A DNA stretch of 34,675 bases, taken from a virus. Positions 1 to 34,675 of this stretch are shown here, piece after piece (within the stretch, counting starts at the first letter, position 1; every line of letters starts with the position of its first letter). The stretch is from the IMG/VR virus record IMGVR_UViG_3300033153_004925, positions 1-34,675 of that record; one strand, given 5' to 3'. The translations under genes and the position numbers were made by a program. Below the pieces are notes generated by a model that had not been told where the DNA came from, did not search any database, and saw only the letters and a list, made by a program, of their open reading frames with translations.

Positions 1-763
1 CTCGGTATCGTTGGGAATCGTTATGAAGTCGTTCAAAACGTTGCGGCGTTTGACTTCTTTGATTCTGCTGTTGGCGAAGGCACTGCTTGCATCGACACTG
101 TCGGCTCGTTTGGAGGCGGCAGGAAAGTTTTTATGTTGGCTTCGATCCCAGAGGTTGTAGAACCTTTTCCGGGCGACCCAATTCAACGCTTCCTGCTCTT
201 TACGAATAGCCATGATGGTAGTTCATGCGTTCATGTGCTTTTTACGAATGTGAGAATTATCTGTCAGAATACTCTTTCTACGGCGATTAAAACCGCTAAG
301 AGGAGTGTTTCTATACGGCATACGCAGGGGGCAGTTGGTCGCTTGAAATACGCAGGGGGCAGTTGGTCGCTTGAAACAAGCGCATCTCATCCTCGCTCAA
401 GAAGAGCAATACTGGAAGCGTCTTAAAGGCGCGTATCAGTATCTTCAACGGCGAGATGTCAATCGCGAGGACGTTGCAAAATTCGTTACTGAAATGTTCC
501 CTGGTAAGCTCGATAAAAAGTCGGGTGAAACAAAGGTTTCAACGATAACGAAGAAGCGTCGGCAAGCCGTTGTGAAAGCGTTCGAGACTGCTCCTGGTCA
601 AGATTTGGCCGGGACGAACGCCTGGGGTCTGTTTAATGGCCTAACTTACTGGCTCGATCATGAGCGCGAACTGTCCAAGGATTCAAACCTTTGGGAGAGC
701 AGTGTGCTTGGATCGGGGGATAAAATCCGTCAAAGGGGATTCGATTATCTAATCGGTCTCTGA
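1..763 (+). pseudogene. DUF932-family protein, 5'-truncated by the window and frameshifted
   Basis: Reading from base 1 in frame 1 gives a protein typical of the DUF932 family of phage and plasmid proteins, with LGIVGNRYEVVQN, GGRKVFMLA, FTNSHDGSS and the family-typical VRIICQNTLSTA followed by SIRHTQGAVGRLK. At 349 the frame meets a second perfect copy of a 28-bp unit and then runs to a stop at 426. The family-like C-terminus (QAHLILAQEEQYWKRL through DYLIGL, stop at 763) continues in frame 2 from about 377. Removing one 28-bp copy restores a single frame: RHTQGAVGRLK joins directly to QAHLILAQ. The gene is therefore intact except for the duplication. DUF932 proteins have no firmly established biochemical role. 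The start lies outside the window. The break could be a real mutation, a slippage-based on/off state, or an assembly error. Confidence 0.85.
321..376 (+). repeat. Perfect 28-bp tandem duplication inside the DUF932 gene
   Basis: The unit TACGCAGGGGGCAGTTGGTC followed by GCTTGAAA occurs at 321-348 and again at 349-376 with no mismatch. Because 28 is not a multiple of three, it shifts the reading frame by +1 and separates the two halves of the gene. The perfect identity means it is very recent, or artefactual. Confidence 0.97.
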
Positions 764-774
764 GACAGGCAGAA

Positions 775-812
775 AGCCCCTTCGGGGGCTTTTCTGTGAT
801 GTTAATTCAATT
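775..812 (+). terminator. Hairpin terminator plus GATGTTA box (cassette junction)
   Basis: AGCCCC-TTCG-GGGGCT (775-790) is a perfect 6-bp stem with a TTCG tetraloop followed by TTTT. It is followed at 798-812 by GATGTTAATTCAATT and then an AGGAGAG ribosome-binding site (RBS) for the next gene. The same hairpin, box and RBS order recurs on both strands of the window. Confidence 0.75.
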
Positions 813-828
813 AAATTAGGAGAGTAAA

Positions 829-1008
829 ATGCACGAAAACTTTTGCAAACGCTGCACACAACACGTCCAAGAGCCATACCCTGCGGGGCTTTGCCCAGAT
901 TGCTATGCGCTGATATCTTTCGGGAAAGCCTCCCGTCGAGAATGGCGAATGAACTCATTCGAGGAATGGGTTGAAGAGCAATACGCAAAGGAAAAGCTGC
1001 CCCATTAA
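829..1008 (+). CDS. Small zinc-knuckle protein (59 aa)
   Basis: The gene starts at ATG 829, eight bases after a strong AGGAGAG RBS, and encodes 59 residues beginning MHENFCKRCTQHV. Two CxxC pairs (C6/C9 and C22/C25, in FCKRC and LCPDC) are spaced as in a small treble-clef or zinc-ribbon fold. The C-terminal half is charged and probably helical (SFEEWVEEQYAKEKL). The stop codon TAA lies in the loop of the next terminator hairpin, so gene and terminator overlap. The family is not recognised. Small CxxC proteins are common among phage early genes, but the target here is unknown. The junction on either side marks it as a self-contained cassette. Confidence 0.7.
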   Translation: MHENFCKRCTQHVQEPYPAGLCPDCYALISFGKASRREWRMNSFEEWVEEQYAKEKLPH

Positions 1009-1037
1009 GGGGCTTTAAGGCGATGTTACTCAATTTA
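999..1037 (+). terminator. Hairpin terminator plus box, overlapping the upstream stop codon
   Basis: GCCCC-ATTAA-GGGGC (999-1013) is followed by TTTAAGG and the box GATGTTACTCAATTT (1022-1036). The stop TAA (1006-1008) of the upstream gene sits in the loop. A second hairpin, GCCCC-ATA-GGGGC, follows at 1041-1053 and is not present at the other junctions. Confidence 0.65.
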
Positions 1038-1065
1038 ACGGCCCCATAGGGGCAGGACAAGTCAA

Positions 1066-1293
1066 TTGAATACACGCTGCACGTTTTGCACTTTTCAATT
1101 CCCGGCTGCTGAAACAAAGCACGGGGATGACTGCCCTCATTGTGTTTTGGGGAGGTTGGAAGGCTGGGAAGAGCGGATTGTTCGTCAAGCGCAGGAACAA
1201 GAGGATGAGCTTGTTGAGAATCAAGCTCGCGCTTTCCGGCCAAACCGCGCCGATCCACGCCACTTCGACCCGATACCGTGGCACTTGCTGTAA
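1066..1293 (+). CDS. Small zinc-knuckle protein (about 75 aa)
   Basis: This open frame encodes NTRCTFCTFQFPAAETKHG, then CPHC, then a charged helical tail (GWEERIVRQAQEQEDELVE) and PIPWHLL. The two CxxC pairs (near residues 5/8 and 25/28) resemble those of the preceding 59-aa gene, so the pair may be distant paralogues. The start is uncertain: the frame opens with TTG at 1066, there is no ATG before the first CxxC, and the RBS is weak (AGGACA). The stop coincides with the start of the next hairpin. The function is unknown; a zinc-binding accessory protein is the safest description. Confidence 0.55.
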   Translation: MNTRCTFCTFQFPAAETKHGDDCPHCVLGRLEGWEERIVRQAQEQEDELVENQARAFRPNRADPRHFDPIPWHLL

Positions 1294-1330
1294 GCCCTTT
1301 AGGGGGCTTTAAGCCGATGAGATTACCTTC
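1293..1330 (+). terminator. Hairpin terminator with degenerate box
   Basis: AGCCC-TTTAGGG-GGCT with a short T run is followed by CCGATGAGATTACCTT, a degenerate form of the GATGTTAATTCAATT box. From here to 1498 I see no supported gene; frames starting at ATG 1318 and 1440 stop within 20 codons and lack an RBS. This may be the remnant of a lost cassette. Confidence 0.5.
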
Positions 1331-1498
1331 CTTAAAGTTCACTTCAATCCGAGAGTGGACACGTCTACGGTCTGTGTGAATGGGCTTATAAGCGTTGGTT
1401 GAAAGGGGCTTCGGCCTCCGAGTAAAAGATCAAACAGCTATGAGTATCGGATGCTCGCTGCTTGGCTCGTTCAAATTGCTTCCTTTGGTTCCGAGATA

Positions 1499-1551
1499 GG
1501 CTCTGCCTCTCTGGGAGAGCCAAGGGGCTTTTTAGCGATGTTAATTCAATT
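1499..1551 (+). terminator. Hairpin terminator plus GATGTTA box
   Basis: GGCTCT (1499-1504) pairs with AGAGCC (1516-1521), followed by AAGGGGCTTTTT. The box GATGTTAATTCAATT (1537-1551) then leads to the AAAGGAG RBS of the gene at 1568. The stem differs from the usual GCCCC/GGGGC, but the downstream box is identical to the one at 798. Confidence 0.65.
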
Positions 1552-1567
1552 AATAAAGGAGATTGAA

Positions 1568-1762
1568 ATGGACAGAGAGAAGTGTGAGATGATCCTTGAG
1601 AGGGTTGTCTTCGGCGTCAGCAATGGCTGGGAACCAGAGAATCTGGAGAAGTTCCTCTTTGGTCTTGAAGACCTTTGGGAGCAGAGCGGTCGAAGTCAAA
1701 GAGCAGGGGAGTTAAAGACTCTTGTTTTTCAGCACTTCTATCCAGGTCTGAAAGCCTACTAG
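1568..1762 (+). CDS. Small hypothetical protein (64 aa)
   Basis: The gene starts at ATG 1568 with an AAAGGAG RBS; a longer in-frame opening from 1451 lies mostly inside the upstream terminator and is not used. The 64-residue product (MDREKCEMILERVVFG...FQHFYPGLKAY) is predicted helical and amphipathic, with no zinc pattern or membrane segment. Its TAG stop lies in the loop of the next terminator. I do not recognise the family. Its position in a run of hairpin-separated small genes suggests an early accessory protein. Confidence 0.65.
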   Translation: MDREKCEMILERVVFGVSNGWEPENLEKFLFGLEDLWEQSGRSQRAGELKTLVFQHFYPGLKAY

Positions 1763-1790
1763 GGGGCTTTTTAGCGATGTTAATTCAATT
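1751..1790 (+). terminator. Hairpin terminator plus GATGTTA box
   Basis: AAAGCC (1751-1756) pairs with GGCTTT (1765-1770), with the upstream gene's TAG stop in the loop, then TT and the box GATGTTAATTCAATT (1776-1790). The CAATT part is reiterated up to 1805 (CAATTTAATTCAATT) before the RBS. Confidence 0.65.
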
Positions 1791-1817
1791 CAATTTAATT
1801 CAATTAGGAGACTAATT

Positions 1818-2165
1818 ATGGGTTTAGATCAATTTGGTTTTATTGACGGCGACGAGGTTTGTTCGTGGCGAAAGCACGGACGGCTTCAAGGTTGGATGTG
1901 CGCTCTGGCGAAAGCTAAAGGGCTGATTGAGTCCGACGAGGACTTTAATTGTGTGAGTCTGGAGCTTGACGAAAAGGATCTGACGGCTCTTGAAACGGCT
2001 GTTCACGAGTCGAAGTTGCCTCGGACGAGCGGATTCTTTTTTGGGGCCGACAGTTACGACAAGGATAAGTTTCGGCGGCTTTTTGCCACGGATATCCTTT
2101 TTATTGATCAGGCGAAAGCTGCGCTGGCACGAGGCGGGAAAGTTGAGTATTCGTGTTGGTTTTGA
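1818..2165 (+). CDS. Conserved phage hypothetical protein (115 aa)
   Basis: The gene starts at ATG 1818 after an AGGAG RBS. The protein begins MGLDQFGFIDGDE and contains WRKHGRLQGWMCALA, DFNCVSLELDEKDL, LPRTSGFFFG and a C-terminal VEYSCWF. This combination (MGLD start, W-R-K, L-Q-G-W-M, G-F-F-F-G and an aromatic-rich end) matches a widespread family of small phage proteins of unknown function that are sometimes mis-annotated as phosphoglycerate kinase. There is no membrane segment. It is the last small gene before the head operon and is closed by a strong terminator. The family assignment is from memory of the motif pattern. Confidence 0.75.
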   Translation: MGLDQFGFIDGDEVCSWRKHGRLQGWMCALAKAKGLIESDEDFNCVSLELDEKDLTALETAVHESKLPRTSGFFFGADSYDKDKFRRLFATDILFIDQAKAALARGGKVEYSCWF

Positions 2166-2170
2166 AAACT

Positions 2171-2190
2171 GCCCCTTCGGGGGCTTATTT
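2171..2190 (+). terminator. Rho-independent terminator before the head operon
   Basis: GCCCC-TTCG-GGGGC (2171-2184) is followed by TTATTTT. Unlike the upstream junctions it has no GATGTTA box. It separates the small-gene cassettes from the portal gene, so the head genes probably have their own promoter in 2190-2250, where GTGTTATTATG (2233-2243) resembles an extended -10. Confidence 0.7.
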
Positions 2191-2259
2191 TCGTTTTGAT
2201 TTTTTGGCGGAAGAGCCATTGGTGAGTGTAACGTGTTATTATGAGCAAGAGGAGGCCAA

Positions 2260-5211
2260 ATGGCAATTACGGATCGGATCTTAAACGGGCTTCGCTCGGT
2301 CTTCGGGCGCGAGCGGGACGAGAGGCAAGCGGCGGTATCACCATCGTCGGAGATACAACCGTTGGCGACACCGTCATCTTATTCTTCTTACGACGGGGGT
2401 GAGTATGGTGGCTTGCTGGCAGTATCTCAGAATTTGCTTGCGCGATATGCTGATTATGAGTGCATAACAGGGGATACTCAGGTTATGACGCTTGAAGGTT
2501 CTCGTTCCATCGAGTCTCTGGCGCAGGCTTGTGAGATTGACCCTGGTTATCGCTTCCCTGTCTATACTTGGGATCATACTGAAAAACGTATAACAGTAGG
2601 TCTTGGCGAAGCTGCCCGCTTTATAAAAGTTGCCGAAGTTTACCTCGTGCGATTGGACGACGGCCAGTCTTTTCGCGCAACAGGCAATCACCAATGGATG
2701 CTTCGTAATGGCGAATATGTGGACACGACGGCGCTGTCGCCAGGTACTTCGTTGATGCCTTTATACCTATCTAAATGTAGTCATAAATATGTTCAGTATA
2801 GAGAGAATGATGACTATCATAAAGGCGGTTTAACTCGGAAAGATAAGCAGCGTACAAGACCTGTTTCCCGTATGGTGGCAGAGTGGAAATTAGGGTGTAG
2901 AATTGCGCCTAAGACTTGGGTTACATTTATTGACGGTGATAGATCTAATTGCAACCCTGACAACCTTGAAATAACTACCGACAAGCAACCCGCCCGTAGT
3001 AAAAGCTGGGAGCCTTGGGTTAAAGCCATCATAAACGCCAAAGCTTTTATTAAAGAAAATAATAGGTTAGATAATAAAAATAGGCTTAATCATAAGGTTG
3101 TGTCAGTAGAAAAGGTAGGCAAGGAACCCGTATTTTGCCTAGAGGTGCCGGGAACGCATAACTACGCGGTCGGTAACGAGACTGGCGGTGTTTTCACGCA
3201 TAACTCGATGGATGACTACCCTGAGATTAATTGCTTTGCCGAAGGGTCTCTCGTTACTATCGTTAGAGATTCCATAATGACCGCCGTGCCTATAGAAAAT
3301 ATAGTTTCTGAGGGCATGGCTTTCACCACCATTGGCTATAACCGAAAAAGTCAAACGTTAGTTAGGGCGCAAGCGATAGACCCTCGACTATCAGGGAGAG
3401 ACGCAGAAGTTCTGGCACTAAAGTTATCAAATGGGCGCACTCTTCGAGTTACTCCAGATCATAAGATTTTAGTCTACGGAAAAGGTTACGTTGAGGTTAA
3501 AGACCTAGTAAAAGGTGCTTGTCTAGTAGGAATGAGCGCGGGTTATGATCCTCTAAAAACTTCAGCCTTTATCTCTCCAAATAGCGGTAAGGTTGTATTA
3601 CTAGAAGACCCAATACCTGATGGTAAATGTATGGTCTTCGACGTGACGACCAATACTCATAATTTGACTGTTGAGGGTGTAATCTGTCACAATTCGGCAA
3701 ACCATTACTTCGCTTCCGATTCGACTCAGCCAAATGCGGATACTGGAAGGGTTGTATGGGTAGAATCGAAGGACGAGGCGATAAAGGATGCTTCAGATAC
3801 GTTACTAAAACGACGCCTTCGTTTAGATGACGAAATGTTTTCGATGGCCTATACCCTCGTAAAGTATGGAAACGATTTTGAAGAAGTGCTGGTTACAGAT
3901 AATGGTGTGGTTGGGTTAAATTACCTTCCACCCGCTACTATGCGCCGAGTTGAGTTAGCGAACGGGTCTTTAGCTGGGTTCCTTCAGGATGTTACAGGCC
4001 AATTTTCAGACGATATGCCGACTCTTAGACAGAAACTAGCTCAACCGCAAACGATGCCCGATACGACAGCGTTATTTGAGGATTGGCAGGTTGTCCACAC
4101 GAGGCTTAGGACTCGCCATAGACGATCACCATACGGTTATGGGGTTGCTGATGGGGCTAGGTGGATCTGGAAGCGGTTGATTCTTCTTGAGGACGCGATG
4201 TTGATGTATAAGTTGACTCGCGCCCCGGCTAGATTTGCATTCTATATAGATGTGACAGATATACCAGCATCTAGGGTTGAGTCGTTCCTCCAACGCGCCA
4301 AACGAGACTTGAAGAAGAAGAAGTATATAGACCCCAATACGGGTCGCCTCAACATGCGCTACAACCCTCTTGCAAGCGATGAAGACTTCTTTCTTCCGGT
4401 GCGCGACGGTAAAGAGCTTGCGCGAGTTGATATCCTTTCCGGCCCCGATTATCAGGCTATCGATGACGTAAATTATTTCCAGCGGAAACTACATGGTGTA
4501 TTGAAGGTACCTAAATCCTGGCTCGGACAAGAGGAGGCAATACCCTCTCGTGCAATCCTCTCGAATGAGGATGTTAGGTCGGCACGAGTAACCCTTGGTA
4601 TTCAAAATGTCATGCGCCACGGTATTGAAAGGATTGTGAGAATAGATATGGCTGCTAGGGGGGTCTCAAACCCATGGCAACCAGAATTTGATGTCGTTAT
4701 GACTATGCCCTCTGGTATATGGTCTTTAGCTCATATGGAACTAAAAAACGCACTCGCTGACTACGCTTCAAGAATAGAGCCGTGGGTATCAAAGGATTTT
4801 ATTCGTAAGGATCTTCTTAAACTTTCTGATACTCAAATCGGGGTTATTGATAAACAAAAAGAACGCGAGAAAGAAATCGAAATGCAAGCCCAGGGCGGTG
4901 GTGGTGGCGGCTTCGGTGCCGACATCGAAATTCGTGGAAATGCTTTGACTGAGGAACAGGTCAATAGTTTAAGTAAACCTGAGTTGAGTAAGGTTAAAGG
5001 GGAGATTAAGAGGTTAGAGGATCGGCTAGATAGAAGGTCTCGTGGGATGGAGGATCGTATTATGGAGCGTTTTGATCAGGCGTTGCAAAAAGATCCTGAA
5101 TTTGCCAAGAGGCACCATGATCGATTGGCATTCTTTTCTTTACTGAACAATTCAATGAAGACAAACGGCACATCCCCTCCCGTGTCGAATTCGATACCCA
5201 TAAAAGGGTAG
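2260..5211 (+). CDS. Portal protein (T4 gp20-like) interrupted by two inteins
   Basis: The portal ring forms the head vertex through which DNA is packaged and to which the neck binds. The start is ATG 2260 with a GAGGAGG RBS. The 983-aa precursor has extein 1 (residues 1-67), intein 1 (68-315), a nine-residue extein (316-324), intein 2 (325-478) and extein 3 (479-983). Splicing would give a 581-aa portal, close to the usual size of this family. Joined exteins read RYADYE-SMDDYPEIN-SANHYFASD, the conserved tyrosine-rich portal segment. Further support is the region from VVWVES through LLKRRLRLD, the TRAPARFAFYIDV segment, the NYFQRKLHGVLKVPKSWLGQEE segment split over 4468-4536, and position directly before core, protease and capsid genes. 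The C-terminal region is glycine-rich then coiled-coil. The portal call is strong; the exact subfamily is inferred. Confidence 0.92.
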   Translation: MAITDRILNGLRSVFGRERDERQAAVSPSSEIQPLATPSSYSSYDGGEYGGLLAVSQNLLARYADYECITGDTQVMTLEGSRSIESLAQACEIDPGYRFPVYTWDHTEKRITVGLGEAARFIKVAEVYLVRLDDGQSFRATGNHQWMLRNGEYVDTTALSPGTSLMPLYLSKCSHKYVQYRENDDYHKGGLTRKDKQRTRPVSRMVAEWKLGCRIAPKTWVTFIDGDRSNCNPDNLEITTDKQPARSKSWEPWVKAIINAKAFIKENNRLDNKNRLNHKVVSVEKVGKEPVFCLEVPGTHNYAVGNETGGVFTHNSMDDYPEINCFAEGSLVTIVRDSIMTAVPIENIVSEGMAFTTIGYNRKSQTLVRAQAIDPRLSGRDAEVLALKLSNGRTLRVTPDHKILVYGKGYVEVKDLVKGACLVGMSAGYDPLKTSAFISPNSGKVVLLEDPIPDGKCMVFDVTTNTHNLTVEGVICHNSANHYFASDSTQPNADTGRVVWVESKDEAIKDASDTLLKRRLRLDDEMFSMAYTLVKYGNDFEEVLVTDNGVVGLNYLPPATMRRVELANGSLAGFLQDVTGQFSDDMPTLRQKLAQPQTMPDTTALFEDWQVVHTRLRTRHRRSPYGYGVADGARWIWKRLILLEDAMLMYKLTRAPARFAFYIDVTDIPASRVESFLQRAKRDLKKKKYIDPNTGRLNMRYNPLASDEDFFLPVRDGKELARVDILSGPDYQAIDDVNYFQRKLHGVLKVPKSWLGQEEAIPSRAILSNEDVRSARVTLGIQNVMRHGIERIVRIDMAARGVSNPWQPEFDVVMTMPSGIWSLAHMELKNALADYASRIEPWVSKDFIRKDLLKLSDTQIGVIDKQKEREKEIEMQAQGGGGGGFGADIEIRGNALTEEQVNSLSKPELSKVKGEIKRLEDRLDRRSRGMEDRIMERFDQALQKDPEFAKRHHDRLAFFSLLNNSMKTNGTSPPVSNSIPIKG
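2461..3204 (+). other. Intein 1 of the portal (248 aa) with a decayed HNH-type domain
   Basis: The intein begins with Cys68 (CITGDTQVMT) and ends with THN315 before Ser316, the hallmarks of a class 1 self-splicing intein. The splicing block B motif is TGNHQW, with the TxxH pattern, and blocks F/G read VFCLEVPGTHNYAVGN...VFTHN. Between them (roughly precursor residues 190-250) is a homing-endonuclease-like segment of the HNH_3 type: RMVAEWKLG then WVTFIDGDRSNCNPDNLEI. In that family the block before IDGD normally carries histidines (V-H-H-I-D-G-D); here it is V-T-F-I-D-G-D, so the catalytic histidine seems lost. The splicing parts look intact; homing is probably dead. Confidence 0.9.
3232..3693 (+). 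other. Intein 2 of the portal (154 aa mini-intein)
   Basis: It begins with Cys325 (CFAEGSLVTIV) and ends ICHN478 before Ser479. Block B is RVTPDHKIL (TxxH) and the C-terminal blocks are CMVFDVTTNTHNLTVEG and VICHN. At 154 residues it is near the minimum for a splicing-only mini-intein, with no room for an endonuclease. Its sequence differs clearly from intein 1, so it is not a duplication of its neighbour. It must splice only nine residues away from intein 1. Confidence 0.93.
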
Positions 5212-5271
5212 ATATAGCACTCTTTTAATAAACCTATAGACTTTTAGTACAAGTTTTGCCAAGCTTTTATT

Positions 5272-6150
5272 ATGACTGTGAAACAAACTGATACCTCTGT
5301 AGCAGAACACCTCCGAGCGATTCGTGGAGCAGACGACGTTATATCCCGTCTCCAAGAAAATTCCATCGCTGGAAAATCCGACCGAATAGCGAAAGCATTA
5401 GGCGCAGAACCTCGTTTTGCAAACGCAAAACTTAATGGTGTCTACGGGAAGATAACCCTGGCGCTCGCGACCAATGAGCGCGGAGAGACGTTTCAAGTTA
5501 AAGTTCAAGAAGATAATGAGAACATCGTCTTAGGTAAGGTTTCTGTCTGCGGAATGTCAGTACCGGCGCAAGATGTCGCCGAAGAAATTCTAAAGACAGC
5601 CTCGTATGCAGCGGAAGCGATACTTAATGAGGATGACGAAAAAACGCCGGAACTATTATCAGTAATAGCTCGCTCTCTTGATACTGGTGGTGACCTTAGA
5701 CGCAGGGTAGAGCTAGAGCTTGATTTACAGACCGTAAAAAGTGGGCGATGGTATGACTCGGTAGTCGCCGAGAACTATCAAGGCGAAGAGCCAGACTTGC
5801 CAAGTGTTGAGATTGACGAGAGCGGCGGTCATGATCCAATGACGCTTGTGAAAGCGTCTATTAGTGTTTTGGAAGATCGGTTGCGCTCTGAGTTGGCAAA
5901 AGCTGGCGAGGCGTTCACCGAGGCCAAAAACAATGATAAAGTTATCGAAAAAACAGTTTTGGACGCGGCGGCTTCGGTTGTCGAGGATATGAAGAGAGCT
6001 ATTAGTTCTTTAAGTAGTGTTGACAAGACTAACGAGCAGGAAATGGGTAAGGTTTATGACAGTGTCGCAAACCAAGCCCCGCGCCTGATTAAAGGTACGC
6101 GGTTCGTTGTTCAACTTGTCCAGTCCCAAGAAGGAGGACTTGAACGATGA
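5272..6150 (+). CDS. Putative prohead core or head-assembly protein (292 aa)
   Basis: The start is ATG 5272, with no convincing RBS, so translation may depend on an alternative start or on local structure. The protein is soluble, mildly acidic and rich in helix (SVLEDRLRSELAKAGEAFTEA, then EDMKRAISSLSSVDKTNEQ), with no membrane segment. I do not recognise its family. In T4-type phages the space between portal and protease is occupied by small core proteins (gp67, gp68), so a role in the prohead core is inferred from synteny only. It overlaps the next gene by ATGA and probably couples translation with it; the AAGGAGG RBS of the next gene lies inside its last codons. Confidence 0.7.
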   Translation: MTVKQTDTSVAEHLRAIRGADDVISRLQENSIAGKSDRIAKALGAEPRFANAKLNGVYGKITLALATNERGETFQVKVQEDNENIVLGKVSVCGMSVPAQDVAEEILKTASYAAEAILNEDDEKTPELLSVIARSLDTGGDLRRRVELELDLQTVKSGRWYDSVVAENYQGEEPDLPSVEIDESGGHDPMTLVKASISVLEDRLRSELAKAGEAFTEAKNNDKVIEKTVLDAAASVVEDMKRAISSLSSVDKTNEQEMGKVYDSVANQAPRLIKGTRFVVQLVQSQEGGLER

Positions 6151-7475
6151 TACGGATTCCATACGGCACCACTCAACTAACAACATTAGCCGAAGATATG
6201 GCTCTACTCCGCAAAACAGTTGGTTACAAACCGCTGCGCGAAGAAAAAGAGTTGCTCGGCGAGCAGAACGAAGAAACACTTTCAGAAGAATCTCAGTACG
6301 AGATTGAAGAAGACGAAGATGTTGATTCTTTCTATTCTGACGGGGATCTTGGTGAGGACGAAGACGAGGATATTTCCGCTGTCTTTGACGAAGACGAGTA
6401 CTACCAGGAAGACGATGAGCTTGACGAAGACGAAGAGATTGACGAAGACTATGAGCTAACAGAAGAACAAGCTCAGGAATACTCGGATCTTCTCGAAGCT
6501 TTTGCAGAGCTTGATGAAGAAGAGATTGATGGGCTTACACAAGAAGCTCTTGACATGGTTATGGAAGCAGCCAACGCTCTTGGTTTGATTACTGAGCGCC
6601 GTACGGCAGGGAAAGCACCAAAAAAGGGTGATGAGGATGCATTTAAGGCCAAGGGTAAGAATACCCATGGCAGAATGCGAAGAAAGACCCCTCTAGGCGT
6701 TCCCTTTAGTCCTCAAGGGAAACTTCTCACGCATCTTTGGAAAAGCTTTAATAAGCCCAAAGACATGACGCACCGCATGGTGGGGAAGATGGGTGGCAAA
6801 GGCTCGGAGAACGCGACAAAGCCTCAAAAACAGACATTAGCTCTCCGCGCTATTAGTAGGATGGCTGGTGAAGGGTATACAGCACGAGGTATGCTTGCCA
6901 AGTATGGAAAATTGGCACTGGAAAAGGTCGAGGAATTGAGAGAGTTGCCTTCGTCTGAGCGGCCTGGTAAAGCGCGATCTTGGCTCAGTTCTAGGGGCGG
7001 GAAGATGACAGGCGATAGACTTAGGATACGTGGTGCAAGAACAGATCGCCGGGAATCTACTGATGATCTTCATAATCTGATTGAGGAGTTTCGTTCGATA
7101 GTGACGGAGCCGCTTGCAGAGAATTATGAGGAAGAAGAAGCGCAGTTTGATTATGACGCTTGTGAGGCGATCATAGAGGGTTTCCAGAATATCGGCGCTT
7201 CGGCTGAAGAGATGTCAGGTCGTATTAGTGATCATATGCGTTCTTCAATCGACGAAGATGAAGATCCACGGGACGATCCAAGATTTGAGATTGGGTCGTA
7301 CTTTGAGGGAATTGCGCGAGACGCCGGAGCTTGTCTTGACAAGATTATAAGTTACGACGAAGACGGCGATCCTTATTTTAATGAAGGTGTTGATCCAGAC
7401 ACCGCTCTTGAAGACCTTCAAACAATCACCAGTGATTTCGAGAGAGGGATCACGACTATGGAAGAGTTAGAGTGA
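6147..7475 (+). CDS. Acidic/basic bipartite core-type protein (442 aa)
   Basis: The start is ATG 6147, overlapping the previous stop and preceded by AAGGAGG. Residues about 30-115 are extremely acidic, dominated by D and E (for example EEDEDVDSFYSDGDLGEDED). Residues about 145-290 are basic and glycine-rich (TAGKAPKKGDEDAFKAKGK, then KTPLGVPFSPQGKLLTHLW, MVGKMGGKGSENATKPQK), and the C-terminus is acidic again. Several [LI]-x-E motifs (LAE near residue 16, LLE, ITE, IIE) could be prohead protease sites. A strongly charged protein between portal and protease fits a prohead core component that is later cleaved and expelled, but this is inference. The family is not recognised. Confidence 0.75.
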   Translation: MIRIPYGTTQLTTLAEDMALLRKTVGYKPLREEKELLGEQNEETLSEESQYEIEEDEDVDSFYSDGDLGEDEDEDISAVFDEDEYYQEDDELDEDEEIDEDYELTEEQAQEYSDLLEAFAELDEEEIDGLTQEALDMVMEAANALGLITERRTAGKAPKKGDEDAFKAKGKNTHGRMRRKTPLGVPFSPQGKLLTHLWKSFNKPKDMTHRMVGKMGGKGSENATKPQKQTLALRAISRMAGEGYTARGMLAKYGKLALEKVEELRELPSSERPGKARSWLSSRGGKMTGDRLRIRGARTDRRESTDDLHNLIEEFRSIVTEPLAENYEEEEAQFDYDACEAIIEGFQNIGASAEEMSGRISDHMRSSIDEDEDPRDDPRFEIGSYFEGIARDAGACLDKIISYDEDGDPYFNEGVDPDTALEDLQTITSDFERGITTMEELE

Positions 7476-7515
7476 TATCTAGCTTTTCTTTGGTGCTATA
7501 AAGATTGGAGAACGA

Positions 7516-9279
7516 ATGAGCATAAAGACAGCAAATGACCGTCGTGTTTTAATTGAAAACATAGGCTTGGTATCTTTTAAGCTTGACGAAGAGACGCAAC
7601 CAGGGCGTTTATTTGTTGAAGGTAAATGCGGTCAAGTAGACGTGCCGACAGCTAACGGTCGTACGTATCCTCGCTCTGTAATGGAAGTGCAGGTTGATAA
7701 GCTTAATAAACGTATTAAAGAAGGTTATCCCGTTTTGGGTTCCCTTGATCATCCTTCTGATGGCAAGTCAAAGTTAAGGGATGCCTCTCACTTGTTACAC
7801 AAGGTATGGATAGAGAACAACGGGTCGATTCATCTTCGCGCCGAAGTTCTTGAAGAAACAGACAATGGGCAGGTTGCCGGTGCTGTTTTGCGCCGAGTAA
7901 AGAAAATTGGCATGTCTTCTCGTGGGATGGGTTCAACCCGAACAGGTCCAGACGGGAAAGAGATTGTTAATGAAGACTATCGGCTCGCAACTTTTGACTT
8001 TGTTGCTGACCCTGCTGTTAATGACGCTTATCCGGCTATATTTGCCGAGGATGTAAATGGTACCGAGGTACCAGTCGAGGCTATTAAACAACAGTTTCCA
8101 GATCAAATTAAAGCAATCGAAGAAGCTGCTCACCAAACGGCCCAGCGTGTTGTAACTTTGGATCTTGAATCTCAGCGCGAAGTCATGGTTCAAACCACTT
8201 TGGATGAGTATAAAGACCAGATCCATACAACTGTATACGAAGAGGCTAAGGCTGATCTTCGTGATGACTTTGGTGTGAAACTTGTTCGTGCTTTACAGGA
8301 TCATCGCAAAGAGATTGAGGAAGAAATTCGTCAAGAGATTGCGGCAGATCCAACTACAGTGAGCGCAAAGCTAACACTTGAAAAGCTTGCTGAAATGCTT
8401 ATTCCGTTCCGGCCTAAAGGTGACGCTAAATCCTTGCTTGCGGATAAGGAAGAAGAGATTGAAGGTCTTCGGGAACAAGTTCGTGAGGCTGGAGAGCTGG
8501 AATTTGATTCTAAGGGTAAGCTTGTTGAGTTAGCTAAGAAGGCTCGCACCCTCGCTTTTGAGAATCATATTATGAAAGCGACTGTTGGCCGAGATGACGC
8601 CGAGTACATTCGCGAAATGGTTGGTGATATTAGTACTGTCGAGACTGCTCAACAATTGCAAGATCGCCTAGACACGGCTCTTGAGAGCGCAGACGCTAAT
8701 AAGGAAGAGGCGCAGAGGACTGTGAAAACAGAACGCGCCAGGGCTAACAAAGAGCTTAATAAATTTCAGGGACGCGAGAAAAAATTGCGTAATGAAGTTA
8801 AAGAGCGAAATGAGCGTATTGCTGAAAGCGTGGAACAGATTACTAATAAGTTCCAAGAGCGTTTTGAGACAATCGAGTCAACAAATCATGATCTGCGGGG
8901 CCAAAACGACAAGCTTGTTGGAGCTTTGGAACGCGCAGAGCGGCTGATACATAGGTATGACGACCGTGAATATGCGTCTCGTCGTACTGTCGGCCACCCT
9001 GATCGTGAAGGAATCCTTGAAGACGTCCGTTCCGGGCGTGTGAAAGGAAAAGACGGAATTAATCGTTTAGCGAAGCGAAGAGACTTGCGGGGTGAGGAAC
9101 CCGGTGGAGTCAATGAGCGAGTGAGACGGTCCATGAGCCGGGGGCGTGAATTCGCTCCGCAACATGAAACATTAACTGAATCTAACAATAGTCAACAAGG
9201 CAATATTGCAGACTTAGCAGAGTTTGGATTGCATGTTGACGATATTCTCCCCCTGAGCCGTGGCAAACAGGGGTTATAA
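7516..9279 (+). CDS. Prohead protease fused to a coiled-coil scaffold (gp21/gp22-like)
   Basis: The start is ATG 7516 with a GGAG RBS. Residues about 25-175 match the T4-type prohead protease (MEROPS S80-like): FVEGKCGQVDVPTANGRTYP, SLDHPSDG with His79, IGMSSRGMGS with Ser134/135, and ATFDFVADPAVNDAYP with candidate acidic residues Asp161/Asp165. From about residue 195 to 500 the protein is a long charged coiled coil rich in E, K, R and Q, as in scaffold proteins (gp22-like). The last 40 residues include LTE-S and LAE-F, possible self-cleavage sites. In T4 these are two genes, so this 587-aa product combines protease and core. It lies directly before the capsid gene. The protease call is strong; the scaffold role is inferred from composition and position. 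Confidence 0.88.
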   Translation: MSIKTANDRRVLIENIGLVSFKLDEETQPGRLFVEGKCGQVDVPTANGRTYPRSVMEVQVDKLNKRIKEGYPVLGSLDHPSDGKSKLRDASHLLHKVWIENNGSIHLRAEVLEETDNGQVAGAVLRRVKKIGMSSRGMGSTRTGPDGKEIVNEDYRLATFDFVADPAVNDAYPAIFAEDVNGTEVPVEAIKQQFPDQIKAIEEAAHQTAQRVVTLDLESQREVMVQTTLDEYKDQIHTTVYEEAKADLRDDFGVKLVRALQDHRKEIEEEIRQEIAADPTTVSAKLTLEKLAEMLIPFRPKGDAKSLLADKEEEIEGLREQVREAGELEFDSKGKLVELAKKARTLAFENHIMKATVGRDDAEYIREMVGDISTVETAQQLQDRLDTALESADANKEEAQRTVKTERARANKELNKFQGREKKLRNEVKERNERIAESVEQITNKFQERFETIESTNHDLRGQNDKLVGALERAERLIHRYDDREYASRRTVGHPDREGILEDVRSGRVKGKDGINRLAKRRDLRGEEPGGVNERVRRSMSRGREFAPQHETLTESNNSQQGNIADLAEFGLHVDDILPLSRGKQGL

Positions 9280-9298
9280 GCAAGATAAGGAGTTTATT

Positions 9299-10738
9299 AT
9301 GTCAAGCTTGCTGGAAGCCCGTGACATGCTATCCGTTCGTGCAGATGGTAGTCCCATGACTAACAAGAATTTTGTTAGTCAACTCGTGACTAAATGGGGT
9401 CGTTTACTAGAAGGTATCGAAGATGAATTGCCTAGCTTTTCACCTTCAGGTCAAGGCGACTACCTTAAAGCCATGACCGCGTTTATGCTTGAATCTCAAA
9501 TGAATCATCTTCGGTCGTTATCTGAAGAGACTCGTGCGCTTCAAGTTGGTCCTTTTATGAAGTTTGTCTTCCCTGTTATCCGCAGGGCGGCTGTGAGACT
9601 GGTTGCTACCAGTATCGCTTCAGTTCAACCAATGGTCGGACCAGTTGGGGGTGTTGCTTTCTACCGTCCTCGCTATACCGATAACAAAGGCCAAGTTGTT
9701 GCCGGTTCTGAAATCAATAAAACCTTCAACAAATGGTATTCATCTGACTTTGTTGATGGTGAAATGTTTGCTACTGGCGACGGTGTAACCACTAACTTCA
9801 CGCCAACATTGCAATGGCGTCCAATAACAGCGGCGTCTGTCAGTATTCGCTCTGGAACTCCAACCGGAACATTGCTTGCAACAGACAATGGTGCTGGCGG
9901 TGTCATTAACCCAGCCGGTGCTGTTATCGGAACCATCAACTACACGACAGGGGCTGCAACCTTTACATTTGCTGCCGCTCCCGCCGCTGCTACTCAGTTG
10001 TTCCTTGTTTATCGTTACAATAACGAAGCTAATTCTCAGATTCCTCAGATTCAGTTGGATATTGAGTTAAAAGAGATTCGCGCCGAATCCCGTAAGCTCA
10101 AAACTCTTGCATCTGTCGAGGCAAGCGACGACCTTCGCGCTCTTTGGGGCCGCGATATTGACGCTGACCTTGTGGCAACAATGGCCGATGAGCTTACAAG
10201 CGAAATCGACCGTGAAATCCTTGGAACAGCGTTTAATGCTGTCGAGCCTGAAGCAAGGGTTACTTGGGATCGTGCGACACCAAGCGGAATTTCTGATCCT
10301 GAACACCTTCGTTCGCTTGCCATTCAAATGTCTCGCGCTTCTCAGTTTATTCATCGTCGGACTCAACGTGGCCGCGCAAACTGGGCTGTTACTTCTTCTG
10401 AAGTTGCTGCTTTGCTTGAAACAATGCAGAGCTTCCAGGCAGTAGACCCAGGGCATACCTATCAAGGTGGTGTTGGTCGCGCAGGAGTTTTGAATCGTCA
10501 GTGGATGATTTATATTGATCCTCAGTTCCCCGCTGATAAGATCCTTATGGGTTATCAAGGCTCGTCGATCTTGGATACCGGATTGATCTATTCGCCATAC
10601 ATTCCTATGGAAATTACTCCGGCGTTTATTGATCCTAATGACTTCACCATCCGCAGAGCAGTGCGTACTCGTCATAAAGTGACCCTGACTCGCCCCGAAT
10701 TCTTTGCTATGGTTGACATTAACAATCTCACAAACTGA
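9299..10738 (+). CDS. Major capsid protein (T4 gp23-like) with an inserted beta domain
   Basis: This forms the head shell. I chose ATG 9299 (MSSLLEARDMLS), preceded by AAGGAG, over the in-frame 9260 opening, which lies inside the protease gene. Typical gp23 features are SQMNHLRSLSEETRALQVGP, FPVIRRAAVRLVATSIASVQ, PMVGPVGGVAFYRPRY and, near the end, the IYIDPQFPADKILMGYQG segment followed by SPYIPMEIT. Residues about 158-240 form a beta-rich insertion (TGDGVTTNFTPTL, GTINYTTGAATFTFAAAP, VYRY) that recurs in the tail sheath. LLE38-G39 is a candidate maturation site for the upstream protease, which prefers [LI]-x-E. The 479-aa length is close to the family's size. Followed by a strong terminator, it is probably the most highly expressed gene here. 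Confidence 0.93.
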   Translation: MSSLLEARDMLSVRADGSPMTNKNFVSQLVTKWGRLLEGIEDELPSFSPSGQGDYLKAMTAFMLESQMNHLRSLSEETRALQVGPFMKFVFPVIRRAAVRLVATSIASVQPMVGPVGGVAFYRPRYTDNKGQVVAGSEINKTFNKWYSSDFVDGEMFATGDGVTTNFTPTLQWRPITAASVSIRSGTPTGTLLATDNGAGGVINPAGAVIGTINYTTGAATFTFAAAPAAATQLFLVYRYNNEANSQIPQIQLDIELKEIRAESRKLKTLASVEASDDLRALWGRDIDADLVATMADELTSEIDREILGTAFNAVEPEARVTWDRATPSGISDPEHLRSLAIQMSRASQFIHRRTQRGRANWAVTSSEVAALLETMQSFQAVDPGHTYQGGVGRAGVLNRQWMIYIDPQFPADKILMGYQGSSILDTGLIYSPYIPMEITPAFIDPNDFTIRRAVRTRHKVTLTRPEFFAMVDINNLTN

Positions 10739-10760
10739 TTCGGTGTTTAGTAACTAGACG

Positions 10761-10801
10761 AAAAAAGGAGGCGTAGCGGCAATCGTCGTTGCGCCTTTTT
10801 T
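10761..10801 (+). terminator. Rho-independent terminator after the major capsid gene
   Basis: GGCGTAGCG (10770-10778) pairs with CGTTGCGCC (10787-10795), nine pairs including two G-U, flanked by AAAAAA and TTTTTTT. It resembles a bidirectional-type terminator and would limit read-through from the capsid gene. Confidence 0.85.
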
Positions 10802-10817
10802 AATAGAGGGTAGAAAT

Positions 10818-11339
10818 ATGATGAGACAACCCTTACAACTGGTTGAATCTGCTGATAGAGATATGCGAAGGCGACAGCGGGCGGTAATAATGGACCCTGA
10901 AAACCGTCGTCTGCGGATTAAAAAACAAAGAGAGATGGACCGTCTCATGGGCCGTCACCGGAGCATCAAGGACTTGGGGTTAAATCTTCGAGCTAACGCA
11001 ATATTGAGTGCTGCTAACATTGACACCATTGGGGAACTGGTTGCGAAAAGCAGTGGGGAGTTGCTAAAGCTGAGACAAATGGGTGAGTTTACTCTTAACA
11101 CAGTCAAGGAGAGATTGGCTAAGTTTGGGTTGTCCATACGTGAAGGTGTTGAAGAAAACGACGACTTGAATGAAGCTACAGGGATACGTGGTTTAACGCC
11201 GTTATTGCAGGCGCGTCAACAGTTGGTGTCTATGCAAGGGTATCTAACAGACGTTGGCGACAAGAAGAAGCTATCTGCTGTAAATAAGGCACTGATGTGC
11301 GTATCCAGAGCAATAAGAGTACTGCGGTTGGGGGGATAA
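10818..11339 (+). CDS. RNA polymerase alpha C-terminal-domain-like protein (173 aa)
   Basis: Residues about 48-109 match the alpha-CTD (tandem helix-hairpin-helix, RNA_pol_A_CTD family): SIKDLGLNLRANAIL, then NIDTIGELVAKSSGELLKLR, QMGEFTLNTVKERLAKFG and LSIREG. Aligned to the E. coli domain, R58 matches DNA-contacting R265 and G89 matches G296, but N268 is Ala and K298 is Phe, so UP-element binding may be altered. The first 47 residues are very basic (MRRRQRAVIMDPENRRLRIK), and the C-terminal 60 residues are helical. There is no alpha N-terminal domain, so it cannot assemble polymerase. The start is ATG 10818, just after the capsid terminator. It may redirect host polymerase or be a DNA-binding virion protein; both are inferences. 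The fold assignment is confident. Confidence 0.82.
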   Translation: MMRQPLQLVESADRDMRRRQRAVIMDPENRRLRIKKQREMDRLMGRHRSIKDLGLNLRANAILSAANIDTIGELVAKSSGELLKLRQMGEFTLNTVKERLAKFGLSIREGVEENDDLNEATGIRGLTPLLQARQQLVSMQGYLTDVGDKKKLSAVNKALMCVSRAIRVLRLGG

Positions 11340-11342
11340 GAT

Positions 11343-12104
11343 ATGGCTAAAAATACCGAGGAAGTTAAAGCTTATGTTTTGCGCAAGCTAGGCTTAGGTA
11401 TTGTTGACGTTGAGCTAACTCCAGACCACCTTAATGATATGATTGATGATACTAACCGCTGGTATGCTTTTCGTGCGGGACAAAAAGACTTTCTCCGTAT
11501 AACAGGAGACCCACAAACTCAACGTTATATACTCCCACCGCATGTGTTAGAAGTGTTAAGTATACGGATACAATCAACTGGGTTGGGGTCGTCTGCTCTC
11601 GGTACTGACGACTTTTCTTATGCCTATTCGTTTATGTTCGGTTCCTGGTATTCTGGGAGTCAATATGGAGGATCGAGCTTAGGTTCTAATTATACAATGT
11701 CACCATACCCTTATTCCGACCTAGTTCAAAGGCTACAATTCCTTGAAACTATCGGGAGAATTTGGGGGGGTGACCCTGAATGGGAATGGCGACCAACAAC
11801 AAAAGAGCTGTTTATTGCACCGTCTTCGCAAGTTACAGGAGTAGTTTTAGTAGAAGTTTTTACAAGTCTTATTCGATCAGAATTACTCGACCCTGAAGGG
11901 GAGGACTTTTATCTTCGATGGGCGTTGGCCGAAGCAATGGAGACACTTGGTAACATCCGTACAAAACACGATTCGTTTCCTACTGTTGGTGGTGATAGGG
12001 GGATGAACGGTGACGCTTTGCTTGCCGAGGCTAGGGAAAGAAAAGAAAAATTAGATCTTCAAGTTTTGGATAGAATTAGAAGTACCCCGATAATTATAGG
12101 TTGA
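11343..12104 (+). CDS. Neck protein (T4 gp13-like)
   Basis: It starts at ATG 11343, three bases after the previous stop. The N-terminus (VKAYVLRKLGLGIVDVELTP, then DHLNDMIDDTNRWYAFRAG) is typical of gp13-like head completion proteins, which have a LRRLG-x-P-x-x-x-V-E-L segment and an acidic helix. A serine/tyrosine/glycine-rich middle (FGSWYSGSQYGGSSLGSNY) and a C-terminal FLETIGRIWGGDPEWEWRPT with TKELFIAP follow. Such proteins cap the portal after packaging and receive the tail. The 253-aa length fits. The assignment rests on motif memory and on position after the capsid gene. Confidence 0.7.
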   Translation: MAKNTEEVKAYVLRKLGLGIVDVELTPDHLNDMIDDTNRWYAFRAGQKDFLRITGDPQTQRYILPPHVLEVLSIRIQSTGLGSSALGTDDFSYAYSFMFGSWYSGSQYGGSSLGSNYTMSPYPYSDLVQRLQFLETIGRIWGGDPEWEWRPTTKELFIAPSSQVTGVVLVEVFTSLIRSELLDPEGEDFYLRWALAEAMETLGNIRTKHDSFPTVGGDRGMNGDALLAEARERKEKLDLQVLDRIRSTPIIIG

Positions 12105-12110
12105 GTTATT

Positions 12111-13646
12111 GTGAGACGGCTATATTTGAAATTATTAGAAGATCAACGCTTTAAGCAGGAGACCGGCAAAAAGTTTCCTTCTTTGATGTCATTACCTATT
12201 GTTAAGAAAAGCGTCAAAGACCCGTTTTCTTTGGTTCATTTCTCCTCTCTTCCAAATAAATTGGGTATCAATCCTAATAGTGGGTTTAATACTCCTATGG
12301 GTGTTTACTCATATATCTTGACACCCGCTGTTTATAAAGACATCACTCAAGACCGCCGATCAGAATTGTCGGAATTTGGTACGGATAGGGCATACATACA
12401 TCTATCGTCAGTTAAGCCTAAGTATCGAAAGAATATTGTGGTTATCAACACGAAAGGCGTCGGAAAGGGCTACACCAAGAAGAGGTACTGGAAGGATCTT
12501 AGAGCATTAGCTAAGGTGGCTCTGGAGGGAAAGGTAATTCGTCGTCATATTGGTGTTGAGCGTAAAGTTAAAGCTGTCGCCGAACGAATGGATTACTTGA
12601 GTGCGGGTTCTTTCATTCGTAGCTGGTTTGGAAAGCTTTGGTATATAACTAAAAAACTATCTGTCAACATAACTAATTGGTCTAAGATCCTTAGATCTAT
12701 TGGTATTTATGGGGTTTTTGATTATGGGGCTGGATTGATACATACCTCTGAAATGCAACAGGCTGTGTTACTCAGGGGCGACTTGATTAATAGAATAGGA
12801 TCAGGCGTTAATCCTTTGTTTGCACCGTCAAGCAGCCTAACAGATATAAGGGGTTTTAATTCTTTCTTAAAAGAACTTATCCGCGTGGTAAATCATAATA
12901 ATAAGAGATTAAAGAGACAAGATTTTAAGCTATACCACGAAATAGACCCTGCTAATGCTAGTCTTTCCCCACATGGGTTGAGGGACCAAATATTAGTCCA
13001 ATCACTTAATCCTAAGAGGAATCTGTTCACGGTAGATATATCTGTAGAAAAAGTTCATAAAAAGGATGTATTGCTATCTTTAATCTACAAATCTGCCACA
13101 GGAATTATTGGAAATAAAGAAACAATATGGGCCAAGAGTTATCAACAAATGACCCGAAAATTGTATAAATTTATCAGGCCGTTTATTGACCAAGGTATTG
13201 AGTTTGTGACCAAGCAACATGCTGTCATTGACTTCATGAATCTAGCCGAGAAGAGGGCAAGAAAACTCCTCATAACTGGAGGTGGGGGTGGAAGTGTTTC
13301 GTGGGATTCTGGCGGTAAAAACCTTTCTTATTTGAATGTTGAGCTTGCAGGTCTCAATATTATTGTTGAATTCACCATAAAGCGCGTAGGGTCGAATATA
13401 AGGATGAGCTATACAGCTAAAAAGAACAAGTCCCACTTCGGTAAGGTTCAGAAGGATCTGAACCCTATTTCAGATATAGTAACATCGCTTTTGCGGGATA
13501 ATATGCCAGACAATATTGATTTAGAATCAGGGTATAAGGAAGCTGTTAATGTCTTCATCGGCGGTTTTAAGAAGTTTTTACGCGAATTACCGACTGATCA
13601 AGGGTATCCGATGGGCATAGGGACGGTTCAACCAGAAATTGAATAG
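12111..13646 (+). CDS. Large phage protein of unknown function (511 aa)
   Basis: The frame starts at GTG 12111 with only a weak RBS; no closer ATG precedes the conserved region, so the start is uncertain. Residues about 38-105 (FSLVHFSSLPNKLGINPNSG, FNTPMGVYSYILTPAVYKD, RAYIHLSSV) and about 205-235 (IYGVFDYGAGLIHTSEMQQA, VLLRG) recall a module seen in virion-associated proteins of large phages, with GINP-x-S, a TP-x-G-x-Y segment and a later G-x-IH-x-x-E-x-x-Q. The spacing of these blocks also recalls ADP-ribosyltransferase-like folds, but I cannot confirm that. The C-terminal 150 residues are beta-rich with LLITGGGGGSVSWDSGG. It may be an injected or head-associated protein. Confidence 0.65.
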   Translation: MRRLYLKLLEDQRFKQETGKKFPSLMSLPIVKKSVKDPFSLVHFSSLPNKLGINPNSGFNTPMGVYSYILTPAVYKDITQDRRSELSEFGTDRAYIHLSSVKPKYRKNIVVINTKGVGKGYTKKRYWKDLRALAKVALEGKVIRRHIGVERKVKAVAERMDYLSAGSFIRSWFGKLWYITKKLSVNITNWSKILRSIGIYGVFDYGAGLIHTSEMQQAVLLRGDLINRIGSGVNPLFAPSSSLTDIRGFNSFLKELIRVVNHNNKRLKRQDFKLYHEIDPANASLSPHGLRDQILVQSLNPKRNLFTVDISVEKVHKKDVLLSLIYKSATGIIGNKETIWAKSYQQMTRKLYKFIRPFIDQGIEFVTKQHAVIDFMNLAEKRARKLLITGGGGGSVSWDSGGKNLSYLNVELAGLNIIVEFTIKRVGSNIRMSYTAKKNKSHFGKVQKDLNPISDIVTSLLRDNMPDNIDLESGYKEAVNVFIGGFKKFLRELPTDQGYPMGIGTVQPEIE

Positions 13647-13699
13647 TTACTAGGCATTGTGATACACTAATGTTATAAAGTTTATACAGGAGAATTACT

Positions 13700-15961
13700 A
13701 TGAGCCAACCACATGTAGGTATCTTTCGCGGCGGATCTTTCATGCAATTTGAAGATCTGATGGCCCTAACCGAAGAACCAGTTCTTATCTTTGAGAGTTT
13801 TGATGATCTTATGGAAGGCGACCCTTTTGATATTTACAAAGGGAATAAAGATGCCGTGGCCGCTGCCCTTAAAGGTGACTTGGATGGATACCTTGTTGCA
13901 TTAGGTATGGACTCCGAGAGGTTAAAGCGGTGGGATACCGCCTTCATGAAAGGCCAAATGCAAAATGTTGCTGATTTTGCTAAGGCTGATAACAAAGAAG
14001 GTATCGCGGCACCATCCAAATCGGCTGTTACCCCGCTAAAAAAGGTCAGCAAAAAATCTAAGGCTGCACCTCGCTACAAAGGCCCGATAAAACGTGGTTT
14101 TGGCTACGTGTCTCTTGCCAAGTCTTTGAAACAACTTAGAGGCAAGAAACTCTACAAAATTATTGATCCCGGTATTCTTGGTGTTATTGCTAAGAAAATC
14201 GACAAAGCTCGTCCGGCGAAAATGGGCAAAAGAGGAGCGAGTAAAACTCGTAAAGTAGGGATGTCATCGGGGGTTGCTAAGAAGATAGCAATGTGGGTTC
14301 ACACAAAGCTACTTAAGCGTTATCCGTTCTCCGAGAAGAAAGCAGGAGCGCCCGAAGATCGCGATTCGCGAATCATGAATAAGGCTTTGTATACTCGCGG
14401 GCTTTCTTTAATACTTAAGGATCTTCTTTCTAAGGTAGGGGGCCAAAACGCCGAGGAACGAAAAGCTGAACGCTTAAAAGCTAAATCTCAATTCGATGAT
14501 TTTAAGAAGAAGCTTCGTCTGGTCGAATGGGCAATACTTCGGGATCTGGAATATCTCGGCGAAAGCACCTATCGAGAATTTATGATTCTTATTAATGACT
14601 GCGAAGCATTGGTGGAATCAGCAATTAATGGACTCAACTCCCTCGAAGAATGCAGGGACGACGGCGCAGTTGATCACCTTGAAGAGTCTTTTGATTTTGT
14701 AATGTTAGATATAAGAGAGCCGGTTCATCTTAAGATTGCTAAGGAGCTTGAAGATAAATACTTTGGTGATGTTCATTTTAACCCAGAGAAGACGAGTGAT
14801 CTGGATTTTAGAAAGTGGTTATCAAAAATCCCCAATAATAATGTTTCTGATCAAGGGAGTGACCACAAATTCTTAATGGCCGAGAGAGCGCGTCGAACTA
14901 AGATTTGGATGAAGTCACCAAAGTATAAGAAGATGAAGGCTAAAAATGCTGCTGGCCTGAAAGCAGCGAATCGTAAGAAGAGACGTAAAAAAGAGGAATC
15001 AGTCTGGATCGACGATGCAGGGCAGATTGAAGAAAGTTTACCTTTCGAGAAACCTCAATACGCAGACGATTTTGCGGCTGGGTTTAAGAGGGGTAAAGCG
15101 GCTGTCGCTCGTAATCCTAACGTTTCTCTTACAGATGTAGAGCGAAGCTATAAGCGGGTCTCCAATAAGCACGGCAGTTGGTGGAAGAATGGTTACAGTG
15201 CGGCTATTGATATAGCTAACGGAGCTTCTGCGATGCCCGGAGCAAAGATTGCGAAGAAAATGGGTCTCGTTGAGTCTGTTTGGATCGACGATGACGACCG
15301 TGAATACTACGGCGAAGACGCGCCGGAAGATGTGATAGACGAGGTTCGCCCAGACTTATCAACAGGCGCGAAGAGCAAGTATGTCTTCCCCAATCGCGAG
15401 GCATGGCCTATTGGTGATCGTAAGCACGGGCGCATTGCGCTTAAATACATCGTCGCAGGCAGGGGTAAGGCAAAAGATTGGGCAAAGGTTTTAGAGGCTG
15501 TTCTTGATAGATACCCAGACATGAAAGTTGACCACGCCGATCTTGTTAAAAAGGCGAAGTCAATGTCTGAGGGTATGTATGCCGATGAGGATTACTTCAA
15601 TATCGGCGAAGACCGCGTCAATATTGGTTATGCTCTTGGTGAGGGGCTGACCGCTCAGTCTTTGGATAATGTAAATAGTCTTCTTAACGAGAGACTTAAT
15701 CCAACGCCCCAGGAACGGCCAATCTTTGAATCTAATGACTATCACAAGCTTGGAGCGCAGCTTCAGCACTGGGCGCAGGGGGATGCCGATCCGATCTTTC
15801 GCGCCGGAGCAAGATTGTTTTCAGGTCGAAAGCCGTGGCGTCGGGATGTCTGCGATGCAATCGAGTCGTTACAGAAGATTATGATGACTCCGCAATACGC
15901 CGATCACGAGGTCGAGTTACGTGGCATTGTTTCCAGGTTACGTAATGTTTGTCTCGGTTAG
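13700..15961 (+). CDS. Putative internal head polyprotein (753 aa)
   Basis: The start is ATG 13700 with an AGGAGA RBS. I do not recognise a family. The protein alternates acidic N-terminal residues (FEDLMALTEEPVLIFESFDD), a long basic segment (about 100-270, rich in K, R, S), acidic helical blocks, and another basic patch (KKMKAKNAAGLKAANRKKRR). It carries seven [LI]-x-E-S motifs, after E32, E288, E306, E329, E445, E525 and E677, and the phrase ESVWIDD occurs twice (near 433 and 525). T4-type prohead proteases cut after [LI]-x-E, so it could be processed into several internal head proteins. The segment 450-510 (QYADDFAAGFKRGKAA, NKHGSWWKNGYSAAID) looks like a small folded domain. The functional idea is inferred. 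Confidence 0.72.
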   Translation: MSQPHVGIFRGGSFMQFEDLMALTEEPVLIFESFDDLMEGDPFDIYKGNKDAVAAALKGDLDGYLVALGMDSERLKRWDTAFMKGQMQNVADFAKADNKEGIAAPSKSAVTPLKKVSKKSKAAPRYKGPIKRGFGYVSLAKSLKQLRGKKLYKIIDPGILGVIAKKIDKARPAKMGKRGASKTRKVGMSSGVAKKIAMWVHTKLLKRYPFSEKKAGAPEDRDSRIMNKALYTRGLSLILKDLLSKVGGQNAEERKAERLKAKSQFDDFKKKLRLVEWAILRDLEYLGESTYREFMILINDCEALVESAINGLNSLEECRDDGAVDHLEESFDFVMLDIREPVHLKIAKELEDKYFGDVHFNPEKTSDLDFRKWLSKIPNNNVSDQGSDHKFLMAERARRTKIWMKSPKYKKMKAKNAAGLKAANRKKRRKKEESVWIDDAGQIEESLPFEKPQYADDFAAGFKRGKAAVARNPNVSLTDVERSYKRVSNKHGSWWKNGYSAAIDIANGASAMPGAKIAKKMGLVESVWIDDDDREYYGEDAPEDVIDEVRPDLSTGAKSKYVFPNREAWPIGDRKHGRIALKYIVAGRGKAKDWAKVLEAVLDRYPDMKVDHADLVKKAKSMSEGMYADEDYFNIGEDRVNIGYALGEGLTAQSLDNVNSLLNERLNPTPQERPIFESNDYHKLGAQLQHWAQGDADPIFRAGARLFSGRKPWRRDVCDAIESLQKIMMTPQYADHEVELRGIVSRLRNVCLG

Positions 15962-15970
15962 GAGATTTTT

Positions 15971-16516
15971 ATGCTTTATAGATCACCGCTTTATCTTCTT
16001 GAAGCGGAAAAAGGTAGCGAGATTGATCAGGCGTTTGATAACACACCGTCTGGGTATCAGGGTAAAGTGCTTGCTATGCGAAATCCTAGTAGGTCTTCAT
16101 CAGGCTCGACATTTCTTAGGAAACAGACGTGGTCTGCTCTCAAGGGGGCAGGTTGGAAGCCTTATAGACACCCGAATATAAAATCCCCGGCAAAAGGTTA
16201 CATTGCAAAAGTGCCTGGGCGCATGGGTCTAGTCAAGACAAGTTCTCTTCCTGCAAATGCTAAGGTTAAACTTGTTGACCCTAAAAAGACGGGACAGGTA
16301 TCCGCAGAGGTTAGCGGCGTCCCTGGTGAGAAGGTTAATTTCACTGTTGCTTTAGTAGGGCCAGGAGACGGGGGTAAGCCTATGATATGGACCTTGCATC
16401 CTGGTGATCCTATTGGGCCAAGTGAAGTGGCGGCAAAAGGTAAGGTTGGTCAGGTTATTACTCCTAAGCAGGCGAAAAAACTTGGTTTTGACTACGCTAA
16501 GGTTTCAGGTAGTTAA
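15971..16516 (+). CDS. Putative internal head protein with an RSPLYL leader (181 aa)
   Basis: The start is ATG 15971 with AGGAG a few bases earlier. The N-terminus MLYRSPLYLLE-A closely resembles that of the next gene (MFYRSPLYLIDE-G), though the rest of the two proteins differs, which suggests a shared targeting leader ending at a protease site (LLE after residue 11). The body is basic and probably beta-rich (KGYIAKVPGRMGLVKTSSLP, NFTVALVGPGDGGKPMIWTL, HPGDPIGPSEV) and ends with KQAKKLGFDYAKVSGS. The VALVGPGDGGKP and WTLHPGDPIGPS blocks are distinctive and may form a folded enzyme-like domain, but I cannot name it. It lies in the internal-protein cluster. Confidence 0.7.
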   Translation: MLYRSPLYLLEAEKGSEIDQAFDNTPSGYQGKVLAMRNPSRSSSGSTFLRKQTWSALKGAGWKPYRHPNIKSPAKGYIAKVPGRMGLVKTSSLPANAKVKLVDPKKTGQVSAEVSGVPGEKVNFTVALVGPGDGGKPMIWTLHPGDPIGPSEVAAKGKVGQVITPKQAKKLGFDYAKVSGS

Positions 16517-16525
16517 GGTAACTAT

Positions 16526-17092
16526 ATGTTTTATAGATCACCACTGTATTTGATAGATGAAGGGCTAATGTCCTTAATTTCTAAAGGGATTAAGGCCGCT
16601 CGCTCTAAAGTTAAGACAAAACCGTCAAAACCTTCAAAACCCCCTGGTTGTCCAGAAGGCGAGAAGATGGTTTTTGGAAAATGTAGGGTTACAGGAGCCG
16701 GTAAAAAGAGGAGTGCAGTTAAAGTCCCGTCCCCAGAAAGTTTTGTTAAAAACATGGTCAAGATGCTCGGCAAAGCAGGGAAAGGTGTAAAAGGTAAAAA
16801 CGAGGATCATATTGCTTATTATCAGGCAAATGCTAGTAGAGCTATTAACAAGTACTTTGATTCACCGCAATTCGAGGCTCTGGCTAAGTCTAAAACACTA
16901 TCAGAGAAGGTTGTGTGGGACGGCATCGAGAAGGGTCTTACTGTTTATATTAAAAATGGTAATATCGAAGATGTAATCGCAGGGGCTTATGCTGATTATG
17001 AAATTGAAGGAGTTATCGCTAAGTTTGTTACTGAATTTGCGAAGGCTGTTGTTAAAGCAATCAATATGATTGGCGGGTTTGCGCCGGAGTAG
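16526..17092 (+). CDS. Putative internal head protein with an RSPLYL leader (188 aa)
   Basis: The start is ATG 16526, nine bases after the previous stop. The leader MFYRSPLYLIDE-G matches the upstream gene's leader in protein and nearly in DNA, and IDE-G fits an [LI]-x-E cleavage. A basic linker with P and K repeats (KTKPSKPSKPPGCPEGEKM, VFGKCRVT) precedes a helical C-terminal domain (about 75-185). The CPEG...FGKC cysteine pair may form a disulfide or metal site. The fold is not recognised. A packaged basic protein trimmed by the phage protease is the preferred reading. Confidence 0.7.
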   Translation: MFYRSPLYLIDEGLMSLISKGIKAARSKVKTKPSKPSKPPGCPEGEKMVFGKCRVTGAGKKRSAVKVPSPESFVKNMVKMLGKAGKGVKGKNEDHIAYYQANASRAINKYFDSPQFEALAKSKTLSEKVVWDGIEKGLTVYIKNGNIEDVIAGAYADYEIEGVIAKFVTEFAKAVVKAINMIGGFAPE

Positions 17093-17105
17093 GTTAGGAC
17101 ATCAA

Positions 17106-17285
17106 ATGGATAACGCGCCCCCGGAGTTAAGAGAAGGAATGGTGGTGTTTGTAAGCCCTGAAGGAATGGATTGGTCTGGTCACGCCCGGATCGTAGGATT
17201 CGAGGATAACCAGGTAAAACTTAAGATTAGAAACGGTCTCATGACTATTTCTGTCGATCCTTCGAGTCTTTATTTACAGGAGTAA
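17106..17285 (+). CDS. Small SH3-like hypothetical protein (59 aa)
   Basis: I chose ATG 17106 (AGGA upstream); the longer in-frame opening at 17070 lies inside the previous gene. The protein MDNAPPELREGMVVFVSPEG...HARIVGFEDNQVKLKIRNG...ISVDPSSLYLQE has the alternating strand-and-turn pattern of a small SH3-like beta barrel (V-V-F-V, A-R-I-V-G, V-K-L-K-I). The family is not recognised. It sits between basic internal proteins and could be a small structural or nucleic-acid-binding protein. Confidence 0.6.
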   Translation: MDNAPPELREGMVVFVSPEGMDWSGHARIVGFEDNQVKLKIRNGLMTISVDPSSLYLQE

Positions 17286-17288
17286 TTG

Positions 17289-17702
17289 GTGCCGAAAACG
17301 AAGTTACCAGTAAAGGGGTTGAAGCCTTGGGATGGCATACGCAATCCTAAAATGCTGTGCGGTCTTCTTAAGATGGGCGTAGCTTCGTTAATTTGGAAGT
17401 TTAATAAAGAGAAAAAACGAGCTTACGACCCTTCGATATGCAGTGGACAGTTTATTAAGGCGTATAAGATAATAGGGGCTTCTCTTGTGAGAGGTGGTTA
17501 TATCAAGTCGCCGGAGAGTATACAGGGTCAAATTAAAGAGACACCAAAAGGAAAAGCAAGAGTGCTGGAATTAAAGCGTTCTAATACTTTAGATAAGTTA
17601 GAACATTTGAAACGAGCGCAGCTTGCGTTAGACTATTTAGAGGAAGTGCTTCCTAAATTAAAAGAAGATTTGGAAGCCGGAATAATCAAGGAGACACCAT
17701 GA
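17289..17702 (+). CDS. Hypothetical basic protein (137 aa)
   Basis: The start is most likely GTG 17289, which has AGGAG six bases upstream; the adjacent TTG 17286 is too close to that RBS. The product is basic and helical (MPKTKLPVKGLKPWDGIRNP, GVASLIWKFNKEKKRAYDPS) and ends with a leucine-rich charged helix (LEHLKRAQLALDYLEEVLPK). There is no membrane segment. It overlaps the next gene by ATGA, so the two are translationally coupled. I do not recognise the family. Confidence 0.65.
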   Translation: MPKTKLPVKGLKPWDGIRNPKMLCGLLKMGVASLIWKFNKEKKRAYDPSICSGQFIKAYKIIGASLVRGGYIKSPESIQGQIKETPKGKARVLELKRSNTLDKLEHLKRAQLALDYLEEVLPKLKEDLEAGIIKETP

Positions 17703-18481
17703 GTAGTTTACGACAGCTTTTTGAAGAAGCTATGATGTATGAGAAGAAGAAGAAGGGTGCTAGTGGGCTAAAGACCAACAAACAGATTATAGCTTTCAGG
17801 TCTAAGAAAGCCGGGGATGGTTCTTTCAAAGGAAACCCTTGGCACGCCGGTAAGACTGGTCGCTTCACGAAGTTCAAGCGCGAGCAGGACCAGACCGCTT
17901 CGTTTGGCGTCAATACAGGTAGTAAGTACCGTAGGTACGGTAAAACATGGAAGCAAGTTACTAAGGATTGTGGTAGCGATAAAAGCACTCCAGAAACAGG
18001 AATCAAGGGTAACCCGGCAGGAAGAACTCCAAAAGGAAGCCCACAAAGGTCGGCAATCAATGTTTGGTCTAAGGGGCCATCTCCGAAAAGAGGAAATTGT
18101 ACCACCGATAGCTTTGGCCCTGGATTGGGTAAAGGAACCCCAGAAGGTAAGAAACAGGCTCTTAATCTTCAAGGTACTGATAAAGAGAAAGATGAGAAAG
18201 AGAAGAAGAAACAGCAACGGCCCGGTGGTCGGAAAAAAGGAGCCGCAGTAACAGCTTCTTATGATTCTGATGACTTATTCCTCTCTCGTCTATTCGAGGG
18301 TGGTGAACAACAGCATCCACTCGCTTATGTAGACGGTGCGCGTGAGGCTTCTAGGGAAGCTTTAGAGGCACTTTACGCTATGCCTAACGCCGATGATTAT
18401 GACGAGGTAGTCGAGGCCGCAGAACACCTTGATTATGCTGCTCAACTACTTGATTATGAAGAAGGTTATGACGAGGACTAA
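17699..18481 (+). CDS. Putative internal head protein, basic with an acidic tail (260 aa)
   Basis: The start is ATG 17699, overlapping the previous stop. The N-terminal leader MSSLRQLFEE-AMMYE resembles a capsid-targeting helix with possible cleavage after LFE or FEE. Residues 15-185 are very basic and low in hydrophobics (KGNPWHAGKTGRFTKFKREQ, KSTPETGIKGNPAGRTPKGS), consistent with binding packaged DNA. After LSRLFE-GG (about residue 201), a candidate cleavage site, the C-terminus turns acidic and helical (DDYDEVVEAAEHLDYAAQLL). Removing an acidic tail from a basic protein on maturation would be a plausible way to activate DNA binding. This is inference; the family is unknown. Confidence 0.7.
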   Translation: MSSLRQLFEEAMMYEKKKKGASGLKTNKQIIAFRSKKAGDGSFKGNPWHAGKTGRFTKFKREQDQTASFGVNTGSKYRRYGKTWKQVTKDCGSDKSTPETGIKGNPAGRTPKGSPQRSAINVWSKGPSPKRGNCTTDSFGPGLGKGTPEGKKQALNLQGTDKEKDEKEKKKQQRPGGRKKGAAVTASYDSDDLFLSRLFEGGEQQHPLAYVDGAREASREALEALYAMPNADDYDEVVEAAEHLDYAAQLLDYEEGYDED

Positions 18482-18517
18482 TTAATGATCCTGTGATAGC
18501 CCCGCAGGGTGATTAAG

Positions 18518-19174
18518 ATGAGTCATAATCAAGTTACTGGTTTCCCTGATACCTTTTTTGGTCCTAACGATAAATCTTATATTGATAGGATAAACAAGGA
18601 CGTCACGCGCTTGCGTGGCGTTGATTGTTTGTACTATCCTCTTTTGGATCAGACGCGCAGGATTGATAGCGACCGACCTGTTATTTATAAGCCGACGCTT
18701 GATGTTTTTGATCGCAAGCGTCATTCGGGCGACCCTCTCTACGGTGAACCATCTATCGTGCGCGACCGTCTTAGCTCAGTTAAACGTAGTGTTGAACCAG
18801 ATTGGGCTTATGGTGATCCTATTACTATCCGAGGGATAGCTATGGACCCTTCTTCGGACGAACAGCAGGACGAGCGCGGAACTATGTATAATCGCGGGTT
18901 GATGTTTGATCTTGCGCGAATAGTGGCCGAAGAAGAGGGTATTGCTTCGTATTTAGCGAAGCCGATAAGACCAAGACAAGGCGACGTGATACAATTTACA
19001 AGTCAGCTTGATGGATTTTTTGAAGCAGAGGATGTGTCAAGGGATGAGTCTAGGTTTGGCGGGACAGGTTTTTTTGCTGTCTATAAAATTACCCTTTACC
19101 AAACCTCAAAATACATCGCTTCTCGGAAGGTATTACCCTCGCCGGGAGCAGTTGTACCGGAGGATGTAGCATGA
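18518..19174 (+). CDS. Neck protein (T4 gp14-like)
   Basis: I chose ATG 18518 (MSHNQVTGFPDTFFGPND), with AGGGTG upstream, over GTG 18509. Features of the gp14-like head-tail connector are GVDCLYYPL near residue 32, HSGDPLYGEPS, SVEPDWAYGDPITIRG, and the C-terminal PRQGDVIQF...DGFFEAEDV...GTGFFAVYKITLYQTSKY, which correspond to the family's DP-I-F-G-E, R-P-R-E-G-D and closing Y-x-Y-x-L-x-C-x-L-F-x-Y blocks. It would bind the portal-bound gp13-like ring and the tail. Unusually, it is separated from the gp13-like gene by about 6.4 kb of novel genes. It overlaps the next gene by ATGA. Confidence 0.75.
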   Translation: MSHNQVTGFPDTFFGPNDKSYIDRINKDVTRLRGVDCLYYPLLDQTRRIDSDRPVIYKPTLDVFDRKRHSGDPLYGEPSIVRDRLSSVKRSVEPDWAYGDPITIRGIAMDPSSDEQQDERGTMYNRGLMFDLARIVAEEEGIASYLAKPIRPRQGDVIQFTSQLDGFFEAEDVSRDESRFGGTGFFAVYKITLYQTSKYIASRKVLPSPGAVVPEDVA

Positions 19175-19647
19175 GCTTAGAACGATCACCACTACAGATT
19201 TATATTGAAGGTAAAGGCCGCAAGTCTCAGCGGAGACGGCAAGTAAAGAGAAGTCAGAAAAGACAAGTCAGGAAGGTACCAAAGCGTCGGAAGTCTACAA
19301 CGCCAAAAAGAAAACTTAGTCAAGATGAGAAAAACAAGAGAATTTCTAAAGGTGTTCATAAATCGCGTTTTAAGATATCTCTGGGATTAAAGAAACCAGG
19401 AGCGCAAAGAAAACGCGCAAAAACGCATAAAGAAAATCTCCGAAAAAATAAGGTAGAGGTTGGCGGTAAGTTGGTTGCTAAGTCGCAAGCAAAAAGGGAA
19501 CGGAAAAAAGTTGACCGTCGCCAAAGAAAGTCGCGCACAGGAGCTTATACTAATCGTCGAGGGATAAAGCAATCTTCACGAAGAGAGGCTTATAATATAA
19601 TTGTCGAGGCGTTTCAGGCGTCGAATAGTTTATCAACGCCTTGGTAA
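19171..19647 (+). CDS. Histone-like, lysine/arginine-rich internal protein (158 aa)
   Basis: The start is ATG 19171, overlapping the previous stop. About one third of the residues are K or R (54 of 158 by my count), with almost no acidic residues between positions 15 and 140 (KGRKSQRRRQVKRSQKRQV, then RKVPKRRKSTTPKRKLSQ). The leader MSLERSPLQIYIE-G shares RSPL with two upstream proteins. The tail AYNIIVE-AFQASNSLSTPW has another [LI]-x-E site. Trimming at both ends would leave a pure polycation, which suggests DNA condensation in the capsid. A ribosomal or histone homologue is unlikely; the composition is low complexity. Confidence 0.75.
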   Translation: MSLERSPLQIYIEGKGRKSQRRRQVKRSQKRQVRKVPKRRKSTTPKRKLSQDEKNKRISKGVHKSRFKISLGLKKPGAQRKRAKTHKENLRKNKVEVGGKLVAKSQAKRERKKVDRRQRKSRTGAYTNRRGIKQSSRREAYNIIVEAFQASNSLSTPW

Positions 19648-19745
19648 TTCAATAAGTTCTTGTGTAATCGTGCTATTCTTAAGTATGCTACTATGGTTAT
19701 AGAACTACACGCAGATAGTTTCTGGTGTCGAATAAGGAGACTGAG

Positions 19746-20081
19746 ATGAGCTTTCTCGAAGAGATAATTAACGAAGATTACAGTGTACCAGCCGAAGCGG
19801 AAGCTATGCGGCGTGGGGATAGTAATGCGTGGCTTCGGCGACATAACGCCTCTAAGCCTCGTATGTATCCTAGTAATGTAGCGGGTCAATGGGAGTATGT
19901 TCCGGTAAGTACACGTAATGGTGACTTCTCCAAGTGGAATCCTCCTGGCCGTATGACTACATTCGATCCTGATCGTAAAATAGGTGTTTCTGTTCGCCAA
20001 GAAGATGTTGACCCGGTGGAAGAAGTATCGGAACGTATTAACAATATCGTTGACGTAATATTTTCAGACGATGGTGAGTGA
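19746..20081 (+). CDS. Putative small virion protein (111 aa)
   Basis: I chose ATG 19746 with AAGGAG upstream over a GTG seven codons earlier. The N-terminus MSFLEEIINE-DYSVPAEAEA fits a short amphipathic leader followed by an INE-D cleavage site, like T4 internal-protein leaders. The rest is polar (RRGDSNAWLRRHNASKPRMY, WNPPGRMTTFDPDRKIG) and ends in an acidic helix. The 98-bp upstream gap contains TGCTACTATG (19687-19696), a possible extended -10. The family is unknown. It overlaps the next gene by TGATG. Confidence 0.65.
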   Translation: MSFLEEIINEDYSVPAEAEAMRRGDSNAWLRRHNASKPRMYPSNVAGQWEYVPVSTRNGDFSKWNPPGRMTTFDPDRKIGVSVRQEDVDPVEEVSERINNIVDVIFSDDGE

Positions 20082-20446
20082 TGGGTATAGTCGAGACTTC
20101 TCGCGCAAATTTGCTTCGTATTTTGGCTCGTGAAATTCCACGAAGACCAAGCGACGGCGCAGTTGCCGAGGGAGCCGACGCCCAGGAAGATAAACATAAA
20201 AATCCTGCGTGGGTTCGCCGTTGTGTGGCGTCATATGTCCAAAAAGGTGGCTTGAAGAAGAAAGCTCCTGGGGGTCTCAACAGGGACGACGTGAGCAAGG
20301 CATTTGCTATCTGTCGCGCTCAATATAACGAGTTTGACAACCCTGAAGAAAAAAATGCCGAGGCCAAGAGTAAGAAAAAGTTCAAAACTCGAATGGGCCA
20401 GTATGAGAAAATCCTCGCCAAAGCTAAAATGTCTTACCCTCCATGA
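20081..20446 (+). CDS. Conserved small phage protein with a KNPAWVRRCV module (121 aa)
   Basis: I chose ATG 20081, which overlaps the previous stop as TGATG. The segment DKHKNPAWVRRCVASYVQKG, then NRDDVSKAFAICRAQYNEF, is a pattern I associate with small phage proteins in which a basic helix (VRxCV) is followed by DVSKAFAIC. The function is unknown. The C-terminus is very lysine-rich (KNAEAKSKKKFKTRMGQYEK). It closes the internal-protein cluster. Whether it is packaged is unknown; no clear [LI]-x-E leader is visible. Confidence 0.65.
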   Translation: MGIVETSRANLLRILAREIPRRPSDGAVAEGADAQEDKHKNPAWVRRCVASYVQKGGLKKKAPGGLNRDDVSKAFAICRAQYNEFDNPEEKNAEAKSKKKFKTRMGQYEKILAKAKMSYPP

Positions 20447-20482
20447 AAGAAGCATTAAACAGGCGGTCGCCTGTAGGAGCGT

Positions 20483-21151
20483 ATGGTGGCGAAGATAAAG
20501 ATTAAAAACATTAGTAAGATCATTCCTACTATTAAGAGAGCTGTTGGCGCATTACAAAAAGATATCAGTCTTAATTTAGCAGAAAAAATTCGCGAAGAAG
20601 TTGTCAACAAGATTCCCGATAAAGGCGGTTGGTACAAGATATACAGGGAGTCTATTAAGGTTATCGAAGACAACAATACAATTAAAGTTGTCGGCAAACC
20701 TGAAGTATCAATGACAACCCTGCCCGCCGCCGAAACTGTTTTATTTATTGAAGGCGTGGGCGGTATAGCGGCTGTGTTACAAGTGTACAACCCTTGGCCT
20801 ATTGATATGTTGCCCGCGATTCAAGGCGGGGTTACAGTGTCTGTCAGGGCTGTTCCTTCTAGTCTAAAAGAGACAAACACCCTTCGAGAAGAGTTATACC
20901 CTCAGATGGGGAAAATAAGGACAGAATTAGAAAACGCAGGCGCAACAATAGTAGAAAATGGGATGCCCAAAATAAACGGCAAGATTTATGTAGACATGGG
21001 CTTTTTATCTAAGCGCCTTGAATTTGGGATAGGCCCGTTCCCACCAATACCCCATTGGCGTCCGGCTATTAATAAGGCTAAGAGCTTAATGAATGATATA
21101 ATTAAGGATTCTAAGAGTCTAAATAAAGAGATAGAGAAGGGTCTTAAGTGA
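20483..21151 (+). CDS. Putative tail completion or head-tail joining protein (222 aa)
   Basis: The start is ATG 20483 with a TAGGAG RBS. The protein begins MVAKIKIKNISKIIPTIKR with an amphipathic helix (AVGALQKDISLNLAEKIREE), and ends with PHWRPAINKAKSLMNDIIKD. This layout, N-terminal helices, a beta middle and a closing P-x-x-W/H-x-x-PA helix, recalls HK97 gp10-like tail-completion proteins (family-level inference). It overlaps the next gene by ATGA and lies between neck and sheath genes, where tail terminator proteins normally sit. Confidence 0.55.
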   Translation: MVAKIKIKNISKIIPTIKRAVGALQKDISLNLAEKIREEVVNKIPDKGGWYKIYRESIKVIEDNNTIKVVGKPEVSMTTLPAAETVLFIEGVGGIAAVLQVYNPWPIDMLPAIQGGVTVSVRAVPSSLKETNTLREELYPQMGKIRTELENAGATIVENGMPKINGKIYVDMGFLSKRLEFGIGPFPPIPHWRPAINKAKSLMNDIIKDSKSLNKEIEKGLK

Positions 21152-21933
21152 GTGGCCGTACGCATGAGTCAAGAATAGGCGACTTGGATTTTAGGGATTG
21201 GGATAAAGCGGTTCTTCTAAGCGTGGGTTCTGTGTACGACGAGACCGAAAATCGTTATTATGTCCCCATCCCTCAAATAATTATTGGAGAGAATACACCG
21301 GAAGAGTTTGTGATAGATCGTGCTTCGATTATCTTCAAAAAGTCCGAACCAACTCACTTAGAATTTGATCTCCCAGCTTTTCGCATAAGCAGGGATGACG
21401 TCTCGATTGCTCAAAGATTACTAGGTATTGTAGAGCAATACAGAATACCGTGCGAAGGCGCGACAGCGGTTTCTTATGGTGATTGCTTAGGGGCTACAGA
21501 TTATGAAACCAAACCCCAAGCGCGGCCTTATGATTTCTCATATACATTTGAAGTGTGGTCAAGGTATCGTAATGTTGCGCAAGTGTTGATCCAGATATTG
21601 ATGGCGAGGTTCCCCGTTCATGGTAATATATCAGTGGTTGATTCGTTAAATGTTGAGCGTGAGTATTATGTATCTCAAGAAGGTGTTTCAGATTTAACAG
21701 AAATATCTAATCTTGTTGATCGTATTGTCGGCTATAGTATGAGTATTAGGATTCAAGGAGAGATGACGTTGGATAGTGTTCCTGTCTGTAACACAGCCTT
21801 TACTGGCGATACGTTTATAACTCCTATTGACCCGTTAAATCCCGGCGTTGATCCTGGTCCTGGCGGTCTCTACGCTGACGGTAAGCCAGAGTTGACTTTG
21901 GAAGCTTTAGAAGGATCTAATAATGGCTGCTAA
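21148..21933 (+). CDS. Putative tail sheath stabiliser/completion protein (gp15-like)
   Basis: The frame starts at GTG 21148 (GTG AGT GGC), overlapping the previous stop, with GGGTC-type weak RBS. It has YYVPIPQIIIGENTPEEFVI, followed by EPTHLEFDLPAFRIS, PYDFSYTFEVWSRYRNVAQV and ILMARFPVHGNISVVDS. T4 gp15-like proteins combine a V-P-I-x-Y-x-x-K/E-x-F motif with a later LQI-x-E-QIL-x-x-F-x-P block, which this resembles loosely. It would cap the tail and bind the neck. The C-terminus is proline/glycine-rich (FITPIDPLNPGVDPGPGG). It overlaps the next gene by 11 bases. Confidence 0.55.
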   Translation: MSGRTHESRIGDLDFRDWDKAVLLSVGSVYDETENRYYVPIPQIIIGENTPEEFVIDRASIIFKKSEPTHLEFDLPAFRISRDDVSIAQRLLGIVEQYRIPCEGATAVSYGDCLGATDYETKPQARPYDFSYTFEVWSRYRNVAQVLIQILMARFPVHGNISVVDSLNVEREYYVSQEGVSDLTEISNLVDRIVGYSMSIRIQGEMTLDSVPVCNTAFTGDTFITPIDPLNPGVDPGPGGLYADGKPELTLEALEGSNNGC

Positions 21934-22168
21934 AGAATGGTATCAGGTTAGACCGGGGCCATCTGTTATGGTTGAGTTCTCAAACAATGACGCCAAGATT
22001 CTTACTTCAAACTCGGTTTTTGAAGAATTACCAACGAATAAATGTATTATTCGATTGCTTCGCGGGAAACGTCCTCGTCTTCGTAAAATGGGGCCGAGTG
22101 AAATTGAAGTATCAGAAGATAATGATGAAGACATTGTTGTCGTGCTGCCGGATGAAGTGGTCAGCTAA
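21923..22168 (+). CDS. Small protein upstream of the sheath gene (81 aa)
   Basis: ATG 21923 lies within the last codons of the previous gene. The product (MAAKEWYQVRPGPSVMVEFS...DEDIVVVLPDEVVS) is short, with alternating beta strands and a basic patch (RGKRPRLRKMGPSEIEVSED). It ends just before the AAGGAGG RBS of the tail sheath. The family is unknown; a tail-associated role is suggested only by its position in the tightly packed tail operon. Confidence 0.65.
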   Translation: MAAKEWYQVRPGPSVMVEFSNNDAKILTSNSVFEELPTNKCIIRLLRGKRPRLRKMGPSEIEVSEDNDEDIVVVLPDEVVS

Positions 22169-22181
22169 GGAGGGTCGATAA

Positions 22182-24293
22182 ATGGTACAAGAATATTTAT
22201 CTCCAGGTGCGTATGGACAAGAGATAACACCCGCGACTTTGTCGGCGGGATTATCCCCTTCAATATGCGGAATGGTGGGCTGGACAACAAAAGGTCCGGC
22301 TAATACCGCTATTCGTGTCCGAGGCGTTGAGGAATTCAGACGCCGGTTCGGAGACTTAAACAATGTCGGTACTGTTGCAATCTGTTCACGGGCATTCTTT
22401 GGCAACGGCGGGCAAGATCTTGTCGTTGTGAGAGTAACCCCGGCAGACGCAGTCTCGGCGGCTGTTGATGTCGATGCGCCAGCTAAGTGGACTTTTACAG
22501 CTAAGGGCGCAGGTGTTTGGGGCAATGACCTTGCTGTTCTTGTTCGGGGTAATAACAATTATCTTGATAGGACAGGGGCCGCAGAAACCTATACAAGATT
22601 TGACGTTCTTGTTCTTCAGCCCTTTGACTTTGACGCGACTATTGAAGTTGCTTCGGAAGTTTACGAAGCCGTTCAATTTACAGATTCTACAGGTGCAAGC
22701 TATTTCCCCAATGTTATTGACGACGACAGAGCTTCATCTCAGCTTCTCGACGTGTTAGTTGGTCTTGGTGGTAACCCTGCCGCACTCGCCGGAACAAATA
22801 TTGCCGGAGTAAGTGTTGGAACAGGTCCAGGCGCGAATTATACAGGCACATTCGCTGCACTTCCGATTCTTGATTTAACAGTTGTAATATCTGCGAATTT
22901 AGCCGCCCCTTTCGTGTCAGGCCCGACCATTATTCATACCGACGTTGGCGGGCTTACTCATGATCTTTCCACGACTCCTATTACAACTGCCCTACCGCTT
23001 CTTCCAGGCGCAACAACTATTGACGTGGATATTGGTGCTGGCCCTGTCACACAAACCGACGATGGCGTGGGGAACTTTCCTGTTTCCCCTGAGCTTCCTG
23101 CCGGTGGAACTGTTAATTACGTAACAGGCGCTCTCACTGGAGTAACAGCCGCGCTTTTGGCTGCTTCGACGATTTCTGAGACCCATAACCAAGCTGCCGG
23201 TGTTGCTTTAGACGATGGGCTTGGGAATCTTATTGGTACCGTTGACCCTAGTGGTACAAATACGATCAATTATACAACCGGCGCATTTGACGTTACATTC
23301 TTGCCAGTTATCGGCGCAGTGCCAGTCATAGCAAGTTATCGTCAGCAACCGACTCAGGTAAGATTTGATCTTGCAGGTGGGACAGACGGAACCAGTGTTG
23401 GCCGCAGTGTTGTTTCTGCGCCTGCTTTAGAAGCTTCCAAGCTTGGTATCTATGCGTTTGACTCGTTCGAGGAACCATTGAATGTTGTTGTCCCCGATTT
23501 TGAGGGTAGCACGTCAGTTCAAGCGGATTTGATTACCTTCGCGAAAGCTCGCCAGGATCGTTATTTGATCTTAGGTATGAGTAACGCCGCTACTGTTGCC
23601 GAGACTGTTCAATATGTTCTCGTAACCCAGGCTGGGGTTTTTGACGAGGCTATCGCTTCGTTTTATTACCCCAATGTTCGTTATGTTCGCGAGGATACGG
23701 ATGTCGTGCAGACGGTGCCTGTGACAGCTTTTGTTGCGGGCGTTTATGCTCGTACTGCTGAAATCAAAAACATAGGTAAGTCGCCCGCTGGTATCGAAGA
23801 CGGAGCGGTAGCCGGTCCTGGTGTTGTTGGTCCAGAACTAGACTTGGATTTATCGGCGCGAGATACTCTTTACCAAGCGCGAATAAATCCTGTTTATAGG
23901 TCTCTAGCAACAGGATACGCGGTTTGGGGCGACAGGACGCTTTCTCTTGAGCTACGTTGGCGTAATGCTAACTCTCGATTGTTGCATAACTTCCTGATGT
24001 TCCGAATTCAGCGTCTTTTGTCTGCGCAAGTATTTGAGAGTAATGGGCCAGGACTTTGGGCTTTGATTCAACAGTCAATCTCAGGGTTTATGACTTCGTT
24101 GTTTGAACTTGGTTACTTTTCTGGTCTATCAGCGTCCCAGGCGTACTTCGTGCGTTGCGATGACACCAATAACAACTCCTCGACAATATCAGCGCGGCAA
24201 GTTTATGTGGATATTGGGTTTGCGCCAAACACGCCTGCCGAATTTATTATCTTCCGTTTACAGCAACCTGTGACAACTGGCACTGTTGTATAA
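22182..24293 (+). CDS. Tail sheath protein (T4 gp18-like) with an inserted beta module
   Basis: This is the contractile sheath subunit. The start is ATG 22182 with AAGGAGG. The N-terminus EYLSPGAYGQEITPATLSAG, SICGMVGWTTKGPANTAIRV and the FRRRFGDLNN...FFGNGGQDLVVVRV pattern are hallmark sheath features. The C-terminal domain has GYAVWGDRTLSLELRWRNAN, followed by SRLLHNFLMFRIQ and the closing VDIGFAPNTPAEFIIFRLQQ. Residues about 200-395 are a beta-rich insertion containing DDGLGNLIGT...TINYTTGAFDVTFLPVIGAV...ASYR, nearly the same as the module in the major capsid protein, plus a degenerate copy at about 293-337 (VNYVTGALTGV). The length (703 aa) is in the family range. Confidence 0.93.
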   Translation: MVQEYLSPGAYGQEITPATLSAGLSPSICGMVGWTTKGPANTAIRVRGVEEFRRRFGDLNNVGTVAICSRAFFGNGGQDLVVVRVTPADAVSAAVDVDAPAKWTFTAKGAGVWGNDLAVLVRGNNNYLDRTGAAETYTRFDVLVLQPFDFDATIEVASEVYEAVQFTDSTGASYFPNVIDDDRASSQLLDVLVGLGGNPAALAGTNIAGVSVGTGPGANYTGTFAALPILDLTVVISANLAAPFVSGPTIIHTDVGGLTHDLSTTPITTALPLLPGATTIDVDIGAGPVTQTDDGVGNFPVSPELPAGGTVNYVTGALTGVTAALLAASTISETHNQAAGVALDDGLGNLIGTVDPSGTNTINYTTGAFDVTFLPVIGAVPVIASYRQQPTQVRFDLAGGTDGTSVGRSVVSAPALEASKLGIYAFDSFEEPLNVVVPDFEGSTSVQADLITFAKARQDRYLILGMSNAATVAETVQYVLVTQAGVFDEAIASFYYPNVRYVREDTDVVQTVPVTAFVAGVYARTAEIKNIGKSPAGIEDGAVAGPGVVGPELDLDLSARDTLYQARINPVYRSLATGYAVWGDRTLSLELRWRNANSRLLHNFLMFRIQRLLSAQVFESNGPGLWALIQQSISGFMTSLFELGYFSGLSASQAYFVRCDDTNNNSSTISARQVYVDIGFAPNTPAEFIIFRLQQPVTTGTVV

Positions 24294-24312
24294 TTTAATA
24301 AGGAGGTGAGGC

Positions 24313-24834
24313 ATGGCCCGCTCGATTAATACCGACCCGTTTCAAAACTTTCGCTTTCATTTACTTGAAGCACCGGGGCAAGACGGGAAAACTTTCCTTG
24401 ATAAAGCTGCTGGCTTTATGTCCATCAATGTCCCTGAACTTACGCTTGAAATGGCTGAGTATAAGACTGGTATTGATAAGTTTAAGAAGAAGTATCCCGG
24501 CCCCCCTTCAGTTGCGGATGTAACCTTAACTCAAGGCATCTTTAAGGGGGATTCCCCTCTTTACCAGTGGGTTCTTCGAGTTATCGCAGGCGGGCGAGAT
24601 TATCGCCGTGACCTGATGGTCTATCATTATCATATTCAAGATAAGTTTGATATTACCCAGAAGCCAAGTCGTATTATTATGCTTAGAGAAGCTTGGCCCA
24701 TGAGTATAAAACCAAACCCTGACTTCGAGGCCAATTCTGCTGATGTCTCTATCGCTGACTTTACCCTCACCATAGAGCAGTTTGAGATTATAAATACTGC
24801 ATTCGCTGAAGATATAAGCAGTTTTAACTTCTAA
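24313..24834 (+). CDS. Tail tube protein (T4 gp19-like), copy 1
   Basis: The start is ATG 24313 with a strong AAGGAGGTG RBS. The 173-aa protein MARSINTDPFQNFRFHLLEA has the gp19-like tail tube pattern: DP-x-x-x-FRF near the N-terminus, MAEYKTGIDKFKKKYPGPPS, VADVTLTQGIFKGDSPLYQW, and EAWPMSIKPNPDFEANSADV with SIADFTLTIEQFEI at the end. Tube subunits polymerise inside the sheath and conduct DNA. It is immediately followed by a paralogue. Confidence 0.88.
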   Translation: MARSINTDPFQNFRFHLLEAPGQDGKTFLDKAAGFMSINVPELTLEMAEYKTGIDKFKKKYPGPPSVADVTLTQGIFKGDSPLYQWVLRVIAGGRDYRRDLMVYHYHIQDKFDITQKPSRIIMLREAWPMSIKPNPDFEANSADVSIADFTLTIEQFEIINTAFAEDISSFNF

Positions 24835-24863
24835 GAAAGAACCTGCTTCTTAATGGTGATGTG

Positions 24864-25337
24864 ATGGCACGATCTATTGATACCGATCCTCTAATGGTAG
24901 CCAATTTCGCGTTGATGGAATTGTCGGTTGAATATCAAGATATAACCGAAGGCAATTGGCCCTATCCCCATAAGGTGCCTCTTACGAAAGCTACCGAAGG
25001 CAATTGGCCCTATCCCCATAAGGTGCCTCTTACGAAAGCTTCGACCGGCGACGTGACGATTACTCAAGCCGTTGTCCCTACATCCTCAGATTTTTATGTC
25101 TGGATTTTCCAGACGCTTTGGGGAAGAGGAGCGCCACGTAGACATTTGAGTATTGTTCATCTCGACAGTGGTAAACTTGCATCAGGAAGACAGATTGGTC
25201 TTTATAATTGTATGCCTGTGTCATACACACCCGGATCTGAATTTGACGCTAACAGCGCGGAGGTTTCAATAGAGTCTCTTACTTTTAACGTGGAACGAAT
25301 AGAAATATTAGTAGGCAACCCGATGAGGGTTAGATGA
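24864..25337 (+). CDS. Tail tube-like protein, copy 2, with an internal duplication
   Basis: I chose ATG 24864 (MARSIDTDPLMVANFALMEL) because it aligns with the start of copy 1; a GTG precedes it directly and the RBS is weak. Shared tube features are STGDVTITQAVVPTSSDFYV, then NCMPVSYTPGSEFDANSAEV and SIESLTFNVERIEI. Residues 28-59 hold TEGNWPYPHKVPLTKA repeated twice back to back. Without the duplication it would be about 141 aa, shorter than copy 1. It could be a tail terminator-like or minor tube protein, or a second tube species. It overlaps the next gene by ATGA. Confidence 0.78.
   Translation: MARSIDTDPLMVANFALMELSVEYQDITEGNWPYPHKVPLTKATEGNWPYPHKVPLTKASTGDVTITQAVVPTSSDFYVWIFQTLWGRGAPRRHLSIVHLDSGKLASGRQIGLYNCMPVSYTPGSEFDANSAEVSIESLTFNVERIEILVGNPMRVR
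24945..25040 (+). repeat. Perfect 48-bp in-frame tandem duplication
   Basis: The units 24945-24992 and 24993-25040 are identical in all 48 bases and each encodes TEGNWPYPHKVPLTKA. It falls between the N-terminal strand and the loop before TGDVTITQ, the region matching MAEYKTGIDKFKKKYPG in copy 1. Confidence 0.97.
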
Positions 25338-25867
25338 CTATATTGGGAGTTAAAATTGGGGGCGTCATGGATATACTTTATCTTCTAGCGGGGGCTAAAG
25401 ATTCACCATTAATAACAGAGAGCTTTCTTAAGTGGGTTTGCGGCTTCATGGGTGCTGCAATCGTTGCTTTATTCGCCTATGTACGAGAGATAATCAAAGA
25501 GCAAAAGGCTGACTTTAAGAAGCAGATAGAAGACGCCCCTGATAAGAACAAGAATATTGAAGAGCCTATTCGGGCGCGTTACGTAGAGTTAATAGAAGAT
25601 AAAGAAACAAAGATTGTCGGTATGGAAAAAGAGCTGACAGGATTGCGAGTAGAGCGTCTTCAATTTTTGCAATCTCAAATAGAAGACGCAAAACTCCAAG
25701 AAAAGGGTTTTGCGGAGTTATCTGAAGATTATAATGCACTTGTGACAGATCATATCGAGCCGCTCTTGGCTCAGAGTATTCAAGATAAAGAAAAGCTCGT
25801 TGAAGTTATTAGACGATGCACAGAAGTTCTTGAATATTATAGGAGACGTCGCGAGAGGAGTAATTAA
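25334..25867 (+). CDS. Single-pass membrane protein with coiled coil (177 aa)
   Basis: The start is ATG 25334, overlapping the previous stop; ATG 25367 (MDILYLLAGAKD) with GGGGGCG upstream is an alternative. A hydrophobic segment at about residues 33-50 (WVCGFMGAAIVALFAYV) is followed by a long charged coiled coil (about 52-165). It is an N-terminally anchored protein with a helical cytoplasmic or periplasmic tail. This shape occurs in inner-membrane spanin subunits and in other phage membrane proteins, but no partner gene (lysis lipoprotein or endolysin) is seen nearby, so lysis is only one option. The last base overlaps the next ATG. Confidence 0.65.
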   Translation: MTILGVKIGGVMDILYLLAGAKDSPLITESFLKWVCGFMGAAIVALFAYVREIIKEQKADFKKQIEDAPDKNKNIEEPIRARYVELIEDKETKIVGMEKELTGLRVERLQFLQSQIEDAKLQEKGFAELSEDYNALVTDHIEPLLAQSIQDKEKLVEVIRRCTEVLEYYRRRRERSN

Positions 25868-26058
25868 TGATTGATGATCAAGTAGGTAACAAAAGTATCT
25901 TCTCCGAAACAATGGAGTCACGCAAAGAAAAGCGTAAAGTACTTAGAGACTCTCGCCAACATTGCTTATCTCGATTGAACCGTTATAAATCCCAATCCTC
26001 TAATGGTGTTAATAAGGAAGACGCCAAACCAGAGGAAGAGGACCAACCATCCACTTAG
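25867..26058 (+). CDS. Small charged protein (63 aa)
   Basis: ATG 25867 overlaps the previous stop (TAATG), with GAGAGGAG upstream. The product is hydrophilic and charged (MESRKEKRKVLRDSRQHCLS, EDAKPEEEDQPST) with no domain recognised. Its last 50 bases overlap, tail to tail, the convergent gene on the other strand. It is the last plus-strand gene before the minus-strand island, so it may be a dispensable end-of-operon gene. Confidence 0.55.
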   Translation: MIDDQVGNKSIFSETMESRKEKRKVLRDSRQHCLSRLNRYKSQSSNGVNKEDAKPEEEDQPST

Positions 26059-26845
26059 CTCTCTCCTGCGTGGTCTTCCTAGTTCCTTTTGTCCGAGAAA
26101 TTGGTGTTGTTAGTTTTGGCAAATACTTGTTTACAACTTGTTGCCAGTTTTCTTCAAACCAGTTTTCAAAACCCTCGCGTAAGAAGTCACGCGCCTCCTG
26201 CTGAGTCTTTCGACTTGCATGTGTGGAAGACGTGAGATTGAAGTTCTGCTGTAGGGGATGCTCCCAACTATACAATTCTTTACTTATCCACTCCCAAACA
26301 TGACCCCACTTCACCCGATGAAAAACAGGGTAATGTAGACTACTGTTCATCAGGCCCAAATAAACAGCATGTAGAGGATGGTTTCTTAGTTTATTAATTA
26401 ACCAAACTTCTCGTATTGGGCTGTCTCGTTTTGGGAGATTGCACTCTTCAAACGAACACCTAAAAAGATTTCTATCGTGTGTACCATGTTGACGTAGCGT
26501 TATGCCGCCAACAAAGTCGGGGCGAATTGCCAAACGACTCTGCTCAAATACGTATCTTAGTATTTGGTGAGGGTCGTTAGTAGCCGACGCCCTGTTCCAA
26601 CCCTCCTGGTTGTATACGTTGTCCCACTTCTTCAACTTCTCTTGTCGCTTCTTATTCTCCTTCTTTTTTAACTCGTTTCTTTTCTTCTTTAACGAGTCTT
26701 TCTTTTTGATATCGGCAACGCAAACCCTCTCGACCATCTTCTTGTTCGAGCAAGGAAGGCAAAACTTCCTCGCATCGTTATCTGGTATCCGGTTTGGCGC
26801 TATAATCGTGTTCTTGCACTTTGGACAAGTCCACCTCTTCGCCAT
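26009..26845 (-). CDS. Zinc-ribbon protein of unknown function (278 aa)
   Basis: The start is ATG at 26845 with an AAGGAG RBS. Two CxxC pairs (C7/C10 in WTCPKC and C29/C32 in FCLPC) form an N-terminal zinc ribbon. It is followed by a lysine-rich coiled-coil stretch (KKKDSLKKKRNELKKKENKK) and a C-terminal domain with conserved-looking IREVWLINKLRNHPLHAVYL, YPVFHRVKWGHVWEWISKEL and SWEHPLQQNF. I do not recognise the family. A mobile endonuclease with a zinc-ribbon head is conceivable, given the antisense position inside the tail operon, but no HNH, GIY-YIG or LAGLIDADG motif is visible. It lies downstream of the ParB-like gene. Confidence 0.68.
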   Translation of the reverse strand: MAKRWTCPKCKNTIIAPNRIPDNDARKFCLPCSNKKMVERVCVADIKKKDSLKKKRNELKKKENKKRQEKLKKWDNVYNQEGWNRASATNDPHQILRYVFEQSRLAIRPDFVGGITLRQHGTHDRNLFRCSFEECNLPKRDSPIREVWLINKLRNHPLHAVYLGLMNSSLHYPVFHRVKWGHVWEWISKELYSWEHPLQQNFNLTSSTHASRKTQQEARDFLREGFENWFEENWQQVVNKYLPKLTTPISRTKGTRKTTQERAKWMVGPLPLVWRLPY

Positions 26846-26882
26846 AACAATCTCCTTGTGTTAAGTGTATACAAGCGGAAAG

Positions 26883-26912
26883 CCCCCGTCACCCATGCTG
26901 ACGAGGGATTCC
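26883..26912 (-). terminator. Hairpin between the ParB-like and zinc-ribbon genes
   Basis: On the minus strand CCCTCGTCA and TGACGGGGG pair (26883-26907 in plus coordinates, nine pairs with one G-U) and are followed by CTTTCC. The weak T run suggests an attenuator or processing site rather than a strong terminator. Confidence 0.45.
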
Positions 26913-26929
26913 TGAGCCGTGGCATGGCT

Positions 26930-27895
26930 TTATTTCTTGACCATACCTTGCCATGGTTTTTCTGAGTAAGTTTCGTCATACCACCTATGAAGACTGTCAA
27001 TTAATTCAATACGTAATAATGACGCCCCTTTGAAATCCTTCTGATTGTGACGACTACGAATGATAGAAATCTTTTTATTTGATAAAGAAGAAATGATCCC
27101 AGTAGTAGCGGCCAAATAACTTTTTCTTGACCATTTATTATTTAACGGGCTTGACTTTGCAGTACGCCCACCTTTGTTTCTGAGAAACCTAAACAAAGCT
27201 CTAAGAGGGTCTTTTTTGTCGTCCCATTCCAGGTTAGACAAACGATATACAAGCTGGTCTATCTCGTCTCTGCCATAAATCAAGGCTGCTGTAACGAATG
27301 CTGCTACCCAACCGCCTGAAAAAACTCCCCTGAAATCTGCTACGCTAAACGCCTTAACATAAGACGTCATTAATTCTTCGTTATCAATTATGAATTTAGC
27401 GACTTCAGGATCGCGAATTTGCATCTGGTAACCAGCAGCATGAGCGGCTTTAGGACCAAATAAAGTAAACCTTGATACAGTCACCAATTTATTGGCATAG
27501 CGGCCATGCGAATTACTGTCTAAGGTATAGACGTCTTTCGTAGTTCTCTTATTGGTGAGGTCAATAAAAGGCTGGTTTACACGCGGATTATTTCGCGTTA
27601 CCATCAACTCTTGAGGGATGCCCGATTTAACAATTGCAGTTAATCGATGCTGACCATCAATAAGGATATTGTCTTCGTTAAAGATAATACCTTGGGGTGT
27701 GAGATGCCATTTGTTGCTACTCATATCCTGAACCATATGAGAAATTGACGATTTTCTCAAAGCTCGATTTTTCCCCATTTTATCGAGTTCGTATTGTGCT
27801 AATTCAGGATCGAATATCTGTAAGCTAATAGTCCAAGGCCCAAGCAGGACAGGGCCGTTGTTTCTATAACGTCTGGGTTCTTTTTTCTTTCGCAT
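26930..27895 (-). CDS. ParB-like/DGQHR-domain protein (321 aa)
   Basis: The start is ATG at 27895 with AAGGAG upstream. Residues about 60-110 contain MSSNKWHLTPQGIIFNEDNI, then LIDGQHRLTAIVKSGIPQEL, the signature (liDGQHRltA) of ParB/Srx-like nuclease-fold domains found widely in phages and in DNA modification systems. It continues with NNPRVNQPFIDLTNKRTTKD. The remainder is helical and basic. Members bind or hydrolyse nucleotides or DNA in some studied cases, but the activity here is unknown. It heads the - strand pair with the zinc-ribbon gene and has its own leader region. Confidence 0.8.
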   Translation of the reverse strand: MRKKKEPRRYRNNGPVLLGPWTISLQIFDPELAQYELDKMGKNRALRKSSISHMVQDMSSNKWHLTPQGIIFNEDNILIDGQHRLTAIVKSGIPQELMVTRNNPRVNQPFIDLTNKRTTKDVYTLDSNSHGRYANKLVTVSRFTLFGPKAAHAAGYQMQIRDPEVAKFIIDNEELMTSYVKAFSVADFRGVFSGGWVAAFVTAALIYGRDEIDQLVYRLSNLEWDDKKDPLRALFRFLRNKGGRTAKSSPLNNKWSRKSYLAATTGIISSLSNKKISIIRSRHNQKDFKGASLLRIELIDSLHRWYDETYSEKPWQGMVKK

Positions 27896-28088
27896 TACAA
27901 TCTCCTTAAATAATGGTCTTCATAGCGTTATACCGCCACCGATCATAGAGCGGCGACGAAAAATAAAAAAGTTTTCTATGGTGAGGGGTGGGGCCGAAAA
28001 AATTTCAGCCCCGCCGAGCTTCGCGTCAACGATAATCGCTGTCGCGAGGCTTCAGCAGAGCTTTGACGGCGCGTAGGTCATACCCGCC
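27896..28088 (-). promoter_or_regulatory. Leader region of the ParB-like gene with a long hairpin
   Basis: This 193-bp gap has no supported gene. It contains a near-perfect 10-bp hairpin, GGGGCCGAAA/TTTCAGCCCC (27991-28013), with one G-U pair and a short loop. Between it and the gene, on the minus strand, TATGAT and GTATAACG are possible -10 sites. A short frame starting MTYAPSKLC resembles the start of the small gene at 30801 and may be a remnant. Confidence 0.4.
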
Positions 28089-28256
28089 TCAATCAAACGA
28101 TTTAGTCCAAGCGAAGAAAGTTTTTCGTGCTTCAGACTTAGAAAGTCCAAACTCCCGCTGTAACTCGCGAGGAGCGCCCATCATGTTCATTTCTCCGCTG
28201 TCTCTCAGTTCCTTTAAGAACCGAAAAATTTCTACTTGATCAACATCTTCATTCAT
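28089..28256 (-). CDS. Small conserved phage protein (55 aa)
   Basis: It starts at ATG 28256, overlapping the upstream stop by ATGA and preceded by GGAG. The 55-residue product MNEDVDQVEIFRFLKELRDS, then GEMNMMGAPRELQREFGLSK, SEARKTFFAWTKSF, belongs by pattern to a common tiny phage family (LRDSG-x-x-NM-x-GA, then EFGL-x-x-x-EAR, then W-x-x-SF). It looks like a helix-turn-helix-sized domain. The function is unknown. It is the last gene of the small-gene cluster. Confidence 0.75.
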   Translation of the reverse strand: MNEDVDQVEIFRFLKELRDSGEMNMMGAPRELQREFGLSKSEARKTFFAWTKSFD

Positions 28257-28450
28257 CTTAATCTCCTATAAACGTGATCCATTTCTGAATCATCCTCGCT
28301 ACCAACCTCAGGACAGCCCTGTGGGAACCAAAGCTCAATCCCTTCCCCTCCGCGCCATGTTGCGCTTGCTTGGAAAAAGGACCACCGACCCCCTCGGTTT
28401 TCGTCGATGATGTCCCAAGCTTCTCTTAATGTTAAATCCTCTAGTTTCAT
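28253..28450 (-). CDS. Small hypothetical protein (65 aa)
   Basis: The start is ATG 28450 with AGGAGAG upstream, following a hairpin-plus-box junction. The product MKLEDLTLREAWDIIDENRG...WFPQGCPEVGSEDDSEMDHV is acidic, with an N-terminal helix and several tryptophans. The family is not recognised. It overlaps the next gene by ATGA, so the two form the only coupled pair in this small-gene cluster. Confidence 0.68.
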   Translation of the reverse strand: MKLEDLTLREAWDIIDENRGGRWSFFQASATWRGGEGIELWFPQGCPEVGSEDDSEMDHVYRRLR

Positions 28451-28459
28451 TTTTCTCTC

Positions 28460-28624
28460 CTAATTTAATTGAACTAACATCGCTGAAAAGCCCCCTTTAC
28501 GGGGGTCTTTCCGCCGACAACGCATTTTACTGCGCTGCCGCTTTGATACGCTGCGATCCCAGGATTTACCCTTGCGGTGCCTGAGAGCGCCTGCGAGCTT
28601 TGCTTTCGCACGTTTCTTATCCAT
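28460..28624 (-). CDS. Very basic small protein whose end overlaps the terminator (54 aa)
   Basis: It starts at ATG 28624 with AAGAGGAG upstream. The product MDKKRAKAKLAGALRHRKGK, then SWDRSVSKRQRSKMRCRRKD, PRKGGFSAMLVQLN is over one third K/R. The last 15 codons are encoded by the terminator hairpin and the GATGTTA-type box of the junction, and the stop lies just before the next RBS. Either the natural end has been lost and the frame runs on through the junction, or the junction doubles as coding sequence. A nucleic-acid-binding role is likely from charge alone. Confidence 0.6.
   Translation of the reverse strand: MDKKRAKAKLAGALRHRKGKSWDRSVSKRQRSKMRCRRKDPRKGGFSAMLVQLN
28467..28507 (-). terminator. 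Hairpin terminator plus box
   Basis: On the minus strand a CCCCC-GTAAA-GGGGG hairpin (28491-28505) followed by CTTTTC is next to the box GATGTTAGTTCAATT (28481-28467), then AAATTAGGAGAG for the gene starting at 28450. Confidence 0.65.
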
Positions 28625-28655
28625 CTTAATCTCCTCTTGTGTAATAGTGAATCGT

Positions 28656-28757
28656 CAAGAGGCGGGGGAATCGAACCCCCATGACTCCTCTCTAGCGGTC
28701 TTCTCTGGTCAAAGCTGAAGCTACAGAGCATTTTCCGTTTCGAGATGTCTCCTCTCG
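28656..28757 (-). ncRNA. Structured RNA candidate with a tRNA T-arm-like hairpin
   Basis: This unit sits between a hairpin junction and the RBS of the gene at 28624 and has no convincing ORF. On the minus strand it holds a 5-bp hairpin CGAGA/TCTCG, a CTCTG/CAGAG stem, and a perfect T-arm-like hairpin GGGGGTTCGATTCCCCC (28680-28664) followed by GCCTCTT. The 5' CGAGAGG can pair with the 3' CCTCTTG, closing the unit like an acceptor stem. No canonical 7-base anticodon loop or normal D-arm could be drawn, so I do not call a tRNA. A decayed tRNA, a tRNA mimic or an unrelated regulatory RNA are the options. Confidence 0.3.
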
Positions 28758-28767
28758 CATCGGCTTA

Positions 28768-28783
28768 AAGCCCCGTAGGGCTT
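28768..28783 (-). terminator. Hairpin terminator (box lost)
   Basis: AAGCCC-TACG-GGGCTT on the minus strand, followed by TAAGCCGATG. The GATG is retained, but the TTAATTCAATT part is replaced by the start of the structured RNA candidate. Confidence 0.55.
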
Positions 28784-29088
28784 CAAGGGTCAACTAACCG
28801 ATCAACATAATTAGAATATTTGTGACTTGAATAATGATTTGTTTTACCCCCGAAACCGAAGGGGGGCAACTCCCCTTTGAGCAGTCTCAAAAGATCGTCA
28901 GCGGCCCTCACGCCGGGGTCACTGCGAGCGTGGCCCATGTTTATAAGACATACTATGTCATTCTCCAGAACCTCGATACGACGCTCCAGAACCTCAGAGC
29001 CAGTCGTATGCTTTGTGAAAGGCGTACCCCCTTCAAGGGTAGCCAACCATCCAGCCAACTCGCGAAAGTATTCCATATCTTTCCACAT
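28783..29088 (-). CDS. Small hypothetical protein (101 aa)
   Basis: The start is ATG 29088 with AGGAAA upstream; MEYF four codons later is an alternative. The product MWKDMEYFRELAGWLATLEG...EVLERRIEVLENDIVCLINM...AADDLLRLLKGELPPFGFGG is helical, with a likely coiled coil in the middle. No known family is recognised. It ends at the next hairpin. Confidence 0.62.
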   Translation of the reverse strand: MWKDMEYFRELAGWLATLEGGTPFTKHTTGSEVLERRIEVLENDIVCLINMGHARSDPGVRAADDLLRLLKGELPPFGFGGKTNHYSSHKYSNYVDRLVDP

Positions 29089-29108
29089 TTTTAATTTCCT
29101 CTTGTTTG

Positions 29109-29146
29109 AATTGAAGTAACATCGCGGAAAAGCCCCCGAAGGGGCT
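29109..29146 (-). terminator. Hairpin terminator plus box
   Basis: The minus strand reads AGCCCC-TTCG-GGGGCT (29146-29131), the same stem and tetraloop as at 775 on the plus strand, then TTTTCCGC and the box GATGTTACTTCAATT (29123-29109), then the RBS of the gene at 29088. Confidence 0.7.
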
Positions 29147-29158
29147 ATTCTCGATCTC

Positions 29159-29593
29159 TCAGCCCATGATTGAAAGGGCGTGTTGAGACCAGAAAGCTTT
29201 GCTGGTAGCTAACTTCTCTGGATCGTCTGCAATGGCAGGGTCTGTCGGCTCCTGGGGAGCGCAGGGACCGCCGTAGGCGGTGTACAAAACGCAAGCGTCA
29301 TCCCCGTTTGGGCCAGCAATGACCGTGACAGTTCGCGTGTCCCGCAGAGGCTGGTCGATAAGGCGGCTTTCGCCGTCCCGCTCCCCGCGCTTTGCATAAG
29401 TCACACAAGACTCGTCAACAGGCTCATCACCCGCCAGAGGGCCATAAAGAGCCGACTGCAACGGGCTAAAGCTTGACGGCAAATCGAAAGATTCAATGAA
29501 GAATCCTGACTTGTCTGCAAACTTGCCGAGCAGAAACTCAATATGAGCTTGGCTCAAACCGTGATCCAAATGACTTTCAGAAATGATTTTCAT
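29159..29593 (-). CDS. Conserved phage hypothetical protein (144 aa)
   Basis: The start is ATG 29593 with GAGGAT upstream. It begins MKIISESHLDHGLSQAHIEF and contains SRLIDQPLRDTRTVTVIAGP, CVLYTAYGGPCAPQEPTDPA and ends FWSQHALSIMG. The S-H-L-D-H-G-L start and the Y-T-A-Y-G-G-P-x-A-P-x-E-P block with closing F-W-x-x-H-A-L are a pattern I associate with a widespread phage and bacterial family of unknown function. It is a single globular domain by length. Confidence 0.75.
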   Translation of the reverse strand: MKIISESHLDHGLSQAHIEFLLGKFADKSGFFIESFDLPSSFSPLQSALYGPLAGDEPVDESCVTYAKRGERDGESRLIDQPLRDTRTVTVIAGPNGDDACVLYTAYGGPCAPQEPTDPAIADDPEKLATSKAFWSQHALSIMG

Positions 29594-29610
29594 AATATCC
29601 TCTTTAATTG

Positions 29611-29648
29611 AATTGAAGTAACATCGGCTTAAAGCCCCGTTGGGGCTT
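29611..29648 (-). terminator. Hairpin terminator plus box, coding for the end of the upstream gene
   Basis: The minus strand reads AAGCCCC-AAC-GGGGCTT (29648-29632), then the box GATGTTACTTCAATT (29625-29611). The stem encodes the last residues (QAPTGL) of the upstream 75-aa gene, whose TAA lies in the T run. Confidence 0.68.
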
Positions 29649-29856
29649 GCTTAAGACGCGCTTCCTCTTGTTTAGCGTCTTTAAGGATGCTTTCGCGATC
29701 CTCTTTATAGAGGCGGTGGCGGTTGTTGACATATTCGATATACACATTGGGGTATGTTCCACGAAATTCACCGCCGAAGTAAACCGAAGCAACCCAATGA
29801 GGTCCGTATCTGTCATCTTCGTGGCATTCAAGTCTAATTGACCATCGTTTAGCCAT
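29629..29856 (-). CDS. Small hypothetical protein (75 aa)
   Basis: I chose ATG 29856 (MAKRWSIRLECHEDDRYGPH), with GAGGAG upstream, over a GTG/ATG 13 codons earlier. The protein has WVASVYFGGEFRGTYPNVYI, which looks like a beta hairpin, and a C-terminal basic helix (YKEDRESILKDAKQEEARLK). It reads as a small alpha/beta fold. The family is unknown. Its 3' end is built from the terminator. Confidence 0.65.
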   Translation of the reverse strand: MAKRWSIRLECHEDDRYGPHWVASVYFGGEFRGTYPNVYIEYVNNRHRLYKEDRESILKDAKQEEARLKQAPTGL

Positions 29857-29891
29857 TATTTCTCCTCTCAAGACAGTGCGGGATTGCACTC

Positions 29892-29921
29892 TCACATCGC
29901 CTTAAAGCCCCGTTAGGGACT
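29892..29921 (-). terminator. Hairpin terminator with degenerate box
   Basis: The minus strand has AGTCCC-TAAC-GGGGCTTT with the upstream TAA stop in the loop, then GGCGATGTGAGAGTG, a diverged box. Confidence 0.5.
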
Positions 29922-30104
29922 CCGACGAGCGCGATCCATTGCAGCGACCATCTTTAAGACTTGATCGTCTGATCGGCGCGTGAACCGTTGCAGTTCATCG
30001 CTCGCCTTGAAGACCCTTGCACGACAAGGCGCACAGGGACATTCCCCAAGGTTTTTCTCGGCTTTTTGAAGAGCCGCCGAGAGGCTCTTTTTTGACTTTC
30101 TCAT
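29913..30104 (-). CDS. Small basic protein with CPCAPC motif (63 aa)
   Basis: The start is ATG 30104 with AGAGGAT upstream. The protein MRKSKKSLSAALQKAEKNLG, then ECPCAPCRARVFKASDEL, has a tight C-x-C-x-x-C cluster at residues 22-27, which could bind a metal alone or as a dimer. The C-terminus is basic (RFTRRSDDQVLKMVAAMDRA). The family is not recognised; a small accessory or DNA-binding protein is plausible. Confidence 0.65.
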   Translation of the reverse strand: MRKSKKSLSAALQKAEKNLGECPCAPCRARVFKASDELQRFTRRSDDQVLKMVAAMDRARRSP

Positions 30105-30134
30105 AATCCTCTTTGAAAAGTTGGCTTCAACTGA

Positions 30135-30151
30135 CCCTGTAACACACAGGG
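30135..30151. other. Inverted repeat CCCTGT-AACAC-ACAGGG
   Basis: A perfect 6-bp inverted repeat with a 5-base loop, extendable by CTG/CAG across one mismatch (30131-30155). It lies between the RBS of the gene at 30104 and the upstream hairpin junction, so it could be an operator or a 5'-leader hairpin. Confidence 0.5.
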
Positions 30152-30183
30152 CCAGCTAAAACAGAGTGAACATGGCATCGCCG

Positions 30184-30200
30184 AAAAGCCCCGTAGGGCT
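30184..30200 (-). terminator. Hairpin terminator downstream of the 37-aa gene
   Basis: The minus strand AGCCC-TACG-GGGCT (30200-30187) is followed by TTTTCGGCGATG. Its first bases overlap the TAG stop of the upstream gene. Confidence 0.6.
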
Positions 30201-30312
30201 ATTCTCTATGCATGTTGTTGTCGGGTTCTTTGGGACACCGCTCAAGTGCCTCGTCGCTGTCCACGACAAACTTGCGCTTGCAATAGCGGCATCGGAATGT
30301 CTCTTCTGACAT
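30199..30312 (-). CDS. Tiny CxxC protein (37 aa)
   Basis: It starts at ATG 30312 with AGGAAAT upstream and encodes MSEETFRCRYCKRKFVVDSD, then EALERCPKEPDNNMHRE. C8/C11 (RCRYC) and C26 form an incomplete zinc-finger pattern like the N-terminal half of a Com-type or rubredoxin-like knuckle. It lies between two hairpin junctions with a good RBS, which supports it as a real gene despite the short length. Confidence 0.55.
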   Translation of the reverse strand: MSEETFRCRYCKRKFVVDSDEALERCPKEPDNNMHRE

Positions 30313-30330
30313 TTTAATTTCCTTTTGTTG

Positions 30331-30366
30331 AATTGAATTACCATCGAACAAAAGCCCCGTAGGGCT
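30331..30366 (-). terminator. Hairpin terminator plus box
   Basis: The minus strand AGCCC-TACG-GGGCT (30366-30353), then TTTTGTTC and the box GATGGTAATTCAATT (30345-30331), one base different from the plus-strand consensus. The upstream TAG stop overlaps the stem. Confidence 0.65.
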
Positions 30367-30565
30367 AGTCTTCGGGGGGAAAAGCAGCGTCCCATTCCGC
30401 TGCCGTTATCCCTGTTTTGATGAATTCACGCTGCGAAGCAGTGAGCATGGGGAAAGCGTTTTGAAGCAGCGCCCCCGCCTTGTAAAAGGCTATATCTCCG
30501 CGTGTGACAGGGAGTTCCATCTCGTGAATTTTCCCAGTAATCATTGACGTTCGTTTGATAAGCAT
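30365..30565 (-). CDS. Conserved small phage protein (66 aa)
   Basis: The start is ATG 30565 with AGGAGG upstream. The sequence ITGKIHEMELPVTRGDIAFY, then AGALLQNAFPMLTASQREFI, KTGITAAEWDAAFPPED matches a very common small phage family (M-x-x-P-V-T, then LIQ-x-AFP-x-L-x-x-x-x-REF-x-x-TGIT-x-x-EWD). The function is unknown. The strong conservation of the C-terminal REF-TGIT-EWD block suggests a defined binding surface. The stop abuts the next hairpin. Confidence 0.8.
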   Translation of the reverse strand: MLIKRTSMITGKIHEMELPVTRGDIAFYKAGALLQNAFPMLTASQREFIKTGITAAEWDAAFPPED

Positions 30566-30583
30566 AACAGCCTCCTCTTGTTT

Positions 30584-30615
30584 GAATTACCATCGAACAA
30601 AAGCCCCGTAGGGCT
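30584..30615 (-). terminator. Hairpin terminator plus shortened box
   Basis: The minus strand AGCCC-TACG-GGGCT (30615-30602), then TTTTGTTC and GATGGTAATTC (30594-30584), followed by AAACAAGAGGAGG for the gene at 30565. The CAATT tail of the box is missing. Confidence 0.6.
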
Positions 30616-30670
30616 AAGTTCCAGCGAATCTGACACGTATGCTTCTTTTGTTTCGTCGTTTCTCGTCCAT
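30614..30670 (-). CDS. Possible 18-aa basic peptide
   Basis: ATG 30670 opens MDEKRRNKRSIRVRFAGT and stops at the hairpin. It is in a different frame from the 40-aa frame upstream. It may be the displaced end of one frameshifted gene (30614-30801) rather than a separate gene. RBS support is poor. Confidence 0.25.
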   Translation of the reverse strand: MDEKRRNKRSIRVRFAGT

Positions 30671-30678
30671 TGTCGGCT

Positions 30679-30801
30679 CTACAAAACTCTCAACCGGTAT
30701 CGAGATTTTGCTTTGCCGGATAGGTCGAAAACGAGATACGAGGAAACACGAAGCTTGCGCGTCCGATTCTCTGTCCACGTTCTTTTAGGGTCGTAGGTCA
30801 T
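30679..30801 (-). CDS. Small basic protein (40 aa), possibly truncated
   Basis: It starts at ATG 30801 with AGCCAGG immediately upstream, just downstream of a promoter-like direct repeat on the same strand. The product MTYDPKRTWTENRTRKLRVS, then SYLVFDLSGKAKSRYRLRVL is basic. It stops well before the next hairpin, leaving about 65 bp in which a different frame (ending VRFAGT) stays open. A frameshift may have shortened the protein. The family is unknown. Confidence 0.5.
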   Translation of the reverse strand: MTYDPKRTWTENRTRKLRVSSYLVFDLSGKAKSRYRLRVL

Positions 30802-30817
30802 CCCTGGCTAGTACTAG

Positions 30818-30880
30818 CTCTCATCTATATAGAGAGAAGTCGATGATGGACCTAAAAAAAGTTCTAAGTCCAATAAAAAC
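30818..30880 (-). promoter_or_regulatory. 63-bp direct repeat, copy 1 (putative promoter for minus-strand genes)
   Basis: About 58 of 63 bases match copy 2 at 31331-31393. Read on the minus strand it contains AACTTTTTTTAGGTCCATCA, then TCGACTTCTCTCTATATAGA and TGAGAG, with a TATATAGAT -10-like core inside a CTCTC/GAGAG inverted repeat. It lies 17 bp upstream of the gene at 30801, as expected for a phage-specific promoter. Confidence 0.55.
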
Positions 30881-30900
30881 AACCCTTTATAACATCGCCA

Positions 30901-30924
30901 AAAAGCCCCGATCAAAGGGCTTTT
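30901..30924. terminator. Symmetric terminator hairpin
   Basis: AAAAGCCC-CGATCAAA-GGGCTTTT is a perfect 8-bp stem with A/T tracts on both sides, so it could act in both directions. On the minus strand it closes the gene at 30912-31298, whose TGA lies in the loop, and is followed by the variant box GATGTTATAAAGGG. Confidence 0.7.
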
Positions 30925-31298
30925 GCTTCTTGGTACTCTCGCCGTTTCCTCGCCAACGCCTCGATGTTTCGTCGAACATCTTTCATGAAGCTGGCTCTGG
31001 ATTTGTTCGACACGTTGGTTTTTAGGCCGATATGTTTCGTGATTTCTTCGAGCGTATAATCACGACGACTGAGTCCATTTTCCTCCGTAAAAACGGAGAT
31101 GGGTTTTTGCCCGATCCCAATCGAAGCCATGAAGCTCCGCTCCCAAAATTCGTTAGCATTCTTTTGAGTGATTTCACCCAATGACACAGTCATAGTCCGA
31201 AAGACTAGACCTTCAGTTATTGGGTTAATTGACTGATCCTCTTGCCAGCAAACTTTTTCAAAATCAACAATATCTTTGAGATTCCAATTTAATGACAT
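30912..31298 (-). CDS. Conserved phage hypothetical protein (128 aa)
   Basis: I chose ATG 31298 (MSLNWNLKDIVDFEKVCW), with AAAAGGAG upstream, over a start 13 codons earlier. Blocks NPITEGLVFRTMTVSLGEIT, then QKNANEFWERSFMASIG, EEITKHIGLKTNVSNKSRAS match by pattern a small phage family (P-x-T-x-x-L-x-x-x-T, I-x-x-KN-x-x-E-F, then HIGL-x-TNVS) of unknown function. It is all-alpha by composition. It is the first gene of the minus-strand cluster and is transcribed from the 63-bp repeat copy 2. Confidence 0.75.
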   Translation of the reverse strand: MSLNWNLKDIVDFEKVCWQEDQSINPITEGLVFRTMTVSLGEITQKNANEFWERSFMASIGIGQKPISVFTEENGLSRRDYTLEEITKHIGLKTNVSNKSRASFMKDVRRNIEALARKRREYQEAKAL

Positions 31299-31330
31299 TT
31301 CAATCTCCTTTTCTCGAAAGGGACCATCCC

Positions 31331-31393
31331 CTCTCATCTATATAAAGAGAAGTCGATGATGGACCTAAAAAAAGTTTTAAGTCTAATGAAAAT
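31331..31393 (-). promoter_or_regulatory. 63-bp direct repeat, copy 2 (putative promoter for minus-strand genes)
   Basis: Copy of 30818-30880 with five mismatches. On the minus strand TTTATATAGATGAGAG lies 33 bp upstream of ATG 31298, leaving room for a leader with the AAAAGGAG RBS. Conservation over 63 bp, well beyond the -10 core, suggests an extended early promoter. Confidence 0.55.
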
Positions 31394-31395
31394 AA

Positions 31396-31457
31396 GGGTT
31401 TAGGGTTTTGAGCTTTTTGGGTTTTTGGGGTATCCTTCTTTGGGTTTTTGGGGTTTG
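31396..31457 (+). other. G/T-rich tract with six G-runs
   Basis: GGGTTTAGGG, then TTTTTGGGTTTTTGGGG, ATCC and TTTGGGTTTTTGGGGTTT give six runs of three or four G in 62 bases on the plus strand, with the TTTGGGTTTTTGGGG unit duplicated. It could form a G-quadruplex in single-stranded DNA or RNA. It lies between the divergent promoters of the minus cluster and the RHH gene. Confidence 0.6.
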
Positions 31458-31481
31458 TATCATGGAATTTTTCGATGCTCT

Positions 31482-31498
31482 TGAGTCTGTTTGACTCA
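31482..31498. promoter_or_regulatory. Putative operator 1 (TGAGTC-N5-GACTCA)
   Basis: Perfect inverted repeat TGAGTC-TGTTT-GACTCA. With the second site it sits directly upstream of the ribbon-helix-helix gene at 31538, as expected for autoregulation. Confidence 0.65.
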
Positions 31499-31510
31499 TT
31501 CATGGTAACG

Positions 31511-31527
31511 TGAGTCTAGTAGACTCA
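31511..31527. promoter_or_regulatory. Putative operator 2 (TGAGTC-N5-GACTCA)
   Basis: Perfect palindrome TGAGTCTAGTAGACTCA, with the same arms and spacing as operator 1 and centred 29 bp from it. It overlaps or abuts the RBS (CAGGAG) of the downstream regulator, so binding could block both transcription and translation. Confidence 0.68.
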
Positions 31528-31537
31528 GGAGCAGTGC

Positions 31538-31978
31538 ATGGGGCCAAGGTCATTGGTGAGGTTAAATTTCCAGATCACGAAGACGGCGCAGGATCGTTTG
31601 GAGAAGTATTCCTGTCGGTCTGGGCGCAATGCTTCTGACGTTGTCCGGCAACTCGTGATGGAATACCTGGATGGTGAGCGACCTTTGCGGATGCATTTGT
31701 CTTCATTGAATGGACGCCGTTCAAACTGCATGTTGCCAAATACTGTTGTTGAAAAGTTGAGCGAGCGTGTCGAGGAGTCGGATTGTTATTCCACCAGGGG
31801 AGGGGTAATCAGTTTACTTTTACAGGACTTTTTGGCGCAGCAAGACGACGGCGCAGGTGCCTTCAAAGTGTTGAATAAACTACTTCAGGCTTGTGAGGAA
31901 AAGGATCGTGGCGGGGACGTTTTTTCCTATCACGAGGCTTTGTTAGAGGCGCGAAAACTTTTGCGCCAAGGAGAGTAA
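31538..31978 (+). CDS. Tandem ribbon-helix-helix regulator (146 aa)
   Basis: The start is ATG 31538 with AGGAG upstream. Residues about 6-45 (LVRLNFQITKTAQDRLEKYS, then GRNASDVVRQLVMEYL) form an RHH fold: a strand, a helix, and a helix starting NASDVVRQ. A second similar unit follows at about 60-100 (SNCMLPNTVVEKLSERVEES, GGVISLLLQDFLA). Two RHH units in one chain would form a pseudo-dimer suited to a short palindrome, and two TGAGTC-N5-GACTCA sites lie just upstream. It is therefore likely a repressor or activator controlling itself and perhaps the divergent minus-strand promoter. The C-terminal 45 residues are helical. The first RHH is clearer than the second. Confidence 0.75.
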   Translation: MGPRSLVRLNFQITKTAQDRLEKYSCRSGRNASDVVRQLVMEYLDGERPLRMHLSSLNGRRSNCMLPNTVVEKLSERVEESDCYSTRGGVISLLLQDFLAQQDDGAGAFKVLNKLLQACEEKDRGGDVFSYHEALLEARKLLRQGE

Positions 31979-31980
31979 AG

Positions 31981-32868
31981 ATGGCAGACGAAACCCAAGA
32001 AACCGAAGTTAAAACACCACCACCAAAGCGTGAGCCGACAATACACGACGACGTTCGAGTACCCGTGTTTGGTCACTCCACTCAAGACTTCAAACTCCCG
32101 TGCGGCTACGTGGATGAGGATGGTGAAGTTCATAATCACGTTACGCTTAAACAAATGACCGGCACCCACGAAGATATGATGGCGAACACGAAATTGGTCG
32201 TGACCGAGAGAATATCTAACATCCTGTCCTCTTGTTGCACCAGAATCGGCGATATAACAAACAAAGGAGTTATACGTGCGGCCATCGAAGATAAGGTAAA
32301 GGCACCCTGTTTATCTCTTACAGCGGCAGACAGACTCGCCATGCTTCTGTTCCTTCGGATTGTGTCAGTAGGCGAAGAGTATAGGTTTGATTGTCATTGT
32401 CCTTATTGCGATGGGGAAAATAAGGGTAAGTCGTTAGATCTATCAGGGCTTGACATTAAATACGTGGGCGACCCCACCAAACGACTCGCCGAGATAACGT
32501 TGCCTAAATCAAAGGTCAACGTGACTTTGAAGATCCTAACAGCGCGTGGTGAGACTAGGGTATCTAAACTGCGTCCAGACGCCGAAGACGCCCGAACACT
32601 AGCTATGCTTACCAGGATTGTTTCTCTCAATGGAAAAAAACTATCCAGAAATATAAAGGAAAACATATCCTTGTTGAGAGATATGCCCTATCAAGATCGG
32701 ACTTATATTCGGAAAGTATTCGATATTATGGAGGGTGCCGTAGATACTGATGTTGAGGTACAATGTACCTCTTGTTCTAAGTGGTTTAAGTTTTCACTTG
32801 ATTTAGGTCAAGTTTTTTTCTCACAGACAGAGAATACGGTGTCGCCAGACCAGATCAAATGGAAGTAA
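31981..32868 (+). CDS. Tail assembly chaperone / baseplate hub assembly protein (T4 gp26-like)
   Basis: The start is ATG 31981, three bases after the RHH stop, with AAGGAG upstream. The pattern TQDFKLPCGYVDEDGEVHNH, VTLKQMTGTHEDMMA, LTAADRLAMLLFLRIVSVGE and EYRFDCHCPYCDGENKG matches the gp26/T4_baseplate-type family. These proteins assist baseplate hub and tail assembly. Two cysteine pairs (CHCPYC, then CTSC in VQCTSCSKW) suggest zinc binding. Near the 3' end is a T_TTT_TTC slippery heptamer (32814-32820) leading to an open -1 frame that reaches 33086. Its place directly before the tape measure gene supports the chaperone role. Confidence 0.8.
   Translation: MADETQETEVKTPPPKREPTIHDDVRVPVFGHSTQDFKLPCGYVDEDGEVHNHVTLKQMTGTHEDMMANTKLVVTERISNILSSCCTRIGDITNKGVIRAAIEDKVKAPCLSLTAADRLAMLLFLRIVSVGEEYRFDCHCPYCDGENKGKSLDLSGLDIKYVGDPTKRLAEITLPKSKVNVTLKILTARGETRVSKLRPDAEDARTLAMLTRIVSLNGKKLSRNIKENISLLRDMPYQDRTYIRKVFDIMEGAVDTDVEVQCTSCSKWFKFSLDLGQVFFSQTENTVSPDQIKWK
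32814..32820 (+). other. Putative programmed -1 frameshift site (T TTT TTC)
   Basis: In the chaperone frame the codons are GTT TTT TTC TCA, so the heptamer fits X_XXY_YYZ exactly. The -1 frame is open from 32802 to the stop at 33086, and after slipping the product would read LTDREYGVARPDQMEVTG and continue into the downstream ORF. Tail chaperone genes before the tape measure commonly use such a shift. Confidence 0.65.
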
Positions 32869-33086
32869 CTGGGCGTCGTTTTACGGCGTTTCTCCCCCTT
32901 GGCGACAAGCGGATTTTGGAGAGCCATATTCTCTTTTTTGCGGAAGCTTATCGTTGGTCGCCGGAACAAGTACTAAAAATAGAATCAGCGAGAAGATTTC
33001 GTTTGGTGTCGCGCCGATCTGATATTGTAGAGGAGAAGAATAGACAAATGGCTGCGGCCCATAGAAGCTCACGAACGAGAAGATAA
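32859..33086 (+). CDS. Downstream tail chaperone ORF (-1 frame extension)
   Basis: ATG 32859 overlaps the previous gene by ten bases, and there is no good RBS, so it is probably expressed mainly as a -1 frameshift fusion. The 75-residue part has AEAYRWSPEQVLKIESARRF and a basic C-terminus (KNRQMAAAHRSSRTRR). A W-S-x-E-x-[VI]-L-x-[ILM] segment followed by R-R is usual in the T-like portion of tail assembly chaperones. It ends three bases before the tape measure start. Independent initiation cannot be excluded. Confidence 0.65.
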   Translation: MEVTGRRFTAFLPLGDKRILESHILFFAEAYRWSPEQVLKIESARRFRLVSRRSDIVEEKNRQMAAAHRSSRTRR

Positions 33087-33089
33087 ACT

Positions 33090-34675
33090 ATGGCGGGAAG
33101 TATAATAGAAGCCGGTTTCGAGCTAAAACTTACTGATAGCTGGTCAGATGGTCTTGATAAGATGGACTCGGCTATCAGGAAGGTGAGTAGTGCAGCTTCG
33201 AGTACAAATACCAATGCTCAAACTGCATTTGATAAAACCGCCGACTCTATTAAAAAAATGGTTGCGCAATTAGATAAGCCAACACCAACCATGGCTAAAG
33301 ATTTGGCTAAAGGTTTTGGCGACTTACAAACCAATATCAAGAGGTTTGCCGATCCCTCTTCTTCAGCTATAAAAAGACTTAATAAAGACATCGAGAAAAC
33401 TCAAAAGCAACTTGAGCTTGTGAAATTCGATGGCAAGAATGTTATTGTGCCAAAAAGCCTGGAAAAAGTTCTGGAAAGTGTTGTCGAGGGTATTACAGAG
33501 ACCAGTAGCGACATGTTTAAGAAAGCTAAAAAAGACTCTGAAGAATTAACAGGAGATTATCGCGAAGAGGTGATGAAAGTTTCCGATATGTTTAAGGGTC
33601 TTTATCAAGAGGTAGAGAAAGCCCCGGAAGACAATTTCGCCAAGGAGTTATCTAAAGACTTTTCGGATTTATGGCAAAATTTTAGTCGTGTTGGTGATGT
33701 TTTTAGTGATACCAAAGATCGTATAAACGGCGATATAGTTGACGTTCAAACTAAATTCGATTCCTTAAGATTTGACCAAGATGCTGCTAAAGGCCCAGAA
33801 ACCCTGGCTGCTTCGTTCAGAGAAGTCACCGCTAGTCTTAAAGAAGAGGCGGCAGCATTAATTGCAGGAGGTGCTAATCGTAAAGCTGTATTCCGTGGTG
33901 TGATGACCGTTATTGATAGTTATCAGAAGAAGACTAAAGAGTTGGTTGCTGTTAATAAGGATTTTAAGGCCGTTTATTTTGGCGAAGGAGTTACGGACGG
34001 GAGGAAGCCCGCGCCTGATTCAGTCCTTGGTGCATTCAAGTTTTTTGGTGTACAAGCAGGAATAAATGGCAAGAGATATACCAAGCTAACTAGCCTTACA
34101 GAGTTTTATAACATTACTATGAAGAAAAGCGCGAAGATATGGAAAAGTGTTGCAACTAAGGTTGGTGAGTCAAGTAAAGCCATTAAAGAATTTGGAGAAA
34201 AGACAGAAGAATCGACTAATGCTGCTGCTAAGGTGAGTAAAAGTCTCGAAGACGTTGGTTATTTCCAAATGCGCCAAGACCTACATGAACTAGGAGTGAC
34301 ATACGGTTTCACCAACAAACAAATTGACGATAATGTAGGCAGCATGTTTGAGTTGTCTATCGCGACAGGCGTAGGTTATGGGAAAATTGTTGACCTTGAG
34401 ATAGCTTTCCGAAAAACTGGTATGTCACTCGCTGACTTTTCAGAACAAACCCGGTCACGGCTTATTTTACTATCTCAAACATATGGGATAACGGCAGATG
34501 ATATGGCTAAGTTTCAGTCTGCCGCTGTATTTAGTGTTCAACCTATGGAAGACGGCACCCATTCAATGAATAAGTTCATTGAAGTAGGTGTGAGATTCCA
34601 ACAAGAATTTAAGGTACCTGGTCTTCTTAAAGAAATGGGCAATATTGCCGGAACAACCCAAGGTATTATTGATGA
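33090..34675 (+). CDS. Tape measure protein, N-terminal part (runs off the window)
   Basis: The start is ATG 33090 (MAGSIIEAGFELKLTDSWSD) with GAGAAG upstream; the frame is open to the window end (over 528 codons). It is rich in helix and coiled coil (KRLNKDIEKTQKQLELVKFD, VGESSKAIKEFGEKTEESTN), and the segment VGYFQMRQDLHELGVTYGFT and GVGYGKIVDLEIAFRKTGMS, followed by ADFSEQTRSRLILLSQTYGI, resembles the helical repeats of tape measure proteins. Position after the chaperone pair and the length support the call. Transmembrane segments expected further on would lie beyond the window. Confidence 0.68.
   Translation, partial: MAGSIIEAGFELKLTDSWSDGLDKMDSAIRKVSSAASSTNTNAQTAFDKTADSIKKMVAQLDKPTPTMAKDLAKGFGDLQTNIKRFADPSSSAIKRLNKDIEKTQKQLELVKFDGKNVIVPKSLEKVLESVVEGITETSSDMFKKAKKDSEELTGDYREEVMKVSDMFKGLYQEVEKAPEDNFAKELSKDFSDLWQNFSRVGDVFSDTKDRINGDIVDVQTKFDSLRFDQDAAKGPETLAASFREVTASLKEEAAALIAGGANRKAVFRGVMTVIDSYQKKTKELVAVNKDFKAVYFGEGVTDGRKPAPDSVLGAFKFFGVQAGINGKRYTKLTSLTEFYNITMKKSAKIWKSVATKVGESSKAIKEFGEKTEESTNAAAKVSKSLEDVGYFQMRQDLHELGVTYGFTNKQIDDNVGSMFELSIATGVGYGKIVDLEIAFRKTGMSLADFSEQTRSRLILLSQTYGITADDMAKFQSAAVFSVQPMEDGTHSMNKFIEVGVRFQQEFKVPGLLKEMGNIAGTTQGIID

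Follow-up and report, generated by a model that had tools for sequence, protein, structure and literature searches.

Introduction

In ribbon-helix-helix (RHH) proteins such as Arc and CopG, each RHH2 module recognizes a single subsite in the major groove, and the half-sites of Arc, Mnt and CopG lie about one turn apart. AvtR of Acidianus filamentous virus 6 is a viral monomer in which two RHH motifs and a linker form one chain. It acts as the repressor of its own gene, with imperfect inverted repeats as consensus sites (PMC5569661). In TraY of the F plasmid, a single polypeptide supplies the complete RHH dimer fold, and neighbouring sites are bound by several such chains (PMC12117103). At the RNA level, the T4 genes e, soc, 49 and I-TevI have a hairpin over the Shine-Dalgarno (PMC3014915, PMC2988022).

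Here we analyzed IMGVR_UViG_3300033153_004925, an entire IMG/VR record of 34,675 bases (hereafter the window), which belongs to a tailed phage with genes for a T4-type capsid protein, contractile sheath, tube, hub and tape-measure-like protein. Sequence comparisons make it likely, in our judgment, that the product of the gene in front of the hub gene is a transcriptional autorepressor with tandem RHH units in a single chain, with putative negative feedback on the hub/tape-measure operon.

Three sister contigs (25.0, 46.1 and 52.6 kb) were compared with the window. The 25.0-kb contig is 99.7-99.9% identical to it across most of the overlap and, judged by that identity, is the same phage. The 46.1- and 52.6-kb contigs, which have promoter and terminator repeats and one sample in common with the window phage, probably come from a different region of this phage or of a close one. 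The portal gene of the window (2260-5211) has an HNH-endonuclease match and two long intein-looking stretches.

Table 1. Coordinates of features at the RHH locus and of the promoter-like repeat family (window positions unless a contig is named).
Feature	Position	Strand	Basis or remark
Tandem ribbon-helix-helix regulator gene, 146 aa	31538-31978	+	ORF; RHH_1; homologues in five records
RHH unit 1, residues 7-46	31556-31675	+	strand VRLNFQI, R-L-N invariant
RHH unit 2, residues 59-102	31712-31843	+	strand RRSNCML
Helical tail, residues 104-145	31847-31972	+	alignment with relatives
P1, candidate upstream operator	31482-31498	none	exact match TGAGTC TGTTT GACTCA; core GAG-N9-CTC
P2, candidate downstream operator	31511-31527	none	exact match; core GAG-N9-CTC
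58-bp inverted repeat / RNA hairpin enclosing P1 and P2	31476-31533	+	fold; arm comparison
Shine-Dalgarno AGGAG of RHH gene	31526-31530	+	sequence; overlaps P2 end
Weak promoter candidate TTGAGT-N17-GGTAAC	31481-31509	+	sequence inspection; below scan threshold
Baseplate hub/chaperone gene, T4_baseplate family	31981-32868	+	Pfam PF12322 E 8.1e-10, PHROG 150 E 1.3e-8
Promoter-like element of divergent minus cluster, phage-wide repeat family	31331-31372	-	no palindrome
Promoter-like element, copies in window	30818-30859; 31331-31372	-	repeat family
Promoter-like element, copies in L140	2141-2182; 3839-3880; 3894-3935; 7429-7470	-	repeat family
Promoter-like element, copy in L141	175-216	+	repeat family

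Two RHH units in one chain

The first unit of the protein falls just under the cut-off of the Pfam family RHH_1 (E 0.0022 with the whole protein, 0.0005 with the unit alone), aligns with Arc and CopG, and has R-x-N strand residues that are invariant in the alignment across lineages. The second unit gave no match in single-sequence searches. It aligns with unit 1 as an internal repeat (p 0.0016), however, and is homologous to unit 2 of the relatives described below; both units can be aligned between lineages. A unit-2 profile built from four sequences matched the profile of unit 1, Arc and CopG (hhalign 93.8%, E 1.7e-7) as well as the solved NikR (E 0.0012). Among the relatives, the homologue in G011 scores above the RHH_1 cut-off (E 3.3e-10), and the Arc-like PHROG 582 is matched with E 1.8e-5. 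Because the homologues share unit 2 and the unit-2 profile matches both unit 1/Arc/CopG and NikR, the assignment of two RHH units to one chain, already made in an earlier note on this DNA, is sound.

The relatives' proteins likely bear a third RHH unit, which in G013 matches RHH_5 by itself (E 0.0076). The helical tail of the window protein, which on its own matched no family, is possibly a degenerate version of this third unit, better kept in the relatives. Single-sequence AlphaFold models were of low confidence (pLDDT 41 and 55), and fold searches came back empty.

Relatives keep the gene upstream of the hub gene

Searching with the RHH protein sequence recovered no relatives from viral_contigs, genome_contigs or phages, and from plasmids only weak CopG-family matches to unit 1 (E 0.8 and above). 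The capsid protein was taken as the entry point (24 contigs, 62-100% identity) and searched 14 of the corresponding records in full. Five of the 14 carried an RHH homologue (E 4e-8 to 3e-14; residues 3-113, which take in both units, are 28-34% identical): G011 and G012 (52 and 160 kb), G013 (102 kb), G017 (275 kb) and G018. Because G011/G012 and G013/G017 are near-identical pairs that are sister to each other, these records and the window amount to three independent lineages.

In the window 2 bp separate the RHH gene from the hub gene behind it, and the two are presumably co-transcribed. The RHH gene lies upstream of the hub gene in all five records, directly so in G011, G012 and G018; in G013 and G017 the hub gene lies about 1.5 kb beyond it, with an HNH-like insertion between. 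In both of the latter (L185, L186) the hub gene is apparently split after about 20 codons by this roughly 1.6-kb insertion, which carries an HNH-like endonuclease ORF and is possibly an intron or intein. A tube gene of the type found at window position 24861 precedes the RHH gene on the same strand in G011/G012 and G013/G017. Listeria LIS04, Streptococcus GXN1, Streptomyces BRock and LR756511 have the hub gene in common with these phages and yielded no RHH homologue, LR756511 giving just a weak match (E 0.07) elsewhere in its sequence. Near the hub gene of LR756511, a 595-kb phage, lies a DGQHR protein (L125, 14009-15268, +) similar to a ParB-like protein with a DGQHR motif in the minus-strand cluster of the window (26933-27895, -; PHROG 5931).

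A pair of palindromes precedes the start codon

The earlier note had described two TGAGTC-N5-GACTCA sites, 29 bp centre to centre, ahead of the gene. Both proved to be exact matches, with centres at 31490 (P1) and 31519 (P2), and a scan for the motif found these two alone in the 34.7-kb record and no exact copy in any of the three sister contigs. The arms of P2 extend to 8 bp (TGAGTCTA (G) TAGACTCA), longer than first described, and its end overlaps the Shine-Dalgarno. A feature that had escaped the first reading is that P1 and P2 are enclosed in one 58-bp inverted repeat, whose 3' arm holds the Shine-Dalgarno. Single palindromes with 6-bp arms are common in the window (124), whereas P1 and P2 are its sole pair with identical arms (at least 6 bp) within 60 bp, and none of 200 first-order Markov simulations of the window produced such a pair. 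Across viral contigs the pattern is too common for inference; the one viral contig with a close pair, L122, contains an unrelated repeat array and was set aside. A promoter scan of the window returned nothing above threshold at the RHH locus, where the candidate found by inspection has its -35 inside P1 and its -10 between P1 and P2.

Two other readings of the palindromes were dropped. Four GANTC sites fall within 45 bp, but another cluster of four occupies 50 bp elsewhere and the motif is near its expected frequency, which argues against methylation control. Controller boxes of restriction-modification systems have their half-sites in the order opposite to that of P1 and P2.

In every one of the three lineages, two GAG-N8/9-CTC palindromes lie upstream of the start codon, at -55/-26 for the window, -37/-15 for G011 and G013, and -43/-27 for G018. 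The spacing thus drifts from 29 to 22 to 16 bp, and the flanking letters differ too: TGAGTC is not exact in G011 and G013, where the GAG-N9-CTC geometry is kept, and the spacer of G018 is N8 instead of N9. The N9 geometry was defined on the window and recovered in G011/G013, whereas N8 was allowed for G018 afterwards, so the G018 match weighs less. Shuffling gave p values of 0.0014-0.011 for each pair, to be read with the fact that about 1% of the 66-nt windows at the two GC-rich loci contain two such sites.

A comparison of G011 with G013 provided a footprint: a 29-bp block from -38 to -10 (TGAGGCAGAATGCCTCCTCAAGTGAGGAG) is unchanged, whereas identity is 44-70% in the adjoining non-coding DNA and 87% where the coding sequence begins. 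The downstream repeats of the relatives, at about -27 to -10, correspond to P2. The motif TGAGG-N7-CCTCA occurs once each in G011, G012 and G013, upstream of the RHH gene only, and three times in the 275-kb G017. In G018 a sigma70-like promoter (TTGCAA-N16-TATACT) overlaps the upstream palindrome; the promoter scan of G011 found none above threshold.

With gene, position and paired architecture conserved in three lineages, and with the footprint between sister branches, the autoregulation proposed in the earlier note is well supported as a putative activity of the tandem-RHH protein, and the palindromes are probably its binding sites.

A model for autorepression

In the model that we favor, units 1 and 2 would pack together into one RHH2 module, and its two-stranded ribbon, to judge by the conserved R-x-N residues, would read the GAG-containing half-site in the major groove. 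In each window palindrome GAG and CTC lie 12 bp apart. Because one module serves one subsite, this distance makes two chains per palindrome, one per half-site and about one DNA turn apart, the simpler fit. The earlier idea of a single-chain pseudo-dimer therefore stands as regards the tandem chain but probably not as regards one such chain per palindrome. Four chains on the paired palindromes, which cover the promoter/start region, could block RNA polymerase. Because the hub gene starts so close behind the RHH gene, repression would act on the RHH gene itself and, if the genes are co-transcribed, on the baseplate hub and the tape-measure-like protein behind it.

Competing explanations

The same DNA encodes an RNA hairpin that is predicted to conceal the Shine-Dalgarno. 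Translational control is thus a live rival to autorepression or perhaps a second layer of it, and the hairpin offers another reason for the palindromes to be conserved. According to this alternative the palindromes work mainly in RNA, with read-through transcripts left untranslated and internally started ones translated. The full leader is indeed predicted to fold as one hairpin (z -4.06; -37.9 kcal/mol for 100 nt). Of its 23 arm positions 22 are paired, three of them as G-U pairs that account for three of the four arm differences, and among the 58-nt folds of the window it ranks third in stability. The Shine-Dalgarno is paired in the full-length leader and predicted to be largely free when the transcript begins at or after 31482; its accessibility ranks second lowest among 39 starts tested. 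P2 of G011/G013 likewise covers the Shine-Dalgarno, and the T4 hairpin genes (PMC3014915, PMC2988022) provide a precedent. However, pairing of P1 with P2 is largely a consequence of their likeness, the long P1-P2 hairpin is not the predicted form in G011, G013 or G018, and it is the GAG-N8/9-CTC geometry that is common to all. Moreover, P2 of G018 ends before the Shine-Dalgarno, and further starts in the window are also predicted to be inaccessible. A T4-like TATAAATA is absent from the RHH locus, which has only the weak candidate promoter. On balance we regard a mainly RNA-based function as unlikely.

Another possibility is that the protein acts elsewhere, on host genes, other phage DNA or tail assembly, and that the palindromes serve a different factor. 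The invariable placement of the gene within the tail module is compatible with this, as is the presence of a helical C-terminus or third unit. Yet paired palindromes adjoin the RHH gene in all lineages and hardly occur elsewhere in their records, and the footprint is restricted to them, which leaves this explanation quite improbable.

The earlier note also suggested that the locus might be a direction switch; the RHH protein at P1 and P2 would then choose either the minus-strand cluster or the tail genes of the plus strand. The setting is as it described: minus-strand genes descend from 31298, plus-strand genes begin at 31538, and the RHH locus sits in the 240-bp gap between them. AvtR, besides repressing its own gene, regulates a neighbour (PMC5569661). 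In the relatives, however, the gene and its palindromes have tail genes of the same direction around them, and because in the window the minus-strand cluster (26009-31298) came between the tube gene and the RHH gene, the divergence point is probably a local event and not the ancestral setting. What also counts against a switch is that the minus cluster has a palindrome-free promoter-like element of its own, at least 110 bp from P1; palindromes are missing from all seven copies of this element in the window and sister contigs. We accordingly give the switch very little credence.

Chance, finally, would require functionless palindromes, for which the frequency of 6-bp arms in the window could be cited, but the lack of an identical pair in the simulations and the recurrence in relatives, with a footprint, leave it practically no probability.

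The promoter-like element itself, GACTTAnAAnTTTTTTTnGGTCCATCATCGnnTTCTCTTTATA, lies ahead of early-type genes; its conserved part upstream of TTTATA is unlike a sigma70 -35. Between the divergent promoters, at 31396-31461 (+), is a G-run tract (GGGTTTAGGG..GGGTTTTTGGGG) with an imperfect 23-nt tandem repeat; the window has two potential G-quadruplexes, of which this is one. The left end of the tract is part of the minus promoter module, which L140 has too; regulation by a G-quadruplex was considered and dropped. Within the minus cluster, the small genes at 28469-30911 are in many cases followed by a AAAGCCCC..GGGGCTTT-type stem, CGATG and a similar leader, a pattern that is a repeated terminator-leader cassette. 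There, GGGGGTTCGATTCCCCC and its flanks (28650-28700, -) resemble the T-arm and 3' end of a tRNA or tmRNA, without a full tRNA. Antisense to minus-strand genes, positions 27981-28067 (+) give a full-length match to the Rfam gyrA RNA (E 5e-7, under the gathering score).

Discussion

The timing of phage tail operons is usually ascribed to late promoters and assembly, not to an internally encoded repressor. If autorepression is correct, a conserved tandem-RHH gene with its own operators ahead of the hub gene would serve the tail proteins as a built-in thermostat. The three lineages, with their differing operators and strand residues, would then form a natural series for the co-evolution of RHH specificity and operator spacing. 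More tentatively, and with considerable doubt, we suggest that one clade of large uncultured tailed phages has an in-operon tail feedback repressor of two or three RHH units that holds hub/tape-measure output at a set level. Through an odd third unit two chains could associate, giving an array that reads DNA with several modules and fits paired operators of drifting spacing and constant GAG-N8/9-CTC core.

A tandem-RHH viral autoregulator is of a known kind, and the one proposed here would be a variant placed in a tail operon. The T4 hairpin genes resemble the window in that its leader hairpin is predicted to bury the Shine-Dalgarno (PMC3014915). Unlike them, the window forms its hairpin from two DNA palindromes beside the gene of a DNA-binding protein, and no late promoter was identified inside it. 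F TraY is a relaxosome protein at oriT, whereas no conjugation genes were seen in the window phage. With Arc and Mnt of phage P22 and with CopG the window protein has the RHH fold in common, but these are single-unit dimers serving immunity or plasmid copy control, and the window protein has its units fused in tandem and is encoded in a late structural operon. AvtR, to which no sequence link was found, likewise combines tandem RHH motifs in one viral chain, and the window protein would, like it, repress its own gene at inverted repeats. The difference is that AvtR comes from an archaeal filamentous virus, whereas the window gene belongs to the tail operon of a tailed phage whose relatives likely carry a third RHH unit.
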